DNA from: Armatimonadota bacterium
Lineage (GTDB): Bacteria > Armatimonadota > Fimbriimonadia > Fimbriimonadales > Fimbriimonadaceae
DNA: 64,000 nucleotides
NCBI GenBank assembly: GCA_016789105.1
Contig: JAEURN010000002.1
Location: 62,001 to 126,000 of the forward strand
Direction: 5' to 3'
Below are positions 1-64,000 of this stretch, piece after piece. The notes below the pieces were generated by a model, which saw only the letters and a list, made by a program, of their open reading frames with translations, made no database searches and was not told the DNA's origin. The position numbers were made by a program, and so were the translations under genes. Position 1 is the stretch's first letter, and every line of letters starts with the position of its first letter.

Positions 1-1
1 A

Positions 2-175
2 GCGAGTGGGTCAGTCGGCGCATCTAGCCCGGCCGTCGTGCTGACAAATGAATACAACAAGAACACATGGGACGGCAACACCGTCACCATCAACCACGAG
101 GCGGTGCCCGAACCAGCTACCCTTGCCTTGGCGCTCCCCGCTTTGGCATTCTTGAAGCGGCGCAAAAAGTCCTGA
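2..175 (+). CDS. PEP-CTERM anchor protein, C-terminal fragment
   Basis: The window opens inside this gene, so only the last 57 residues are visible. They end in the classical PEP-CTERM sorting signal: the VPEPAT motif, a short hydrophobic stretch (LALALPALAF) and a basic tail LKRRKKS just before the TGA. In the known family this signal sends a secreted protein to an exosortase for cleavage and surface or matrix attachment. No exosortase gene is in the window. The upstream residues are Asn/Thr/Val rich and show no recognisable domain. A strong hairpin follows the stop. The function of the mature protein cannot be inferred. Confidence 0.85.
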   Translation, partial: ASGSVGASSPAVVLTNEYNKNTWDGNTVTINHEAVPEPATLALALPALAFLKRRKKS

Positions 176-183
176 CAGCTCAT

Positions 184-209
184 GTGGGGCCAGGTCTCCC
201 TGGCCCCAC
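184..209. terminator. hairpin between convergent genes, no U-tract
   Basis: The arms GTGGGGCCAGG (184-194) and CCTGGCCCCAC (199-209) pair perfectly over 11 bp around a TCTC loop. The hairpin sits between the convergent ends of the PEP-CTERM gene (175) and blaR1 (213). No run of T follows on either strand, so it is either an atypical bidirectional terminator or an mRNA 3'-end protector. Confidence 0.55.
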
Positions 210-212
210 CCG

Positions 213-2018
213 TCATTGCGCACAGGGCAAACCGGAAATGTCCAGCCGCAGAACGGGGCGTTCTTCCATCACAACCGCGGCCACATCCTTCCCGTCAACA
301 TAGGCGCGCCAAGTTTCCCGCATCGAAGCCCGCTGATCCACCATGAACTGTCGTGTGGCTTCCCGGCGACCATCTTTCATCACAAACACGACCCTCCGGT
401 CCGTTGCCCCCCTGTCGATCACTTGCCAATCGTAACTGAACTCGAATGGCGGGGTGCTCGGTACCATGATCTGCCCGTAATCGACCAAGAACTCATGTTC
501 CGCCAAGTCGTTGCGGCTGATTTGATCCATTTGCCGGAACTTCAATCCTTTGAATCCGGCGATCCGCCCTTGTGGCACCCCGCCCAACTCCATCCGGCCA
601 ACCTCTTGCCACGGCGAACGCGAATACACGAGGTCTGTCAGCCCCCGAGCGACGTTCAGGCTGTAAATCATCGTGGAAACCCGGCCATCCCAGGCGACCG
701 CATTCCCATTTGAGAGGGAGTACGCCCGGTCGCCCTCGATCGACGGCCATCCGTCGATTTTCGCCGTCAATAACACGTTGCCGGATTCGATGCTCCCCTG
801 GTAGAGGCCCAGTTCCTCGGTGTTCTGAACCCAGCCTCCAGCAGGGGTCCACCTCATCAGCTTTCCATCCCTCATCTGGACGAGGCTCTCAACCTGGCAG
901 GTGAACCCGTCCCGATCTTTGGCCCGGAACCTGTTTTGGGGCGTCAATTCCAGAATCCGCTGGTAAGGCTTTGTTCCCGCCACAGATTGCATCCCATAGC
1001 TACGCGCGCTCAACCCGATCATCAGGCCGAGCAGGGACGCGAGAAAAATGCCGGCCACCACGCCGCGCCGCCCCCAATCCTTGCTCTCGAGGCGGCCATG
1101 CAAGATTTGCGAGACCCGGGATTTGAGCCCGCCCGATTCAACCATGGGCAGGGCGGTTCGGGGAACCCCCGAGACTTCCCGGCCCAGCCGCAGGAGCAGC
1201 TCGGCATAAGCGATCCGGTCGCCGCCGTGCGCCAACACAGATTCGTCGGCGGCGCGCTCTGCCAGGTTGCGGATCAATCGGGGCAGAGGCCACATCCAAG
1301 GGAAGCACCAACCCAAGCAGGCCAGCAGGGCAGCACCCAACGTAGCAAAGCCGTGACCCTTGCGCAAGTGGGCGACCTCATGCCTCAAAGCCAAGCGCAC
1401 CTCTTGCTCCGGCCAATCGATGGCCGCAGATGGCAATACGATCCACTTCGGAGCCAAAGACCACGGCACCGTCGCCGAGTCAGACAAAGCCAAGAGGCAT
1501 TCCCGACCCTTCGCCGGCGACTGGTCGACTTCGCCTAGAATTTCCAAAATCCAATCAGGGGCGACGCGCGAACATCCAAGGGCCTTGCGGGCTCTCAGGG
1601 CAAATGCCGCGACGGAGAGAACCCCCACTGCCATCCCGCCGATGTAGAACCAGGTCGCGTCTCTTGGCGGCAAGTATTTGGCCCGCTCCGCATCGGTTGC
1701 CCGCATCCAATCACCGGGGCTCTTCACGGCCTGCGCGTCCGATAACGCCCACACGCGTGCCGAAACTTTGTCGTCGATTTCGGCGCGGCTGGGACCGTAT
1801 TTGAATACCGGTGGCCCTGGGACGAAACTGGCATTCCCCACTATTCCCACGACCTGCGATCCAAAAACCCCGCAACCAACCAAACCCAAGGCCAAACCCA
1901 TCTTCCCGCGGGCGGAAATGCCAGGCAAGGCCAACGCAACCCACAAAAGCAAGCCGACCGCACCGGCAAACAGCCCCATCGCAGGAACGGCCTCCATAAT
2001 CGCGCTCCACCAGTTCAC
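213..2018 (-). CDS. BlaR1-family M56 membrane metallopeptidase sensor
   Basis: This 601-residue protein has hydrophobic segments near residues 12-32, 40-60 and 123-142, then a cytoplasmic zinc-protease motif HEVAH at residues 213-217, followed by another hydrophobic stretch and a long C-terminal region. This is the BlaR1/MecR1 (M56) architecture. In that family an extracellular signal activates the protease, which relieves repression by BlaI. The C-terminal sensor part here shows no obvious SxxK penicillin-binding motif, so the ligand may not be a beta-lactam. The gene starts with GTG overlapping the blaI stop by 4 bp (GTGA), which shows one operon and coupled translation. No beta-lactamase is adjacent. 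Confidence 0.85.
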   Translation of the reverse strand: MNWWSAIMEAVPAMGLFAGAVGLLLWVALALPGISARGKMGLALGLVGCGVFGSQVVGIVGNASFVPGPPVFKYGPSRAEIDDKVSARVWALSDAQAVKSPGDWMRATDAERAKYLPPRDATWFYIGGMAVGVLSVAAFALRARKALGCSRVAPDWILEILGEVDQSPAKGRECLLALSDSATVPWSLAPKWIVLPSAAIDWPEQEVRLALRHEVAHLRKGHGFATLGAALLACLGWCFPWMWPLPRLIRNLAERAADESVLAHGGDRIAYAELLLRLGREVSGVPRTALPMVESGGLKSRVSQILHGRLESKDWGRRGVVAGIFLASLLGLMIGLSARSYGMQSVAGTKPYQRILELTPQNRFRAKDRDGFTCQVESLVQMRDGKLMRWTPAGGWVQNTEELGLYQGSIESGNVLLTAKIDGWPSIEGDRAYSLSNGNAVAWDGRVSTMIYSLNVARGLTDLVYSRSPWQEVGRMELGGVPQGRIAGFKGLKFRQMDQISRNDLAEHEFLVDYGQIMVPSTPPFEFSYDWQVIDRGATDRRVVFVMKDGRREATRQFMVDQRASMRETWRAYVDGKDVAAVVMEERPVLRLDISGLPCAQ

Positions 2019-2389
2019 TCCGTACCCTCCTTGGCCCGGGCGATCAGGGCTTCGAGTTCGGTGATCTCGGCCTCGGTCAGGCGTGTGCGGTCATCCCCCA
2101 ACAAGCTGAGGGCGGCGGCCCCATGACTCCCGCCAAAAAAAGCGTCCACCACCCGGCCCAACATCCCTTTTCCTGCCGCCTTTGGGCTTTCGACCGGGAA
2201 ATACACATATTTGCCGTCAACCTCCTCATGGCGGAGATGCCCCTTTTCTTCCAGGATCCGCAGTTGGGCCCGAATGGAACTATAACTCGGCGGGTCGGCC
2301 AACTGACCGATCACATCCGAAACCGTCGCTCGGCCAAGCCGATAAACCGATTCCATGATCTGTTGCTCCCGTTTGGAAAACCGTGTCAT
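2015..2389 (-). CDS. BlaI/MecI-family transcriptional repressor
   Basis: This 124-residue protein has the BlaI winged-helix pattern: an N-terminal KREQQIMESVYRLG helix, a recognition region around PPSYSSIRAQLRILEEKG, and a wing with HEEVDGKYVYFPV. The C-terminal helical part would dimerise. The usual family length is 120-130 residues. It is the first gene of the blaI-blaR1 operon. Two identical-pattern palindromes upstream (TGCTA-N6-TAGCA) make autoregulation likely. The ATG is not preceded by a Shine-Dalgarno sequence; it lies 6 nt after a -10 box, so the mRNA is probably leaderless. Regulated targets beyond its own operon are not visible. Confidence 0.88.
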   Translation of the reverse strand: MTRFSKREQQIMESVYRLGRATVSDVIGQLADPPSYSSIRAQLRILEEKGHLRHEEVDGKYVYFPVESPKAAGKGMLGRVVDAFFGGSHGAAALSLLGDDRTRLTEAEITELEALIARAKEGTE

Positions 2390-2447
2390 GCTAAAAATCT
2401 AGCACAAGCAGAACCGATTTGCAAGGAGTTGTGCTAATTTTTTAGCA
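2389..2447 (-). promoter_or_regulatory. blaI promoter with two BlaI-type operators
   Basis: Two 16-bp palindromes of the form TGCTA-N6-TAGCA lie at 2389-2404 and 2432-2447, 43 bp apart. On the minus strand a -35 TTGCAA (2419-2424) and a -10 TAGATT (2396-2401) are separated by exactly 17 bp. The -10 box is inside the gene-proximal operator and the ATG begins 6 nt after it. Repressor bound at the proximal site would block RNA polymerase directly. The arrangement of paired dyads is typical of BlaI/MecI control; the assignment to this repressor is inferred from adjacency. Confidence 0.8.
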
Positions 2448-2458
2448 AAACTTCCAGA

Positions 2459-3277
2459 TCACTCCGGTTTCGGCATTGTTTTCAGGGATTTGCGGAGCGA
2501 ATTGATCTCTTCCGCGTAAAGTGCTTCCCTCTTTTTGTCGGCCACTTCCACCTTGTGGGCGTCTTTGATCGGCTTTCCTTGGGCGTAATCCATTTTCTCC
2601 GACTCACTCATCCCCGCCGCCTTCGCCGCTTCTTCAACAAGGTCGGCGACCTTGGAAGCCAGGTCCGTTTGAAAGGTGTCGTACCAAGCCGCAAAGGCAT
2701 CCAATTGTTTTTGGGTTGCCTCGACCTTCGCTTGATCCTTTTTGGATTTCCAGAACTCGATTTCGCTCTGGTACGCCTTGCGCACCACCCCTGCCCCGTT
2801 CAAAACCGAGAGGCTGCAGACCGGTTCGGCCTGGGCAACTCGGTAACCCATTTTCCGGACTTCTGAAAAGTATTCAGGCGCAATGTCCGGGAAGCTTGCG
2901 AACTTCTCGGTAGAGAATCCGACTTGGCGAACCCGGCCAAGAGTCGGCATCGAATCCGTGGGAGGCGGGGCCGTGACATAGATCACCACCTTTTTCGCCC
3001 CGTTCCCAGTTTTGATCGCCTCCAGGGCTCCGGCGAAATCCTTGTCTTGTACTTTCAACCAGGATTCCAGGTAGTCCGAATACCCGTTGGCAGGGTCAGC
3101 TTTTTTGGCAGCCTGGAGCGCAGCGGCCGCGCCCGGCCGATCCGACGCCCCCTTGTCGTAAAACGTTTGGTAGTTGTCGGCAATCCCTTTATTGATCTCA
3201 GGAGGGTCGGCAGGCCCACACCCGGGGATGAGCAAGGCGCAGGCAAAAACGGCAACGGCAATCGGGATTGGTTTCAT
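2459..3277 (-). CDS. Lipoprotein of unknown function
   Basis: The start chosen is the ATG at 3277, because it begins a typical lipoprotein signal peptide: MKP, a hydrophobic stretch and the lipobox LIPGC. The mature part of about 250 residues is charged and helical, with Lys/Glu/Ala-rich stretches near the C-terminus and a segment (residues about 50-90) reminiscent of TPR-like counting phrases such as AAKKADPANGYSDYLESW. I do not recognise a family. A longer reading frame upstream lacks a signal peptide and is unlikely. It stands alone, between the blaI promoter and a pseudopilin gene. Confidence 0.75.
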   Translation of the reverse strand: MKPIPIAVAVFACALLIPGCGPADPPEINKGIADNYQTFYDKGASDRPGAAAALQAAKKADPANGYSDYLESWLKVQDKDFAGALEAIKTGNGAKKVVIYVTAPPPTDSMPTLGRVRQVGFSTEKFASFPDIAPEYFSEVRKMGYRVAQAEPVCSLSVLNGAGVVRKAYQSEIEFWKSKKDQAKVEATQKQLDAFAAWYDTFQTDLASKVADLVEEAAKAAGMSESEKMDYAQGKPIKDAHKVEVADKKREALYAEEINSLRKSLKTMPKPE

Positions 3278-3352
3278 CTGGGTATTCAAAAACGGTGGCC
3301 CGGGCCTCGCGAACAAAACGCGGGGCCCGGGCCGAAAATCAACCGGCTTGCA

Positions 3353-4297
3353 TCACCACTTCCGGTTGGAAAGGGTGGTGCAAGTCGTGTCGCCCTTCGG
3401 GCAGTAGTTGTTGTCCGGCGTTTCCGGGAACGAATAGATGCCGCGCTGTTGGTACTCCCACATGATGTTCCGTTGGGCTTTCGTCGTCCCATCCGGATTC
3501 TTGTAGTCGGTGTCCTTGACAAACTTGGCATGGCCGTCGGTGAACGTCCAGTTGCGGCCGTTGCCATAACGTCCGCCCCGTTCCCAGCGGCCAGTCCCGT
3601 TACCGTTGTTGCCGTAACCCGGCGCGATGTACCAACCAGCAAAGACGCCGCCGCTGGCCAACCGGGCAGATCCGACGTCGGCCGTGAACACGACGTTAGC
3701 CGGGTTCACGATTTCGGTCAGGATGCGACCCTTGTCCGTCGTCGAACCACGGGGGGCGTCATAAGCGCGTGCCAAGAAGTAGTTGCCCGCATAGCTGACC
3801 GGGAACGCCTTAGCCATCGCACCGGCAACGGGTGCCATTCCCGTGTATGCGCCCTGGATGCCGAATGCCACGAGTTGGGCTTCATAGCAGTACGAACCTT
3901 CTTTGCCCCACACGCCCTTGTCAGGGTCAGCCGGGTCTTGAACCAGCTGTAGGTTCTTCATGTACGGTTGGTTGGCAAGCGGGAACGCATAGACGCCGCT
4001 CCAAAAGGCATCGCCAACGCTGGCGCTGGTGAGAGTGTGGATCTCGGCCGGGCGTTGGCAAGGGCCATCCCAACCGGTTTCGGGAAGAGTGTCGTCGTAG
4101 TCGCCGGCATACATCTGGGTTGCCAGGGCGATCTGCTTTTGGTTGGACAGGGAGTTGGCCTTTTTGGCAGCTTGCTTCGCTTGGGCGAACACAGGGAAGA
4201 GAATGGCGGCAAGGATCGCGATGATGGCGATGACAACGAGCAACTCGATCAACGTGAATGCCGAGCGGTTGCCCATGGAATTTCCACGGATTTTCAT
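3353..4297 (-). CDS. Type II secretion/pilin-like protein, N-terminal methylation type
   Basis: The protein has a short basic leader followed by [24 protein letters not shown], the prepilin cleavage and assembly helix, then [36 protein letters not shown]. This form (large DUF1559-like pseudopilins with an FPVFAQA linker) is abundant in Planctomycetes and Armatimonadota. The residue before the cleavage site is Ala rather than Gly. A DGHAKF phrase near residue 265 corresponds to the family's C-terminal DG motif. Total length is 314 residues. The start is uncertain: ATG 4297 (MKIRGNS) is used, but ATG 4276 gives a shorter leader. The gene is monocistronic, so a surface or secreted role not tied to a pilus operon is likely. 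Confidence 0.85.
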
Positions 4298-4453
4298 GAT
4301 TTTGGCCTTTTGCCCAACTGGCTGAGGGTACGGCCGAAGGGCACTCCCCAATGCTCTATCGCTACGGTTAACGCCCCGTTAATTCTCGCGGAAAACCCAA
4401 GATTCCATGCTGAAATTTCACATCCACTTAACATTCGTTTCCCTGAATCAACC

Positions 4454-4807
4454 ATGCTCTTTTCGAAATCGCTCCGTACCGCCGTAATCGGCACCCTGGC
4501 CCTTGCCGTCCTGGCCAGCTGTGGACAGGCAAAGCCGCCGCCCGACTCCGAAATGACTTCCGCCCCCACCGGGCTTTGGACTGGGCAGTCGGACACCAAC
4601 CTCAGCCTGGACATCCAAGCCGATGGATCGATCAAACTAACAGCAAACGGCCAAGAGACCTTTGGCACCTGGAAGAAAAAGGACGACCACACCTTGACCA
4701 TCGAGTTGGGTGGCCAAACCCAGGACTGTCCCTTCACCCGGAAAGACCTGAACCTTGAAATCCAATTGCCGGGCCGCGAGAAATCTGACACCTTCTCTCA
4801 AATGTGA
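4454..4807 (+). CDS. Small lipoprotein
   Basis: The 117-residue product starts with a lipoprotein signal peptide ending in LASC. The rest (GLWTGQSDTNLSLDIQADGSIKLT...GTWKKKDDHTLTIEL) reads like a small beta-barrel of the kind found in lipocalin-like or copper-resistance NlpE-like lipoproteins, but no family is certain. The open frame extends upstream to 3968 in the antisense of the pseudopilin gene; the ATG at 4454 is chosen because it begins the signal sequence. The stop lies 3 nt before the next gene, so the two are probably cotranscribed. Confidence 0.75.
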   Translation: MLFSKSLRTAVIGTLALAVLASCGQAKPPPDSEMTSAPTGLWTGQSDTNLSLDIQADGSIKLTANGQETFGTWKKKDDHTLTIELGGQTQDCPFTRKDLNLEIQLPGREKSDTFSQM

Positions 4808-4810
4808 ATC

Positions 4811-7192
4811 ATGAAAACCAACGCCGTCCTTGTTGCCGTCTTCGCCGGGGCTCTTGCCACCGCCGGAACCGTGTTTGTCCAGTCCAAGCCGGTCACCTAC
4901 CTCCCGAGTGGATGGAAGCTCCAGCCGCTCGGCCAGACCTCTCAGACTGGGAACCTGATGGCAGGGGGCGAATTGAGCCCCGACGGCAAATGGCAAGCCT
5001 TCGTCTCTGTTGGGCAAGGCACCCACAGCCTGTATATCGTCGACCAAACCACCGGTGCCACCGCGAGCAAAGCCAGCATCCCCGCGGGCTGGATCGGCAT
5101 GGCTTGGTCGCCAGATAGCCGCACCGTCTATGTCAGTGGCGGAACCAGCAACTCCATCGTTCCGTTTGCCGTCGATGGCGCAGGCCTGGCCACCCGCCAA
5201 GATCCGCTCAAGATCGAAGGGTTCACCGGTGCCAGCGGGTGGTTCAGCGGGCTCGCCCTCGTCGACGGAAAGCTGTTCATCGCCAGTGCCGCCAGCGACG
5301 CATTGCTGAAGATCGACCCGGAAAATGGACAAACCTTGGCCCGGCTCGACTTTGAACCAACCGCCAGCCCATTCGACGTCGTGGATGGCAAAAACGGCAA
5401 ACTCTATGTCTCGCTGCAAGGGTCGGGCCGCATCGCGGAAATCGATCCCGGCGAACTCAAAGAAACGGCGACCATGCCCACTGGCGCTCATCCGAACGAC
5501 ATCCTCGTCCAAGGCGATCGGTTGTTCGTCGCCTGCGGCAACGAAGACACCGCCGAGATTTTCGACCTCTACACTCTTAGCCGCGAAGAGAGGGTCAATG
5601 TCCGCCCATGGCCCGACGCCCCCGCCGGTTCAACCCCAGACGCCTTGGCCCTGGATGCCAAACGGCAAATCCTTTATGTGGCCCTGGCCGACAACAACGC
5701 CGTCGCCCAAATCGACGTTTCAACCCGGGGTCATGCCCACATCCAGGGCTATATCCCGACAGCCCACTACCCGTGTGCGCTGGCCGTTCTCAAAGATGGC
5801 AGCCTTTTGGCATCGGCCGGCAAAGGGTTTGGCACCGGCCCCAATGGCAACACAGACAAAATCGATCCGGTCGCGCCCCAGGGATACCCCTATATCGTCA
5901 GCTTGATGCAAGGAACGTTCAGCCTTGTCAAACCCCTGAGCCAACAAGAATTGGCCAGCGCCACAAAATCCGTGCTCGCCCTGGCCAAATACCGCCCCAA
6001 CGTCGAAAACCAACCGGCGGGTGCGCCCAAACCCGGTTCCAACCCCATCCCCAGCCGGCTTGGCGACCCTTCGCCGATCAAGCACGTGCTTTACATCATC
6101 AAAGAGAACCGCACCTATGACCAAGTCATGGGCAACTTGACCAAAGATGGCAAGCCCTATGGCAACGGCGATCCGAAGCTCAACCTCTTTGGCGAAGATG
6201 TCGCCCCCAACCACCGGCAATTGGCCCGTGACTTCGTGCTCCTCGACAACTTCTATGCCAGCGGGGAGGTCAGCGTGGACGGGCACCACTGGTCAAAGGG
6301 TGCCTATGTCCCCGAGTTTATGCAACGGACCTGGCCCCAGCAATATAGCGGGAAGCCAGCTCCAAGGCTCAGCCCCAACCTTTCCACCCCGCCCAACGGC
6401 TACATTTGGGACCGCGTGCGGCTTTCGGGTAAGTCGTACCGCACCTATTACTACCACACGACCGACCGGGCCAACACCGATTGGGCGGCCGCCCGCCGCG
6501 CCGGGGCCAGGGACTACCAGTACGTTGAGATCTTCATCGACGAATTCCACAAATTTGAACGGGAAGGCACCATGCCCTCGTTCATGGTGATGGCGCTCAG
6601 CGAAGACCACACTTCTGGGACAAGGCCCGGGGCGGCCACTCCCCAAGCCGCCGTGGCCAGCAATGACCTCGGCCTTGGCAAAATCGTGGAAGCCATCTCC
6701 AAAAGTTCCCTTTGGAAGGAGTTCGTAATCTTTGTCGTCGAAGACGATGCCCAAAACGGCCCCGACCACGTGGATGCGCACCGCACGGTGTGCCAAATCA
6801 TTTCTCCTTACACAAGGGGGCGCGGGATCGACAGCACCCACTACACGACGACCTCCATCCTCCGGACGATCAGCCTGATCCTTGGAACCCAACCGATGAC
6901 CCAGTTTGATGCGGCGGCAACCCCGTTCTATAACGCCTTCCGCAACCAATTGGATCTCACGCCGTACCTTGCGCGGACGCCCAAACAGGATCTCTCCGCC
7001 AAAAACCCGGAACGCGCCCCCAAAGGGCTCGTCGATACCATCGACTTCTCCGAGCCCGACCAAATGGATATCCGGCAAGAGCAGGCGCTCAACCGGGACA
7101 TCTGGCAAGCCGTCAAAGGCGATGAGCCTTATCCAGGAACCACCCGGCGGTTTGGACAGCCCAAGAGAGTCGAAGATTCTGACGGCGACTGA
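4811..7192 (+). CDS. Secreted YncE-type beta-propeller fused to phosphoesterase domain
   Basis: This 793-residue protein has an N-terminal signal-anchor, then a beta-propeller region (residues about 30-390) with repeated phrases such as SPDGKWQAFVSVG, AWSPDSRTVYVSGG and LYVALADNNAVAQID. The C-terminal half is an alkaline-phosphatase-superfamily phosphoesterase: KHVLYIIKENRTYDQVMGN, HRQLARDFVLLDNFYASGEVS and FVIFVVEDDAQNGPDHVDAHR carry the metal-binding Asp/His residues of the acid phosphatase/phospholipase C-like family. The same fusion is known as bifunctional YncE/alkaline phosphatase proteins. Extracytoplasmic phosphate-ester cleavage is likely; the substrate is unknown. It follows the small lipoprotein by 3 nt. 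Confidence 0.85.
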   Translation: MKTNAVLVAVFAGALATAGTVFVQSKPVTYLPSGWKLQPLGQTSQTGNLMAGGELSPDGKWQAFVSVGQGTHSLYIVDQTTGATASKASIPAGWIGMAWSPDSRTVYVSGGTSNSIVPFAVDGAGLATRQDPLKIEGFTGASGWFSGLALVDGKLFIASAASDALLKIDPENGQTLARLDFEPTASPFDVVDGKNGKLYVSLQGSGRIAEIDPGELKETATMPTGAHPNDILVQGDRLFVACGNEDTAEIFDLYTLSREERVNVRPWPDAPAGSTPDALALDAKRQILYVALADNNAVAQIDVSTRGHAHIQGYIPTAHYPCALAVLKDGSLLASAGKGFGTGPNGNTDKIDPVAPQGYPYIVSLMQGTFSLVKPLSQQELASATKSVLALAKYRPNVENQPAGAPKPGSNPIPSRLGDPSPIKHVLYIIKENRTYDQVMGNLTKDGKPYGNGDPKLNLFGEDVAPNHRQLARDFVLLDNFYASGEVSVDGHHWSKGAYVPEFMQRTWPQQYSGKPAPRLSPNLSTPPNGYIWDRVRLSGKSYRTYYYHTTDRANTDWAAARRAGARDYQYVEIFIDEFHKFEREGTMPSFMVMALSEDHTSGTRPGAATPQAAVASNDLGLGKIVEAISKSSLWKEFVIFVVEDDAQNGPDHVDAHRTVCQIISPYTRGRGIDSTHYTTTSILRTISLILGTQPMTQFDAAATPFYNAFRNQLDLTPYLARTPKQDLSAKNPERAPKGLVDTIDFSEPDQMDIRQEQALNRDIWQAVKGDEPYPGTTRRFGQPKRVEDSDGD

Positions 7193-7210
7193 TTCGGATA
7201 GAATCCGGCA

Positions 7211-7567
7211 ATGAAAAATTTGATCGCCATCTTCGCCCTGGTTGCCGTTGTTGCCCTGGTAGGATGCGCCCCGCCGGAACCGGAAGGCAAACTCGGAGAG
7301 GCGGCACCTGCCACCGGTGGGGAGTCCCCAGCGGGGAACCCGGCCGGATCGGCTGACAAGGGTTCCGCACCTGCGGGAGGTGGCGACACGGGCGTCCAAA
7401 TCCATGGCGCCGGTGCCGGCGGGATGGCCCCGGTTACCGGAACTGAAAACCTTCAGGGCTCCGGTGGCGGCGGGGGCGGAGTCGGTCAAGCGGCAAAATC
7501 CCAGGCTCAAAAAGCCGCGGCCAGTGCATCTGGCGGGACAGCAACCCAAATGGGCGACGGCGAATAA
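7211..7567 (+). CDS. Gly/Ala-rich small lipoprotein
   Basis: The 118-residue product has a clear lipoprotein signal (MKNLIAIFALVAVVALVGC). The mature part is of low complexity, rich in Gly, Ala, Ser and Pro, with a G7 stretch, and is probably disordered. The start is well fixed by the signal peptide and by TAGAAT at 7199-7204, exactly 6 nt before the ATG, which fits a leaderless transcript. No function can be assigned. It is convergent with rmuC, only 4 nt from its stop. Confidence 0.75.
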   Translation: MKNLIAIFALVAVVALVGCAPPEPEGKLGEAAPATGGESPAGNPAGSADKGSAPAGGGDTGVQIHGAGAGGMAPVTGTENLQGSGGGGGGVGQAAKSQAQKAAASASGGTATQMGDGE

Positions 7568-7571
7568 CTGC

Positions 7572-8987
7572 CTAGTCCAGGCTCAACTGTCCGCCTGATT
7601 CCGGCAGGGCGCCAAAGTCAGCCGCCCGGAGTTCCCTTTCGGAGAACTCGACCACCGCCGTCTCGTTGACTTCCTCTTTGACCGGAAGCCCGGCATCGGC
7701 CATCCGTCGGGCTTTGGGGATCACGTGGCGGTCCAACGACCCCCCAAACTTGTTGTAACTGACCCCGACGGCGTTGATCTTGCGGCCCAGGTCGTCGTAA
7801 TAGCCTTTCATCGTGACCAAGGCATCGTAGAGGTCTTTGCCCCACTTTTGGATGTTTTGCGCCTCTTTGGCCAACTTTTCTTGCCGCCACCCATAGTTGA
7901 CCGCCTTCAACAATGACAGGAGGGTGGATGGGGTCGCCACGACGACATTCAGGTTCATGACGTCTTCGATGAGCCCCGGACGCCCTTCGACCGCCATGCG
8001 GAAAGCCGATTCGCTAGCCATGAACATCACGACATAATCCGGCGCGGATTCCAATTTGGCGTAATCCTTCTTGTTCAGGCTTTTGGCGTATTCCATCACC
8101 TTGTTGGCAACCGCCATCGACAAAGCCTTCCGGCCGTCTTCATCAGCGGCTTCCATCGCTTCCAAATCTTGGATCGGCACCTTGGAGTCAATCACCATCG
8201 TGCGTCCGCCGGGCAGGAACACCTGCATATCGGGTCGTTGCACGCCGTCCGTCCCTGCAATCGACTCTTGGGCCACGTAATCAACCCGCTCCTGCATTCC
8301 GGCGAGTTCGACGATCCGCTTGAGCTGGACTTCCCCCCAGCGGCCGGCACTCCCAGCGCCCTGGAGGGCCGAAATCAATTTGCCCGTCCCGCTCGCCAAT
8401 TGCTTGATCTGTTCGCCCAGCGAACTGGAATCCAGTTTGCGTTCCTGGTCCATTTTCTGATTGAACTCCTCAAGCCGCTTCAGTTCCTTTTGTACCGGCT
8501 GCAGCAGGTTCTCGATTTCCGCCCTCTTGGCTTTGCTGGCTTCCTCGTCGTGGTCGCGGTACCGCTTGATCAGTTCTTCGGTGCTTTTGCTCAAAGCCTC
8601 GCTGCTCAGCACTTTAAAGCTTTCTTTCAAGTTCGATTCCATCGACTTGATCTCTTTGATCTGCTTTTCAAAACTGAGTTCGCGCTCGTCCAATGTGGCC
8701 TTCAGCGTGTTGAGTTCAACGTCGCATTCGTGGTAGCGCTGGCGGAGTGCCTCGCGCTCTTCCACGGCTTGGTTTAACTCCAATTCAAGCTGGAGGATGC
8801 GGTCGCTGCGGCCAGAGGCTTCGGCTTCGGCTTTGGTGCGATCCGTCAAGAGACCCTCAACCCGTAAGCGCAGGGCCTCGGCTTCGGACCGCAGCACCCC
8901 ATCCTTCCCGCGGAGCAAAAACCAAACCAAACCTGCCCCAACCAACACACCGCAAACGGCCGCAACCACGATTGCTATAGCATCCAC
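7572..8987 (-). CDS. rmuC: RmuC-family DNA recombination-limiting protein
   Basis: The 471-residue protein has one N-terminal membrane helix (IAIVVAAVCGVLVGAGLVWFLL), a long coiled coil (residues about 25-190, heptads rich in Leu/Glu/Arg) and the RmuC nuclease-like domain with GSAGRWGEVQLKRIVELAGM, FLPGGRTMVIDSKVPIQDL and LLKAVNYGWRQEKLAKEAQ. RmuC proteins limit sequence inversions and are linked to the PD-(D/E)xK fold. The start is taken at GTG 8987, just before the membrane helix; the larger open frame upstream runs antisense into the next gene and is rejected. CATACT (8994-8999) lies 6 nt upstream, another likely leaderless start. Confidence 0.9.
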   Translation of the reverse strand: MDAIAIVVAAVCGVLVGAGLVWFLLRGKDGVLRSEAEALRLRVEGLLTDRTKAEAEASGRSDRILQLELELNQAVEEREALRQRYHECDVELNTLKATLDERELSFEKQIKEIKSMESNLKESFKVLSSEALSKSTEELIKRYRDHDEEASKAKRAEIENLLQPVQKELKRLEEFNQKMDQERKLDSSSLGEQIKQLASGTGKLISALQGAGSAGRWGEVQLKRIVELAGMQERVDYVAQESIAGTDGVQRPDMQVFLPGGRTMVIDSKVPIQDLEAMEAADEDGRKALSMAVANKVMEYAKSLNKKDYAKLESAPDYVVMFMASESAFRMAVEGRPGLIEDVMNLNVVVATPSTLLSLLKAVNYGWRQEKLAKEAQNIQKWGKDLYDALVTMKGYYDDLGRKINAVGVSYNKFGGSLDRHVIPKARRMADAGLPVKEEVNETAVVEFSERELRAADFGALPESGGQLSLD

Positions 8988-9053
8988 ATGTCTAGTATGA
9001 CTGCAAGCCCACACTTGCAGTACTCGTAATTCTCCCAAGGGTAACCTCGCGCC
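8988..9053. promoter_or_regulatory. Divergent leaderless promoters, rmuC / prpB
   Basis: On the minus strand CATACT (8994-8999) precedes the rmuC GTG by 6 nt. On the plus strand TAACCT (9042-9047) precedes the next ATG (9054) by 6 nt. Neither start has a Shine-Dalgarno sequence. A TTGCAG at 9015-9020 could serve as a -35 for the rightward promoter, but its 21-bp spacing is long, so only the -10 boxes are convincing. Confidence 0.6.
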
Positions 9054-9941
9054 ATGCTCCACCCCCCGCTGAAGTCTCCCGGCGCCAAACTCCGCGACCT
9101 GTGGCAAAGCGGGATCGTGACCATGCCCGGGGCCTTTAGTGCCCTCACCGCTTTGGCGGCGTACAAGCAGGGGGCCCAGGCGGTCTACCTGAGCGGGGGG
9201 GCCATCACCAACAACGTCACCGGCCTGCCCGACATCGCCGTCATCACGCCCGAGGAAATGTCCGGCACCGCCGCCCGAGCCTGCCAAGTGGCGCCTGTTC
9301 CCATCATCTGTGACGCCGACACCGGTTTTGGCGACGTGTGGAACGTCGCCCGAACAGTCATCGAAATGGAAAGGGCCGGGCTTGCCGGCATCCACTTAGA
9401 AGACCAAGTCTCACCCAAAAGGTGCGGGCACCTGGATGGCAAAGACGTCATCGAGCGGTCGGCAATGGAATCGAAAATCCGGGCGGCCGTCGCCCACAAA
9501 TCCGATCCGACATTCCTGATCGTCGCCCGGACCGATGCCCGCTCGGTCATGGGACTCCCCGAAGCCATTGAGCGGGCCAAAGCCTACGTGCAGGCCGGAG
9601 CCGATGCCATCTTTCCCGAGGGGTTGGCTTCCGAACAGGAATTCTCCGATTTCCGAAGCGCCTTGCCCGAGGTGCCGCTGCTGGCCAACATGACGGAATT
9701 CGGGAAAACACCATTGATCTCCTCCGCCCGGTTCAACGAACTCGGATACCAAATGGTGATTTTCCCCGTCACCGCCTTGCGCGTCATGCTCAAATCGGTC
9801 GAGGAATTCTATGCCGACTTATTGGCAACCGGCACTCAAGCCGGCTGGATCGACCGGATGCGGACCCGGCACGACCTATACGAAACCATCGACTACTCGA
9901 CATTCAGCGCCCGCGACCTTGAGTTCAACAATCCCGGTTGA
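9054..9941 (+). CDS. prpB: Methylisocitrate lyase / PEP mutase family
   Basis: This 295-residue TIM-barrel protein belongs to the isocitrate lyase/PEP mutase superfamily. It has the Mg2+-binding CDADTGFGD segment, the active-site motif PKRCGH around residues 120-125, and VARTDAR. The KRCGH form and short length are typical of methylisocitrate lyase, which splits 2-methylisocitrate into pyruvate and succinate in propionate breakdown. Its neighbour is a citrate-synthase-family enzyme, which supports the methylcitrate cycle. No prpD or acnB is in the window, so the pathway is incomplete here. An alternative role as oxaloacetate or carboxyphosphonoenolpyruvate lyase cannot be excluded. Confidence 0.85.
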   Translation: MLHPPLKSPGAKLRDLWQSGIVTMPGAFSALTALAAYKQGAQAVYLSGGAITNNVTGLPDIAVITPEEMSGTAARACQVAPVPIICDADTGFGDVWNVARTVIEMERAGLAGIHLEDQVSPKRCGHLDGKDVIERSAMESKIRAAVAHKSDPTFLIVARTDARSVMGLPEAIERAKAYVQAGADAIFPEGLASEQEFSDFRSALPEVPLLANMTEFGKTPLISSARFNELGYQMVIFPVTALRVMLKSVEEFYADLLATGTQAGWIDRMRTRHDLYETIDYSTFSARDLEFNNPG

Positions 9942-9982
9942 CCGGGATCCTGCGAGAGGACCCGGCCCAATCTGAGCCTAGG

Positions 9983-10047
9983 TAAACTGCCCCCAAGAGA
10001 GGGCCGAGGCCCAATCCGGCCACGCCGGACACGCGAGATTCGAGACA
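9983..10047 (+). promoter_or_regulatory. Promoter and structured leader before the citrate synthase gene
   Basis: TAAACT (9983-9988) is a likely -10 box, giving a leader of about 50 nt. The leader holds two GC-rich hairpins, GGGCC-ga-GGCCC and CCGGC-cac-GCCGG, directly before the ATG region. There is no recognisable Shine-Dalgarno sequence. The two hairpins may affect translation, but no known riboswitch class is recognised. Confidence 0.4.
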
Positions 10048-11196
10048 ATGAGCGAAAAAACGTATCCCGACTACAGCCCCGGACTGCAAGGTGTCATCGG
10101 CGGCATCACTTCCATTTCCAAAATCACGGTCGAAAAAAGCCAACTCGAATACCGCGGTTACAACGCGCACGACCTGGCAAGCAAAGGGTCGTTTGAAGAA
10201 ACGGCTTTCCTGCTGATTAAGGGCCACTTGCCCACCCAGGCCGAGCTCGACGAATTCAACGCCACCCTGGATGCCGAGCGGGAAATCCCCAGCCAAGTGG
10301 TCGATGCCCTGCGGGCCTGTGCCCCCGGCACCCACCAGATGGATCTTCTCAAAGTGGCCTATAGCGCGCTCAGCGGCTACGACCCGGATTACAACCAAGA
10401 AGACCCCACCGACCACGAAGCCAACGTCCGCAAAGCGATCCGCATCGTCGCCAAGGCGCCAACCATCGTGACCGCTGCCTACCGGGTTGCCAACGGCAAA
10501 GAACCCATCGCACCGAAAAAGGGGCTCAAAACCGCTGCCAACTTCCTCTACATGCTCCACGGTGAGGAACAGGATGATTACACCGTGCTCGTCATGGATG
10601 CCTCCTTGACCCTGTATGCCGAGCACACGTACAACGCCAGCACCTTTGCCTGCCGCGTTTGCGTCGCCACCCTCAGCGACCTCTATAGCGGGATCGTCAC
10701 CGGCATCGGCACGCTCAAGGGCCCCCTCCACGGAGGAGCCAATGAAGAGGCCATGCGCATGCTGATGGAAATCGGCACACCGGAAAATGCCGAACCCTGG
10801 CTGCGCGACGCCTTGGCCACCAAAAAGAAGATCATGGGATTTGGCCACCGCGAATACAAAGTCGGTGACGGCCGCGCCATCTACCTCACCGAAGTCGCCA
10901 AGGAAATCGGGCGGCGCAAAGGCAACACCAACTGGGGCGACATCGCCGACATCATGGAAAAGATCATGCGGGAAGAAAAGGGCATCTACCCCAACGTCGA
11001 TTTCCCCGCTGCCTACGCCTATTACCTCCTCGGCATCCCCATCGACCTCTACACACCCATCTTCGTGATGGCCCGCGTCAGCGGGTGGTCTGCCCATGCC
11101 ATCGAACAGCTGGACGACAACCGGCTCATCCGGCCCAGCTGCATCTATGAAGGTGCCAGCGACCTCGAATACCCGCCAATCGCAACCCGCGGCTAA
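10048..11196 (+). CDS. prpC: Citrate synthase family, probable 2-methylcitrate synthase
   Basis: The 382-residue protein is a short type-II-like citrate synthase. It has the substrate-binding segments GPLHGGANEEAM and GFGHREYKVGDGRA and the C-terminal Arg-containing ARVSGWSAHAIEQ with NRLIRP. The length and the GGANEEAM motif match the methylcitrate/citrate synthase group that condenses propionyl-CoA or acetyl-CoA with oxaloacetate. Position directly after the methylisocitrate lyase gene supports a methylcitrate role; sequence alone cannot separate the two activities, and it could be the main citrate synthase of the cell. It probably has its own promoter in the 106-nt gap. Confidence 0.85.
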   Translation: MSEKTYPDYSPGLQGVIGGITSISKITVEKSQLEYRGYNAHDLASKGSFEETAFLLIKGHLPTQAELDEFNATLDAEREIPSQVVDALRACAPGTHQMDLLKVAYSALSGYDPDYNQEDPTDHEANVRKAIRIVAKAPTIVTAAYRVANGKEPIAPKKGLKTAANFLYMLHGEEQDDYTVLVMDASLTLYAEHTYNASTFACRVCVATLSDLYSGIVTGIGTLKGPLHGGANEEAMRMLMEIGTPENAEPWLRDALATKKKIMGFGHREYKVGDGRAIYLTEVAKEIGRRKGNTNWGDIADIMEKIMREEKGIYPNVDFPAAYAYYLLGIPIDLYTPIFVMARVSGWSAHAIEQLDDNRLIRPSCIYEGASDLEYPPIATRG

Positions 11197-11227
11197 TCCC
11201 ACATGAGGGCATCCTTGCGTTTTATCG

Positions 11228-12136
11228 TCAAAGCGCAAGGATGTCTGGATGAGCACAAAGCAACTGGCGGATTTCGTTGACAAACCCGCGTCGTGAACTC
11301 AGCCCTTCGGCGAACGTGGTGAAAAACGTGTCCACAAATTCTTTTTGCCATTTGGCATAGGCCGGGCACCGGTCGCTTGGTGGCAAGTCTGTACGGTGCG
11401 AGTGATAGCTCCAACTCCCGCAGCCACTCGCGCACAACTTTTCGACGTCAAAGTCGAACTCATAAAGCAACCGGCCGTTAAGCCGCTGGTGGGGCGTCAG
11501 GATGCTTTTGTAAGGGTTTTCCGGATACTCCTTCAACAAGCGCTGGGGCCAGTTTCCGTGACCCTGGCTGGATCGCCAAGGGCGGTTGAGCACCAGGGCA
11601 TCCAACCCTCCCTCCACCGCTTTGAACTCGGCATTTCCCATGTTGTTCAAAAGCCACCTGGCCAAGCCCCGGTGCCGGCTGAAGAGCGGGGCGACGATCC
11701 GAGTGACGTTGTTTCCTTCGAACCACCTCGTCGCCTTTTCAAATATCGACTGGGCAAATTTGAGCGAATAGATCGGCCGACCCCAGATGTAATGCGTGAA
11801 CATCAGTGTGCAACCCGAACCCGCATTCAACTTTTTCAATTCGTTGTCGCGAACCGTTGAGACCATCTCAGCAGAATAAAAGGCTTGCGAATTCCCAGAT
11901 GAAAGCATCCGATCGGCAAATAACGGGGACATGAGGTTGGCTGAAATGAACCCGGCCACTTTGTCATTCACTTCCACAACCCGGACATATTGGCTGTGGC
12001 TGCTAGCACGCTTCGACCCGACATAAGCTTCCAGCAGTCCCCGGGTGGCATCGGCGATGCTCCGACGATCCTACATCACACACAGAATGGCACCCAATGG
12101 TTCGATATCCTGAACTTGGAGTGACCTATATTTCAC
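11228..12136 (-). pseudogene. GNAT-like gene interrupted by an in-frame TAG
   Basis: From a GTG at 12136 (preceded by the purine-rich AGAGGTAAGG) the frame reads MKYRSLQVQDIEPLGAILCVM, then meets TAG at 12071-12073, and continues without shift as DRRSIADATRGLLEAYVGSK...YVRVVEVNDKVAGFISANL. Both halves together form a typical GNAT acetyltransferase N-terminal domain (motif order beta1-alpha1-alpha2-beta2-beta3). The part after the stop is 280 residues and has only a GTG at 11977 as a later start, which would cut the domain. The simplest reading is a recent nonsense mutation. The product of an intact form is unknown. A sequencing error or suppression of amber is possible. Confidence 0.65.
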
Positions 12137-12246
12137 ATAACTGACCTTACCTCTCAGAGTCGTTTTGATTTTCCGGAATATCCGGACACAAAATTTTGCC
12201 GGCATCCCCAGAATAACAGATGGATGCAGAGCATCCTCCCAAGAAA

Positions 12247-12621
12247 ATGAAACATACACTCGTCATTGCAATGCTCGTTTCCTCGGCTTGGGCCTACGCC
12301 GCAAGTCTGGACGTGTTGGTGTATCCGTACAACGACGGCGGGAACTTTAAGGTGGAACTCTTTGAGCGGGGAGCTGCAACCCCAACCAAAGTGGCAAATA
12401 TCTTCACCACAAATTACTTCCTGTTCACGTGGAGGGACATCCCAGAAAAATATGGACCGTGGTGGTTCCAAAAGCGGGCCTATTTCGTCCGCCTGACCAA
12501 GGCCGGGAAATCCAACCAGACCAAAGCGTTTGTGTTTGACAGTAGCTCGGCCAAAATCGACCTGCGATGGAACCACCCGAATCTGCAGCCGTCGTGGTGG
12601 AACCTCTCGTTCGTGGAGTAG
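12247..12621 (+). CDS. Small secreted protein of unknown function
   Basis: The 124-residue product begins with a signal peptide (MKHTLVIAMLVSSAWAYA). The mature part is rich in aromatic residues, notably Trp and Phe/Tyr (VYPYNDGGNFKVELFERG, FLFTWRDIPEKYGPWWF, PSWWNLSFVE), and looks like a small beta-sandwich. ATG 12247 is chosen over the in-frame ATG at 12220 because it begins the signal sequence. I know no family for it. It stands alone between the broken GNAT gene and a GT9 gene. Confidence 0.65.
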   Translation: MKHTLVIAMLVSSAWAYAASLDVLVYPYNDGGNFKVELFERGAATPTKVANIFTTNYFLFTWRDIPEKYGPWWFQKRAYFVRLTKAGKSNQTKAFVFDSSSAKIDLRWNHPNLQPSWWNLSFVE

Positions 12622-12630
12622 ATTGCCTGA

Positions 12631-12656
12631 GGCGCCTCTCCAATCGGAGGGGCGCC
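12631..12656. terminator. GC-rich hairpin after small secreted protein gene
   Basis: GGCGCCTCTCC (12631-12641) pairs with GGAGGGGCGCC (12646-12656) across an AATC loop, with a single T-G wobble. It starts 9 nt after the stop of the upstream gene. There is no T-run after it. Confidence 0.5.
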
Positions 12657-12740
12657 CTCCACTATGCTGAGAATCGGTCTCACCGGGGATGTAGATCCCC
12701 GCTCCAGGTAAATTAGCGGTTCCGCGACCCGCCGCGCACC

Positions 12741-13664
12741 ATGTCCAAACCCAAGGCCCTGCTCATCACCCACCCCGCGCGCCTCGGGGACACCATCCTC
12801 AGCATCCCCCTCCACCGGACGCTTGCCGCCAATTACGAACTCCACAGCAACGCCGGCGAACCATACCGATTCCTTTTCGACGAGCTCAAAGGCCAGGTCG
12901 CTTTCACCGACCCGCAAGCCCCCAAAACCCTGGGCGAAATCATCAAAAAAGCCCGGGAACTCCGCGCCGAAGGGTTCCAAACCTGTTTCATCCTTCGGCC
13001 CTCGTTCCGCTCGGCCTTGCTGTGCAAACTCGCCAAAATTCCCCAACGGGTCGGGGAATGCACCGAAGGCCGCGGGTTCTTGCTCACCCACAAACTTCCC
13101 TATTCACCCGACTTGGCCGAATTTGAGCGCATGGACAAGTTCGCCCAATTGGTTGGCCTCAGCACCGATAAAACCGCCCATCTCCCAGCATCGCCCGAAT
13201 CGCTGACCAAGGCCACGGCGGCTCTCCAAGGGGCCACCGTCGGCATCGTCCCCGGAGGCACGTGGCCCCAAAAACTCATCCCGACCGAAACCCTGCGTCA
13301 AACAATCCACCATTTGGTTGCCCAAGGTCACAAGGTCGCCATGCTTGGCGGCCCCGGCGACGAAATCTATTGCAAGCCATTGAAGAAGGAGCCTCTTGTG
13401 GATCTTGTGGCCAAATTCAAACTCTCCGAGATGGCCGGGATCCTTAAATCGATCAAACTCCTCATCACCCCCGATGGCGGCCTCAGCCACTTCAGCGTGG
13501 CTTGCGGCACCCCGGCCCTGATCGCCTTTGGGCCAACCCCGCACAAGCGGTGGGGGTACCACATCGAACCCCACAAAACCATCGTCGCCCCCGGCAGCAA
13601 CATGGAGCGGCTCACCTGGGCCGAATTCCAACCCCACGTCGAAGAAATGCTGGCCAAACTATAG
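12741..13664 (+). CDS. Glycosyltransferase family 9 (heptosyltransferase-like)
   Basis: The 307-residue protein shows the GT9 pattern: an N-terminal HPARLGDTILSIPLHRTLAANY, a middle VGIVPGGTWPQKLIPTE segment, GHKVAMLGGPGDE, and the nucleotide-sugar site LLITPDGGLSHFSVACGTPALIAFGPT. GT9 enzymes transfer heptose or related sugars from ADP- or UDP-sugars onto lipopolysaccharide cores or other glycans. A TAAATT box at 12709-12714 gives a leader of about 20-25 nt. It is convergent with the hydroxyproline operon and has no sugar-biosynthesis neighbours, so the acceptor is unknown. Confidence 0.85.
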   Translation: MSKPKALLITHPARLGDTILSIPLHRTLAANYELHSNAGEPYRFLFDELKGQVAFTDPQAPKTLGEIIKKARELRAEGFQTCFILRPSFRSALLCKLAKIPQRVGECTEGRGFLLTHKLPYSPDLAEFERMDKFAQLVGLSTDKTAHLPASPESLTKATAALQGATVGIVPGGTWPQKLIPTETLRQTIHHLVAQGHKVAMLGGPGDEIYCKPLKKEPLVDLVAKFKLSEMAGILKSIKLLITPDGGLSHFSVACGTPALIAFGPTPHKRWGYHIEPHKTIVAPGSNMERLTWAEFQPHVEEMLAKL

Positions 13665-13703
13665 AAATTGGGTCTTCAGGATCGCCGGTCGCCGCCCCGG
13701 CCT

Positions 13704-15278
13704 TTACTCCCGGCCCATCACCGAATCCACCCGGCGCCAAATCCCCCGCGGATTCCCGTCCCGTAACTCCTCTGGCAAAATATCCGGCGGGGCCCCTTGC
13801 CAGCACACTGGCCGCGCCCACCGAAGGATCGCCGCCCGGCCCACACTCGTGAACCGCGGGTCTGTCGTCGCCGGGTATGGCCCGCCATGGTGCATCGCAT
13901 CGCCCACTTCAACCCCCGTCGGATACCCGTTGAAGACCACTCGGCCAACCCGATCCACCAATTGGTTGTGAATCCTTCCCGCCAGTTCCTCGTCCAATGC
14001 AGCCATCAGAATCGATCCCGTCAGTTGGCCTTCCAGAGCCGCGGCAACTTGCACCATCTCCTCTGGCGACTGACACTTGACCACCAAAGCCGATGGCCCA
14101 AAAACCTCCTCATGGAGCCCCCGGTCAGCAATGAATTCTTCCGCCGAAGTCTCAAAAACAACGCCAACGGCCAAACCCGGCACGGTTTCGCCCATCCCGG
14201 CAATCCCAACGCCGCTATGCCGGGCCCGGTCCGCAACCCCCTGCGCATAACTATCGCAAATCTGTGGATTCAACATCACACCGGGATCGGCAGACCGGAT
14301 GCGCGCGGCCACAGATTCCACCAGGTGGTCAAATTGACTGCCGGCCAGGCCAACCAAGATCCCCGGATTCGTGCAAAACTGGCCCACACCCATCAGCAAC
14401 GACGCCGAAAAGCCAGAAGCCACCCCCTCCAAATCCGACTCCAGGGCCCCCGGAAGGGCAAAAACCGGGTTAACGCTCCCCATCTCGGCAAAAACCGGAA
14501 CCGGTTCTGCCCGCGCGGCCGCCAAGGCGAACAACGACCGGCCGGCTCGATGGCTCCCTGTGAACCCAACGGCGCGGATCCCCCGGTGCTGGACCAACCA
14601 TTCGCCGACTTCCACCAACCCGTGGACCATGGAAAAAACGCCGTCTGGCATCCCTTCGCCAACGGCCGCCTTCACAATCGCCCGTCCAACCAATTCGCTC
14701 GTTCCCGGATGGCTTGGGTGCGCCTTCACCACCACAGGGCATCCGGCCGCCAACGCACTCGCCGTGTCGCCACCGGCAACAGAAAACGCCAATGGGAAGT
14801 TGCTTGCGCCGAACACAGCCACCGGGCCGATCGGCACCAGCATCCGCCGCAGGTCCGGGCGCGGCAGCGGTTGGCGGTCGGGCATCGCCCGGTCGATGCG
14901 CGCATCGACCCAACTCCCTTCTTCGGCCACCTCGGCAAACATCCTCAGCTGGGCACAAGTCCGCCCGCGTTCGCCGACGAGTCGGGCCTCCGGGAGTGCG
15001 GTCTCTGCCATTGCCCGTCGGATCAGGGCCTCACCGAGCGACTCGATCTCTTCGGCAATGCGCCGCAAAAATCGGGCGCGGGCGGCCCCGCCCAGCCTCC
15101 CAAACTTCGATGCGGCTTCAACCGCGCGGCAAACTGCGGCATCCACTTCGTCATGGGTGGCGATGCAAAAGCCCGGCTGGAGTTCTTTACGGGTCGCCGG
15201 GTCGATCCCGTAAATCTCATCTTGCCCCTGCCGCGAAGTCCGGGCGCCGATCAGCTGGGATCCCAAATAAGCAATCAT
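13704..15278 (-). CDS. 2-Oxoglutarate semialdehyde dehydrogenase (2,5-dioxovalerate DH)
   Basis: This 524-residue aldehyde dehydrogenase has the NAD(P) motif VGFTGSHRAGRSL, the general base region VFAEMGSVNPVF and the catalytic Cys in GVGQFCTNPG. Length and the N-terminal FGASNFPLAFSVAGGDTASALAAGCPVVVKAHPSHPG pattern match ketoglutarate semialdehyde dehydrogenases. The enzyme oxidises 2-oxoglutarate semialdehyde to 2-oxoglutarate, the last step of hydroxyproline breakdown. It is the last gene of a four-gene operon and overlaps the preceding stop by 4 bp (ATGA). The fit with the three upstream enzymes makes the substrate assignment strong. Confidence 0.9.
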   Translation of the reverse strand: MIAYLGSQLIGARTSRQGQDEIYGIDPATRKELQPGFCIATHDEVDAAVCRAVEAASKFGRLGGAARARFLRRIAEEIESLGEALIRRAMAETALPEARLVGERGRTCAQLRMFAEVAEEGSWVDARIDRAMPDRQPLPRPDLRRMLVPIGPVAVFGASNFPLAFSVAGGDTASALAAGCPVVVKAHPSHPGTSELVGRAIVKAAVGEGMPDGVFSMVHGLVEVGEWLVQHRGIRAVGFTGSHRAGRSLFALAAARAEPVPVFAEMGSVNPVFALPGALESDLEGVASGFSASLLMGVGQFCTNPGILVGLAGSQFDHLVESVAARIRSADPGVMLNPQICDSYAQGVADRARHSGVGIAGMGETVPGLAVGVVFETSAEEFIADRGLHEEVFGPSALVVKCQSPEEMVQVAAALEGQLTGSILMAALDEELAGRIHNQLVDRVGRVVFNGYPTGVEVGDAMHHGGPYPATTDPRFTSVGRAAILRWARPVCWQGAPPDILPEELRDGNPRGIWRRVDSVMGRE

Positions 15279-16525
15279 CGTGTAAACCTCTCTGGGGACA
15301 AGGCGTGGATCGGGACTGTGGGCTTGGCCCCACTCAACGTTTCAGCCACCGCAAGACCCGTCACCGGCCCCAAAGACATCCCCATCATAGCATGGCCAGT
15401 GGCCACGAACAGGTTCGAAAAGCCCCCGGCCCGCCCCACGGCCGGCAGGCCATCGGGAAGGCATGGTCGCAACCCAGACCACGTGGCCGCTTGCTCCAAC
15501 TTGCCGCGAAACTGAGGCAGAACCCCGCCAATCGACCGGCGCATCCCGGCAAGCCGACGGGGGTTGACCTTAGATGACCAGGCACCCAGTTCCATGGTGC
15601 CGGCAAACCGGACAGACCCACCGCCCAAAGGAGTGACGGCAACCCGTGCGTCTTCCAGCAAAATCGGCCCATTGAGTTCCACCGGGGGCTTGGCAAGGTC
15701 CATGTGCTGACCCTTCCCCGGCACCAAAGGCAGGTCGATCCGCAGCTGCCCAGCCAGCCTCCCGGTCCAAACCCCCGCCGCAAAGACATATTCATCCGCT
15801 TCAAACGAAAGCCCGCCGGCTTCCACCCTCGAAATCCGGTGGCCGTTGTGGTGGACGGTATCCACGTCGCACCCCTCGAAAAACCGGATCCCGCGAGCCT
15901 GCAAAAACCCGGCCAGCCGAGCCATCACGATGCCCGGATCCAGATGCCCGTCACATCCAAACCACGCCCCACCCGGAGAATTGGCTTCGACGGGGCCAAG
16001 TCGGTGCCGCAACAACAAGTCGTCGAGTTTTTGTGCCTCGAGTCCAAAAGAAACGGCCTGGTCGACCAAATGGTGGAGTTCGTGAACGGTCTGCTCTTTG
16101 TTAGCAACAACCGTCAATCCCGCGATCTTCGGCATGTCCTGCCAGCCCAGATCGTTGGCCAGCACTTTGTAAAGGCGGCGGCTTTCCAGGTTCAGATCCC
16201 GGATCAAGGGGCTCACCCGTTCAACGTGGCCGGCAGTGGCTGCACGCCTGAACAGGAGGCTCCACCGGGCCATTTCTGCCGATGGCCTGATCCCCAGCGG
16301 CCCGGCCGGGTTCCACATCAGGCGCATTCCCAGACGCAATGTCCCGGGGGAGGCGAGGGGGACGAAGTGGCTCGGGACGATCAGGCCCGCGTTGCCATGG
16401 CTGGTTCCGGCATCGGCTAGTTTGCCCCGCTCCAAAACCGTGACATCCCAACCCCATTCGGACAAATAGAACGCCGAGCAAAGACCAACGATCCCTCCCC
16501 CGACCACAACTGCCTTGCCGCTCAA
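15275..16525 (-). CDS. FAD-dependent D-amino acid oxidase family, D-hydroxyproline oxidase
   Basis: The 416-residue DadA/DAO-type flavoprotein starts with the dinucleotide-binding VVVGGGIVGLCSAFYLSEWGWDVTVLERG and ends with the FAD-contact segment FVATGHAMMGMSLGPVTG. In this operon it is expected to oxidise cis-4-hydroxy-D-proline to pyrroline-4-hydroxy-2-carboxylate. The start must be the TTG at 16525, which overlaps the racemase stop (TTGA), because the FAD motif begins only five residues later and no ATG or GTG fits. A general D-amino-acid dehydrogenase role is the alternative, but the neighbours argue against it. Confidence 0.87.
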   Translation of the reverse strand: MSGKAVVVGGGIVGLCSAFYLSEWGWDVTVLERGKLADAGTSHGNAGLIVPSHFVPLASPGTLRLGMRLMWNPAGPLGIRPSAEMARWSLLFRRAATAGHVERVSPLIRDLNLESRRLYKVLANDLGWQDMPKIAGLTVVANKEQTVHELHHLVDQAVSFGLEAQKLDDLLLRHRLGPVEANSPGGAWFGCDGHLDPGIVMARLAGFLQARGIRFFEGCDVDTVHHNGHRISRVEAGGLSFEADEYVFAAGVWTGRLAGQLRIDLPLVPGKGQHMDLAKPPVELNGPILLEDARVAVTPLGGGSVRFAGTMELGAWSSKVNPRRLAGMRRSIGGVLPQFRGKLEQAATWSGLRPCLPDGLPAVGRAGGFSNLFVATGHAMMGMSLGPVTGLAVAETLSGAKPTVPIHALSPERFTR

Positions 16526-17451
16526 AGCCGGACTCCGGTAAAGCCATGGCGCAACGGGTCGTCAGGGTCGATCACCAACTCTGTTTCAGCCGTGATGTAG
16601 GCCCTCCCCCGGATATGGGGGATGCACTCGCCGTCTGTAACCTCCACCCAACCTTCAAAAACGCTCCCGGTCACACTTTCTTGACGCCACACCTTGCCGG
16701 GGGCAATCTTGCCGTCCGCATACAGGCAAGCCAACTTGGCGCTGGTCCCGGTGCCGCATGGCGAACGGTCATACGCCAGCCCCGGGCAAAGCACAAAATT
16801 TTTGGCCCCGCCAACGGCTGACGAGACCAATTCGATGTGGTCGATCTCCCCACCATCGCTCCCTTTAACCCCTTCGGCAACGAGCTTCCGCCGAATCTCT
16901 TCACTCAAAGCGGTCAACGGCCCAAGATTGTCCAGACTGATCTCCAAGCCGTGATCCTGGCAAAGGTAGAACCAGTTTCCCCCCCAGGCGATGTCCCCCG
17001 TCACCGTTGACCCGCCCAGGTCGAGCTCTAAACCGGCAACAGAGCGAAATGAGGGAACGTTGGCAAACTCAACTGAACTGTCCGCATTGATCCTCACCCG
17101 GACATCGCCGACCGGCGTCTCCAGCACGTGCTCGCCTTCGCCCCAAGTACCCAGAGATCGCAATGTCTCGGCCACACCGATCGTCCCGTGCCCGCACATG
17201 TTCAGGAGCCCCATGTTGTTAAAGAACACCACGCCCCACTGGTGCCGGAACCCGGGCACCAGCAATGCCCCCACCAAGATGTCGCTGCCCCGAGGTTCGC
17301 AAACGAAAGCCGAGCGCAAATGGTCTAGCCGCGACCCGAAATCAAGCCGGTAATCCGCCATCGAGGACCCCAGCAAACCCAGATCTCCGCCAAAGACGAC
17401 CCGGGTTGGTTCCCCGCCTGTATGCGAATCGATGGCCCGGAAGCGTTGCAT
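16522..17451 (-). CDS. 4-Hydroxyproline 2-epimerase (proline racemase family)
   Basis: The 309-residue protein has the proline racemase fold signatures: IDSHTGGEPTRVV at the N-terminus, the first catalytic Cys in NMCGHGTIGVAET (residues about 87-91) and the second in YDRSPCGTGTSAKLA. The presence of both Cys distinguishes 4-hydroxyproline epimerase from the dehydratase group, which has Thr in the second position. It converts trans-4-hydroxy-L-proline to cis-4-hydroxy-D-proline, the first step of the pathway. ATG 17451 lies 2 nt after the upstream stop; a TTG at 17457 would overlap that stop by 4 bp and is a possible alternative. Confidence 0.9.
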   Translation of the reverse strand: MQRFRAIDSHTGGEPTRVVFGGDLGLLGSSMADYRLDFGSRLDHLRSAFVCEPRGSDILVGALLVPGFRHQWGVVFFNNMGLLNMCGHGTIGVAETLRSLGTWGEGEHVLETPVGDVRVRINADSSVEFANVPSFRSVAGLELDLGGSTVTGDIAWGGNWFYLCQDHGLEISLDNLGPLTALSEEIRRKLVAEGVKGSDGGEIDHIELVSSAVGGAKNFVLCPGLAYDRSPCGTGTSAKLACLYADGKIAPGKVWRQESVTGSVFEGWVEVTDGECIPHIRGRAYITAETELVIDPDDPLRHGFTGVRL

Positions 17452-17453
17452 CG

Positions 17454-18350
17454 TCAACCCAATTGCGGCCGGTCGGCAATCCCCTTCTCGATTACGGCCA
17501 AAACACGATCGCGTTCGTCACCTTCTAGTTCCTGTCGAGGGCGCCGGACCCACTCCGAGCCCAAACAAACCGCTTGGATCGCGAGCTTGATGTTTTGGAC
17601 AAATTTCGTGCCGACATCCAAATGCAGCAACGGCGTGTACCATCGGTAAATCTCTCGCGCCTCATTCCAACGGCCCGCCATCATCAGGTTCCAAAGGTGC
17701 TGGTTTTCTTTGGGGAACGCCAATCCGATCCCGGCAATCCAACCGGTCGCCCCCAACAGGGCGCATTCCAGGGCCAAGTCGTCCACTCCAGCAAAAATCG
17801 CGTACCGGTCGCCGACCGTGTTGAAGACATCCGTGACCCGTCGGGGGTCTCCGCTCGACTCCTTCACCGCAACGAATTTTTCTTCCAACGCCATTTCTGA
17901 AAGCATTTCCGGCGTGATGTCGACCTTGTAGGCCAGCGGGTTATTGTAGATGATGATCGGCCGTTCGCTTGCTTCGGCCACCATCCGGAAGTGCGCCAAA
18001 GTCTCCCGGCGATCCGAGTGGTACACCATCGCGGGCAAAACCATAAAGCCGTCAACCCCTTGGCGTTGGGCCGCCCGGACAAAATCGCACGCAAATTCGG
18101 TGCTCAATTCGCTCACCCCGCTCACAACCGGGATCCGGCCGGCTGCCACCTCGTTGGCGCAGGCCAAAACCTGCAACTTTTCATCGCGGGTCAGGGTGTT
18201 GTTCTCTCCCAGGCTGCCCAGCATCACCAACCCTTGAACCCCGCTTTCGACCACAGCTTCCAAATGTTGGGCGGTCGATTCCAAGTCGAGCTCCCCGCCT
18301 TGTTTGAACTGCGTCGTCGCTGCCGGGAAAACCCCACTCCACTTGACCAT
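17454..18350 (-). CDS. Pyrroline-4-hydroxy-2-carboxylate deaminase (DHDPS family)
   Basis: The 298-residue TIM-barrel protein belongs to the dihydrodipicolinate synthase/N-acetylneuraminate lyase superfamily. It has MLGSLGENNTLTRDEK, YNNPLAYKVDITPEML with the conserved Tyr, and FVAVKESSGDPRRV with the Schiff-base Lys. In this operon it should deaminate pyrroline-4-hydroxy-2-carboxylate to 2-oxoglutarate semialdehyde, matching LhpC. It is the promoter-proximal gene. TAACAT (18357-18362) is 6 nt before the ATG, and no Shine-Dalgarno is seen, so the operon mRNA is probably leaderless. Confidence 0.88.
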   Translation of the reverse strand: MVKWSGVFPAATTQFKQGGELDLESTAQHLEAVVESGVQGLVMLGSLGENNTLTRDEKLQVLACANEVAAGRIPVVSGVSELSTEFACDFVRAAQRQGVDGFMVLPAMVYHSDRRETLAHFRMVAEASERPIIIYNNPLAYKVDITPEMLSEMALEEKFVAVKESSGDPRRVTDVFNTVGDRYAIFAGVDDLALECALLGATGWIAGIGLAFPKENQHLWNLMMAGRWNEAREIYRWYTPLLHLDVGTKFVQNIKLAIQAVCLGSEWVRRPRQELEGDERDRVLAVIEKGIADRPQLG

Positions 18351-18398
18351 GGGGAGATGTTACCTATGGCCATTCCGCGCCCCCGTAGACTGTCGGGT
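18351..18398. promoter_or_regulatory. Divergent leaderless promoters, hydroxyproline operon / SDR gene
   Basis: On the minus strand TAACAT (18357-18362) lies 6 nt before the deaminase ATG. On the plus strand TAGACT (18386-18391) lies 7 nt before the SDR ATG (18399). The two -10 boxes are only 23 bp apart, so their -35 regions would run into the opposing genes and the promoters probably compete for polymerase. No regulator gene is adjacent. Confidence 0.6.
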
Positions 18399-19232
18399 AT
18401 GGGAACGCGCACTTGGTTTGTTACCGGGGCGTCTGCTGGATTGGGACGCACCCTCACCGAAAAACTGCTTGACCAGGGCGAAAGAGTCGTCGCGACCGCC
18501 CGCAACCCCGATTCCCTGGCCGACCTCCTCGAACGGTTCCCCGACCGCCTTGCAACCCCTCGGCTGGACGTGACCGAGCAAGCCAGCATCGATGCGGCCG
18601 TCCAATCGGCAATCGGCCGGTTCGGGCAGATCGACGTCTTGGTCAACAATGCCGGCTATGGGGTGGTCGGCACGGTTGAAGAAGTCTCCGACGCCGAAGC
18701 CCGCCACCAATTCGATGTCAACGTCTTTGGGCTCCTTAACGTATCTCGTCCCATCATCGCCCACATGAGGGCCAACCGGTCTGGGCTTATCTACAACATT
18801 TCCAGTATCGCCGGGTTGGCATCCAGCGCCACATTCGCCATCTATTGCGCCAGCAAACACGCGGTGGAAGGCATTTCCGAAGGTCTGGCCGCCAGTGTCA
18901 AGCCATTCGGCATCAAAGTCGTCATCATCGAACCCGGTGCGTTCCGAACTCGGTTCCACAACGGCCAATCCATCCGCATGGCGGAAAACCAGATCCCCGA
19001 CTATGCCGAATTGCGGTCCGGCACCGCAGAGTGGCTCGAAGGGATTGACGGCAACCAGCCAGGCGACCCGGAAAAGCTCTGCGCCGCCCTCATCGCGATG
19101 GCAGATGACCCCGAACCGCCGCTTCGGCTGCTTTGTGGCCAAGACGCCTATGACAGGGCGATGGCCAAACTTGATTCCCTGCGGGCCGACTTTGAAAAAA
19201 ACGCCGAGCTCAGCCGGTCGATGGTCTACTGA
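18399..19232 (+). CDS. Short-chain dehydrogenase/reductase
   Basis: The 277-residue protein is a classical SDR: the cofactor motif TGASAGLGRTL (TGxxxGxG), NNAGYGVVG, the catalytic Ser in NISSIAGL and YCASKHAVEG (YxxxK). Length and the C-terminal half (IIEPGAFRTRF, LCGQDAYDRAMAKL) fit the extended SDR5 type often annotated as oxidoreductase of unknown substrate. The frame is open upstream, but ATG 18399 begins the Rossmann strand and has a -10 box 7 nt before it. It is divergent from the hydroxyproline operon; no role in that pathway is needed or shown. Confidence 0.88.
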   Translation: MGTRTWFVTGASAGLGRTLTEKLLDQGERVVATARNPDSLADLLERFPDRLATPRLDVTEQASIDAAVQSAIGRFGQIDVLVNNAGYGVVGTVEEVSDAEARHQFDVNVFGLLNVSRPIIAHMRANRSGLIYNISSIAGLASSATFAIYCASKHAVEGISEGLAASVKPFGIKVVIIEPGAFRTRFHNGQSIRMAENQIPDYAELRSGTAEWLEGIDGNQPGDPEKLCAALIAMADDPEPPLRLLCGQDAYDRAMAKLDSLRADFEKNAELSRSMVY

Positions 19233-19310
19233 AAACCTCGAGCAACTTGGCACGTTTTGTGCCCCGGAACCTCACAGGCTGGCGCAAGGCGCTGGCAATT
19301 GAGGTGCATC

Positions 19311-19946
19311 GTGAACAAAATCCTTCTCACCAGCGCGGCGGCCATGGCCCTTTCGGCCGGAGCCCACGCCGTTAACCTGAACATCCAATCCATGCAGCCC
19401 GGTCTGTATCAGACCGTCACCATCAACTTCAACGGGAACAACCAGACCGTTTATGCCGGAGCCCAAAAAGTTTCCATCGACGGGGGTCCGGGCACTTCGC
19501 TCTACTGCGTTGACCTCGGACACGCCAATCACTTTGGCGACAGCTACAACGCTAATGTCCAAGGGCTGAACACGTTGAGCAACGGTAACTTGGTCGGCAA
19601 CCTGATGACCAATTTTTGGAGCACGCTGGACACCTCGACCGAAGCGGCCGCCTTTCAATTGGCCCTTTGGGATGCCGTCGTTGATGGCGGCGACGGATTG
19701 AACGCTGGCAATTTCAAAGGGGTCAACGTCTCTGCCGCGCTGTCCAACCAGTTCTCCATCTACAAGGCGGCCATGAACAACGCCGGCCCCGAAAACTTGA
19801 TGATCAGCGTTTACAACGCTGTTGACCACGGCCCGTACAACAAAGACCACCAAAACCTGATTGGAGCGGAATCCGTGCCCGAGCCCGCCACCATGGCGAT
19901 CCTCGGAGTCGCCGCGGCTTTTGCCGCCCGCCGCCGCAAACGGTGA
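19311..19946 (+). CDS. PEP-CTERM surface protein (paralogue 1)
   Basis: The 211-residue product has a signal peptide (MNKILLTSAAAMALSAGAHA) and a C-terminal sorting signal VPEPATMAILGVAAAFAARRRKR. The middle contains YQTVTINFNG, SLYCVDLGH and AAAFQLALWDAVVDGGDG, which recur almost unchanged in the gene at 28474. The two are clearly paralogues, now separated by tRNA-Asn and the kdp island. The start is GTG 19311, with GAGGTG 5 nt upstream as a Shine-Dalgarno. Family knowledge suggests export and exosortase-dependent anchoring. The AFQLALWDA phrase also appears in thioester-domain-like surface proteins, but I do not claim a thioester. Confidence 0.85.
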   Translation: MNKILLTSAAAMALSAGAHAVNLNIQSMQPGLYQTVTINFNGNNQTVYAGAQKVSIDGGPGTSLYCVDLGHANHFGDSYNANVQGLNTLSNGNLVGNLMTNFWSTLDTSTEAAAFQLALWDAVVDGGDGLNAGNFKGVNVSAALSNQFSIYKAAMNNAGPENLMISVYNAVDHGPYNKDHQNLIGAESVPEPATMAILGVAAAFAARRRKR

Positions 19947-19955
19947 GAGTCACTT

Positions 19956-19990
19956 GGTGCAGGCGGGTCTCCCAAGCTCCCGCCTGCACC
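19956..19990. terminator. Perfect 12-bp hairpin after PEP-CTERM gene
   Basis: GGTGCAGGCGGG (19956-19967) pairs perfectly with CCCGCCTGCACC (19979-19990) around an 11-nt loop. It begins 10 nt after the stop. No T-run follows, as with several other gene-end hairpins in this window. Confidence 0.6.
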
Positions 19991-20112
19991 ATGGCACCCT
20001 AGCCGGAGAGCCGTGGGGATCTCAATGGGCCCGATTGTCAATTGCGGCCCGGACTGCTGAAGCAAAACGCCCACATCGCCGATAATCCTAGGGTATCGTT
20101 TCGATTCCAAGC

Positions 20113-20187
20113 TGCCGCTTAGCTCAGTGGTAGAGCAGCTGACTGTTAATCAGCGGGTCGTAGGTTCGAATCCTACAGCGGCAGCCA
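20113..20187 (+). tRNA. tRNA-Asn (GUU)
   Basis: The 75-nt sequence folds as a standard tRNA: acceptor TGCCGCT/AGCGGCA, D-stem GCTC/GAGC, anticodon stem GCTGA/TCAGC with loop CTGTTAA (anticodon GTT at 20145-20147), T-stem GTAGG/CCTAC with TTCGAAT loop, discriminator G and an encoded CCA. A TATCGT box at 20094-20099 could be its -10. The 3' half is the attachment site of the kdp island. Confidence 0.97.
20142..20187 (+). repeat. attL: tRNA-Asn 3' half, direct repeat copy 1
   Basis: The stretch 20149-20187 (from anticodon-loop position 38 to the CCA end) is repeated perfectly at 28312-28350. Extending left through one mismatch (20148, A here and T in the other copy) gives a 46-bp repeat. This is the expected attachment core for an integrase that uses a tRNA 3' end, and the intact tRNA lies on this side. 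Confidence 0.88.
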
Positions 20188-20201
20188 CTAATTTGAACCT
20201 A

Positions 20202-20227
20202 AAGCCGCCAGGTAAGGCGGTTTTTTT
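20202..20227 (+). terminator. Rho-independent terminator after tRNA-Asn
   Basis: CCGCC (20205-20209) and GGCGG (20216-20220) form a stem around AGGTAA, followed by seven T (20221-20227). It lies inside the island, just after attL, so the incoming element brought its own terminator for the tRNA transcript. It could also act on antisense readthrough poorly, since kdpE ends at 20279 on the other strand. Confidence 0.8.
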
Positions 20228-20278
20228 GTTAGGTAATCGAACATATGAAAGCATAATTGACAGCAGAGAAACTTAGAC

Positions 20279-20959
20279 TCACCCCCGGATCAAGCGATAT
20301 CCAACACCGATGTCGGTCTTGATCAAAACCGTAGGTTTGACCTTCTGCCGCAAGTTCGCCATATGAACTCTAAGCGTATGCGTCGAATCTTCGTAGGCTG
20401 GCCCCCACACTTCCCGCAAAAGGTGTCTTTGTGTAACCACCCGATCCACGTTTTGGGCAAGGATCGCAAGGAGCTTAAACTCAATTTGAGTAAGGGGCAG
20501 CACAGCCCCTCCAATAGATGCAATATGTCCAGCCAGATCAAGTGACAACAAACCCACTTCAATCGTAGACGGTATCGATTGGTCTTGAATCTGGGCGCGT
20601 CGCATCGCAACCCGGATTCTCGCCATCAACTCCGCTACCGAAAACGGCTTAGTCAGATAATCGTCCGCGCCGCTATCCAAAGCAGTGACTTTGTCCGAAT
20701 CTTTTCCCCGTGCAGTTAATACAATCACCGGCACATTCGACCAGGTGCGAAGTTCCCGCAACGCGTCGAGCCCGTCTTGGTCTGGCAAACCAAGATCAAG
20801 AAGCACCACTTGGGGATTCTTTCGGGCTATAAGGGTCAGCCCCTCAGCTCCAGTACTGGCTTCGTGGAGTTCAGCTTCTCCATCGCCAAACGATGCTTTC
20901 AGGAATCTCCTTATCGCTAACTCGTCTTCGATGACCACAACGCGGATAGGCTCAGACAT
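20279..20959 (-). CDS. kdpE: Response regulator KdpE
   Basis: This 226-residue OmpR/PhoB-family regulator has a receiver domain (VVVIEDELAIRRFL with acidic pair, phospho-acceptor Asp in VVLLDLGLPDQDG, then VIVLTARGKDSDK with conserved Thr and DDYLTKPF with Lys) and a winged-helix DNA-binding domain ending in YRLIRG. It activates kdp transcription when phosphorylated by KdpD. The start is ATG 20959, overlapping the kdpD stop by 8 bp; the longer frame to 21115 runs through the kdpD C-terminus and is rejected. It is the last gene of the operon. Its likely target is the 11-bp-period direct repeat upstream of the operon. Confidence 0.95.
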   Translation of the reverse strand: MSEPIRVVVIEDELAIRRFLKASFGDGEAELHEASTGAEGLTLIARKNPQVVLLDLGLPDQDGLDALRELRTWSNVPVIVLTARGKDSDKVTALDSGADDYLTKPFSVAELMARIRVAMRRAQIQDQSIPSTIEVGLLSLDLAGHIASIGGAVLPLTQIEFKLLAILAQNVDRVVTQRHLLREVWGPAYEDSTHTLRVHMANLRQKVKPTVLIKTDIGVGYRLIRG

Positions 20960-23582
20960 CGTCAACTTCCTTCCCAAGCGGAACTCTGATTTCAAATTTT
21001 GCGCCGACCGGCGAAGGAACCAAATCAATGGTTCCCCCATGCGCTTCGACCGCCGCCTTTGCAATGGCGAGCCCGAGCCCCGAACCCACCGCCCCGCCGC
21101 TTTCAAACCGGTCAAAGACGTGCGGTTGTCTGTCCGGCGAAATCCCCGGCCCTAGATCTTCAAACCCAATTACGGCAAAACCTTCGGCTCGACTCAATCG
21201 GATCGTTACCACCGTGTCCCGCCCGGCGTGGCGAGATGCGTTTTCCAGCAGGTTGACCAAAACCTGCTCAAACAGCAATCCATCAATTTGCACCATGATC
21301 GGCTTGGGGGGAGTTTCAACAACCACCGGCAAATCAAACAGGTCAGCTGACCGGGATATCGCACTCTCAACGACTTCGTCGAGCGTATACCAATCTAGCC
21401 TCAAATCGACCTTTCCTTGGATCCGTGTCATGTCGAGCAGGTTGCGCACCAAACGCTCCAGCCGGTTCGATTCTTCCCGGATCGTTGCCGCCAGCTCGCG
21501 GCTTTGGCCCGTCAATTCTGGTTGAATTTCAAGGGCAGAAGCCGATCCGGTAATCGAAGCCAGCGGAGTACGCAAATCATGCGACACAGAACTCAACAAG
21601 TCGCTTCTCAGCTGTTCCGATTCGGCCTTTAGTGTGGCCTGGTGGGATTCCTTCGCGAACTGGGCCCGTTCAATCGCCGTTGTCAACTGGTTCGCAATCG
21701 CCTCAACCAAATGGCGCTTATCAATGCGCCAATCTTCAGCCCGCTCAACCTTCACCGCTATGGCCCCAAAAGTCTTCCCCGATCCCTTCAAAGGCAAATA
21801 CCATCCCGCCGATCCCGCCAGGGTATTCGTCGTCGATCCCGCTGGCTTGCCGTGTTCGATCACCCATTCGGCAACTGCCCGCTCTTTAACGTCATTATCA
21901 AACCCCGATTCAGATTCCCCCAAGACCTTCATCGAACCCGACGAGTCAACCCTCAACACCGCCGCATCCGCCCCGGTCAACGTTCGGATCGCCTCCACTG
22001 CCGCTCTTGCCATTTCCGTCTTGCTTCGGGTTGCCGCCAAAGCTTGACTTAACGAATAAAGTGCACCGGTGTTTCGCTCCCTTTCCGAAAGCGCCCGGTT
22101 CTGCTCTTTGAGCCGGGCCGTCAAGGAACTCAAAATCATGGAGACCGCAAGCATCACCCCAAATGTGATAAAGTCGCGGAAATCGTTAACGTGCAAGGTA
22201 TGTCGTGGTTCGGTGAAAAAGAAGTCATAAGCCAATACTGAACCCAATGCGCAAACCATTGAGGAATATCGGTCGTGCCTCAACGACACAGCGACCACGC
22301 CAATCAAATACAGCATGATTAGGTTCGCCGGTTGAACATCGGATTCGACCAGAATGCCAAACCATGAACTCGCCGCGACCCAACCCACCGCCTCCAACGA
22401 ACCCCTCCAATCCCACGAACTACGTCGGGAAACTGACTTCATTCCTTGATTCGCATCGTTTCCCGTCACAACTAAAACATCGATATCCCCGCTTGCCCGA
22501 ACTGTATGATCGACGACCGATCCAAAGACATACTCCTGCCAGCGAGGCTTGATCGGTTTCCCCATAACGATTGTCGTGACGTTCTCAGATTGGGCATAAC
22601 GGATAAGTTCTCCCACAATGTCCCCGCCCGCCAGAGTCGCTGTCTTAGCTCCCAGTTGTTCGGCAAGCGTCATTGCCGATTCAAGCTCTACCTTGCCCCG
22701 ATCTGAAGGCGATTGACGAGGCGACGAAACACTGACCGCCAAAAAGTCCGCCTTCAGACTGGAAGCCAGGCGACGGGAGGCCCGTACGATCCGCCTTGCC
22801 ATCATGTTTGCAGCAACGCAAACCAAAATGCGCTCACGCGTATGCCAAGGTTCGATTGCCAACTGTGTTCGGCGGGACTTCAGAAGTTCCTCGTCCACGC
22901 GCTCGGCTGTATGCCGCAACGCGAGCTCCCGCAATGCCAGCAAATTGCCCTTGGAGAAAAACTGACTGAGTGCCAGCTCAATCTTCTCCGGCGCATAAAT
23001 CTTGCCCTCGCGCAAACGTTGCTGCAACGCCTCTGGCGGAATGTCAACCAGTTCGATCTCGTCGGCGCGTTCGATAAAAACATCCGGAACCGTCTCTTGA
23101 ACGAAGACGCCGGTTACCTGGGCAACAATGTCGCGCAAACTCTCGATGTGCTGGATATTAACCGTCGTCCAAACTTCGATTCCTGCGTCGAGTAAATCCT
23201 CGATATCCTGCCACCGTTTAACATGTCGCGAACCCGGAGCATTGCTATGGGCAAGCTCGTCGACGAGGCAGATGGCTGGCCCGGCTTCGACGACAGCTTC
23301 CACATTGAGCTCTGCCAACAGCACGCCTTTATGCTTGATCATCTTCGGCGAGATGACTTCGAGACCGACGGCTTGGGCAAGAGTATCGGGCCGGTCGTGG
23401 GGCTCCAAATAGCCGATAACCACTTCAATCCCTCGCTTCTGGGCGTCCCGTGCATCGGAAAGCATCGCATACGTTTTTCCAACCCCCGCCGCCATGCCCA
23501 AATACAATTTCATCCGCCCGCGTTTCTCGCTCGGAACGCTTGCCAACAATGCATCAGGGTCGGGGCGGCGGGGTTCCATCAA
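20952..23582 (-). CDS. kdpD: Sensor histidine kinase KdpD
   Basis: The 876-residue protein has the full KdpD order: N-terminal KdpD domain with Walker A GMAAGVGKTYAML (residues about 29-41), a universal-stress-protein-like domain, four closely spaced membrane helices (residues about 390-480), a GAF-like domain, the HisKA phosphoacceptor in SSVSHDLRTPLASITG and an HATPase with NLLENASRHAG, DLGPGISP and GSGLGLAIAKA. Length is close to the E. coli protein (894). It senses potassium limitation and ionic stress and phosphorylates KdpE. The start lies 2 nt after the kdpC stop. Confidence 0.96.
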   Translation of the reverse strand: MMEPRRPDPDALLASVPSEKRGRMKLYLGMAAGVGKTYAMLSDARDAQKRGIEVVIGYLEPHDRPDTLAQAVGLEVISPKMIKHKGVLLAELNVEAVVEAGPAICLVDELAHSNAPGSRHVKRWQDIEDLLDAGIEVWTTVNIQHIESLRDIVAQVTGVFVQETVPDVFIERADEIELVDIPPEALQQRLREGKIYAPEKIELALSQFFSKGNLLALRELALRHTAERVDEELLKSRRTQLAIEPWHTRERILVCVAANMMARRIVRASRRLASSLKADFLAVSVSSPRQSPSDRGKVELESAMTLAEQLGAKTATLAGGDIVGELIRYAQSENVTTIVMGKPIKPRWQEYVFGSVVDHTVRASGDIDVLVVTGNDANQGMKSVSRRSSWDWRGSLEAVGWVAASSWFGILVESDVQPANLIMLYLIGVVAVSLRHDRYSSMVCALGSVLAYDFFFTEPRHTLHVNDFRDFITFGVMLAVSMILSSLTARLKEQNRALSERERNTGALYSLSQALAATRSKTEMARAAVEAIRTLTGADAAVLRVDSSGSMKVLGESESGFDNDVKERAVAEWVIEHGKPAGSTTNTLAGSAGWYLPLKGSGKTFGAIAVKVERAEDWRIDKRHLVEAIANQLTTAIERAQFAKESHQATLKAESEQLRSDLLSSVSHDLRTPLASITGSASALEIQPELTGQSRELAATIREESNRLERLVRNLLDMTRIQGKVDLRLDWYTLDEVVESAISRSADLFDLPVVVETPPKPIMVQIDGLLFEQVLVNLLENASRHAGRDTVVTIRLSRAEGFAVIGFEDLGPGISPDRQPHVFDRFESGGAVGSGLGLAIAKAAVEAHGGTIDLVPSPVGAKFEIRVPLGKEVDDV

Positions 23583-23584
23583 GA

Positions 23585-24160
23585 TTAGCGGGCTTTGGCC
23601 CGGTCAAGGTCGAGATTTAGTTCCTGAACATTCACCACCCGCTCCCCGAAAACTCCAAAATCCGAGCCGTGCGTGTTTTTGCTAACCAATGTCCGAACGT
23701 CGGTCTCCTTCATTCCCCGCGACCTCGCAATTCGGGGAATTTGGTATTCCGCCGCCGCAACCGAAACGTGCGGATCAAGACCGCTTCCGCTCGCCGTCAC
23801 CAAATCAGTCGGAATCGGCTGGTCGTTCCCCGAGTCAGCCGCCCGCAACGCATCCACCCGCCCCTGAATCGCCTTCATCAAATCAGGATTTGTCGGCCCT
23901 AAATTGCTCCCCGATGACGCCGTCCCATTGTAGGGATCCGGCGAGGTTGCCGAGGGACGCCCCCAGAAGTATTTCGGATCATCGAATTGCCGACCGATCA
24001 ATGACGATCCGACGACTCGGCCATCCTGGCGGATCAACGACCCGTTCGCTTGCTGCGGGAACATCGCTTGGGCAACGCCGGTTATCACAAGCGGATAGAC
24101 AACACCCGTCAAAACCGTCAGAACAACGAACACCCGGATTGCAACGATCACTTCTTTCAT
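23585..24160 (-). CDS. kdpC: Potassium-transporting ATPase subunit KdpC
   Basis: The 191-residue protein has one N-terminal membrane helix ([22 protein letters not shown]) and the typical soluble domain with [52 protein letters not shown] and [15 protein letters not shown]. KdpC stabilises ATP binding in the KdpFABC complex. Its ATG overlaps the kdpB stop by 4 bp. The family signatures are complete, so the subunit should be functional. Confidence 0.96.
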
Positions 24161-26220
24161 TTGAAAAACCCTCCGATCAACAGGTCGATGACTTTGATGC
24201 CGATAAACGGCACAACCAACCCGCCTAAGCCGTAAATGAGCAAATTGCTCTTCAACACTTGGTCTGCCCCCATTGGTCGATACCGAACGCCCTTCAACGC
24301 CAGCGGAATCAAGAACACAATGACAAGGGCATTAAAGATAACCGCGCTCATAATCGCGCTTTCCGGTGTCTTCAGCCCCATAACGTTGAGAACGCCGAGT
24401 TCCGGATAGGTCGCCGCAAATGCCGCCGGGATGATCGCAAAGTACTTGGCAATATCGTTGGCAATACTGAAGGTCGTGAGCGACCCCCTTGTCATCAACA
24501 ACTGCTTACCCGTCTCGACAATCTCGATCAACTTAGTCGGGTTACTGTCCAAATCGACCATATTCCCCGCTTCCTTCGCCGCTTGCGTTCCCGAATTCAT
24601 CGCAACCGCGACGTCGGCTTGAGCGAGGGCTGGCGCATCATTCGTTCCATCGCCCGTCATCGCCACCAAACGACCGCCTTGCTGATATTCGCGAATCAAC
24701 TTCAACTTCGCCTCCGGCGTCGCTTCTGCCAGAAAGTCGTCCACACCCGACTCTGCCGCAATCGCCGCCGCCGTCTTTGGGTTGTCGCCGGTGACCATCA
24801 CCGTCTTGATCCCCATTTGCCGAAGCTCAGCAAACCGCTCCTTGATCCCTCCTTTTACGATGTCTTTCAAGTAAATCGTCCCCAGCACCCGGCCCTCTTC
24901 GGCGACCACCAGGGGCGTACCGCCTGCCCGCGCAATGTCATCGACGTCGTTTTCAACTTCTTGCGGAAATCGTGACCCCGCTTCCTCAACCCACTTTCGG
25001 ATCGCATCTTGCGCGCCTTTCCGTAACTTTCCGCCTTCAAAATCCACACCCGACATCCGGGTCTGGGCCATGAACGGCACAAACGTTTCGCCGCCCACCT
25101 CACGTCCCCGCAACCCAAACTGCTCTTTGGCGAGGATCACGATGCTTCGTCCCTCAGGTGTTTCGTCGGCGAGGCTCGAAAGTTGTGCCGCCGCCCCCAA
25201 GTCGCTAGCCGAAACTCCCGGCGCAGGGCGAAACTCCACCGCTTGACGGTTGCCGAGTGTGATCGTTCCTGTCTTATCGAGCAACAAGACATCGACGTCG
25301 CCCGCTGCTTCGACCGCCCGGCCACTCGTCGCGATCACATTCTTACGCATCAACCGGTCCATGCCCGCAATCCCAATCGCACTCAGCAAACCGCCGATCG
25401 TCGTGGGAATTAAGCAAACCAAAAGCGAAACGACCACCGGGATGCTGATGACCGAACCCTTGCCCGACGATTCGACCGCATACTGTGAAAACGGCACAAT
25501 CGTCAAACAAGCGAGCAAAAAGATAATCGTCAGCGCCGCCAACAAAATGCTAAGCGCGATTTCGTTCGGGGTCTTCTGTCGTTTCGCCCCTTCCACCATC
25601 GCGATCATCCTATCCAAAAACCCTTCGCCCGGATCGGCGGACACCTGCACCACGATCCAGTCGCTCAGCACTTTCGTTCCACCGGTGACCGAACTCCGGT
25701 CGCCCCCCGCTTCCCGGATCACCGGCGCAGATTCACCCGTAATCGCACTCTCGTCAACCGTCGCAACCCCCTCCACAATCTCGCCATCGGCGGGAACAAA
25801 TTCCCCGGCCCGAATGAATACGAAATCGCCCTTTCGTAAAGTATTCGCCGAAACCATCTCCGACGAGCTCACTTCCAAGATCTCCAGACCCTTACCCGAA
25901 TGGGAACGGTAGTCGATCTTCCTTGCCGGAACATCCTGCTTGGACGACCTGAGTGCGGCTGCCTGTGCCTTGCCCCGACCCTCCGCCATCGCCTCGGCAA
26001 AATTGGCGAACAGCACCGTGAACCAAAGCCACAGCGTAATCCCCAGCACAAACGGCGAAAAAGCCATCGCACAAATCAATGTCGTGGCGACAGACCCGAC
26101 AAAGACCACGAACATCACCGGGTTCTTCAACTGAAGACGAGGATCGAGTTTGACGAACGATTGTCCGACTGCCTTCTTCATCAACCGGGAATCAAAGAGT
26201 TTTTGAGTTGCATCTGCCAT
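24157..26220 (-). CDS. kdpB: Potassium-transporting P-type ATPase subunit KdpB
   Basis: This 687-residue P-type ATPase has the phosphorylation motif [13 protein letters not shown], the TGES actuator motif ([12 protein letters not shown]), the hinge [16 protein letters not shown], and [40 protein letters not shown] split over neighbouring segments. KdpB supplies energy for K+ uptake by KdpA. The start is ATG 26220, sharing its A with the last base of the kdpA stop (TGATG); the longer frame to 26325 lies within kdpA and is rejected. Confidence 0.96.
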
Positions 26221-27902
26221 CACCGCGCTCCGTGCATTTGAATCTGTTCGACCACCGGCCCCAATGCCAAAGCCGGTATGAAAGTGAGTGCGCCGACGAT
26301 CAGAACCGTCCCGCACAAGAGGCAAACAAAAAGCGATGTATGGGTCGGCAACGTCCCCGGCCCTGAAGGCGTGACCCGCTTCTTAGCAAGCGATCCTGCG
26401 AGTGCCAAAACCGGAACGATCAACCAAAACCGGCTGATCCACATAATCGCACCGCCGACATAGTTATGGAACGGCAAATTTGCCCCGAACCCTGCAAACG
26501 CCGACCCATTGTTGTTCCCCATGCTGGAATAGGCATACAGAAGTTCGCTAAACCCATGCGCCCCCGGATTCGCCATTCCCGTCTGACCGGCACCGTTCAT
26601 CAATGCCGCTGCCGTTCCGATCAAAACAACTGCGCATGGGATCAGAATCACTAACGACGCCATCTTCATCTCGTACGGGCTGATCTTCTTTCCCAAGTAT
26701 TCCGGTGTCCGACCAACCATCAACCCGGCGATAAACACGGCGATGATCGCAAACACCAGCATCCCGTACAACCCAGAACCAACGCCCCCAAAAACCACTT
26801 CACCCAACTGGATCAAGAGCATCGGCAACATCCCGCCGACCGGCGTATACGAATCGTGCATCGAATTCACCGACCCATTGCTTGCCGCCGTAGTCGCCAC
26901 CGCCCACAGCGCGGAATTCTCAATCCCAAACCGGGCTTCTTTCCCTTCCCAATTCGCCGTACTCGCCAAACCGAGATCCTTAAATGCCGGATTGCCATGT
27001 TGCTCGGCAAGCACCGTCGGAACCAAGAACATCAACAAAAGCGCCGACATAGCGGCGAGCACCGCCCACCCCTGACGCCGATCTTTGACCATCTCCCCAA
27101 ATGTGATGCAAAGTGCCGCCGGAATGAGCAAAATCGCCAAGCACTCAAGAAAGTTGGAGAGCCCTGTCGGATTTTCAAACGGATGCGCCGAATTCACATT
27201 GAAAAACCCGCCCCCATTCGTTCCCAGCTGCTTAATCGCAATCTGCGATGCCGCCGGGCCAAGGGCTATCACCTGGCCCGCAACCGTTTTCACCGCCGGA
27301 TCGAACGTTTGCACAACCCCTTGACCAACTAATGCCATCGCCAACACGACCGACAGGGGCAACAACACATAAACCGTCGCCCGGGTCATATCCACCCAGA
27401 AATTCCCGATGGTCGCAGCCTCTTTTGCTCGCAACCCCCGGATCAACGCCACCAGAACCGCCATCCCCGTCGCCGCACTCAAAAAGTTCTGAACCCCCAA
27501 CCCCAACATCTGGGTGAAGTAACTCATCGTCGATTCGCCCCCATAACCCTGCCAGTTCGTGTTGGTCGCAAAGCTCATCGCCGTATTGAACGCCGAATCC
27601 GCCGATACCGACCTCATCGCATCCGGATTGACCGGTAGCACGGCTTGCAACCGTTGCAATCCAAAGACAGCCACTGCCCCAAGCAGATTGAACGCAATGA
27701 CCGACCACGCATACCGCTTCCACCCCTGCTCCTCGGTCGCATCCACCCCGCCAACCCGAAGAACGAGTCGCTCCAACCATCCAAAGACTTTAGAAAGCAA
27801 ATGCCGCTCCCCATCGAACACCTTCGCCATAAACCGGCCCAAAGGAAAGGACAACCCGATCAAGACCGCCAAATAAACCGCGATCTGAATCCAACCGGAC
27901 AT
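26220..27902 (-). CDS. kdpA: Potassium-transporting ATPase subunit KdpA
   Basis: The 560-residue membrane protein belongs to the superfamily of K+ transporters (about ten membrane helices). The selectivity-filter loops are visible: [43 protein letters not shown] and [16 protein letters not shown]. Together with KdpB, C and F it forms the high-affinity uptake pump used at very low external potassium. The start is 1 nt after the kdpF stop. Length and motifs are normal for the family. Confidence 0.96.
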
Positions 27903-27903
27903 C

Positions 27904-27990
27904 CTAAAACTTCTCCGGCTTTAACAACGCGAACCCCAAGTACCCCAAAATCAGGGCCCCGACAATACCGAGAATGTCCACCTCGGTCAC
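27904..27990 (-). CDS. kdpF: Potassium-transporting ATPase subunit KdpF
   Basis: A 28-residue single-helix peptide is encoded from GTG 27990: an acidic start (MTEVD), the hydrophobic ILGIVGALILGYLGFALL and the ending KPEKF. The LGYL-x-x-ALLKPEKF end is the hallmark of KdpF, which stabilises the KdpABC complex in the membrane. It starts within a GTGA overlap with the small ORF upstream and ends 1 nt before kdpA. It is too short for most gene callers. Confidence 0.92.
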   Translation of the reverse strand: MTEVDILGIVGALILGYLGFALLKPEKF

Positions 27991-28082
27991 TCCTTCACCT
28001 CTGCCAGTCGGTCGCACAACGCCACGAACCCAAGCGTCGCCAAAGCCAACGCTACGATCAACGCCATAGCCAAAATGTCCAT
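27987..28082 (-). CDS. Small membrane peptide ahead of kdpF
   Basis: ATG 28082 opens a 31-codon frame: MDILAMALIVALALATLGFVAL followed by CDRLAEVKE. Its TGA overlaps the kdpF GTG by 4 bp, so the two are translationally coupled. The layout (one hydrophobic helix, then a Cys-Asp-Arg-Leu-like tail) is one I recall from unnamed small ORFs before kdpF in other phyla, but I cannot run the search. It may be an accessory or leader subunit of the Kdp pump. Function is inferred only from position. Confidence 0.7.
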   Translation of the reverse strand: MDILAMALIVALALATLGFVALCDRLAEVKE

Positions 28083-28149
28083 GACACCATCGTGTAACCC
28101 CACCCCATCAAGCCCGTGTCAAGCCCGTCCCGCCGGTATCAATTTGATA
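28083..28149 (-). promoter_or_regulatory. kdp operon control region with candidate KdpE box
   Basis: The 10-bp direct repeat TCAAGCCCGT occurs at 28108-28117 and again at 28119-28128, an 11-bp period. OmpR/PhoB-family regulators bind such direct repeats, and here they sit about 25-55 bp before the first start codon, with TTGACA (minus strand) between the copies as a possible -35. A perfect dyad TATCAA-T-TTGATA lies farther upstream (28137-28149). The -10 is weak (around TTACAC), as expected for an activator-dependent promoter. Confidence 0.55.
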
Positions 28150-28167
28150 TCAAGAAAACACTTTGAA

Positions 28168-28257
28168 GGCGGGATCGTACAACAACCCGTACAACAACCG
28201 CGACGGAATTCAGCGGACGCAGTTGACAAAATGGTGAGACCGAATCCACGATTTTGA
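28168..28257 (+). pseudogene. Possible C-terminal remnant of a tyrosine integrase
   Basis: An open frame ends with GGIVQQPVQQPRRNSADAVDKM and PNPRF, then TGA at 28255-28257, 47 bp before attR. Tails with a VQQ-x-VQQ pattern are something I associate with tyrosine recombinases of soil and planctomycete-type islands, and integrase genes commonly end next to the att site. The DNA under it is a perfect 12-bp tandem duplication (28176-28187 and 28188-28199). No catalytic domain remains. This is a weak inference from position and tail pattern. Confidence 0.25.
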
Positions 28258-28304
28258 ACCTAAAACAGTACTAAACACCACACCAACGGACAGTTTCAGG
28301 AGTA

Positions 28305-28350
28305 ACTGTTTATCAGCGGGTCGTAGGTTCGAATCCTACAGCGGCAGCCA
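28305..28350 (+). repeat. attR: tRNA-Asn 3' half, direct repeat copy 2
   Basis: Bases 28312-28350 repeat the last 39 bases of tRNA-Asn (20149-20187) without a mismatch, including the CCA. One mismatch at 28311 (T instead of A) and six more matching bases extend it to 46 bp. The 5' half of the tRNA is missing, so this copy cannot be a functional gene; it marks the right end of the island. Confidence 0.9.
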
Positions 28351-28386
28351 GACAATATTCCCAATTTCCTCTGTTCACGCGTTTTC

Positions 28387-28466
28387 TTGTCCTTCCGGGC
28401 GCAATTTCTGCTATAATCTGGGCATCCGAAAATTCTGCTGGCGTTGGCTAGCGGTTCGGAGAGGAG
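28387..28466 (+). promoter_or_regulatory. Promoter and Shine-Dalgarno of second PEP-CTERM gene
   Basis: A consensus -10 TATAAT (28412-28417) follows a weak -35 TTGTCC (28387-28392) at 19 bp. The transcript leader of about 50 nt contains the Shine-Dalgarno GAGGAG (28461-28466), 7 nt before the ATG. Unlike many genes here, this one has a conventional leader. Confidence 0.65.
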
Positions 28467-28473
28467 TCAAAAC

Positions 28474-29106
28474 ATGTACAAAGCACTCGCCATCCTTGTC
28501 GCGTCCGCCTGCGTGGCCGCCGCTCAAGCCGTCAACCTCGATATCCATGGCATGGTCCCGGGGTTCTATCAAACCGTCACCATCAACCATGGCTCTGGGA
28601 ACGTCAACGTCTATTCCGGCGCCCAAAGCGTCAGCATCGATGGCGCCCCCGATGTCCCACTCTATTGCGTGGACTTGGATCACAACAACCAAAACGGCTT
28701 CAGCTATGGCGCAACGGTCAACCCGGTCGGGGTTTTGGCCAATGCTGCCCAAATCGCGAACCTGTTCTCCAATTCCTATGCCGACGTGACCGACGCCGAC
28801 ACCGCCGCTGCCTTCCAATTGGTGCTGTGGGATGTCGTTGTCGATGGCGGCGATGGAATGGCCGCCGGGACATTCACAGCCAGCGGCCTTTCGGGCGGGG
28901 TGGCCAGCAAAGTGTCTCTCTATGCCGCAACACTCAACACGGGCGGCCCAGACAGTTATAACCTCACCGTTTACGTCCCGACGTCCCATGGTGCCAACGG
29001 CAACAACTACCAAGCCCTCATCGGGGCCGAAGGCGTGCCGGAACCGGCAACGTTCCTCGTGCTGGGTGCGGCCGCAATCCTGGCCCGCAAGCGCAAAAAG
29101 GCCTGA
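28474..29106 (+). CDS. PEP-CTERM surface protein (paralogue 2)
   Basis: The 210-residue product has a signal peptide (MYKALAILVASACVAAAQA) and ends in VPEPATFLVLGAAAILARKRKKA. It shares with the gene at 19311 the phrases GFYQTVTINHG, GAQSVSIDGAP, LYCVDLDH and AAFQLVLWDVVVDGGDGM, so the two arose by duplication. The start ATG 28474 follows a clear Shine-Dalgarno; the in-frame ATG at 28444 does not. It lies just outside attR of the kdp island. It is expected to be exported and anchored by an exosortase system located elsewhere. Function of the mature domain is unknown. Confidence 0.87.
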   Translation: MYKALAILVASACVAAAQAVNLDIHGMVPGFYQTVTINHGSGNVNVYSGAQSVSIDGAPDVPLYCVDLDHNNQNGFSYGATVNPVGVLANAAQIANLFSNSYADVTDADTAAAFQLVLWDVVVDGGDGMAAGTFTASGLSGGVASKVSLYAATLNTGGPDSYNLTVYVPTSHGANGNNYQALIGAEGVPEPATFLVLGAAAILARKRKKA

Positions 29107-29121
29107 CCGGGCCCAATACCG

Positions 29122-29148
29122 GGTGGGGTCGCGCAAAGCTACCCCACC
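29122..29148. terminator. Hairpin at convergent ends of PEP-CTERM and dnaE2
   Basis: GGTGGGGT (29122-29129) pairs with ACCCCACC (29141-29148) around an 11-nt loop and is followed by six A on the plus strand. The 3' arm contains the last codons of dnaE2, so this hairpin overlaps that gene's stop. It probably serves the plus-strand gene; for dnaE2 the T-run precedes the hairpin and would not terminate in the usual way. Confidence 0.45.
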
Positions 29149-32100
29149 AAAAAATCCGCCGTTTTAAGCGTTCCCCGCCGCGTCACGCTCTCCGCCAAGA
29201 TCAGCGGATGATAGGGGATGACCGCCGAAGCCAAGAATGCCGGATAGTCGTTCCGCCGTTGGATCACCCCCCGCACCGTCGCGTATTGCGATAGCACGAT
29301 CGCATGGCCGTACCGCTGGTAAACGTCGTCGAAGCAAGTCACGTTCATCAACCCGGATTCATCTTCCAGGTCAAAGAACACCACACGCTTGCCGGTCGGT
29401 GTCGGCGGGAACCGCAAACGGATCGGGTTGCCAACAATGAACCCCTTGGCCCCGTGGGGCAGCCCCCGCGCCTCGGCTGCCGTGATGCCCCCGTGCGCCC
29501 GAATCCGTTCCCGTTCGTAAGCCAACAAATGCTGGTCGATGTCCAGCCCGAGCACGCCGCGTTCGGCAAGCCGCTTCTCGGAAAAGTTGAAATCCACCAC
29601 ATCCAAAGGCATCGGCGGTTCTGGGTGCTCCAGCGGCAACCGATCCGGGGAAGGGGCAACGGAACGGGCATATTGGAACGCCGACCCCATTGCCCACAGC
29701 ATGGCCCGGCGGTTCCCGTGCAAGCCGTCCAGCGCACCGCAAAGGATCAGGTTTTCCAATTCGTTGCTGTCAGGGCGGATCCGCACCACAAAATCAAAAA
29801 AAGACCGGAAGGGCCGTTCCGCCGCCACAATCCGATCCCTAACCGACCGGGAAAGCCCGTGCACAAACCCCAAGTCGAGCCGGATGCCCCCCTTTGGGAT
29901 CGTCATCGTGGGGTCTTCGCTCCGGACATCCTCCACTTGAACCCGGTGGCCGCTCACATCCACATCCACGGGCAAAACCTTCAAACCCCGGATGCGCGCC
30001 TCGTTCACAAGGGTTGATGGACCATAGTAACCAGCCGGCTGGGCATCTAGCAACGCGGCGAAATAATCCGCCGGAAAGTTCTGCTGGCAATAAACCGACC
30101 GCGCAGAAATCTCCGCAAACGCCAGCGCATGGCCTTGGGCAAACCCATAGCCTTTGAAACTCACGATCAAATCGATGACCTCTTGGGCCACTTGCGCCGG
30201 GTAGCCCCGCGCCACCGTGCTTTCAAACAACCCCTGCCGAATCTTAAGCCCAAAATCGTGGTGCCGCTTTTCGTGGATCCCTTCCCGGATCTCCTCCGCC
30301 TCCCCCCCGCTGAGCCCGCAAAAACGCTCAAGTAACTGGTCCACCTGTTCCTGGAACACGACAATCCCATAGGTGTGGCCCAAAATCTCTTCCAGGTCGG
30401 GGTGGCTAAACGAATATGGCTCGCCATGCCGCCGGGCAATCAATGTGTTCAATTTGACCGCCCCCCCCACTCCGGGCCGGATCCCGGCTTGCACGAGGCT
30501 TGCATCTTCAAGGTTCCCCGTCTTGATCCGGGCGTGGGCCTGCGTCATGGCCGGAGATGCCGACTGGGGGATGCCAACCGTCTGGCTGGATCGCATCGCC
30601 CGGTAGATCGCGGGGTCGTCCGTCGAAAGCTTGTCGACCATGAAACCCGCATCCTCCCGAACCAGCCGGTGCTGAACCCCCGAAAGGACATCCTGCCCTC
30701 GCAAACACAGGATGTCGAACTTCACAAAACACCGTTTGGCGCTCCGCTTGTCCCATTGGATGATCTGGATGAACCCCGATTCGTCCTCTCCCGACCCGGA
30801 CCACATTAAGGGAACGGTATCGGTCAGCGGGGTCTCGCTGATCACCACCCCCGACGAATGGGCCCGGATGTTTGTGGGAACATCCCGCAGCAACTCCGCC
30901 AGCTTGAACACCCACTGGAACCGTTCCCGGCTAATGTTCGATTCCCGCAGCTCCGGCCGTTTCTGGATCGCATCATACAGGGTCTCCGGCGTCACCCCAC
31001 CATGGATCTTTTTGGCCACATATCCGATCGTGGATTCCGGGATCGACAAAGCCTTGCCTACGGCCCGCAAAATCCCCCGCGACCGGTAAGAACCCATGGC
31101 CGCCACCGTCGCCACATGACCCTGCCCGTACTTGTTTGTGAGATAACTCCGGACGTCCTCACGGCGCGACGCCTCGAAATCGATGTCGATATCCGGCTGC
31201 TTGGTGCCATCGGCCGGCAAAAAACGGTCGAAGTGCAAACAATGCTCAAACGCATCGATGCGGCTGAACCCCAAACAGTATGAAACCGCCGCATCCACCA
31301 CCGATCCCCTCCCGCTGAACTGGATCCCCTCCCGCCGGGCCCAATTACACATGTCCCACGCCACCAGAAAATGGTTCGCATACCCCAGCCGGATGATCCG
31401 CTCCAACTCCCATGCAACCCGCTTCCTCAACGCGGGAGAAACGTGGCGGTGCCATTCGTGCAACCCAGATTCCACCGCTTGGTGGAGGGCTCGGTCTGGA
31501 TCCGGCGCTGCCAAAGGCAAGCGGGTCGGCCCCGGCAAAACATCCGGTTCGCACATCTCGGCAACCTGTAACGTCCCCGCCAAAAGGTCCGGGGCGTCGG
31601 CAAACAACTCTGCCATCTCCTGCGATGTCCGGAAGAACCCTTCCGCATTCATCGAACGCAAAGGCGCACTGCAAACATCCGGCTGGCTGGGGTGCCGCCG
31701 CGGTTTGCGGCCCAAAACCTCCTCTACGCGAGCCAAGGTCTCGGCGCAAACCGCAACATCCTGCGCCGGAAAATGCGACCGCCTGCGATGCGTCACCGCC
31801 CCCCCGGCAACCAACGCCAACCCATAGCGCGTGCCCAATTCCCGCAGGCGACGCTCGACCTCAATCCCCCAGGGCAGGTACGACCGCTCAACTTCCAAAA
31901 AGATGCGGCCTGAACCAAAGAAATCGACCAAACGGTTGATCAAACGGTCAGCGCCGGCAAAATCCTTGCGCGCCAACAAACGGTCAAGGGGGCCAACATT
32001 CCCCCCGGTCAAACACAGAAGGCCGTCCCGGTGCCGCGCCAAACGGTCCCATGTGCATAGCGGGTGCCGGCGGGGCTCGGCCAGGTGGCATTCCGTCACC

Positions 32101-32666
32101 AAACGGCTCAACGAAACATAGCCCGCCGCATTCTGGGCGATCAAGACCAGTTCTCCACCCTCCGGCATTTCCAACGACGCGCCGATCAAGGGCTTCACAC
32201 CTTGTTTGCCGCACTCTTTCGCCAGTTCAACTGCCCCCGAAAGCGAGAACCGGTCGACCAGGGCCACCGCCGGCAAACCGGCGGCCGCCGCCAATCGCGG
32301 GACCTCGTTGGCCAGCAGAATGCTCCGGCCGTAGCTGTAGCCCGAAAGGATGTGCAAAGGCACATAGGCCGGGCCACGCGTCAAACGCGGGCGGACGACC
32401 GAAGTCTCTTTAACCGACCCGCAGGCCTTCCCAACCGTTTCGTCCCGACGTTTCCGCGGCCGGATCGAAGCATCCTCATAGGCGTGCTGGGGCTCGCGTC
32501 GGCCGTTGATCTGGGTGGGATCGGCCAAGGCCGGGAGCTGCCGCTCCGATTCCCGCCGGATCCCCTTGCCATCCACCCAACGCACCGTCTCCACCGGGGG
32601 CTCGCCCTCCCACCATTTTCCCGCCAAACGCCAGCGGGCCAAAACCTCAACGCCATCCCGTTGCAC
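29139..32666 (-). CDS. dnaE2: Error-prone DNA polymerase DnaE2 with N-terminal extension
   Basis: The 1175-residue C-family polymerase has a PHP domain (residues about 100-300), the catalytic PDIDIDFE motif near residue 510, GYANHFLVAWDMCNWARREGI, FQEQVDQLLERFCGLSGGEA, SFKGYGFAQGHALAFAEIS and a C-terminal OB-fold. It performs SOS mutagenic translesion synthesis with ImuB. Two oddities stand out. The first PHP motif reads LHILSGYSYGRS instead of the usual H-x-H, so PHP metal binding is probably degraded. The first about 95 residues are an extension with RWRLAGKWWEGEPP and VRWVDGKGI, resembling the small DUF6504 protein usually encoded beside imuB. GTG start, overlapping imuB by 20 bp. Confidence 0.92.
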   Translation of the reverse strand: MQRDGVEVLARWRLAGKWWEGEPPVETVRWVDGKGIRRESERQLPALADPTQINGRREPQHAYEDASIRPRKRRDETVGKACGSVKETSVVRPRLTRGPAYVPLHILSGYSYGRSILLANEVPRLAAAAGLPAVALVDRFSLSGAVELAKECGKQGVKPLIGASLEMPEGGELVLIAQNAAGYVSLSRLVTECHLAEPRRHPLCTWDRLARHRDGLLCLTGGNVGPLDRLLARKDFAGADRLINRLVDFFGSGRIFLEVERSYLPWGIEVERRLRELGTRYGLALVAGGAVTHRRRSHFPAQDVAVCAETLARVEEVLGRKPRRHPSQPDVCSAPLRSMNAEGFFRTSQEMAELFADAPDLLAGTLQVAEMCEPDVLPGPTRLPLAAPDPDRALHQAVESGLHEWHRHVSPALRKRVAWELERIIRLGYANHFLVAWDMCNWARREGIQFSGRGSVVDAAVSYCLGFSRIDAFEHCLHFDRFLPADGTKQPDIDIDFEASRREDVRSYLTNKYGQGHVATVAAMGSYRSRGILRAVGKALSIPESTIGYVAKKIHGGVTPETLYDAIQKRPELRESNISRERFQWVFKLAELLRDVPTNIRAHSSGVVISETPLTDTVPLMWSGSGEDESGFIQIIQWDKRSAKRCFVKFDILCLRGQDVLSGVQHRLVREDAGFMVDKLSTDDPAIYRAMRSSQTVGIPQSASPAMTQAHARIKTGNLEDASLVQAGIRPGVGGAVKLNTLIARRHGEPYSFSHPDLEEILGHTYGIVVFQEQVDQLLERFCGLSGGEAEEIREGIHEKRHHDFGLKIRQGLFESTVARGYPAQVAQEVIDLIVSFKGYGFAQGHALAFAEISARSVYCQQNFPADYFAALLDAQPAGYYGPSTLVNEARIRGLKVLPVDVDVSGHRVQVEDVRSEDPTMTIPKGGIRLDLGFVHGLSRSVRDRIVAAERPFRSFFDFVVRIRPDSNELENLILCGALDGLHGNRRAMLWAMGSAFQYARSVAPSPDRLPLEHPEPPMPLDVVDFNFSEKRLAERGVLGLDIDQHLLAYERERIRAHGGITAAEARGLPHGAKGFIVGNPIRLRFPPTPTGKRVVFFDLEDESGLMNVTCFDDVYQRYGHAIVLSQYATVRGVIQRRNDYPAFLASAVIPYHPLILAESVTRRGTLKTADFLVG

Positions 32667-33849
32667 GCTTCCACTCCTTCAGCACTTGCTGGTTGAAATC
32701 AAGCACAACTGAACTAGCCGGGATAACCGCCCTCGTCCCATGGGCAAGGTTCACCCGCTCTAATGCCTCCGATAGATGCCGCTTGGCATGGCTGTCCCCC
32801 ATCCCAAGCGCCAATGGCATCTGGCGGCGTTGCGCCGACCGGAGATCCGATAGTGAAAGGTGCAAGAATTCCACCGGCTCGCAAATTGCGGCCTCGCCAA
32901 ACATGTGCCCCGCCACAACCGCCAGCTGCGAGGCCGATGCGAGCGGCTTGGCCAGGTTCCGTTGGATCCGGGATGCCCGCCCGCCCTCGAATCCGACCGC
33001 TAACAGGACCGACTTCGCCTCCTGGTCCGCGCGGTTAAGCCGCTCGACAAGCCTCCCGCACAGGCTACGGAGGGCTTCATCAACCTCAAGCCGCCCAACC
33101 ACGCCTCCCAGATGCCGGCACTCAGCTAACGTTCCCGGAGGGTAGTTCGGCTGGATCGGGTCGGCAAGCCGGCCCATCGCCGCCAAGTGGATCAAAACCC
33201 CCCGGCGGGGGAATTGTCGCTCCAACACGGAAGGGTCAACCAACTGGACCTGGGAAATTCGGTCGAACCCGAGGTCGCGCAACCGCTTGCGATCCTTGGA
33301 ATCCACGGGCAACAAGTTCCCGACCGGCTGGGGCGCAAGCCATGCCGCCGGATCCTCAACCGGTTCAAAGGCGGGTATCCCCAATCTCAGCGCAGAGGGG
33401 TTGCAGGGGCGGGCCGAAGCCCGGGCCAACCATGCCGATGGCGCGAGCCCAGCCAGCAAAGGCAGGCCCGTGCCCCGGTAGACGTCACCCAACAGCAACG
33501 AGGCGATCCCCACCGGATCTGGGTGCCCCGCCAAATCCGCCAACGCCTCCCCTGCCCGACCGGCCTGAACAAGGTTGCTGTAAACCAAAAACGGCTCTAG
33601 CCACCCATCCCGCGCCGGCTCGAACTTTTCCGGGACATATTCCACGCAAAGTGCGTCCCCCCGCAAAATCGTCTTGGCTTCCTTCAGAGGCATCCCCAAA
33701 GTAGCTTTGCGGGCCAAGGCAGCCGCATTCAAATCGATCACCGCGCCACCCGAATGGATCAGGCACGGCCGGTCATCCCCCAAACCCGATTGTCGGAGGG
33801 CTTCCTGGGCGCAGAGCCCGATGGTGCGAGCAAAGAGAATATACTGCAC
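32647..33849 (-). CDS. imuB: ImuB-like inactive Y-family polymerase homologue
   Basis: This 400-residue protein resembles ImuB: a Y-family polymerase fold with helix-hairpin-helix (KDRKRLRDLGFDRISQVQLVDPSVLERQFPRRG in sections) and little-finger regions, but without the N-terminal acidic D-x-D motif of active Pol IV/V; its start reads MQYILFARTIG. In known systems ImuB links DnaE2 to the beta clamp. It is strongly diverged, so confidence rests partly on the dnaE2 neighbour. No imuA or imuA' precedes it. The GTG start at 33849 abuts a palindrome that may be a damage-response operator. Confidence 0.8.
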   Translation of the reverse strand: MQYILFARTIGLCAQEALRQSGLGDDRPCLIHSGGAVIDLNAAALARKATLGMPLKEAKTILRGDALCVEYVPEKFEPARDGWLEPFLVYSNLVQAGRAGEALADLAGHPDPVGIASLLLGDVYRGTGLPLLAGLAPSAWLARASARPCNPSALRLGIPAFEPVEDPAAWLAPQPVGNLLPVDSKDRKRLRDLGFDRISQVQLVDPSVLERQFPRRGVLIHLAAMGRLADPIQPNYPPGTLAECRHLGGVVGRLEVDEALRSLCGRLVERLNRADQEAKSVLLAVGFEGGRASRIQRNLAKPLASASQLAVVAGHMFGEAAICEPVEFLHLSLSDLRSAQRRQMPLALGMGDSHAKRHLSEALERVNLAHGTRAVIPASSVVLDFNQQVLKEWKRATGWR

Positions 33850-33865
33850 GTATGTCTACATATAC
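33850..33865 (-). promoter_or_regulatory. Palindrome next to imuB start, possible LexA-type operator
   Basis: GTATGTCTACATATAC contains the perfect dyad TATGT-ct-ACATA (33851-33862) and touches the imuB start codon. The region is AT-rich in an otherwise GC-rich context and must contain the promoter. The imuB-dnaE2 cassette is LexA-controlled in characterised bacteria, so this is a plausible operator. The sequence matches no LexA box I know exactly, and no lexA gene is in the window. Confidence 0.4.
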
Positions 33866-33922
33866 CACGGATCGCCCCGCCATCCACAACCCCCAAACCG
33901 TTAGAACTTCTTAATCGCCCAA

Positions 33923-34630
33923 TCACTTCTTTTCAAAGTGCTGGTAATCCTTGGCCCCTTTCCAATCCCCGCCCCATGTCCAGCCATGACGCTTGAAAAT
34001 TAACACCGGCGCCGAGCCGGGATCCAAAACCCCCTTCCCGCCAGGGATGTAGGGCCGGGGAGTCTTGCCATCTGCCGCAACAAACGGGTTTTGGTAAGGG
34101 TTCAAATCGATCGCCCGGCCAAACGCGTGCTTGGAGAGCACGCCCTTCGATGTCCCTGGTCCGATCGTGAACCGATAGTTGAACCCCGAGCTGTTCTGGT
34201 CGTCGATCGAGGCTTGGTCATCCCAACCGTAAGCTGAAACCGGGATCACTTTCACGATGGGGAACCCCGAGGCCCGGATCTCCCGGAAGATCTCCACAAC
34301 TTCTTCCGCCAAATCCCTGTCCACAACAATCTGCCCCTGGTGGTCTTTGCCGTCAAATCCCAAATAGCCGACCTTGACCACTTCCATCTTGGCTAAGACC
34401 GCTGCCGGGAAATCTTTCCCCCCAAGCGCCTCGGCGCGGGTCATGTCCGAATCCACCACAGCCCCCTCGAATCCCGGGATCCGCTCATCGGGCGATTGCC
34501 GACCCTCCTGGGGGACGGCCGGGGGAAACCCGTTTGCCCGCGGCCGATCCGGCGGGACAGGCTTCTGGCGCGGAGGGTTGCACCCGGCCAAAAAGAGAAG
34601 CCCCAACACCAGGATTCCGCCCCATCTCAC
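33923..34630 (-). CDS. M15-family peptidoglycan peptidase lipoprotein
   Basis: The 235-residue protein begins with a lipoprotein signal (LGLLFLAGC). Its C-terminal domain has the M15 zinc-peptidase pattern: SKHAFGRAIDLNPYQNP (S-x-H-x-x-G-x-A-x-D) and WKGAKDYQHFEK, with the last His as third zinc ligand. M15C members cleave D-Ala or L-Ala-D-Glu bonds in peptidoglycan. GTG 34630 is the start; GATAAT (34637-34642) lies 6 nt before it, so it is another leaderless candidate. It is divergent from an NlpC/P60-like gene, making a small cell-wall-remodelling pair. Confidence 0.85.
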   Translation of the reverse strand: MRWGGILVLGLLFLAGCNPPRQKPVPPDRPRANGFPPAVPQEGRQSPDERIPGFEGAVVDSDMTRAEALGGKDFPAAVLAKMEVVKVGYLGFDGKDHQGQIVVDRDLAEEVVEIFREIRASGFPIVKVIPVSAYGWDDQASIDDQNSSGFNYRFTIGPGTSKGVLSKHAFGRAIDLNPYQNPFVAADGKTPRPYIPGGKGVLDPGSAPVLIFKRHGWTWGGDWKGAKDYQHFEKK

Positions 34631-34678
34631 GACCCCATTATCCTTACAAATCTCAGCGCGACGTCAAAATATCAGGAA
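34631..34678. promoter_or_regulatory. Divergent promoter region between two wall hydrolases
   Basis: On the minus strand GATAAT at 34637-34642 precedes the M15 gene GTG by 6 nt. On the plus strand AGGAA touches the ATG at 34679 and an AAATAT (34667-34672) lies 6 nt before it, a weak -10. Only 48 bp separate the genes, so the two are likely coordinated. Confidence 0.45.
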
Positions 34679-35287
34679 ATGCCCGCGATCCCGCGATCCC
34701 GCAGCCGGAGGAGGAAATGGATAGCCGCATCGGCTTGGGCCGTTGCCGGGCTCGCCGCATTGGTTGCCGCCTCGGTTGCCGGGCCGTTCATCGAAGCAAG
34801 CCGGTATTCGCTCAAAGGCAAAACCGTCCCCGCCGATGCCCTGGCAGGGCAACCCGGACTCGTCTATGCCCTCAAAAGGTACGAAATCGGCGGTTCCCAT
34901 TACAAATGGGGGCAAAACGATTGCAGCACGTTCGTCACCGACTACCTACGAGCCCTCGCCCGGCCTGCCTACCCCCGGCTCACCACCAGAGACCTCTATG
35001 AGCCCGCCGCTATGCAGTGGAACGGATTCATCCAAACCAACCTGGCCGCACTCAAGCCCGGAGATATCATCGTTTTCCGCTACACAGGGCGGTACCACAC
35101 CCTGCAAGGGCACACCGGAATCGTCGTCCGGCATGGCAACGCCCTTTATGTCGTCCACAACTCCCTGAGCCATGGAGGGATCCAGTTCGAGGAGTTGGGA
35201 TCCTTTGTCGAACGGGCGAACCGGATCGCCGACAAAACCCCGAGCGGGAAAATGGTCCGCTTTTTCACATCCAAGGGCGCGACCTGA
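34679..35287 (+). CDS. NlpC/P60-like cysteine peptidase or amidase
   Basis: The 202-residue product has a basic N-terminus and one membrane anchor (WAVAGLAALVAASVAGPFIEA). The catalytic domain has Cys in KWGQNDCSTFVTDYLRAL and His in LQGHTGIVVRHGNALYVVHN, the NlpC/P60 order, plus LKPGDIIVFRY, the usual strand before the His motif. It probably cuts peptidoglycan peptides or related amides outside the membrane. The long frame begins upstream at 34496, inside the antisense gene; ATG 34679 is chosen because the anchor starts soon after it. Confidence 0.8.
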   Translation: MPAIPRSRSRRRKWIAASAWAVAGLAALVAASVAGPFIEASRYSLKGKTVPADALAGQPGLVYALKRYEIGGSHYKWGQNDCSTFVTDYLRALARPAYPRLTTRDLYEPAAMQWNGFIQTNLAALKPGDIIVFRYTGRYHTLQGHTGIVVRHGNALYVVHNSLSHGGIQFEELGSFVERANRIADKTPSGKMVRFFTSKGAT

Positions 35288-35298
35288 CCCAGCCCCGG

Positions 35299-35946
35299 CT
35301 ATCGCTCGACCATTTCGTAAAAATCGCGGCCAAACAAGGTTGTGGATTCTTTGCGGTTCTCGCAAGTCACATTTAAATCTCGCAAAAGCCCATCCTGAAG
35401 CGAGTAAATGAGCCCGTGGACGCTGAGGGGCCGCAAACCGTTCCAGGCGTTTTGCACGATAGACGTCCGGGTCACGTTCATCACCTGCTCCATCACATTC
35501 AATTCGCAAAGCCGGTCAAACCGTTCATGGCCGCCCAATTTTGAAAGCCGCTGGCCATATTTGGAGTGGATGTCTTCCACATGTTGCAGCCAACTCACCA
35601 CCGCCCCTTGGCCAGAAGGCTCCAGCGCCGCCCTAATCCCGCCGCAACCATAGTGGCCGCAAACGATGACATGCTGCACATGCAAAACCTCGATGGCATA
35701 TTGCAACACCGAAAGGCAATTCAAATCCGTGTGCACCACCACGTTCGCGATGTTGCGGTGGACAAACACCTCGCCCGGCGGCAAACCCATCACCTGGTTG
35801 GCCGGCACGCGGCTGTCGCTGCACCCGATCCACAAGTATTTCGGGTTCTGTTGTTTGGCCAAACGGTCAAAGAACGCCGGATCTTCCTGGCTCACCCGGG
35901 CCGCCCACTCCCGGTTCTGCTTGAAAATCTGCTCAAGGTTCCTCAT
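35299..35946 (-). CDS. Beta-class carbonic anhydrase
   Basis: The 215-residue protein has the beta-carbonic anhydrase zinc site: Cys and Asp/Arg in WIGCSDSRVPANQ and His/Cys in VCGHYGCGGIRAAL, with RNIANVVVHTDLNCLSVLQYA between. It interconverts CO2 and bicarbonate in the cytoplasm. Length and motifs match the clade related to E. coli Can. The start is ATG 35946; the much longer open frame extending to 37026 is antisense to two other genes. TAGGAT (35958-35963) is 11 nt upstream, giving a leader of only about 5 nt. Confidence 0.93.
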   Translation of the reverse strand: MRNLEQIFKQNREWAARVSQEDPAFFDRLAKQQNPKYLWIGCSDSRVPANQVMGLPPGEVFVHRNIANVVVHTDLNCLSVLQYAIEVLHVQHVIVCGHYGCGGIRAALEPSGQGAVVSWLQHVEDIHSKYGQRLSKLGGHERFDRLCELNVMEQVMNVTRTSIVQNAWNGLRPLSVHGLIYSLQDGLLRDLNVTCENRKESTTLFGRDFYEMVER

Positions 35947-36003
35947 CTGACGCCGTGATCCTACCCTTCGCGAATCGGTCGGAACCGTTGTAGAATGAGT
36001 TCG

Positions 36004-36684
36004 GTGCAACTTCCGGCCAATCCATTCCCCGAACCTCACACCGTCCCCGGCTGCGTCGACAGCCGGACTTACGGGGAAAAAATCCGGTTCATCAAAGCCG
36101 CCCTTGTGGGCCACCTGCTCACCGTTCTCGCAGTGGCGTTTTGCGCAGTCCAGATCCACCTCCCCCTCACCGACTCGGAGTTGCTTGTTTGGCTGGGAGT
36201 CATTTTTGCGGCCATGACTGGGGTCAGGCTGGGGATGAAGACCGGTGTGCACGAAAGTTGGTTCAGCTTTGCGTTGCTCATGGCCGCCGTGCCCCTGCTT
36301 GGGCAGTTGGGGAGAGACATCCACGCGGCCGGCTATCCGGTCATCATCTTGCTGGGTTCCGCCGCTTTCGCTGGGGTCTACACCTTGCTGGCCGGCCGGG
36401 ACTTCTCGTTTCCCGGGATGGTGGCCTGCGGGTCCGTGGCCCTCATCCCCGCGCTCGCCATCCTCACCCGGACAGATGTCCTTGACCCCGGGTCGGCCCC
36501 CTTTGCTTGGATCCTGGGAACCGCCTACCTCGGCTATGTCGCCTACGACCTCGCCATGATCCTCAAACGGCGGAAGGTGGACGAGATCCCCTCGGCCATC
36601 GCCGACTTCTACCGCGATTCGCTCAACTTCCTCACCTATCCATTCCGGGTGGCGCGGCATTGGCAAACCTATGAATTCCACTGA
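36004..36684 (+). CDS. BI-1-like seven-helix membrane protein
   Basis: The product of about 226 residues has seven hydrophobic segments, from AALVGHLLTVLAVAFCAVQ to GTAYLGYVAYDLAMIL, and a C-terminal DSLNFLTYPFRVARHW. This pattern, especially the last acidic residue plus NFL, resembles the Bax inhibitor-1/YccA family, but similarity is moderate. The GTG at 36004 is preferred: TAGAAT (35991-35996) is 7 nt before it, while the in-frame ATG at 35995 overlaps that box. Its 3' end overlaps a PII gene by 14 bp. PII proteins normally partner AmtB; here the partner would be this unrelated channel-like protein. Confidence 0.7.
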   Translation: MQLPANPFPEPHTVPGCVDSRTYGEKIRFIKAALVGHLLTVLAVAFCAVQIHLPLTDSELLVWLGVIFAAMTGVRLGMKTGVHESWFSFALLMAAVPLLGQLGRDIHAAGYPVIILLGSAAFAGVYTLLAGRDFSFPGMVACGSVALIPALAILTRTDVLDPGSAPFAWILGTAYLGYVAYDLAMILKRRKVDEIPSAIADFYRDSLNFLTYPFRVARHWQTYEFH

Positions 36685-37030
36685 CCATCCCTTCGTCCGC
36701 GTCTTTGCCATGGTGAGGCCACACCGCCTGCAAGAAGTCAAATCCGCCCTTGCCCTCCTCCCCATCTCCGGCCTGACCGTCGCCGATGCCCGAGGCACCG
36801 GGAACAATCCCGAACGCCCCGTATCGTTCTTGGGGCGCGAACTGGTCGTCCCCCTTCCCTTGCGCATGGCCGTTGAAGTCGCCGTGCCTGCCGCACTGGC
36901 CGAAGACGTGGTCGCGGCCATCCGGCAAGCCGCCTTCACGGGGGAATCCGGCGACGGCAAGATCTTTGTCGAGCCAGTCCTTTCCGCATATCGGATTAGG
37001 ACCGGGGAAGCCGGGTCCGACGCCATCTAG
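36671..37030 (+). CDS. PII-family signalling protein with atypical T-loop
   Basis: The 119-residue protein matches GlnB/GlnK: FAMVRPHRLQEVKSALALLPISGLTV at the N-terminus, the B-loop FTGESGDGKIFVEPV and the C-loop YRIRTGEAGSDAI. These bind ATP/ADP and 2-oxoglutarate in the family. The T-loop is unusual: the region that normally ends GAEYVVDFLPK reads LGRELVVPLPLR, so the uridylylated Tyr51 is Leu. Regulation by GlnD is therefore unlikely. The start overlaps the membrane protein gene, which indicates a shared transcript and a possible physical partner. No ammonium transporter or glutamine synthetase is nearby. Confidence 0.85.
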   Translation: MNSTDHPFVRVFAMVRPHRLQEVKSALALLPISGLTVADARGTGNNPERPVSFLGRELVVPLPLRMAVEVAVPAALAEDVVAAIRQAAFTGESGDGKIFVEPVLSAYRIRTGEAGSDAI

Positions 37031-37085
37031 TTACCATCGCCAGGAATAGGCGTCATAATCATTCGCGAGGCCCTAAACCAACCCC

Positions 37086-38777
37086 ATGTTTGCCAAAAGA
37101 CTCCTCGGAACCGCCCTCTTGATCGGGGTCGCCAGCCTTTCCATGGCCGCGATCTCGATGACCGCCAACGTCCAAAACGGCCAGACCATCGGCGGCACGT
37201 TCACGTTCGATGTCAAAGTGACCTCCGACGCCCTCGTGACCAGTGTCGAATTCTATGTCGGCGACGACCTCCGGTCGACCGACCAAAGCACGCCTTACCA
37301 ATATGTCCTCGATACGCTCAACGAATCCGAAGGCAATTTCACCATCACGATCCAGGCGTACAACACCAACCAAGAATCCGTCAAAAAGACCTTCACGCTC
37401 AAAATCGACAACGGGCTCGACAAAGGCGTCGGTTACCACGTAGACCGGGCAAACCAACTCACCCGCGATGGCAAATACCGCGAAGCCATTGATGAAGCGA
37501 GGATCGCCCTCAAAATCGACAAAAACAGCAACGCGGCGAGGATGGCCATGGCCCGCGCCAACTACGCCACCGGCACATTCGATTTGGCGCAGAAATACGC
37601 CGAAGACACCCTGGCTTCCGACCCGAATAACCAAGAGGCAAAATCCCTCTTGTCGGCCATCAACCTCCGGCGCGTCTTCGCCCTCAACACCACCAACCCC
37701 ACCGAACGGAACGAAGCAGTCGCCAAATCCTTAAAATTCGCGGCTGCCAACTCGGCCGCCGTGCTCAACGACATCGCCGACAAAGCCGGCATGAAAGCCG
37801 ATTCCGATGCCATCGATGCCAACCTCGCCGCATTCCGATATGTGCCCATTGCCGCACTCCTCCGGCCCGATTGGGAAAAGAACCTCGACAACCCAGGCGT
37901 CATCAACCGGTTCCTCTATGCGCTCATCATGGGCGGACGCACCGAAGAAGCCAACAAAGTCTGGGCCAAGTTTGAAAAATACGGCAGCCCAGATGGGTAC
38001 AGCTATGCCTTGAGAGCCGTGCTCAGCCAAATCACCGGCGACACGACCGGCGCCGAAGGGGCCGAAAAAGAGGTCATCCTCGACAACCCCAACGCCGACA
38101 TCACCAAATACACGCAGCTCTACCTGGCCCTCAGCCGAGGACGCTACAGCAGCATGCCTGCATTCCTCGACGACCTGGAAAAATCCAACCCCAACTCGGT
38201 CGGGTTCAACTACTACACGTCGGTCACGGCTTTCCTTGCCAACGACTACAGCCGGGCGACCTCGTCGTTCCAAGATGCCCTGCTGGCCGACCCGGCATCC
38301 GTTTCGGTCTTGGTCGAGCGGGGCCACCAGGTCGTCCAGGGGATTTTCGCGCAAAAACTCACCGGCAGCGATGCCAAAAATGAGGCCAACCTCGCCCTCG
38401 CCTACTTCGAAGCGGCCCTCACGGCCAACCCGTCGTCCATCCAGGCCCTTTGCGGGGTCACCCTTGTGCAAACCCTGATCGGGGACACCGCCAAGGCCCT
38501 CAGCTTCGGCCGGGCCGCCGTTGCCGCCGGGCCGGAATGCGGGGCAACCCACCTCCTCCTTGCCGGGGCCTTGCGGCTTGCCCAAGTCGAGGCGCTCAAA
38601 GACCCCTCAATGCGGGCCCAGGCAACCGCCTACCGCGATGAAACCGCCCAAGTCCTCCTCAATGCGGGGAAATACGATTCGCGGCTCAAAGGAACCTTTG
38701 CCCCGGGGCCCGAGCAGGCTTGGATCTACCTTTACCAACAGGGACGGCTCCCCTACCTGCCGTTGCCGCCGAAGTAA
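37086..38777 (+). CDS. Secreted Ig-like and TPR repeat protein
   Basis: The 563-residue protein has a signal peptide (MFAKRLLGTALLIGVASLSMA), a bacterial Ig-like domain (residues about 23-110; VTSVEFYVGDDLRSTDQSTPYQYVLDT, ITIQAYNTNQESVKKTF) and a long alpha-helical TPR region with units such as GKYREAIDEARIALKIDKNSNAARM, DLAQKYAEDTLASDPNNQEAKSL and DYSRATSSFQDALLADPASVSVLVERG in pieces. It is probably a periplasmic or surface scaffold. TPR units recur to the C-terminus. A CATAAT box at about 37050 gives a leader of 25-30 nt. No catalytic domain is seen. It stands alone. Confidence 0.8.
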   Translation: MFAKRLLGTALLIGVASLSMAAISMTANVQNGQTIGGTFTFDVKVTSDALVTSVEFYVGDDLRSTDQSTPYQYVLDTLNESEGNFTITIQAYNTNQESVKKTFTLKIDNGLDKGVGYHVDRANQLTRDGKYREAIDEARIALKIDKNSNAARMAMARANYATGTFDLAQKYAEDTLASDPNNQEAKSLLSAINLRRVFALNTTNPTERNEAVAKSLKFAAANSAAVLNDIADKAGMKADSDAIDANLAAFRYVPIAALLRPDWEKNLDNPGVINRFLYALIMGGRTEEANKVWAKFEKYGSPDGYSYALRAVLSQITGDTTGAEGAEKEVILDNPNADITKYTQLYLALSRGRYSSMPAFLDDLEKSNPNSVGFNYYTSVTAFLANDYSRATSSFQDALLADPASVSVLVERGHQVVQGIFAQKLTGSDAKNEANLALAYFEAALTANPSSIQALCGVTLVQTLIGDTAKALSFGRAAVAAGPECGATHLLLAGALRLAQVEALKDPSMRAQATAYRDETAQVLLNAGKYDSRLKGTFAPGPEQAWIYLYQQGRLPYLPLPPK

Positions 38778-38789
38778 GCGGGAATCCTG

Positions 38790-38823
38790 CCCTCCCGACC
38801 CCATCCTAGCAGGGTCGGGAGGG
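38790..38823. terminator. Perfect 12-bp hairpin after TPR gene
   Basis: CCCTCCCGACCC (38790-38801) pairs perfectly with GGGTCGGGAGGG (38812-38823) around a 10-nt loop, 12 nt after the stop and before the tRNA-Pro promoter. No T-run follows. It is the strongest member of the U-less hairpin group. Confidence 0.65.
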
Positions 38824-38855
38824 TCTGCCCAATTGCCGGGCTATAATCAGGTTGT

Positions 38856-38932
38856 CGGGGCGTGGCTCAGCTTGGTAGAGCGCTTCTCTGGGGGGGAAGA
38901 GGTCGAGAGTTCGAATCTCTCCGCTCCGACCA
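38856..38932 (+). tRNA. tRNA-Pro (GGG)
   Basis: The 77-nt sequence folds with acceptor CGGGGCG/CGCTCCG, D-stem GCTC/GAGC, anticodon stem CTTCT/GGAAG with loop CTGGGGG (anticodon GGG at 38890-38892), T-stem GAGAG/CTCTC, discriminator A and encoded CCA. A consensus TATAAT at 38842-38847 puts the transcript start only a few bases before the mature 5' end. Confidence 0.97.
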
Positions 38933-38939
38933 TTTTCCG

Positions 38940-40211
38940 CTAATTTGTTTCTGCTTCGGCTAAGTTGTCCGATCCCGATCCGAGCTGCTCGGAAATCAGG
39001 GGCTCCCACTGCCGCCTAAACCCGAACAAGGCCGCAACCGTCAACCCGCACAGAATGATCCGAGGCCACCATTCTTGGATCGAAAGGCTCACCCCACCCG
39101 CAAGCGCGAACCCATAGTGCCACCAAAGCAATTTCAGAGGCTGGCTGCGGGCAAGGGTGCGGTGGGCCCACCAAGCGAGGCCGACCGTCGGCAGGGGCCA
39201 GGCGTAGCAAAGCAAACGGCCGACCCCCGCCCCCAGGCTCGGCGCCGCCAACAGCGACGCCAAACCGTACCAAAAGGCAATCGCGACCGCGGGCGGCGCC
39301 TCCGCAACCTCTTGGCGGATTGACCGCCGGCGGAGCCACAACATGGAAATCGCCAAGCCGAATAGCGATGTCATCAGCCCCGCCAAAATCACCGGATGGC
39401 CGAACTCCCAATTGTAAACCCCGATCTCCGTGATCGCCCCAACTTTCACCGGCGAAGCCCATTTGAGCCAAGGTTCGCCCCCAAAAGTGTCGGCCAGAAC
39501 ATTCGACCACAATGAAAACCCGAACACATTCCGGGAGATGTTCGCCGGGATCTTGAGGAGCATGTACACCGGCCAAGAGAGCTGGTGCGCCGAGGCCCCG
39601 CCTCCAACAAACCGGACGGCGGCAAACAGGCCCGCCGCCGCCGCTGGCAAAGACCCGATTGCCGCCCACTTGTTAGAGCGGTAAAGGACCGGCAAAGCGA
39701 CAAGCCCAAACAAAAGCGCGCTCTCACGCTGCAGGCCCATCAAAGCGCAAAGCAAGAGGAATCCCAGCGTCTGCCGAACCTGCAGGCACACCAGCGCCCA
39801 AACAATCAGCGCCGAGGAAAGCATCTCCGGCATGAATGGTTCCGTCACCCCCGCGACAAACGGGGCCAAAAATGCCGAAAACCAAAACCACTCTGGTGCA
39901 ATTTCCAAAAGCTGGAAAAGCTTGGCCAAACCAAACAAAAAAACCATTCCAACCGCGATTTGAATCAGCCATGCCGCCACATCGACCGGCAAGATCACAG
40001 AAACCTGCTGGATCAACCAAGGGGTCACGATCCGGGTTCGGAAAGGTGCCGGGACGCCGTCGTAGCGGCCCGACGCCATCGCCCGGTAAAACAACGAGTC
40101 CGTGTCATAGCCGGTCGCAATCCCGACGGCAGATAAAACCGCTAAGAAAAAAAGCGCGAGCTGGAACCGTTTTTCGGATAGCAGAAAGTAACCGCCCAAT
40201 GTTTTGCCCAC
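38940..40211 (-). CDS. Polytopic membrane protein, GT-C-like
   Basis: The product of about 423 residues has roughly ten hydrophobic segments. Near the N-terminus it reads GYDTDSLFYRAMASGRYDGVPAPFRTRIVTPWLIQ in sections; an acidic pair in the first loop followed by an R-x-R-x-x-x-P segment is common in GT-C-type lipid-linked glycosyltransferases, but no family is certain. The start GTG 40211 follows a strong TATACT (40230-40235) at 18 nt; ATG 40253 is an alternative but lies upstream of the expected transcript start. It is divergent from the decaprenyl-phospho-arabinose-type operon, so it could use that lipid-linked sugar. Confidence 0.6.
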   Translation of the reverse strand: MGKTLGGYFLLSEKRFQLALFFLAVLSAVGIATGYDTDSLFYRAMASGRYDGVPAPFRTRIVTPWLIQQVSVILPVDVAAWLIQIAVGMVFLFGLAKLFQLLEIAPEWFWFSAFLAPFVAGVTEPFMPEMLSSALIVWALVCLQVRQTLGFLLLCALMGLQRESALLFGLVALPVLYRSNKWAAIGSLPAAAAGLFAAVRFVGGGASAHQLSWPVYMLLKIPANISRNVFGFSLWSNVLADTFGGEPWLKWASPVKVGAITEIGVYNWEFGHPVILAGLMTSLFGLAISMLWLRRRSIRQEVAEAPPAVAIAFWYGLASLLAAPSLGAGVGRLLCYAWPLPTVGLAWWAHRTLARSQPLKLLWWHYGFALAGGVSLSIQEWWPRIILCGLTVAALFGFRRQWEPLISEQLGSGSDNLAEAETN

Positions 40212-40308
40212 CGCCCTGTGACCGTGACGAGTATACAGCCCCTCTCCCCCCATCGGATTCTGTGCCAATAGCCCGTAATTCCAATATGCTGGTACAGTTC
40301 CTGCCGGG

Positions 40309-41220
40309 TTGGATGTTGAACCCGCAATGATGGAGATCGCGAAGCTCTTGAGGCCCAAGCAATGGGCAAAGAACCTGCTCGTGTTCGCGGCAATTATCTT
40401 CACGGGCCGGGTCGGAGAATTAGAGGCCGTCACCCACTCGTTGCTCGCGTTCGTCGCGATGTCCCTTGTTAGTTCGGCCACCTACATCGCCAACGATATC
40501 GTCGATGCCCCCAAGGACCGATTGCATCCCAAAAAGAAAGACCGGCCCGTGGCATCGGGAAAGGTTCCCTCGGCGGTGGCGACCGCCTTGGCTGCCATCC
40601 TGCTCCTGGCCAGCGTCGGCACGGCCTGGTTCATTGGCTCCCGGGGGTGCCTGGCCCTCATCGGCATCTACGTGGCCATCCAAATCGCCTATAACCTCAA
40701 ACTCAAGCACATCCCCATCACCGACGTCTTTGCCCTCTCGTCCGGGTTTGTTCTTCGGGCCGCCCTGGGGGCCGAAGCCATCGACGTAAAAATGTCCGGC
40801 TGGATGTTCATCGTCACCGGTGTTCTCGCGCTCACGTTGGGGTTTGCAAAGCGCCGGAACGAATTCATCCTAATGGGCGAAGACCGGTCGGCCAGCCGCG
40901 CCGTTCTCAACGAATACAGCCGGCAAACCCTGGATATGCTCGTCCTGCTTTTCAGCGGCATGTCGTGTATGGCCTACTGCATCTATTCGATGGAATCGAC
41001 GACCGGACGGGCCCATCCGGCCCTCGTCCTAACTACGCCCATGGTCATCTATGCGGTCGCCCGGTACATCCAACGCGTCTTTAAAGATGACGAAGGCGGC
41101 GAGCCCGCCGACCTGCTATTCAAAGACCCGCACATCCTCATCGCTGTCGTCCTTTTTGTCGCCGCCGCCGTTTTTGCCATGACAACCGGCACCCACGTCC
41201 CCATCATCGAGAACCGCTGA
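40309..41220 (+). CDS. UbiA-family decaprenyl-phosphate phosphoribosyltransferase
   Basis: The membrane protein of about 303 residues belongs to the UbiA prenyltransferase superfamily. The pattern KLLRPKQWAKNLLVFAA, ANDIVDAPKDRLHPKKKDRPVASGKV (Asp-rich N-D-x-x-D region) and SGFVLRAALGAEA matches DPPR synthase (Rv3806c type), which moves phosphoribose from PRPP onto decaprenyl phosphate. The next two genes encode the oxidase and reductase that complete the pathway. The start could also be ATG 40327 or 40330, which remove six or seven residues; no Shine-Dalgarno decides it. Confidence 0.85.
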   Translation: MDVEPAMMEIAKLLRPKQWAKNLLVFAAIIFTGRVGELEAVTHSLLAFVAMSLVSSATYIANDIVDAPKDRLHPKKKDRPVASGKVPSAVATALAAILLLASVGTAWFIGSRGCLALIGIYVAIQIAYNLKLKHIPITDVFALSSGFVLRAALGAEAIDVKMSGWMFIVTGVLALTLGFAKRRNEFILMGEDRSASRAVLNEYSRQTLDMLVLLFSGMSCMAYCIYSMESTTGRAHPALVLTTPMVIYAVARYIQRVFKDDEGGEPADLLFKDPHILIAVVLFVAAAVFAMTTGTHVPIIENR

Positions 41221-41223
41221 CCC

Positions 41224-41961
41224 ATGCCCACACCTGTGATCGGAATCAAAGCCATCGTCGTCGGTGCTTCATCGGGCATCGGGGAGGAAATCGCCCGCCA
41301 AATCGCCGAAGGCGGTGGGTTCGTCGCTACAGTTGCCCGCCGCACGGACCGGATGCAACCGCTTGCCGACAGGTTCCCCGAGCGGGTCTTTCCGTTTGGC
41401 CATGACGTCCGGGACATCGACGAAGTCCCGGAGTTGTTCCAAAAATGCACCGACGCCCTGGGGGGGCTCGACCTCATCGTCTACTGCGCTGGGGTCATGC
41501 CGCCCGTGGGGCCCCACGAATACAACACGGAAAAAGACTTGTCCATGATCGCCATTAACAATGTCGGGGCTGTGGCGTGGCTCAATGCCGCCGCCACCCG
41601 CATGGAAGCCGCCGGGCACGGCAGCATCATCGGCATCGGCAGCGTCGCCGGGGATCGCGGCCGTTTCGGTCAGCCGGTTTACAACGCCTCCAAGGCGTTC
41701 CTCCACACTTACTTGGAGGCCCTCCGGAACCGCCTGGCCAAAAAGGGCGTTAAAGTGGTCACCATCAAACCTGGGCCAACGGCAACGGAAATGACGGCCG
41801 ACCTCAACCTCAAAGGGGCGATGCCGGCCCCCGTCGCCGCCGCCAAGATCATTGCCCTCAAAGACCGGACCGGGGAGCACTACCTCAAGTTTGCCCATCG
41901 CATCGTTTTCGCCGTCATCAAAGCCATCCCTTCGCCGATCTTCCGACGGCTCAAAGTGTGA
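41224..41961 (+). CDS. SDR reductase, DprE2-like
   Basis: The 245-residue SDR has VVGASSGIGEEIARQ (TGxxxGIG variant with Val-Gly-Ala), the catalytic Ser in GIGSVAGDRGR and YNASKAFLHTY, and a C-terminal hydrophobic tail region (HRIVFAVIKAIPSPIFRRL) that fits membrane association. DprE2 reduces the 2-keto intermediate made by DprE1 to give decaprenylphosphoryl-arabinose. The gene is 3 nt after the UbiA-like gene and overlaps the next by 4 bp. SDRs are common, so the assignment depends on the operon. Confidence 0.8.
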   Translation: MPTPVIGIKAIVVGASSGIGEEIARQIAEGGGFVATVARRTDRMQPLADRFPERVFPFGHDVRDIDEVPELFQKCTDALGGLDLIVYCAGVMPPVGPHEYNTEKDLSMIAINNVGAVAWLNAAATRMEAAGHGSIIGIGSVAGDRGRFGQPVYNASKAFLHTYLEALRNRLAKKGVKVVTIKPGPTATEMTADLNLKGAMPAPVAAAKIIALKDRTGEHYLKFAHRIVFAVIKAIPSPIFRRLKV

Positions 41962-43382
41962 AACTCATGCCCCTCCCGCTCGACCGGATTGCCCACGTGA
42001 CCGGCTTTGGCATGGTCGCCGGGGCCGACGGCTACCGCTACCGACCGACGCGGGCAGACGAGTTCTCCCAGATTCTGGACATGGCCCGGGATTCGGGTCG
42101 GCAGGTCACCCTCCGGGGCGCGGGACGCAGCTATGGGGATGCCAGCATCGGATCCGAAGCTATCCTCGTCGATATCTCCCGGTTTAACCAGATCCTCGAT
42201 TTCGACCCGGAAAGCGGGGTGGTCGATTGTCAGGCCGGAGTCACCCTGGAGCAGCTTTGGCGGCACACCCTGGAGTCGGGATATTGGCCGCCCGTCGTCA
42301 GCGGGACGATGTTTCCCACCCTGGGCGGGGCGCTTGGCATGAACCTTCACGGCAAGAACGCCTTTAACGCCGGGCCGATTGGGAACCACGTCATAGATAT
42401 CGAAGTCCTTTTCCCAAACGGGCAGCGCCGCATCCTCACGCCTCAAGACCGCCTGTTCTACCAAGTTATCAGCACGGCCGGGCTGTTGGGGGTCATCCTC
42501 AGGGTCAAGTTGAAGATGAAACGGGTCCATTCCGGGGATCTCCGGGTCTTGCCCCTCTCCATCCCCAACTGGGATGGACAGTTCCGTACCTTTGAAGACC
42601 TCCGCGGGAAAGCCGATTACATGGTGAGCTGGATCGACTGTTTTGCCCGAGGGAAAGAGGCCGGCCGGGGAGACTTCCACGCGGCCTTCTATACCGAAGA
42701 AGACGGAGACATCCGGGTTTCGCTCCGCCCTGAACACCAGGATCTGCCCGACACCCTCCTTGGATTCTTCCCTAAATCCGTAGTCTGGAGGTTCCTCAAA
42801 CTCCTCAACAACCGCACCGGCATGCGGTTCACCAACTGGGCCAAGCACACCAGCGGCAAAATCTTGGGCAATGGCAAGCCCCACCCACTCAGTTTGGTGG
42901 GGTTCAGTTTTCTGCTCGATTACGTGCCCGGATGGCGAAACTCCTACCTCCCCGGAGGATTCATCCAGTACCAGTCGTTTGTGCCCGCCGAGCACGCTCC
43001 CCGTGTTTTTGCCCGCCAGGTCGAACTCCAACAGGCCGCCGGGCTCGAATCATTCCTCGGCGTTATGAAACGGCACGTCCCCGATAAATTCTTGTTCAGC
43101 CACGGTGTCGATGGATACTCGCTCGCTTTGGACTTCAAGATCACCCGATCCAACAAAGAGGCAGTCTGGCGGCTCTCCCACCAAATGGATGAGCTGGTGC
43201 TCGGGGCGGGCGGGCGGTTCTACCTTGCCAAGGATTCCACCCTCACCCCGGAACACTTTGCCGCTTCGATTGGGGATCAGACGATGGGCGAATACTTCTC
43301 GCTCAAAGCCCAACTGGATCCGGATTCCATCCTGTCCTCCAACTTGGCCCGACGGCTCGGACTCGATCCACGGGCCCTCTAA
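41958..43382 (+). CDS. FAD-dependent decaprenylphosphoryl-ribose oxidase, DprE1-like
   Basis: The 474-residue flavoprotein belongs to the VAO/PCMH (FAD_binding_4) family: VTLRGAGRSYGDASIG binds the FAD pyrophosphate, then VDCQAGVTLEQLWRHT and PVVSGTMFPTLGGALGMNLHGKN in sections. This is the DprE1 pattern. It should oxidise decaprenylphosphoryl-ribose at C2. The start is GTG 41958, overlapping the previous stop (GTGA). In the mycobacterial enzyme a Cys in a GWN-x-C-VDF segment is the benzothiazinone target; the matching segment here reads GYSLALDF, so that Cys appears to be Ala (alignment by eye). Confidence 0.85.
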   Translation: MKLMPLPLDRIAHVTGFGMVAGADGYRYRPTRADEFSQILDMARDSGRQVTLRGAGRSYGDASIGSEAILVDISRFNQILDFDPESGVVDCQAGVTLEQLWRHTLESGYWPPVVSGTMFPTLGGALGMNLHGKNAFNAGPIGNHVIDIEVLFPNGQRRILTPQDRLFYQVISTAGLLGVILRVKLKMKRVHSGDLRVLPLSIPNWDGQFRTFEDLRGKADYMVSWIDCFARGKEAGRGDFHAAFYTEEDGDIRVSLRPEHQDLPDTLLGFFPKSVVWRFLKLLNNRTGMRFTNWAKHTSGKILGNGKPHPLSLVGFSFLLDYVPGWRNSYLPGGFIQYQSFVPAEHAPRVFARQVELQQAAGLESFLGVMKRHVPDKFLFSHGVDGYSLALDFKITRSNKEAVWRLSHQMDELVLGAGGRFYLAKDSTLTPEHFAASIGDQTMGEYFSLKAQLDPDSILSSNLARRLGLDPRAL

Positions 43383-43397
43383 AGTCCGGCAAGAGCG

Positions 43398-44783
43398 CTA
43401 GACGGTGCAAACCTGGATCAGATTTGTATTGCCAGGCTGCCCAACGGGGACTCCAGCCGTCACCACAACCGTGTCGCCGATGCCGATCAACTTCCGCCGC
43501 AAAAAGGCGTTCACGGTCGCGCGGATCGCGTCGTCGGTGTTCAGCGGGGGGTCGACCAACAAGGCATGGACACCTCGGACCACGCTCAGTTGCCGCTGAA
43601 CCCGGTCCGACCAGCAGGCCACCAAAATCGGTTGTTGGGGCCGGTATTTACTCACCATGGTCGGGGTCATGCCGCTGGCGCTCGTCGTCAAAATAGCCTT
43701 CGCCTTCAATCCTCTCGAAATCTTCACCGCCGACTCGGCGACGACATCCGTCGAGTGGCCGGTCTTGTTCTCGTCCCCAAAATTCGGATGGACATTTCCT
43801 TCGGTGGCGGCCGCGATGTTGGCCATGGTGCGCACCGCTTCCAACGGGTACATCCCGCTGGCCGTTTCCCCACTTAACATCACGGCATCGGTTCCGTCTA
43901 GGATCGCATTCGCCACGTCGCTGGCTTCGGCACGGGTTGGGCGGCTCGTCGTGACCATGCTTTCCAACATCTGGGTGGCGGTGATGACCGGCTTGGCAAA
44001 CAGGTTGCAGCGGGCAATGATCTTCTTCTGCGCTGCCGGCACGTCCTCGATCTCCATCTGCAAGCCCAGATCCCCCCTGGCCACCATCACAACATCGCTC
44101 TGCCGGATGACGTCGTCGATGTCTTTTAGCGCCTCTTTGGTCTCGACTTTTGCCACGAGTTTCACCGTGGGGTCGATCCGGTCGACGATTTGGCGGAGTT
44201 CCCGCATGTCGGCGGCCGACCGCACGTAGCTCAGCGCCAGGTAATCGCACCCAGAGGCAACCGCTTCTTGGATATCGCCCAAATCTTTTGCCGTCAGGGC
44301 CGGGATGTTGAACGAACGGCCGACGATCGTCACGCCTTGTTTGGTCTTGACCGTGCCCCCCGCCAACACCTTAGCCACAAAATGGTCTCCTGATCCCGAT
44401 GTCAGCTTCAGCTCGCATTGGCCGTCGCCCAGCAAGATGCGGTCGCCTTTGCGCATGCTTTCGACCAACTCCCGCGAACCGACCGGCAGTTCGACCCCTT
44501 CGGCCATGCCGATCGAAGTCGTCGCACCGGTTTGGAAGGTGATCTCGCCGCCCGGCAACACTCCGAGGCGCGTTTTAGGCCCTTGCAGGTCGGCCATGAT
44601 CCCTACCGGGGCCAATTCGGGCGACTCGGCCCGGATCCACTCGATCATCTGACGCTTGGAATCCCAGTCCCCATGGCTGCAATTCAGCCGCGCCAAGTTC
44701 ATCCCCTCTTTGATCAGCCCGGCAATCATCTTTTGGGAATCAACCGCCGGACCCAGTGTGCACACGATTTTTGTTTGCCGCAT
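43398..44783 (-). CDS. pyk: Pyruvate kinase
   Basis: The 461-residue protein has all core motifs: TKIVCTLGPAV, NLARLNCSHGD, ADLQGPKTRLG, LSYVRSAADM, VAKVETKEAL, VMVARGDLGLQ with catalytic residues, and ITATQMLESMVTTSRPTRAEASDVANAILDGTDAVMLSGETA split across the active-site barrel. It converts phosphoenolpyruvate and ADP to pyruvate and ATP. The C-terminal domain is present; there is no extra PEP-utiliser domain. A strong Shine-Dalgarno (GGAGG) precedes the ATG. It is convergent with the DprE1-like gene (15-nt gap). Confidence 0.96.
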   Translation of the reverse strand: MRQTKIVCTLGPAVDSQKMIAGLIKEGMNLARLNCSHGDWDSKRQMIEWIRAESPELAPVGIMADLQGPKTRLGVLPGGEITFQTGATTSIGMAEGVELPVGSRELVESMRKGDRILLGDGQCELKLTSGSGDHFVAKVLAGGTVKTKQGVTIVGRSFNIPALTAKDLGDIQEAVASGCDYLALSYVRSAADMRELRQIVDRIDPTVKLVAKVETKEALKDIDDVIRQSDVVMVARGDLGLQMEIEDVPAAQKKIIARCNLFAKPVITATQMLESMVTTSRPTRAEASDVANAILDGTDAVMLSGETASGMYPLEAVRTMANIAAATEGNVHPNFGDENKTGHSTDVVAESAVKISRGLKAKAILTTSASGMTPTMVSKYRPQQPILVACWSDRVQRQLSVVRGVHALLVDPPLNTDDAIRATVNAFLRRKLIGIGDTVVVTAGVPVGQPGNTNLIQVCTV

Positions 44784-44833
44784 AGCCCCCTCCAGTTATC
44801 GGGACGAGGGGTGCCGGGCAAAAGGCGTTTGGG

Positions 44834-45394
44834 TCAACCGGTCTTCAACAGCCGGTTCCAATACATCACGGTGACCCGAGCAACCTGCGCAAACCGGAAA
44901 TCGGCCAAAAACCCTTGCCCCCGCTTGTGGCTGTGCGTCACAAATCCCTCGACCTCGATCACACGCCCGTCATCCTCAAAGGTCAAAGTCGATCTGCCCT
45001 CGGTCGGCAATTCAGCGGGGCTAACCAAGGCCATCGATTCCCCAGACCCCCCGATGATTTGCACTTCACGTTTGCGGAAATTGTTGCGGAATGTCGCCGC
45101 CACCGGATCCATGAGTAAAGACATCGCCGTGTCCGTCTCAACGGTCAACATGCGGCCCTTCGCGCGGATCGTCATCATCCCTTTGGCGTCTGCCTGCAAA
45201 ACATCGCCCGAAAACAAAATATGCCCTTTGCCCGCCAAGCACTCCACCAAAACCGTGCCGACAAGTAAGGAATCGTCACGGCGCTCCAAGGTGCAGAAAA
45301 TCTCGTCGCCCTCCGTTCCGGCAATTCGGACGGGCACCGTTTCTCCACTATTGAGTGCCGTCAAACGGGCACGGGTTCCTCGCAGAACTGTCAC
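44834..45394 (-). CDS. PilZ-domain-like protein
   Basis: The 186-residue product reads like a YcgR-type protein: an N-terminal beta domain (GETVPVRIAGTEGDEIFCTLERR) and a C-terminal barrel starting FRNNFRKREVQIIGGSGESMALVSPAELPTEGRSTLTF in pieces, ending GFLADFRFAQVARV. The Arg pair before the barrel would fit the c-di-GMP R-x-x-x-R site, but the usual D/N-x-S-x-x-G motif is degenerate (GGSGES), so binding is uncertain. The start is GTG 45394 with AAGGA a few bases upstream. It precedes pyruvate kinase on the same strand with a 50-nt gap. Confidence 0.55.
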   Translation of the reverse strand: MTVLRGTRARLTALNSGETVPVRIAGTEGDEIFCTLERRDDSLLVGTVLVECLAGKGHILFSGDVLQADAKGMMTIRAKGRMLTVETDTAMSLLMDPVAATFRNNFRKREVQIIGGSGESMALVSPAELPTEGRSTLTFEDDGRVIEVEGFVTHSHKRGQGFLADFRFAQVARVTVMYWNRLLKTG

Positions 45395-45509
45395 AAATCC
45401 TTAACCCTGTGGGGATATTTTGCGCCGCGGAGCGCAATTTCCACAACATTGTCGCAAATTGCCGGACTATTTCCTTCCATAAAGCGTCCCCCCATAATAG
45501 ATGTTGGCT

Positions 45510-46019
45510 ATGAAACGTCCGATCCTTGCCCTGGCAATCCTCCTGGCAGCCCTTCCGGCTCCATCAAAAATCAGCCCCGATCAGACTGCATCGCCGATGC
45601 AGATGGTTTCAGCTGTCACTGATGACGAACTGAGGGCCATCGTCGCCACCACCAACTTGCCGGGGGAAAAAATCTCCGTCAAAGAAGAAAAAGACGCCGA
45701 AGGGCTCACCGCCTACTATGTCTATGAAGGGGAATCCATCCTCCTGGCCCTCTACCAATACACCGATAAGCCGGGCGGGCCAACCACCAGCCTGGGGCTC
45801 AGTGTCGGCAACCGGCTGGCCCGCGCTGCCGACATCCGCAAAATCAACGACTGGAACGCCAAAACCCGTTACGTCAAAGCCTATGTCGATAGCGAGGGCG
45901 ACGCCATGCTCACTTCCGACCTCCTCCTCAGCCCGGGAGTGACCAAACTCACCATCCAAGAGTGGATCAAAATGTTCGCCCGCTTCTCCCACGAATTCAC
46001 CGACTACCTCAAGCCGTAA
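45510..46019 (+). CDS. YbjN-like secreted protein
   Basis: The 169-residue product has a signal peptide (MKRPILALAILLAALPAPS) and a domain with AYYVYEGESILLALYQY, LARAADIRKINDWNAKTRYVKAYVDSEGDAML in sections and LLLSPGVTKLTIQEWI, which matches the YbjN/type III chaperone-like fold. The ATG at 45510 is chosen over 45501 because CATAAT (45493-45498) would start the transcript near 45505. The protein family is of unclear function; the exported form is common in proteobacteria and planctomycetes. Confidence 0.75.
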   Translation: MKRPILALAILLAALPAPSKISPDQTASPMQMVSAVTDDELRAIVATTNLPGEKISVKEEKDAEGLTAYYVYEGESILLALYQYTDKPGGPTTSLGLSVGNRLARAADIRKINDWNAKTRYVKAYVDSEGDAMLTSDLLLSPGVTKLTIQEWIKMFARFSHEFTDYLKP

Positions 46020-46138
46020 GACCCAAACTTCGGCTCCAGGCCCCAGTTTCCGGAACCCTGCAAGCAAGCAGCCGGTATCCCCGCTTGTCTTTGGATTGAA
46101 TTGCCTGGCGCATTGCCTATTGCCTCAAGGAGCAACCA

Positions 46139-46450
46139 ATGGACAACCGGAACAAAAAAATTGTCGGCCTCACAACCTTGGCCGTTGCCGTGTCGCTGAC
46201 CGCCATCGTCTACGCGCAGGCAACCGTCTTCAAAGCCGCGCCGGCAAACCCGCAACCTGCTGAGAAGGCCAACCCGGCCAGCCAACCTCCCGTCTCGCTA
46301 GCCGTCAATGGTGACGAGGTCTACCTTTACAAAGATCAGGAGCTCATCGTCTTGGACCGGGCAACCTTGCAAGTCAAGCAATCCCACAGTTTCCGCCCCC
46401 ATGGACCCATGAACCCCGTGGTGGTTATGCCGCCAGAAGAATCCAACTGA
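46139..46450 (+). CDS. Small membrane-anchored or secreted protein
   Basis: The 103-residue product begins MDNRNKKIVGLTTLAVAVSLTAIVYA, a signal or anchor helix, followed by a Pro/Ala-rich linker and a short part with VSLAVNGDEVYLYKDQELIVLDRATLQVKQ in pieces, like a single beta-propeller blade. The Shine-Dalgarno AAGGAG is 6-7 nt before the ATG. It precedes deoB by 21 nt, but deoB has its own -10 box. I do not recognise a family. Confidence 0.65.
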   Translation: MDNRNKKIVGLTTLAVAVSLTAIVYAQATVFKAAPANPQPAEKANPASQPPVSLAVNGDEVYLYKDQELIVLDRATLQVKQSHSFRPHGPMNPVVVMPPEESN

Positions 46451-46471
46451 CGACCTGGTAGCCTTGGCCCA

Positions 46472-47569
46472 GTGTCAAGGCGCGCGATCGTTATCGTTCT
46501 GGACGGCTGCGGGGCCGGGGCCGCCCCCGACTGTGCCGAATTCGGCGACCCGCCGACCGTCTCCACCTTGAAGAACGTGTGGAACCTGGTCGGCGGGATT
46601 GAAGCCCCCAATCTGGCACAAACCGGGTTCTTGGCCGCCGCCGGAATCGGTAAGCAAACGGGAGCCGCCGGCCGGCTCCGACCCCTGAACCGGGGAAAAG
46701 ACTCGGTCACCGGCCATTGGGAAATGATGGGGATCCCGGTTCCAACCCCTTTCCCGACATACCCGTCCGGATTCCCGGCGAACCTCATCTCTGCCTTCGA
46801 ATCCGCCGTCGGACGGAAAATCCTTGGCAACCGTCCGGCCAGCGGCACCGCCATCGTCGACGAACTGGGTGAAGAGCATTACCGCACCGGCCGGCCCATC
46901 GTGTACACCTCGGCCGATTCCGTCTTCCAAATCGCCGCCCATGAATCCATCGTCCCGATCGGCACGCTTTACGAATGGTGCCAAATCGCCCGGGATCTCT
47001 GCGTCCCGCCCAACAATGTCCAAAGGGTCATCGCAAGGCCGTTCAATGGGGAGCCCGGCAGGTTCCAGCGCACCAACAACCGCAAGGATTTCCCCGTCAT
47101 CCCCCCACCCAATCTTTTGGACCGGCTGGCCGACCGTTTTGGCCCGGCTTGCGGAATCGGCGTCGTGCCCGAACTGTTCAGCGGCCGCGGTTTCCGGCCG
47201 GGCCGCCGAACCCAATCCAACCCGGAACACTGGCTGGCCCTGCAACAGGCGTTGGATGCCGATTGCCAGTTCGTCTTTGCCAACTTCGAAGACACCGACA
47301 TGCTCTTTGGCCACCGCAGCGACCCAGCGGGATTCGCCAATTGCCTGGAACAGTTCGACGGCTACCTGGGTGCCCTCCTCGCGCGGCTGAGCGCAGACGA
47401 CCTGCTCATCCTGACCGCCGACCACGGCAACGACCCCACCGATGGTTCCACCGACCACACCCGCGAATATTCGCCGCTGGCGGTGGTCAACTCCCAATTC
47501 ACCCAGTGGCTGGGAGACCAAGACGGTTTGGCCACGGTCGGACGGTTGGTCGAGGGTTGGTTGGAGTAA
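46472..47569 (+). CDS. deoB: Phosphopentomutase
   Basis: The 365-residue alkaline-phosphatase-superfamily enzyme has VIVLDGCGAGAAPDCAEFGD (metal Asp), GKDSVTGHWEMMG with the catalytic Thr, YTSADSVFQIAAHE, FANFEDTDMLFGHRSD and ILTADHGNDPT with metal ligands. DeoB converts ribose or deoxyribose 1-phosphate to the 5-phosphate in nucleoside salvage. The start is GTG 46472; TAGCCT (46459-46464) lies 7 nt before it and there is no Shine-Dalgarno, another leaderless case. No other nucleoside genes are adjacent. Confidence 0.93.
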   Translation: MSRRAIVIVLDGCGAGAAPDCAEFGDPPTVSTLKNVWNLVGGIEAPNLAQTGFLAAAGIGKQTGAAGRLRPLNRGKDSVTGHWEMMGIPVPTPFPTYPSGFPANLISAFESAVGRKILGNRPASGTAIVDELGEEHYRTGRPIVYTSADSVFQIAAHESIVPIGTLYEWCQIARDLCVPPNNVQRVIARPFNGEPGRFQRTNNRKDFPVIPPPNLLDRLADRFGPACGIGVVPELFSGRGFRPGRRTQSNPEHWLALQQALDADCQFVFANFEDTDMLFGHRSDPAGFANCLEQFDGYLGALLARLSADDLLILTADHGNDPTDGSTDHTREYSPLAVVNSQFTQWLGDQDGLATVGRLVEGWLE

Positions 47570-47612
47570 AGTTTTGAGATTGTTAAACTTGTGCTAAATG
47601 TCACGCACTCCC

Positions 47613-47639
47613 TTGACAACTCTCCGGGGGGGGGATACT
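47613..47639 (+). promoter_or_regulatory. Promoter with G9 tract in the spacer
   Basis: A consensus -35 TTGACA (47613-47618) and a -10 GATACT (47634-47639) are separated by 15 bp, two less than optimal. The spacer is mostly a run of nine G (47626-47634, the last G being the first base of the -10). Slippage to G10 or G11 would restore 16 or 17 bp. This is the layout of phase-variable promoters such as Neisseria porA. It drives the lipoprotein and pseudopilin genes that follow. Confidence 0.6.
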
Positions 47640-47650
47640 CGCGTTCGGTG

Positions 47651-47908
47651 ATGCCCCTGAAAACAAAAAAGACCTTCTTGCTAACGGGATTCTTCATTCT
47701 TGCCTTGACGGCCTGTGGTTCAAATTACTCTGGATATACCGATGTTGACTACTGCCGGTGGCAACAATTCTCCCCGTATGAAACATGTATGAGTGCTGTG
47801 CAAGACTGCCGCGATATCAACCCCAACGACGAAGCAACAATTGGGTGCATGGCTTCTCAAGGATATCCCGTTCCAGAAGAAGGCGAGGTGCCCGGATCAG
47901 GAAACTAG
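47651..47908 (+). CDS. Small Cys-rich lipoprotein
   Basis: The 85-residue product starts MPLKTKKTFLLTGFFILALTAC, a lipoprotein signal. The mature part has four more Cys (DYCRWQQFSPYETCMSAVQDCRDI, IGCMAS in pieces), so two disulfide bonds are possible, and ends in a flexible Glu/Gly-rich tail. Base composition is lower in GC than neighbouring genes. The stop lies 11 nt before the GTG of a pseudopilin gene, so the two form an operon under the poly-G promoter. Function unknown; a surface decoration or secretion cargo is possible. Confidence 0.65.
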   Translation: MPLKTKKTFLLTGFFILALTACGSNYSGYTDVDYCRWQQFSPYETCMSAVQDCRDINPNDEATIGCMASQGYPVPEEGEVPGSGN

Positions 47909-47919
47909 ACCAAGTTCGC

Positions 47920-48609
47920 GTGGACTCTGCATTGCGACGGGCATTCACGCTCGTTGAAGTCCTTGTTGCCATTTCCATTGTTGCAATCCTCGTTGCGATC
48001 TTGATTGTGATCACCCGTTCCTCAAAGTCTGCGGCAGGTCTATCGGCTTGCCTTTCGGAAATCCACCAGCTGGGCTTAGCCGGCAGGCTCTACGTGGACG
48101 ACTACGACCAAACATTTCCTCCCCACGTCGATCGCCCCATCCGTGATGGCGAGCCGACCAGTGACTGGCCGACGTGGCGGGACAAGGTGTCCCCCTATTT
48201 GGGATCGATGCTGAAGTGTCCCCAAGCGGCCGTTGCCGAAGATGTGCCCAAAAGCTATTTGTGGGGCTATGCCATCAACGATTTGGTCAATCGCACTCTC
48301 TTTGAATCATCTGCAAAAACCCTCGTGCCCAAGGCGGCATCAATCGTCGAGAATCCAAGCGACGTCGTCTTTTTTGCCGACTGCAACCTGTTCGATATCA
48401 CACTGTCGTCAACGGATGAATCGCGGATGCACCTCGTTGCGCTTGTTGCCGTTGACCTGCTCAAAAAATACCGCCATCTCCCGCCTGCCTCCACCCGCCA
48501 TAACGGTGGCGCTAACTATTCTTTGATGGTTGGGTCAGCAAAGATGATCCGCCCTGTGCAATTGAAAGGCAAGGACGGCCGATTTACCTTTTTCATTCCC
48601 CGGGGCTAA
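47920..48609 (+). CDS. Pseudopilin-like protein with variant C-terminal motif
   Basis: From GTG 47920 the product reads MDSALRR and then AFTLVEVLVAISIVAILVAILIVITRS, a prepilin leader with Ala before the cleavage site and Glu at position +5. The globular part (229 residues in all) resembles the DUF1559-like pseudopilins: LSEIHQLGLAGRLYVDDYDQTFPP. Where the family usually ends with an H-x9-DG motif, this one has H-NGGANYSLM-VG, so the Asp is Val. The frame continues upstream over the lipoprotein, but no earlier start is plausible. It follows the lipoprotein by 11 nt. Confidence 0.75.
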   Translation: MDSALRRAFTLVEVLVAISIVAILVAILIVITRSSKSAAGLSACLSEIHQLGLAGRLYVDDYDQTFPPHVDRPIRDGEPTSDWPTWRDKVSPYLGSMLKCPQAAVAEDVPKSYLWGYAINDLVNRTLFESSAKTLVPKAASIVENPSDVVFFADCNLFDITLSSTDESRMHLVALVAVDLLKKYRHLPPASTRHNGGANYSLMVGSAKMIRPVQLKGKDGRFTFFIPRG

Positions 48610-48616
48610 GATTCTG

Positions 48617-48700
48617 CCCGTTCCGCCCGGGGGCAGAGCCCTCCGCCTGCGGAGGGCGAGGGATTGGCCTTGGGCCCGGCGGAACGGGTTCCGCAAGGCC
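48617..48700 (+). repeat. Structured intergenic repeat, copy A
   Basis: This non-coding stretch folds into an outer stem (CCCGTTCCGCC 48617-48627 with GGCGGAACGGG 48678-48688) enclosing GGGGCAGAG, an inner palindrome CCCTCCGC-ct-GCGGAGGG (639-656 of this kilobase), CGAGGG and GGCCTTGGGCC (48666-48676). The same core occurs at 57012-57068 on the other strand with different but still complementary stems. An alternative fold pairs GGCCTT (48666-48671) with AAGGCC (48695-48700) around a GCGGAA/TTCCGC stem, so two structures compete. It lies just upstream of the ftsB-like promoter. Confidence 0.6.
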
Positions 48701-48754
48701 AACGCCCACAAAATGCAAGTATAATCACGAGATTCATCCGCCAAGGAAGGCTCA

Positions 48755-49015
48755 ATGAACCGCATCGCTATCACCCTCTTCACTGTCGCCGCGGCGGTCG
48801 CCGTAGGCCTGTTTTTCAGCCGCAGTTCTTGGCAAACGGTCCAAACGCAGCGCAAAGAGTACAAAACCCAGGTCGCTGAATCCCGCAAAATCCAAGCTGA
48901 CCGGGCGGAACTCCTCCAAAGGTCGGCCGAGCTCGAATCCCCCTTCGGCAAAGAGCAACGCGCTCGCGAACTCGGGTACCGCAAACCCTACGAAAAGCCG
49001 CTGAACTTGGACTAG
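48755..49015 (+). CDS. FtsB/DivIC-like septum formation protein
   Basis: The 86-residue protein has one N-terminal membrane helix (IAITLFTVAAAVAVGLFF), a coiled coil (residues about 25-65, QRKEYKTQVAESRKIQADRAELLQR in parts) and the typical end FGKEQRARELGYRKPYE, where FtsB/DivIC proteins have an ARE-x-LGY-x-x-x-x-E motif. This fits a divisome component that links FtsL and FtsQ. It has a consensus TATAAT (48720-48725) and a Shine-Dalgarno AAGGAAGG 4 nt before the ATG. There is no cell-wall cluster around it. Confidence 0.75.
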   Translation: MNRIAITLFTVAAAVAVGLFFSRSSWQTVQTQRKEYKTQVAESRKIQADRAELLQRSAELESPFGKEQRARELGYRKPYEKPLNLD

Positions 49016-49031
49016 GTAACCTCACCGCGAC

Positions 49032-50540
49032 ATGGTCGCCCAAGCGCACTCCGCCACACTCAACGGCATCGATGCGCTCTCCATCGTCGTCGAAGTCGAC
49101 CTCCGGGGCGGGATGGCCAAATTCCTCCTCGTCGGCCTCCCCGACAAAGCCGTCCAAGAATCCCAAGAACGAGTCGGGACCGCCATCCGCAACAGTGGGC
49201 TCACCTTTCCAAACGGCTTGCTCGTCTGCAACCTCGCCCCAGGGGACATCCGCAAAGAGGGATCCGGATTCGACCTCCCCATCGCCATCGCCATCCTGGC
49301 CGTCAGCGGCCAAGTGGCAAGTCGGTCGCTGACCGATACGCTGATCGTGGGCGAACTTGGACTCGACGGCGAACTCCGCCGGATCGACGGGGCCGTCAAC
49401 ATCGCCATCATGGCCCACCAACAAGGCTTCAAAAGGCTAGTGCTCCCCGAACCCAATGCCGCCGAAGCCGCCATCATCCCAGAACTTGAAGTCTATGGTC
49501 TCAAAACCCTCCTCGAAGCCGTAGAGCTCCTCAATGGCAGCATCCTTTACCAACCCCACCGGTTAGAAACTCAGCCTGACCAACACGAAACCGAATTCCC
49601 CATCGATTTCTCCGATGTCAAAGGGCAATCCCAAGCGATTCGAGCCCTCGAAATTGCCGCCGCCGGGGGGCACAACATCCTGATGTCCGGGCCGCCCGGG
49701 TCGGGCAAAACGATGCTGGCCCGGAGGCTCCCCACCATCTTGCCGCCCCTCACATTGCAAGAAGCCATCGCCGTCACCCGAATCTTCAGCTCGGCCGGGG
49801 AGCCCAAAGAATCCAATGGCCTCGTCTGGCGACGTCCATTCCGGTCACCGCACCACGCCACCAGCTATGCCGCCATCGTCGGCGGTGGCAAATCCCCAAA
49901 ACCCGGCGAAGTCTCCCTGGCTCACCACGGCGTGCTCTTCCTCGACGAAATGCCCGAGTTCGGCCGGGATGTCTTGGAAGCCCTCCGCCAGCCGCTTGAA
50001 GACGGAGTGGTCACCGTGGCCAGGGTCCAATCGACGCTCACGTTCCCCGCCGGATGTATGCTCGTCGGGGCAATGAACCCATGCCCCTGCGGATTCAAAG
50101 GCTATCCCGAGGCCAACTGCGTCGGCGCTGCCCAATGTCTCAAATATGGGGCCAGAATCAGCGGCCCCCTTCTCGACCGCATCGATCTCCACGTCACCGT
50201 GCCCCGCCTCAAGCCAGAAGAACTCACGGGCATCCCCGCCGGTGCCCCCAGCGCCACGATCCGGGAAAGAGTCATCCAGGCCCGCTCAAAACAGGCCGAC
50301 CGGCTGGGACCAGGAAAAACCAACGCCATGATGTCTCCCCGCCAGCTCAAGGAGATGGTTGCCATGGATGAGGAATGCAAAATCTTCATGCAGGCCGCCG
50401 CCCATAAACTCAACCTCTCCGCGCGGGTGTTCGACCGTCTCCTCAAAGTCGCCCAAACCATCGCCGATCTGGGGGGCAGCCAACAGATCACCCGCTCCCA
50501 CCTTGCCGAAGCCGTGCAGTACCGCTCGGTCAACGAATAG
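49032..50540 (+). CDS. comM: YifB/ComM-family Mg-chelatase-like AAA ATPase
   Basis: The 502-residue protein has an N-terminal Lon-like domain (KFLLVGLPDKAVQESQERVGTAIRNSG, LAPGDIRKEGSGFDLPIA), Walker A GPPGSGKTMLARRLP, Walker B GVLFLDEMPEF, the sensor ALRQPLEDGVVTVAR and a C-terminal four-Cys zinc region around NPCPCGFKGYPEANCVGAAQCLKY in pieces. ComM is a hexameric helicase that promotes branch migration during natural transformation. TAACCT (49017-49022) lies 9 nt before the ATG, giving a near-leaderless transcript. No other competence gene is adjacent. Confidence 0.93.
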   Translation: MVAQAHSATLNGIDALSIVVEVDLRGGMAKFLLVGLPDKAVQESQERVGTAIRNSGLTFPNGLLVCNLAPGDIRKEGSGFDLPIAIAILAVSGQVASRSLTDTLIVGELGLDGELRRIDGAVNIAIMAHQQGFKRLVLPEPNAAEAAIIPELEVYGLKTLLEAVELLNGSILYQPHRLETQPDQHETEFPIDFSDVKGQSQAIRALEIAAAGGHNILMSGPPGSGKTMLARRLPTILPPLTLQEAIAVTRIFSSAGEPKESNGLVWRRPFRSPHHATSYAAIVGGGKSPKPGEVSLAHHGVLFLDEMPEFGRDVLEALRQPLEDGVVTVARVQSTLTFPAGCMLVGAMNPCPCGFKGYPEANCVGAAQCLKYGARISGPLLDRIDLHVTVPRLKPEELTGIPAGAPSATIRERVIQARSKQADRLGPGKTNAMMSPRQLKEMVAMDEECKIFMQAAAHKLNLSARVFDRLLKVAQTIADLGGSQQITRSHLAEAVQYRSVNE

Positions 50541-50550
50541 ACTCAATCTA

Positions 50551-51243
50551 ATGCTTGCCGCCGCGTTCATCGCAATCGCCTTCGCCCCAAAACCGGCCAT
50601 TCTCGTCTTCTCCAAAACCGCCGGTTATCGCCACGAATCCATCCCCGACGGCATCGCCGCCATCCAAAAGCTCGGCAAGCAAAACAACTTTGCTGTTGAA
50701 GCCACCGAAGATTCATCCCAAATCAACCAGTCCAACCTCAAGAACTACCGGGCCGTCGTCTTCCTCAGCACCACCGGCGACATCCTCGACCTCACCCAAC
50801 AGACCGACTTCCGCAGCTATGTCGAATCTGGCGGAGGATTCGTCGGCATTCATGCCGCCGCCGATACCGAATACGATTGGCCGTGGTATGGCAGGCTCGT
50901 CGGGGCCTGGTTCAAATCCCATCCGGCCATTCAACCCGCCGCCGTAAAAATCCTCGATGCCGGCCACCCGTCCACCGCCCACCTCCCCAAAACCTGGGCC
51001 AGAACCGATGAGTGGTACGACTACCGAGCCCTCCCCGAGACCCAAATCCTCGCCAAATTGGATCCCGCCAGCTACCAAGGCCACACGATGGGCGATGACC
51101 ACCCAATCGTCTGGTGCCACATGGTCGGCAAAGGCCGGTCGTGGTACACCGGCATGGGCCACACCAAGGAAAGTTATGCCGACCCGATGTTTCAAAAGCA
51201 CCTCCTCGGCGGAATCCTCTGGGCAACCGGGATCAAAGAGTGA
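50551..51243 (+). CDS. ThuA-like domain protein
   Basis: The 230-residue product has a signal sequence (MLAAAFIAIAFA) and then a ThuA-like class-I glutamine-amidotransferase fold: AILVFSKTAGYRHESIPDGIAAI, FLSTTGDILDLTQQTDF, YVESGGGFVGIHAAADTEYDWPWYG in pieces, and VWCHMVGKGRSWYTGMGHTKES. The catalytic Cys of amidotransferases is replaced in this family. ThuA-like proteins occur in sugar catabolism in Planctomycetes and Bacteroidetes; the substrate here is unknown. ATG 50551 begins the signal peptide and is 7 nt after TAGACT (50538-50543), so the transcript is probably leaderless. Confidence 0.88.
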   Translation: MLAAAFIAIAFAPKPAILVFSKTAGYRHESIPDGIAAIQKLGKQNNFAVEATEDSSQINQSNLKNYRAVVFLSTTGDILDLTQQTDFRSYVESGGGFVGIHAAADTEYDWPWYGRLVGAWFKSHPAIQPAAVKILDAGHPSTAHLPKTWARTDEWYDYRALPETQILAKLDPASYQGHTMGDDHPIVWCHMVGKGRSWYTGMGHTKESYADPMFQKHLLGGILWATGIKE

Positions 51244-51296
51244 GGGGCTTACCGCCCGCGCCCCCGCCACCGTAAAATAACGCCGCCCGCCCGCCG

Positions 51297-52913
51297 ATGA
51301 AAGCCGTTCTCGCCGCCCTGACCGCCTTGCTGATTGCCGTTGCTGCCCAAGCCCAAACGGCCCCGGGGGCGCACCGGATCCTGCTTATCCCCGTGGACGA
51401 CCGACCCGCCGTCAGCCACTTTGCCGGCATGATCGGCGATATCGCCGGATACGACGTCATCACCCCGCCCATAGAAATCTTGGGCAAGTTCAAGCAACCC
51501 GGCTCCCCCACCGCCATCCTCGCCTGGCTGGCCAAGCAAGATCTGGGCAAATTCGATGCCGTGATCGCCTCGGCCGACATGGTCGCCTATGGCGGGCTCA
51601 TCGCCAGCCGCACCGACCGCAGTTCCGAAACCCTAGCCAAATCCCGGCTCAGGGAACTCTGGAAAATCCGCAAAGGCAGTCACGAAACCCCCTTCTACGT
51701 CTTCTCCACCCTCACCCGGATCGCCCCGACCGCCGTTGCCGAAAACCGCACTTGGCGGCAAGACCTCTACTACTGGGCCACCTACCGGGAGCAATACCGC
51801 CTCTACAACGACCCTGAGGCCAAGCGGAAAATGGACATTTATGCCAGCCGCGTCCCCCAATTGGAACGGGAACGGTACGACGCGGTTCGGGCCCGCAATG
51901 TCGCCATCCAAACCGAATTGATCAAAATGACTTATCACGGGGCATTCAATCAGCTCACCTTCGGCCAAGACGACGCCGCCCCCGTCGGCCCCCACACCCG
52001 CGAGATCGCTACCCTCAACAAAGAGATCGACCGCCTCAAACTCCGGGGCCAAACCCAATTCTGCATGGGGATCGACCAAATCTCCAACTGCCTCGTCAGC
52101 CGGGCCATTTGCGATAGGGATCATTGGTCGCCCACCGTCGCCATCCGCACCGCCGACACCAAAGGGCTCGACCAAATCGCCGCGTATGAATCCGAACCGA
52201 TCCGGGAATCGCTTAAAGACCAGATCGAAACCAGCGGCGCCACGATCACCGATAACCCCGACAAGGCCGATTACGTCCTCTATTTGAACACGCCAAAGCG
52301 GGACGGCATCCAATTCGACGCCTTTGTCAAGGAAATGTCGGCTTCCATCGACGCCGGAAAGCGCATCGCCGTGGCCGACACCAACCTCGGCTGGAGCGGC
52401 ACCGCCGACCCCGAGTTGTTTGATTCCCTCACCGCCAAACGCCAAGGGCCCCAGTTGGTCAGCTACGCCGGGTGGAACACCGCCGGCAACACCATGGGCA
52501 CCACCGTCCCCGCCGCCAACGCCTACCTCCTCGCCCTCCGGTCCAAAGTCGATGGCCTCCGGCGCGAAACGGCCGCCCGCAAATTCGTCCTCCACCGGCT
52601 CGTCACCGACTACTTCTACAACCGGTATGTCCGGCCCGAGGCGTACCGGATGATCGAACAAATGCAAAACGGCGACCGCGAAGAGATCCTCTCGGCCGAA
52701 AATGAAGCCAAAGTCGAGGCTTTTGTCAAACAAGACATGGCAGACCACCTCCAAAAAACGTTCAACGAACAAATGGTCGCTAACCCTTTCAAAGCCGACG
52801 GGCATACCTATGCCGTCATCGGTCTGGAAAACGTCGTAGTGGAACTCCCGTGGCCCCGCGCCTACGAAGTCCACATCGACTTCAACCTCGTCGTCCGCGA
52901 AGTCTCGCCGTAA
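51297..52913 (+). CDS. DUF4127 family secreted protein
   Basis: The 538-residue product has a signal peptide (MKAVLAALTALLIAVAAQAQ) and the DUF4127 opening HRILLIPVDDRPAVSHFAG, then ASADMVAYGGLIASRT, VAIRTADTKGLDQIAAYE, VADTNLGWSGTADPEL and SYAGWNTAGNTMGTTVPAANAYLLA in parts. The conserved Asp, Asn, Trp and Thr residues suggest an enzyme, but the activity of the family is not known to me. A TAAAAT box (51273-51278) gives a 12-nt leader without a Shine-Dalgarno. It follows the ThuA-like gene in the same direction. Confidence 0.88.
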   Translation: MKAVLAALTALLIAVAAQAQTAPGAHRILLIPVDDRPAVSHFAGMIGDIAGYDVITPPIEILGKFKQPGSPTAILAWLAKQDLGKFDAVIASADMVAYGGLIASRTDRSSETLAKSRLRELWKIRKGSHETPFYVFSTLTRIAPTAVAENRTWRQDLYYWATYREQYRLYNDPEAKRKMDIYASRVPQLERERYDAVRARNVAIQTELIKMTYHGAFNQLTFGQDDAAPVGPHTREIATLNKEIDRLKLRGQTQFCMGIDQISNCLVSRAICDRDHWSPTVAIRTADTKGLDQIAAYESEPIRESLKDQIETSGATITDNPDKADYVLYLNTPKRDGIQFDAFVKEMSASIDAGKRIAVADTNLGWSGTADPELFDSLTAKRQGPQLVSYAGWNTAGNTMGTTVPAANAYLLALRSKVDGLRRETAARKFVLHRLVTDYFYNRYVRPEAYRMIEQMQNGDREEILSAENEAKVEAFVKQDMADHLQKTFNEQMVANPFKADGHTYAVIGLENVVVELPWPRAYEVHIDFNLVVREVSP

Positions 52914-53022
52914 AAAAGGCCGTTCTCTGGGGCGATTGCCCAGGAAAGCCGGGCGGCATAAGACGGCAACCCAATGGGAGATTTTGACGGCCTGTTGCCC
53001 ACGCCACAGCTAAAATGACCGT

Positions 53023-53664
53023 ATGGCCTCCGGGTTCCTGGATTTCGCCGTCGGCGGCAACGAATTCGTCATCTACGTCCCCCGCAAACCGGTGGCCGCA
53101 CCGGCCCCGGCTATCTTGTTCCTGCACGGCAGGGGCGAATCGGGCACGGACGGAATCAAACAAACGGCGATCGGGTTGGGAAACGCCATCCGCATGGCCG
53201 CGGCCGATTGGCCATTCCTGGTCGTCATGCCCCAAAAGCCCGACTTCGACCTGCTTTGGCCTAATTACACCGATCGCATTGACGAATGCCTCCGATTTGC
53301 CGAATCCCGTTTCAAAATCGACCCGCACCGGCGCTACATCACGGGGCTATCCCAAGGTGGCAACGGAACGTTTGAACTTGCAGGATCCTTGGCATGGCAA
53401 TTTGCCGCGGCCGCCCCAGTTTGCGGGTGGATCGATTCCGAAGGAGCCGCCGCCAAGATCGCGCACATCCCGGTCTGGGTGTTCCATGGCGATGCCGACA
53501 CCGCCGTCCCCATTGCCAAAGGCCGAGCCGCTGTTGAATCGATCCGTTTGGCCGGCGGCAACGCCAAACTCACCGAATATCCGGGCGTCGGGCACAATTC
53601 ATGGGACAACGCCTACCAAAAAGAGTCGCTTGGGGCCTGGTTCCTTGAGCACAGCCTGGATTAA
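53023..53664 (+). CDS. Alpha/beta hydrolase, esterase/phospholipase type
   Basis: The 213-residue protein has the alpha/beta-hydrolase pattern of poly(3-hydroxybutyrate)-depolymerase-like or carboxylesterase enzymes: PAILFLHGRGESGTDG, the nucleophile elbow YITGLSQGGNGTFE (G-x-S-x-G), the acid in VWVFHGDADTAVPI and the His in YPGVGHNSWDNAY. The catalytic triad is complete. There is no signal peptide. The start is ATG 53023, with TAAAAT (53011-53016) exactly 6 nt before it and no Shine-Dalgarno. The substrate is unknown. Confidence 0.85.
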   Translation: MASGFLDFAVGGNEFVIYVPRKPVAAPAPAILFLHGRGESGTDGIKQTAIGLGNAIRMAAADWPFLVVMPQKPDFDLLWPNYTDRIDECLRFAESRFKIDPHRRYITGLSQGGNGTFELAGSLAWQFAAAAPVCGWIDSEGAAAKIAHIPVWVFHGDADTAVPIAKGRAAVESIRLAGGNAKLTEYPGVGHNSWDNAYQKESLGAWFLEHSLD

Positions 53665-53688
53665 CGCCGCAATCCCGCGAACGGAGGG

Positions 53689-54390
53689 TTAACCGTCGGC
53701 CTTCACGCCAAAGAGCCGGCGTCGTCCGCCGCCATTGTTTGATGCGGCAACGGGGGCCTCACGCACTGGTTCGGGCTTGGGCGCCGGTTTGGCGGCCGGT
53801 TTTTCTTTTTTCGGCTTCTTATCTTTCTTTTTTTCAGCTTTTGGTTCTTTCTTAGCCTCAGATCCAGCCGGGGGCACTGGGGCGGCCTCGGGGGCAGAGG
53901 AAGGCTTAGGAACAGCAACAGGTTTAGGTTCAGCAGCGGGTGCTTCCGCCAAAGTGCTCCTCAAAAGCCATGCCGATTTGTCGTGGGCTTGCACGCGGCG
54001 AACCAAAATGTCCTGGCTGCCGGGATCGCCCGCCTTTTCCAAGGCCGCGATGTCGGCCAGGAGCCCAGATGCCAAGGCTTCGTTGGCAGAAACCAAGTCG
54101 CCGAGCATCTCTGAAGCATTCCCTTTCACTCCCTCGGCCAATCGCGTGAGCTTCAAATATTCGGCCATTGTTGCCGGGGCCGGTGCGCCCAGCGCGCGGA
54201 TGCGTTCGGCCAATTCGTCTTGAGCCGCGAACAAGTCCTCATACTGGCTTTCGGTCAATTTGTGGACGCCATAAAAATCCCCACCCGACACATTCCAGTG
54301 GACACCTTGGGTTTTCACCGTCAAAACCGCCGTGTCTGCCAAAACCCGCGCCAAAATCTGCGCTGCTGCCCGCTTGTCCATGTCGCCCAC
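53689..54390 (-). CDS. Dps-like ferritin with long basic C-terminal tail
   Basis: Residues 1-150 form a Dps domain: LTVKTQGVHWNVSGGDFYGVHKLTESQYEDLFAAQDELAERIRALG (in sections) holds the His and Asp/Glu ferroxidase ligands. From about residue 150 a tail of about 80 residues follows, built of Ala, Pro, Lys and Glu (AEKKKDKKPKKEKPAAKPAPKPEP in parts) and ending GGGRRRLFGVKADG. Such a histone-H1-like tail is much longer than the usual Dps extension and should bind DNA. The start is GTG 54390 with TATGAT (54396-54401) 5 nt before it; ATG 54381 is an alternative. Confidence 0.88.
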   Translation of the reverse strand: MGDMDKRAAAQILARVLADTAVLTVKTQGVHWNVSGGDFYGVHKLTESQYEDLFAAQDELAERIRALGAPAPATMAEYLKLTRLAEGVKGNASEMLGDLVSANEALASGLLADIAALEKAGDPGSQDILVRRVQAHDKSAWLLRSTLAEAPAAEPKPVAVPKPSSAPEAAPVPPAGSEAKKEPKAEKKKDKKPKKEKPAAKPAPKPEPVREAPVAASNNGGGRRRLFGVKADG

Positions 54391-54463
54391 AGTCTATCAT
54401 ACGGGCCCTTTTGGCTGCGCATCCCCGACTTGAGGACGTAGACATTCGGGTACATTCCAGCCG

Positions 54464-55060
54464 ATGATCGCCCGCCTGCGCGGTGAAGTCCTCGAAGCCG
54501 GGGGGAGTCCCATCGTCGTTTTGTGCCACGGTGTCGGCTACGAAGTCCACGTCCCCCACTCGGTTCTTGTCGAGCACGCCTTGCCCGGCGAACCGATCGA
54601 CCTCTACACCCGGTTGGTGATCCGGGAAGACGAGCACACCCTGTACGGATTTGGGAACGCAAGGCAAAGGGCCTTGTTCGAGATGCTCCGGGAAGTCAAA
54701 GGATGCGGGGCGAAAATCTCACTCGCCCTCATTAGCACTTTGGGCGAAGGCGGTGCCGTCGAAGCCATCGCCAGCCAAAACTCCAAGTCGCTAGCCACCA
54801 CCCCCGGGATCGGCACAAGATTGGCCGAGAGGATCATCTTGGAACTCAAAGAAAAAGTTCTCGAACTCCACTCGGCAATCGGTGGGCACGATGCCCATAT
54901 CCCGGCAAAACCCCTGCCCCAAGATGACCCATTGGCCGAGGCCCTGCTCGCCCTCGGCTACCGGCGTCAAGAATTTGAAGAGGCCGCCGCCCAGGCCCGC
55001 GAAGCCACCGGCGACCTTGGCGAGCAAGTCCGCCACGCCCTGAGGAGCCTGAAGAAATGA
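54464..55060 (+). CDS. ruvA: Holliday junction complex subunit RuvA
   Basis: The 198-residue protein has the RuvA layout: OB-fold ([32 protein letters not shown]), two helix-hairpin-helix motifs ([35 protein letters not shown]) and a C-terminal domain [21 protein letters not shown]. It binds Holliday junctions and recruits RuvB. TACATT (54451-54456) lies 7 nt before the ATG with TTGAGG 15-16 bp farther up. The stop overlaps ruvB by 4 bp. ruvC is not nearby. Confidence 0.95.
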
Positions 55061-56085
55061 GCCGAAACGATCAGATTGCACCCGACCGGCTCCCCGGTGA
55101 AGATGAATACTCCCTGCGACCCCGACGTCTCAGCGAATTTATTGGGCAGGAAGGCGTCAAGTCGAACCTCAGCATCTTCCTGCAAGCCGCCCGCCAACGC
55201 GAAGAACCGCTCGACCATCTCTTGCTCTATGGCCCGCCCGGATTGGGCAAAACCACCCTCGCCCACATCGTCGCGGTCGAAATGGAGGCCGTCATCCACA
55301 TCACCTCGGGTCCTGCCATTGTCCGCCCCGGCGACCTCGTCGGCATCCTCACCAACCTCGAGCCCGGCGCAGTGTTGTTCATCGACGAAATCCACCGCCT
55401 CAGCCGCCAAGTCGAAGAGATTCTCTACCCTGCCATGGAAGACCGCAAGGTCGATATCATGATTGGGCAAGGGCCGGCCGCCCGCTCCATCCGGCTGGAT
55501 GTGCCCCCGTTCACCGTTGTCGGGGCAACTACCCGCCAAGGCAACCTCACCGGCCCCCTCCGCGACCGCTTCGGCATCGTCATGAACTTCGGCTTCTACG
55601 AACCTGACGCCCTGGAACTCATCATCCGCCGAAGCGCAACTATCCTCGGCATCGAAGTCGACCAGCCGGGCGGACAGACCATTGCCCGCCGCTCTCGGGG
55701 TACCCCCCGCATCGCCAACCGCCTGCTCCGCCGAATCCGCGACTTTGCCCAAGTCGACGGTCATGGCACCGTCACCGAACCCGTCGCCGACCGCGCACTT
55801 GCTGCCCTCGGCATCGACCACCTGGGGCTAGACGGCCTCGACCGCGCCGTGCTCAAAAGCATCATCGAAAAGTACAAAGGCGGCCCGGTCGGCCTGGAAA
55901 CCATCGCCGCTTCCACCGGCGAGGATTCTGGCACCATCGAAGATGTTTGCGAACCGTTCCTTCTCCAATGCGGACTCCTCGCCCGCACCCCCCGAGGGCG
56001 TGTCGCCACCGACCACGCTTTCCGACACCTCGGCCTCACCCCACCCAAAAAGTCCGCCGACCTCACCCTCCCCCTTGAGGACTGA
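55057..56085 (+). CDS. ruvB: Holliday junction ATPase RuvB
   Basis: The 342-residue AAA+ motor has [16 protein letters not shown], Walker [16 protein letters not shown], Walker [15 protein letters not shown], sensor [19 protein letters not shown] and the winged-helix end ECTHLGLTP-like RHLGLTPPK. It drives branch migration with RuvA. The ATG overlaps the ruvA stop (ATGA), confirming the operon. All motifs are intact. Confidence 0.96.
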
Positions 56086-56088
56086 TCC

Positions 56089-56541
56089 ATGCGGCCCGAT
56101 GACCGCCGCTGGATCAAGCGGAACTTCGCACTCCGCCCCTACGAAGCGGCCCGGCAATGGCTTGCCCTGAACTCCGACCAACCCGTCACCATCCGCGAAG
56201 CCGCGCAGATCGCGGGATATTCGCCCAGCCACTTCACCCGGGCATTTACCGAATCCTACGGTGAAAGCCCGCGCGACTACCTGGCCCGACTGAGGATCGA
56301 AAAAGCCGTGCGGTTGCTCGCCGGGTCAAAGATCTCTGTCCAAGAAGCCGCCAGCGAAGTCGGGTTCGGCTCTCTCCCAACATTCTGCAACCGGTTCAAA
56401 GCCCTGACCGGCCAAACCCCGGCGGAGTTCCAACGCGCCGCCCTCGCCCATTCCCGCGAGACGGGCCAGCCCGCCAACCCCGTCATTCCGACCTGCCTCT
56501 CCGGATCTTTTTCTCCGCCCAAAATCAGCAAACCGGAATAA
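56089..56541 (+). CDS. AraC-family regulator, DNA-binding domain only
   Basis: The 150-residue protein is an AraC/XylS double helix-turn-helix domain: REAAQIAGYSPSHFTRAFTESYGESPRDYLARLRIEKAVRLL (in sections) and VQEAASEVGFGSLPTFCNRFKALTGQTPAEFQ. An N-terminal sensor domain is missing; the C-terminus is a Pro-rich tail. It starts 3 nt after the ruvB stop, so it can be read from the ruv transcript. It precedes a VOC-domain gene; AraC-VOC pairs with this short HTH form are common in actinobacteria and may be functionally linked. Confidence 0.88.
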   Translation: MRPDDRRWIKRNFALRPYEAARQWLALNSDQPVTIREAAQIAGYSPSHFTRAFTESYGESPRDYLARLRIEKAVRLLAGSKISVQEAASEVGFGSLPTFCNRFKALTGQTPAEFQRAALAHSRETGQPANPVIPTCLSGSFSPPKISKPE

Positions 56542-56579
56542 CCGCTGCCGATCTGGGCTCAGGCATCATGGAGGGCGAC

Positions 56580-56987
<408 letters not shown>

Positions 56988-57011
56988 GCATCTCGAAAAC
57001 CCACCCCGGCC

Positions 57012-57068
57012 GGCCCAAGGCCGCGCCCTCGTCCCCGCTCCACGGGGACTCTGCCCCGGCCGGGGGGT
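57012..57068 (-). repeat. Structured intergenic repeat, copy B
   Basis: Read on the minus strand this gives an outer GC arm, GGGGCAGAG (57049-57057), an inner hairpin GTCCCCG-loop-CGGGGAC (57031-57049), CGAGGGCG and GGCCTTGGGCC (57012-57022), then the complementary outer arm. The unpaired core matches copy A at 48617-48700, while both stems have different sequence but keep pairing. It sits in the gap after the VOC gene. Confidence 0.6.
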
Positions 57069-57234
57069 TCCTGAATCCCTGAGACGACGGGAGCCCTCAT
57101 TCCCGCGCAGGGCGGGAAGCGGGATAACCCGAACCGAAATCCCGGATTATCCAAAAGGCTAACCTTGACCCTTCCCAGTCCTGGGGAGGGCTATGGTGGG
57201 GTCGAGCGCGGAGGCAACCACCTTCGCGAAATCA
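57069..57234. other. Hairpin-rich gap between VOC gene and sufD
   Basis: No plausible gene is seen. The stretch has several dyads: TTCCCGC-gcagg-GCGGGAA (57100-57118), CGGGAT-14 nt-ATCCCG just after it, and CCTTCCC-agtcct-GGGGAGG near 57170-57190. None is followed by a T-run. Together with repeat copy B they make an unusually structured intergenic region of about 240 bp. Confidence 0.5.
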
Positions 57235-58539
57235 CTAAACCCCGAGGTCGATTCCGAGCTTGCCGTAAAGCCGCCGTTCCAAACGCTCCCGCACCACCTC
57301 GTCGGAAATCAGTTCGAGAACTTCAGCCGCAAACGCATACACCAAAATCGCATCCGCCTCGGCTTTGGGGATGCCCCGCGAGCGCATGTAGAACCGAAAC
57401 GTCTCTTCGATCTGCCCGACTGTCGCCCCGTGCGTGCATTTCACGTCGTCGGCGAAAATCTCCAGCTGGGGCTTGGAATTGATCGTCGCGTTCGGGGAGA
57501 GCAGCAGGGCCTGGTTGGTCTGCTTGGCATCGGTCTTTTGGGCGTCCTGGTGGACGAAGATCTTGCCGTTGAAGACCACCGTGGCATCGTCATCGACGAT
57601 CTGCTTGTAGATCTCAAAGCTGTTGCAGTTCGGCAAGGCGTGGTCGAGCTTGGTGTGGTTGTCGATGACTTGCGAGCCGTTTGCCACGACAACGCCATCC
57701 AAGCGCGTCGTGATGTGCTCGCCGCCCAAGACAATATTCTGGTCCAGCCGCGCCAAAGAACCGCCGAACGCCACGTTATAGCTCCGGTATTCGCTTTCGC
57801 CAGCCTGTGCGGTTTGCCAAAGCGCGATGTGCATGTTCGTGACCGCTTCATCTTGGAGCCGCACATGTTCGATGTTGGCGTGCTTGCCCACGATGACTTC
57901 CGTCACCGGGATCGTCAGGTTTGCCGAAGGGCCATCGGACGTGTAATGCTCCACAATCTTGGCGGTCGAGCCGTCTTCGGCCACCACCAAAATGCGGGGG
58001 GCAACCACCATCCCCTGGCCTGAGGTCACATGCACGACCTCGATCACCGGCTCAACCGCCGTTCCTGCCTTGAGGTGCAAAAAGAGCCCATCGACGAAAA
58101 CCGCCGTGTTCAAGGCCGCAAACGTGAAGCCTTCCAACGTCGCTACCGAACCTAAAAGACCCTCGATCCCCGGCCGCTCATAAACCGCGTCTCTCAGGCT
58201 CATCGCCGTCAAACCAGGCTGCGCCGGGATTTCGCTCAGGTTCCGATCCAAACGGCCGTTGACCATAACAAGCCGGATCGGTGAATCGGAGTAGCGGCCC
58301 AGTTCGGATTCAAAGACAGCCGGCCCGGGTTCGCCAGGCTGCCAATCGACGGAAGCTACCGGGCGCAAAGCTGTGTACTTCCACTCTTCTTGGCGCATGG
58401 TGGGCACTCCCGATTCCCGGTGGATCGCGGCGCCCTTTTCGCGCAAGGCCGCCAGCCAGCCCGGCTCCTGTTCTCGGGCGACCAAGTCGATGACCGACGC
58501 CAGGCTGCTTTCGTAGACGAGGGGTTTGGACACGATCAA
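57235..58539 (-). CDS. sufD: Fe-S cluster assembly protein SufD
   Basis: The 434-residue protein has the SufB/SufD right-handed beta-helix core: VVAPRILVVAEDGSTAKIVEHYTS, ANIEHVRLQDEAVTNMHIA, ARLDQNIVLGGEHITTRLDGVVVANGSQVIDNHTKLDHALPNCNSFEIYKQIVDDDATVVFNGKIFVHQDAQKTDAKQTNQALLLSPNATINSKPQLEIFADDVKCTHGATVGQ in sections, with the conserved His/Asp/Lys region near the C-terminus. It scaffolds Fe-S clusters with SufB and SufC. The N-terminal part keeps the YTALRPV motif typical of SufD. It overlaps sufC by 4 bp. sufB, sufS and sufU are not in the window. Confidence 0.92.
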   Translation of the reverse strand: MIVSKPLVYESSLASVIDLVAREQEPGWLAALREKGAAIHRESGVPTMRQEEWKYTALRPVASVDWQPGEPGPAVFESELGRYSDSPIRLVMVNGRLDRNLSEIPAQPGLTAMSLRDAVYERPGIEGLLGSVATLEGFTFAALNTAVFVDGLFLHLKAGTAVEPVIEVVHVTSGQGMVVAPRILVVAEDGSTAKIVEHYTSDGPSANLTIPVTEVIVGKHANIEHVRLQDEAVTNMHIALWQTAQAGESEYRSYNVAFGGSLARLDQNIVLGGEHITTRLDGVVVANGSQVIDNHTKLDHALPNCNSFEIYKQIVDDDATVVFNGKIFVHQDAQKTDAKQTNQALLLSPNATINSKPQLEIFADDVKCTHGATVGQIEETFRFYMRSRGIPKAEADAILVYAFAAEVLELISDEVVRERLERRLYGKLGIDLGV

Positions 58540-59294
58540 TTCACCGCCAATTCGTCAAGCCAACCGTAACCTTTGTCCTCAAGTTCCAGGGCCAGCTCTT
58601 TGCCCCCGCTCTTGACGATTCGCCCTTCTTTGAGGATGTGAACATAGTCCGGGACAATGTAGTTGAGGAGCCGCTGGTAGTGCGTGACCACGACAAAGGC
58701 CCGCTCGGGCGAGCGGAGCGCGTTCACCCCGTCTGCCACCGTCTTCAGGGCGTCGATATCTAGTCCGGAATCCGTTTCATCCAAAACGCACAGCGCCGGT
58801 TCCAAAACCGCCATTTGGAAGATCTCGTTTCGTTTCTTCTCCCCGCCGCTGAACCCCTCGTTCACGCTCCGGGTCAACAAGTCGTCTTTCAAGCCGAGCA
58901 ACTTCACCTTTTCGCGGATGAACGACATGAATTGCAGGGAACCGATCTCTTCTTCCCCATTTGCCACTCGTTTGGCGTTCACCGCCGCCCGCAGGAAATA
59001 GGTGTTGCTCACGCCGGGGATCTCGACCGGGTACTGGAACGCCATGAAAACACCTTTGTGCGCCCGGTCTTCCGGTTCCATCTCCGTCAGGTCTTCTCCC
59101 TGGTAGGTGATCGAACCCTCTGTGACTTCGTAATCCTCTCGGCCGGCCAGGATGTTGGCCAGGGTGCTCTTCCCGCTGCCGTTCGGACCCATGATCGCGT
59201 GCACCTCGCCCGCCTTCACCGAAAGGTCAATCCCCTTCAAGATCTCTTTCCCGTCTTCGGCAACGCAGGCGTGCAGATTCTTAATTTCCAACAT
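58536..59294 (-). CDS. sufC: Fe-S assembly ABC ATPase SufC
   Basis: The 252-residue ABC ATPase has Walker A MGPNGSGKSTLANIL, the signature NEGFSGGEKKRNEIFQM, Walker B LCVLDETDSGLDIDAL and the switch His in VVVTHYQRLLNYI. The FSGGEKKRNEI signature and ETDSGLD are specific to SufC. The start is ATG 59294; the open frame upstream to 59351 lacks a better start. TAAACT (59306-59311) lies 11 nt before it. Confidence 0.95.
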   Translation of the reverse strand: MLEIKNLHACVAEDGKEILKGIDLSVKAGEVHAIMGPNGSGKSTLANILAGREDYEVTEGSITYQGEDLTEMEPEDRAHKGVFMAFQYPVEIPGVSNTYFLRAAVNAKRVANGEEEIGSLQFMSFIREKVKLLGLKDDLLTRSVNEGFSGGEKKRNEIFQMAVLEPALCVLDETDSGLDIDALKTVADGVNALRSPERAFVVVTHYQRLLNYIVPDYVHILKEGRIVKSGGKELALELEDKGYGWLDELAVN

Positions 59295-59457
59295 TTGCGT
59301 AGAGCAGTTTACGACCTGCCGATTGGGCCACTGAGCCCGAACCCCCATCAAACCTTACAAAATTGTCATGTTTCAGGCCCTTTGCCCGGAACTTTCGCGG
59401 AGTCGCCACCTGCCCAGGCTAAATTTCACGCTCGCCCTTGCCGAACATTTTCCTTGA

Positions 59458-59548
59458 CGGGCCCGCCAGAGGCCCGCATGTTTCAGCAACCAGGGAAAAC
59501 AAGCTGAAAGAGGGTATGGGCGCTCCACAACGGGGCGCCATTTTTTTT
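59458..59548 (+). ncRNA. Candidate small RNA with terminator
   Basis: In the 280-bp gap between sufC and the next gene, three stem-loops follow each other on the plus strand: CGGGCC/GGCCCG (59458-59476), TTTCAGC/GCTGAAA (59481-59509) and GGCGCTCC/GGGGCGCC (59519-59539), the last followed by eight T (59541-59548), a good intrinsic terminator. No gene on the plus strand ends here, so the terminator must serve a separate transcript. A promoter is not obvious; TTGCCG and TTGACG lie just upstream. It matches no RNA family I know (not 4.5S, 6S or tmRNA). No protein-coding frame is convincing. Confidence 0.4.
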
Positions 59549-59631
59549 GTTCCAGCCAGCCAAATGGGCATTCCGCTCGTTCGCCCTGAAAAACATTGGC
59601 TCCGGGCCGGGGATCGCGTATCGTTTTCCAT

Positions 59632-60180
59632 ATGACCAAACTCGCTTGGCCCGCCGCCCTTGCCCTGGGGTTCACTCTCGGATCGGTGGCGACCCATCAA
59701 TCCGCCCCCACCACTCCGGATAACGCGGAGCTCGCGGAGATGTACAGAATCGACCAGGCTGACAGGGCGGGCGATCTATCCAAACTGGATTGGAAGGCGA
59801 TTGCCGAACACGATGATGCCCACCAAAAGCGGGTTGCCGAAATGCTCGGCCAAGACCTGGTGAAAACCCCAAGGGACTACTACCACGCCGCCATGGTCTT
59901 CCAACATGCCAGCACTCCCCAAGGCTACAAAATGGCCCACGAATTGGCCATGATCTCGGCCGCAAAAGGGGAACCGGACGCCAAGTGGCTCTGCGCCGCC
60001 TCATGGGACCGGTTGCTCCGCAGCCTCAAGCAAAACCAGAGGTTTGCCACCCAATATTCGTCAAAAAATATGAAATCATTTGAACTCGACCCGGTCGACC
60101 CCGAGCCCACAGATTCCATGCGCAAAGCCCTGGATTGCCCGACCTTGCAAGAAGCCAAGCGACGCGCCAAAGATTTCTGA
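59632..60180 (+). CDS. DUF6624-like protein with N-terminal anchor
   Basis: The 182-residue product begins MTKLAWPAALALGFTLGSVA, a signal or anchor, and has the pattern IDQADRAGD, HDDAHQKRVAEML, YYHAAMVFQHASTPQGYKMAHELA and KWLCAASWDRLLRSLKQNQRFATQY. The D-R-x-L...Q-x-F-A/G-T-Q end and the AMVFQH segment resemble DUF6624, whose function is unknown to me. ATG 59632 follows TATCGT (59619-59624) by 7 nt, and TTGGCT (59596-59601) is 17 bp before that: a full promoter for a leaderless mRNA. Confidence 0.75.
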   Translation: MTKLAWPAALALGFTLGSVATHQSAPTTPDNAELAEMYRIDQADRAGDLSKLDWKAIAEHDDAHQKRVAEMLGQDLVKTPRDYYHAAMVFQHASTPQGYKMAHELAMISAAKGEPDAKWLCAASWDRLLRSLKQNQRFATQYSSKNMKSFELDPVDPEPTDSMRKALDCPTLQEAKRRAKDF

Positions 60181-60219
60181 GCCGCCCGCCCCCGCAAGCC
60201 AACGGGTAATCTCGCCCCT

Positions 60220-60984
60220 ATGCTTCTGGAAGGCAAGAAAGGACTTGTCCTCAACGTCACCAACCAAAATTCCATCGGTTGGGGCATCGTCCAAGCCCTC
60301 CACGCCCAAGGGGCCACCATCGGGATTGGGGCCCAAAACGAGCGAACGCTGCCCAAAGTCGAAAAACTGATCGAGGGAATGGATCGCATCGACACGTTCG
60401 TCTGCGACTTCACCTCCGACGACGACCTCAAAAAACTCCGCGACCAAGTCCACCAGAAGTACGGGAAAATCGACTTTTACGTCCACAGCGCGGCATTTGC
60501 CAACAAAGAAGACTTGGAGGGCCGGTTCATCGACACGTCTCGAGCCGGCTTCGCCCTCGCCTTGGATATCTCCGCCTATTCGTTGGTGGCCAGTTGCAAA
60601 GCCCTGGAAGACTTGTTCGTCGACGATGCCAGCATCGTCACCATCAGCTACATCGGCTCAACCCGGGCCGCCGGGAATTACAACATCATGGGGGTCGCCA
60701 AGGCCGCATTGGAATCCGCCGTCCGCTACCTGGCGGTCGACCTGGGAGAGCGGGGGATCCGCGTCAACACCATGAGCCCCGGCCCCATCAACACGGTCAG
60801 TGCCCGGGGGGTCAAAGGCCTCCTGGATATGCTCAAACTCATGGAAGAGCGCACCCCCCTCAAACGGCCATATGGCCAAGATGAATGCGGGCTCAGTGCC
60901 GTCTACCTGTGCAGCGACCTCAGCAAAGGCGTCACCGGGCAAATCCTTTTCATCGATAGCGGCTACAACTTCCAAGGGTTCTGA
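60220..60984 (+). CDS. fabI: Enoyl-[acyl-carrier-protein] reductase FabI
   Basis: The 254-residue SDR-type enzyme has the FabI cofactor motif VLNVTNQNSIGWGIVQAL instead of the usual TGxxxGxG, HSAAFANKEDLEG, TISYIGSTRAAGNYNIMGVAKAALE with the catalytic Tyr-x6-Lys, and RVNTMSPGPINTVSARGVKG. It reduces enoyl-ACP with NADH in the last step of fatty-acid elongation and is the target of triclosan-type inhibitors. TAATCT (60207-60212) lies 7 nt before the ATG. The stop shares bases with the next start (TGATG). Confidence 0.95.
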   Translation: MLLEGKKGLVLNVTNQNSIGWGIVQALHAQGATIGIGAQNERTLPKVEKLIEGMDRIDTFVCDFTSDDDLKKLRDQVHQKYGKIDFYVHSAAFANKEDLEGRFIDTSRAGFALALDISAYSLVASCKALEDLFVDDASIVTISYIGSTRAAGNYNIMGVAKAALESAVRYLAVDLGERGIRVNTMSPGPINTVSARGVKGLLDMLKLMEERTPLKRPYGQDECGLSAVYLCSDLSKGVTGQILFIDSGYNFQGF

Positions 60985-61928
60985 TGCCACTGCTCACCGT
61001 CCCCAACTGGTCTCTGGGACGCGAGCGGTCGGTACTCAGGGAGGCGTTCGACTACTTGACCGCCCAGCCGGTCACCGTCCATTACGCCGAAGCCGACATC
61101 GACCACAACCGCACGGTCACCGCGTTTTCCGGGACACCGGAAAACGTCCGCGAGGCCCTTCTCGGACTCGCCGCAATATTCCTCCCCTGTATCGACCTCC
61201 AACGCCATAGTGGCGTCCACCCCCGGATCGGCGGGCTCGATGTCTGCCCCTTTGTGCCCCTCCCCCCCCTCCGGTCCCCAGGGGACGAAAACTTCAGCCA
61301 AGACCCCCCCGGGCATGATGCTGGCAACGCCGGAGATCTCAACCGGTACATTGCCAGTGTCGCCCAAACCCTGGCCGAAACCTTTCAGATCCCCATTTTC
61401 CTCTACGAGCATTCCGCCCCCGGCCGGGATCTGCCAAACCTCCGCAAAGGCGGGTTCGGAAGCCTCCTCGATCGGACTCTCTCCCCCGATTTCGGCCCAA
61501 ACCGCGCCCACCCCCACCTCGGCGCAACCGTCCTGGGCTGGCGGGATTTTCTTGTTGCCCTCAACGTCAATTTCCCAGACGCCCCCGGGGCGGTCGAGAC
61601 CATGCGCCTCATCGCCTCTCAAATCCGGGACAAGCGACGGAACGGTGATCCGCTCTTTCAAGGCGTCCGGGCCCTCGGGCTCTCCCTGCAGGCCCAGGGG
61701 CTCTGCCAGCTCAGCATGAACATCACTAAACCCGACGCCGCCGACTTCGACTCCATCGTGGCGTTTATCGAAGAAAAGGCCGCCAAACACGGCATCGGCG
61801 ACGGCTACACCCAACTCATCGGGGTCATCCGCGACACAGATGTTGAACGTTCAGTCAAAATTTTCCCCCGGGTCGAGCAAATTGTCCCGACCCGGCAAGC
61901 CACCCACTGGTCGGAGGATTGGCAGTGA
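60984..61928 (+). CDS. Glutamate formimidoyltransferase domain protein
   Basis: The 314-residue protein matches the formiminotransferase part of FTCD: VPNWSLGRERSVLREAF, DIDHNRTVTAFSGTPENVREAL, IDLQRHSGVHPRIGGLDVCPFVPL with the folate/active-site His, and MNITKPDAADFDSIVAFIEE. It moves the formimino group of formiminoglutamate to tetrahydrofolate in histidine breakdown. No cyclodeaminase domain is fused. Position between fabI and purK suggests a link to one-carbon and purine supply. Translation is coupled to fabI by a 1-base overlap. Confidence 0.88.
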   Translation: MPLLTVPNWSLGRERSVLREAFDYLTAQPVTVHYAEADIDHNRTVTAFSGTPENVREALLGLAAIFLPCIDLQRHSGVHPRIGGLDVCPFVPLPPLRSPGDENFSQDPPGHDAGNAGDLNRYIASVAQTLAETFQIPIFLYEHSAPGRDLPNLRKGGFGSLLDRTLSPDFGPNRAHPHLGATVLGWRDFLVALNVNFPDAPGAVETMRLIASQIRDKRRNGDPLFQGVRALGLSLQAQGLCQLSMNITKPDAADFDSIVAFIEEKAAKHGIGDGYTQLIGVIRDTDVERSVKIFPRVEQIVPTRQATHWSEDWQ

Positions 61929-63073
61929 CCTACCGCTTCGATATCGGGTTTTTGGGCGGAGGGCAGCTGGCCCGGATGTCCATCATGGCCGCCCAACGCA
62001 TGGGATTCCATTGCCTCAGCCTCGATCCCGGCCGGGTGACCCCCGCAAGCCAAGTCGCCCCATCGCTCGAGGGCGCCCTGGACGACCCCGAGAAGGTAGC
62101 CCACTTCATTCACCAGTGCCAATTCGTCACGCTCGAAAACGAGTTCATCCCCGCCCAAGCCATCCGCCAGGCCCTCATCATTGCCGACCGGGAGCCCGGT
62201 TGCCTCACCCCGGGGCTCGGCACCTTGGCGACCATTCAAGACAAACTCCTCCAACGCCAGGCGTATCTGACCCATGGGGCACCGAGCCCGCTGGCCGTGG
62301 CTTTAGAAGGTGATTTTTCGACCGCCTTTGAACAAATCGGGTTCCCGATGGTGCTCAAGGCCCGGTTTGGCGGATACGACGGCAAAGGCACCCGATACGC
62401 CCGCAACCCGGAGGAGTTTGCAACCCACCGGGAACTCGTCGCCGGGGGCAACTGGATGGCTGAACAGTTCGTGCCGTTCACCCGCGAACTCGCCGTCATG
62501 GTCTACCGCTCCAAAACCCAGACCGGGTGCTTCCCCACCATGGAGACCATCCAGGTCAACCACGTGTGCGACCAAGTGTTTCCGAGCGGAACCGATGCCT
62601 CCGCCGCCGCCATTGCCGCTGTCGAAGCCGTCCAGGGTTACGGCCTGTTCGGAGTGGAGCTGTTCGAAACCGGGTCTGGCGAATTCTTGGTCAACGAAAT
62701 CGCGCCCCGGCCCCACAACACCGGCCACTACACCCTGGATTGGGGTGGAGTCAGCCAGTTTGAACAACACGTGCGCCTTGCCACCGGGCTCACCTGTGCC
62801 CAACCGATTGGGCAAGAAGCCTGCATGGCCAACGTATTGGGCCCGAGCGCGATGGGTTCCACGGGCGAAACCGGCACCGACTGGCTCACCCGGGCCCGCG
62901 CCGCACTCTATGCCGCGGAACCTGCCGCCCACCTCCATTGGTACGGCAAGGAAGAATCCCGGCCCGGCCGGAAAATGGCCCACATCAACGCCGTCGGCCC
63001 CGATTGCCGCGCCCGCGCGCTCCGGGCCCGAGAAGCGTTTCTTGCGACTTGGACCCAAAACTCTCCGAGCTAG
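61925..63073 (+). CDS. purK: 5-(Carboxyamino)imidazole ribonucleotide synthase PurK
   Basis: The 382-residue ATP-grasp enzyme has FLGGGQLARMSIMAAQRMG, TLENEFIP, the ATP-grasp loop LKARFGGYDGKGTRYAR, ELAVMVYRS, VELFETGSGEFLVNEIAPRPHNTGHYTLD (in parts) and ANVLG. It makes N5-CAIR from AIR, bicarbonate and ATP in purine synthesis. Its partner purE is not in the window. The start is GTG 61925, overlapping the previous stop (GTGA); an in-frame TTG at 61919 is less likely. It closes the three-gene operon. Confidence 0.95.
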   Translation: MTYRFDIGFLGGGQLARMSIMAAQRMGFHCLSLDPGRVTPASQVAPSLEGALDDPEKVAHFIHQCQFVTLENEFIPAQAIRQALIIADREPGCLTPGLGTLATIQDKLLQRQAYLTHGAPSPLAVALEGDFSTAFEQIGFPMVLKARFGGYDGKGTRYARNPEEFATHRELVAGGNWMAEQFVPFTRELAVMVYRSKTQTGCFPTMETIQVNHVCDQVFPSGTDASAAAIAAVEAVQGYGLFGVELFETGSGEFLVNEIAPRPHNTGHYTLDWGGVSQFEQHVRLATGLTCAQPIGQEACMANVLGPSAMGSTGETGTDWLTRARAALYAAEPAAHLHWYGKEESRPGRKMAHINAVGPDCRARALRAREAFLATWTQNSPS

Positions 63074-63121
63074 CCTGCTTGGCCGAACCGGGACCCCAAC
63101 CGGTAAGAGGGCCGCACCGGG

Positions 63122-63181
63122 TATCTTTTAGCGCTTGCGAATCCTGGGTTCGAGTGAACCTGGTTCGGGACGGTTTTCCAC
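63122..63181 (+). promoter_or_regulatory. Promoter and hairpin leader of the bL25 gene
   Basis: TATCTT (63122-63127) is a likely -10 box. The leader of about 48 nt contains a hairpin GGTTC-gagt-GAACC (63147-63160). There is no clear Shine-Dalgarno before ATG 63182. The hairpin could be an autoregulatory site, as leaders of ribosomal protein genes often are, but this is only suggested by position. Confidence 0.4.
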
Positions 63182-63817
63182 ATGGCTACGTTGCAACTCA
63201 CCACCCGCGAAGACGCCTCATCGGCCGGCACCCGCCGATTGCGCCGAGACGGTGTCCTCCCCATGGCGCTCATCGCCAAAGGCGGCGAGACCAAAAAGGT
63301 CCAGGCCGACCGCATGGACACCAAACACCTGTTCCACGACATCACCGGCGTCGCCATCTTCGATGTCGCCATCGACGGCGGTTCGCCAACACGGGTCATC
63401 ATGAAGGACGTGCAACGCGACCCCGTCAGCCGCCGGGTCAGCCACCTCACCGTCATGGAAATTGCCGAAGACGACATCGTGAAGGTCTTCATCCCTGTCG
63501 TGGTGGAAGGCACCCCCAACGCGGTCGCCAAACGCGCCGCCACCCTCATGGTGCCCATGAACCAAATCGAAATCAAAGCCCGCGTCAAAGACCTGCCGGA
63601 ACAGATCCTGGTCGACGCCAGCAAAATGAAGCAAAACGACAAAATTGTCGTCGGCGACCTGAGTCTCGGGGAAGGCGTCGAATTCCTGGCCTCTGACCAA
63701 ACTGTCCTCGCCTCCACCAAACAACTCCGCGGGATGGCCGCCCTGGAAGAAGGCGGCGAAGAATCCCCGGCTGAAGAAGGCGGGGAAGCCGCTGCCGAAG
63801 AAGCATCAGCCGAGTAG
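63182..63817 (+). CDS. rplY: Ribosomal protein bL25, general stress (CTC) form
   Basis: The 211-residue protein has the L25 domain (residues 1-90: RRLRRDGVLPMALIAKGG, DVQRDPVSRRVSHLTVMEI with 5S rRNA-binding residues) and the C-terminal CTC/TL5 domain (IPVVVEGTPNAVAKRAATLMVPMNQIEIKARVKDLPEQILVD in sections), followed by an acidic Glu/Ala-rich tail typical of this form. It binds 5S rRNA in the large subunit. In many genomes pth follows; here the window ends first. A strong terminator follows 20 nt after the stop. Confidence 0.95.
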   Translation: MATLQLTTREDASSAGTRRLRRDGVLPMALIAKGGETKKVQADRMDTKHLFHDITGVAIFDVAIDGGSPTRVIMKDVQRDPVSRRVSHLTVMEIAEDDIVKVFIPVVVEGTPNAVAKRAATLMVPMNQIEIKARVKDLPEQILVDASKMKQNDKIVVGDLSLGEGVEFLASDQTVLASTKQLRGMAALEEGGEESPAEEGGEAAAEEASAE

Positions 63818-63836
63818 CCTGTCCCTGGATCGGCCC

Positions 63837-63871
63837 AACCTCCCCTGGCCCAAAGCCGGGGGAGGTTTTTT
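63837..63871 (+). terminator. Rho-independent terminator after bL25 gene
   Basis: CCTCCCC-t-GGC (63839-63849) pairs with GCC-g-GGGGAGG (63855-63865) around CCAAA-type loop, followed by six T (63866-63871). It is a canonical terminator and contrasts with the U-less hairpins elsewhere in the window. Confidence 0.9.
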
Positions 63872-64000
63872 GTTCCCGTACCCCCTCCCAATTCCCACTT
63901 TTTGGAAACCGGTTTAGGCTCCGCTGACTCCGGGATAGGTCATTCCATCCGCCTCACCCACAGGCACTTTAAATACAGGCTTTGCGGGAACTCGGCCACG
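63872..64000. other. Intergenic end of window
   Basis: No gene is visible in the last 129 bp. The end is AT-richer (CACTTTAAATACAGG near 63965-63980) and may hold a promoter for a gene beyond the window. Confidence 0.4.

Follow-up and report, generated by a model that had tools for sequence, protein, structure and literature searches.

A candidate porA-type phase-variable promoter with a poly-G spacer ahead of a lipoprotein and pseudopilin cassette, and a set of similar promoters in Fimbriimonadaceae (Armatimonadota)

The promoter-like sequence at 47613-47650 of the 64,000-nucleotide stretch of DNA analyzed here (the window) is, on comparison with related sequences, very likely a porA-type phase-variable promoter and a member of a family-wide set of switches located before secreted-protein cassettes in the Fimbriimonadaceae (Armatimonadota). 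By the mechanism proposed, slipped-strand mispairing at replication would add or remove G residues at 47626-47634 within a population, and each gain or loss would alter the distance between TTGACA and GATACT and set the use of the promoter by the housekeeping sigma factor. The promoter would be weak or off in the assembled state (G9, spacer of 15 nt) and on at G10-G11 (spacer of 16-17 nt). The switch would govern transcription of an inserted two-gene cassette, whose first gene encodes a small Cys-rich lipoprotein and whose second encodes a type IV pseudopilin; both products may act at the cell surface. We further consider it probable, at a somewhat lower level of confidence, that Fimbriimonadaceae carry lineage-wide simple-sequence-repeat contingency loci, in which near-leaderless promoters with slippery poly-G spacers control mobile two-gene cassettes for secreted proteins that evolve fast (the undescribed A+B pair, Cys-rich protein plus pseudopilin, and caspase-like proteins), a source of combinatorial variation at the cell surface outside any host.

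The features of the locus are listed in Table 1. The preliminary description had presented the hexamers as 15 bp apart with a G9 run as spacer. The distance of 15 nt and the G9 tract were both confirmed, but seven non-G bases come first and the last G belongs to GATACT, such that the spacer in the assembled state is ACTCTCC plus G8 (47619-47633). With a G11 tract at 47626 the spacer would reach 17 nt. An in-frame GTG is present at 47648, 8 nt past the -10 hexamer, and the transcript is predicted to have almost no leader. G9 is a modest tract length; the 64-kb window has no other G or C homopolymer of 9 or longer. The GATACT hexamer is weaker than the TAnnnT -10 of most related sites. A standard promoter scan demanding spacers of 16-18 nt did not pick up the site, because its spacer is 15 nt.

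Table 1. Features of the promoter, the cassette and the flanking genes (window coordinates).
Feature	Position	Strand	Remarks
deoB, phosphopentomutase	46472..47569	+	NCBIfam PRK05362, E=2.5e-117; upstream neighbor, outside the cassette
-35 hexamer TTGACA	47613..47618	+	perfect sigma-70 consensus; kept in the G001 homologue
Spacer, non-repeat part ACTCTCC	47619..47625	+	5-13 nt in 42 phylum sites
Poly-G tract G9, proposed slippage-prone switch element	47626..47634	+	G11 in G001, G8-G17 in related promoters
-10 hexamer GATACT	47634..47639	+	first base is the last G of the tract; GATAAT in the G001 homologue
Gap from -10 to ATG, 11 nt	47640..47650	+	predicted start site about 7 nt past the -10
Small Cys-rich lipoprotein, 85 aa, lipobox LTAC	47651..47908	+	homologue in G001, E=1.3e-9
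Type IV pseudopilin, 229 aa, GTG start, motif RAFTLVEV	47920..48609	+	PF07963, E=2.5e-6
Inverted repeat, 14-nt arms, 93% complementary	48617..48688	+	behind the pseudopilin gene, 3' side of the inserted cassette
divIC/ftsB-like gene	48755..49015	+	downstream neighbor

The two cassette genes are separated by 11 nt. The lipoprotein matched no Pfam or NCBIfam family, and the pseudopilin scored 27.3 bits against PF07963 (cut-off 21.2), consistent with an N-terminal prepilin cleavage/methylation motif. The surface location proposed for the cargo in the preliminary description is thus favored by the lipobox and the prepilin motif, as well as by a strongly hydrophobic N-terminus in 32 of 33 proteins encoded behind poly-G promoters (compared to 18 of the 49 window genes). 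A match to the lipoprotein in another genome (G009, locus L004, E=1.5e-4) was rejected as spurious, as it lies inside a much longer frame for a hydrophobic protein and is without a tract. The inverted repeat behind the pseudopilin gene is possibly a terminator, a repeat element or the trace of a mobile element; an Rfam search of the cassette returned no family. Further downstream are the divIC/ftsB-like gene and yifB.

Comparison to members of the same genus suggests how the cassette came to its present position. In congeners G005 and G006, divIC follows directly after deoB with a gap of about 64 nt, and therefore the window cassette is best read as an insertion between these two genes. The region upstream of the divIC/ftsB-like gene (TATAATCAC...GCCAAGGAAGGC) is conserved in congeners and appears to mark the 3' side of the insertion. 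A third congener, G001, encodes the lipoprotein homologue followed by a pseudopilin, which is the best match to the window pseudopilin outside its own genome (E=8.9e-36) and likewise stands behind a poly-G promoter. This G001 promoter reads TTGACA-AAAAC-G11-T-GATAAT-gcttaac-ATG with a spacer of 17 nt, in agreement with the earlier proposal that one or two extra G would bring the window spacer, now at 15 nt, to its optimum. The G001 pair is on another contig and its flanking genes differ from those of the window; by this comparison, cassette and promoter appear to travel together. The species of the window is represented by one genome, and deoB identity to its nearest relatives is no higher than about 65-68%.

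The conjunction of -35 hexamer, tract, -10 hexamer and start codon exceeds chance, whereas poly-G alone does not. The genome of the window (G000) has 46 G-runs of at least 8, and poly-G in the window falls below the shuffle expectation (4 matches vs a mean of 18 in shuffles). When nearly all G-runs of at least 8 outside contig ends were examined in this genome, a -10 hexamer and start codon were found downstream in 7 of 7 tracts preceded by a -35-like hexamer (TTGA[CT][AT]) compared to 1 of 35 tracts that lacked it (Fisher p=3e-7). The lone exception (L084, G000:C8:196500-201900, minus strand) has G15 followed by TATTTT-TTCTGC-ATG. Two open reading frames like an A+B pair are found behind this tract, with no clear -35, and the locus may be a decayed member of the promoter class. 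The pattern TTGACW-N2-14-G8+-TANNNT was found at 42 sites in 291 genomes of the phylum, far more often than the reversed control pattern (0 sites). The spacer was 14-19 nt in 39 of these 42 sites and tract lengths clustered at 8-11; the spacers are centered on the sigma-70 range and spread more widely than would be necessary for a fixed promoter. In 101 related genomes (counts deduplicated by hand), TTGAC-N2-14-G8 outnumbered its C8 version about threefold (roughly 50 vs 16) in the family. A chance origin of the conjunction was rejected by the shuffles, the reversed pattern and the poly-C pattern.

In at least 13 genera of Fimbriimonadaceae (named records include ACE_ARM1, UBA2017, UBA2362, UBA6659 and Uphvl-Ar2), the flanks of these tracts align as TTGAC[AT]-N4..11-G8..17-TAgcgT-N6..9-ATG. 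The tract abuts the -10 hexamer and the ATG is usually 6-9 nt past the -10, which puts the predicted transcription start at or beside the start codon; therefore, most transcripts are expected to have little or no leader. Spacers across the class range from 14 to 24 nt, so only some of its promoters would be near the optimum at any moment. Poly-G promoter sites are absent from many genomes of the family.

Three types of cargo recur behind the poly-G promoters of the family. The first is a fast-evolving pair in which the gene for a secreted protein A of 140-180 aa precedes that for a larger secreted protein, B. The second, to which the window cassette belongs, pairs a small Cys-rich secreted protein with a pseudopilin encoded behind it; this type was also found in G001, G014, G029, G032, G035 and G042, and in G050 with one intervening gene. 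The third comprises secreted proteins of 320-395 aa with HG...C motifs (L049, L110, L061, L120 and L121), which by eye are caspase- or gingipain-like. The A, B and caspase-like proteins gave no significant Pfam match. Most pseudopilin operons are without a tract, including those of 28 of the 30 best homologues of the window pseudopilin. A pseudopilin alone is thus no predictor of a tract, because Fimbriimonadaceae have dozens of pseudopilin genes per genome (at least 34 scored matches in many genomes). Six further poly-G promoter loci before a secreted A+B pair were observed in the genome of the window (including L097 at G000:C4:152000-156500, L087, L068, L089 and L098); the A gene is broken into two short frames at L098, and the homologue match at L089 contains an internal TGA. 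Several poly-G promoters (G8-G12) before secreted proteins were also seen in a distant member of the Armatimonadota, G090 (L109, L106, L107 and L108). The G090 cargo resembles repeat (TPR-type) proteins, and these promoters depart from the near-leaderless type in their long leaders, which carry an AGGAGG-like site.

The A proteins belong to a single divergent family, with invariant W24 and P82 and nearly invariant W84 and R144 (alignment A2, numbered by its first sequence), for which no convincing Pfam match was obtained. A profile search of 85 family genomes, in which promoters were ignored, provided 17 further A genes that could be examined. In 6 of these 17 homologues the promoter region contained a homopolymer of 7 or more G or C, compared to about 0.2 expected (p=4e-8). 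Among the A homologues were also one with a long (CT)n array that touches TTGACT (L268, in G021), one whose promoter region has a roughly 20-bp unit repeated in tandem about five times (L253, in G168), one with an interrupted G-rich spacer, and one (L252) with no tract and a plain 17-nt spacer that retains the near-leaderless layout. Such a variety of repeats at one position before members of one gene family is typical of contingency loci and would not be predicted by a fixed structural role of poly-G. Tract length also differs among near-identical related promoters. Two copies in G090 have G12 and G11 with flanks identical at 95 of 96 positions upstream and 99 of 100 downstream, and two tandem copies in the genome of the window have G17 and G9 with flanks identical at 54 of 60 and 51 of 60 positions. 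The porA-like reading of the preliminary description thereby gains comparative support from a shared layout, tract lengths that vary between related promoters, and secreted cargo.

These comparisons also bear on other explanations of the tract. The poly-G may instead be a fixed structural element of the promoter, acting through stiff or A-like DNA or as a binding site for a protein, with length differences that are neutral drift and cause no switching. The recurrence of the arrangement and of the tract position in many genera, together with the clustering of tract lengths at 8-11, would fit such an element. By contrast, the occurrence of poly-C, (CT)n, longer tandem repeats or no tract at all (L252) before homologous cargo genes indicates that the G residues are not required, near-identical promoters differ by up to 8 G, and spacers of 14-24 nt would, if fixed, include non-functional promoters. 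We therefore regard a fixed element as unlikely, although it is the least improbable of the alternatives to a phase-variable promoter.

A role of the G run in translation, by which slippage would alter a Shine-Dalgarno-like site or a coding frame, is less probable still. The frame from a GTG at 47591 is open through the tract and the G-rich stretch 16 nt before the ATG could weakly pair with rRNA, but 16 nt is too long for Shine-Dalgarno spacing, the signal peptide begins at the ATG past the tract, and related sites nearly always show tract, -10 and then an ATG 6-9 nt on, which places the tract upstream of the predicted transcript. A Shine-Dalgarno or in-frame tract was thus rejected on spacing and comparative layout. 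Least probable of all, and already largely refuted, is a random G9 between promoter-like hexamers that arose by chance or as an assembly artefact. The abundance of G-runs in the genome is in its favor, as are long G runs (67-71) at contig ends that look artefactual; against it stand the Fisher test of the conjunction, the phylum-wide count over the reversed pattern, and the homologous G001 cassette of identical layout. Three contig ends of the window genome (L031 end, L073 start and L088 end) fall within or close to stretches of 44-71 G, which are probably sequencing or assembly artefacts and call for caution with homopolymer lengths.

A phase-variable promoter as favored here would use a switch mechanism that is already known from porA and tp0126. 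In porA of Neisseria meningitidis and tp0126 of Treponema pallidum, a poly-G tract lies between the -35 and -10 and a total spacing of 17 is optimal, while a promoter homopolymer also modulates transcription of the surface-protein genes opc (poly-C, N. meningitidis) and tprL (T. pallidum) (PMC7864442). The window site resembles porA in its poly-G between the hexamers, a predicted best spacing near 17 and predicted surface cargo, resembles tp0126 in geometry and in the predicted dependence on total spacing, and resembles opc and tprL in having a homopolymer in the promoter of a putative surface-protein gene (PMC7864442). It differs from porA in belonging to another phylum with environmental, mostly uncultured members, in a tract that in its class is flush with or overlaps the -10, in a start codon within about 6-12 nt, and in a lipoprotein plus pseudopilin cassette as cargo, with switching that is here predicted from sequence. 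The cargo of tp0126 is an OmpW homologue, and its length variation and reporter effects were measured, whereas those of the window site are predicted from sequence. In opc the tract covers the -35 and in tprL part of the -10, so it is not the spacing that varies. The novelty lies in the phylum, in a set of loci that spans the family, in the near-leaderless layout and in families of cargo that are still unnamed; our literature search, which covered a minority of subscription journals, found no report of phase variation in Armatimonadetes/Armatimonadota.

Families of contingency loci are a feature of host-associated bacteria, as in the phasomes of Neisseria and Helicobacter. The Fimbriimonadaceae promoters are similar to these in the many loci per lineage, fast-evolving secreted cargo and several repeat types on homologous genes, and differ in that the tracts are in near-leaderless promoters and not in reading frames. 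Slipped-strand promoter switches come mostly from host-adapted pathogens, with immune pressure as the usual explanation. For an environmental phylum, a conserved set of switches points to some other driver, for which phages, predators and attachment to surfaces are candidates. The switch may also serve as an entry to unnamed families of secreted proteins (A+B, and Cys-rich plus pseudopilin), because it marks genes worth randomizing in expression. If the proposal is correct, a population would show mixed tract lengths at the switch loci, in contrast to coding G-runs of the same length.

Among the matches listed in a pattern scan of named genomes, which provides examples and not frequencies, similar poly-G spacers were found in many other phyla, so the design is broader than Armatimonadota. 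In Saccharibacteria and Omnitrophota, prepilin-like genes were observed immediately behind poly-G spacer promoters (L130, L142, L149 and L172). Other such promoters in Phycisphaerales/Phycisphaerae (L131, L137 and L177, with L137 and L177 alike) precede genes for secreted proteins of 370-390 aa and are possibly another lineage-wide set of switches.
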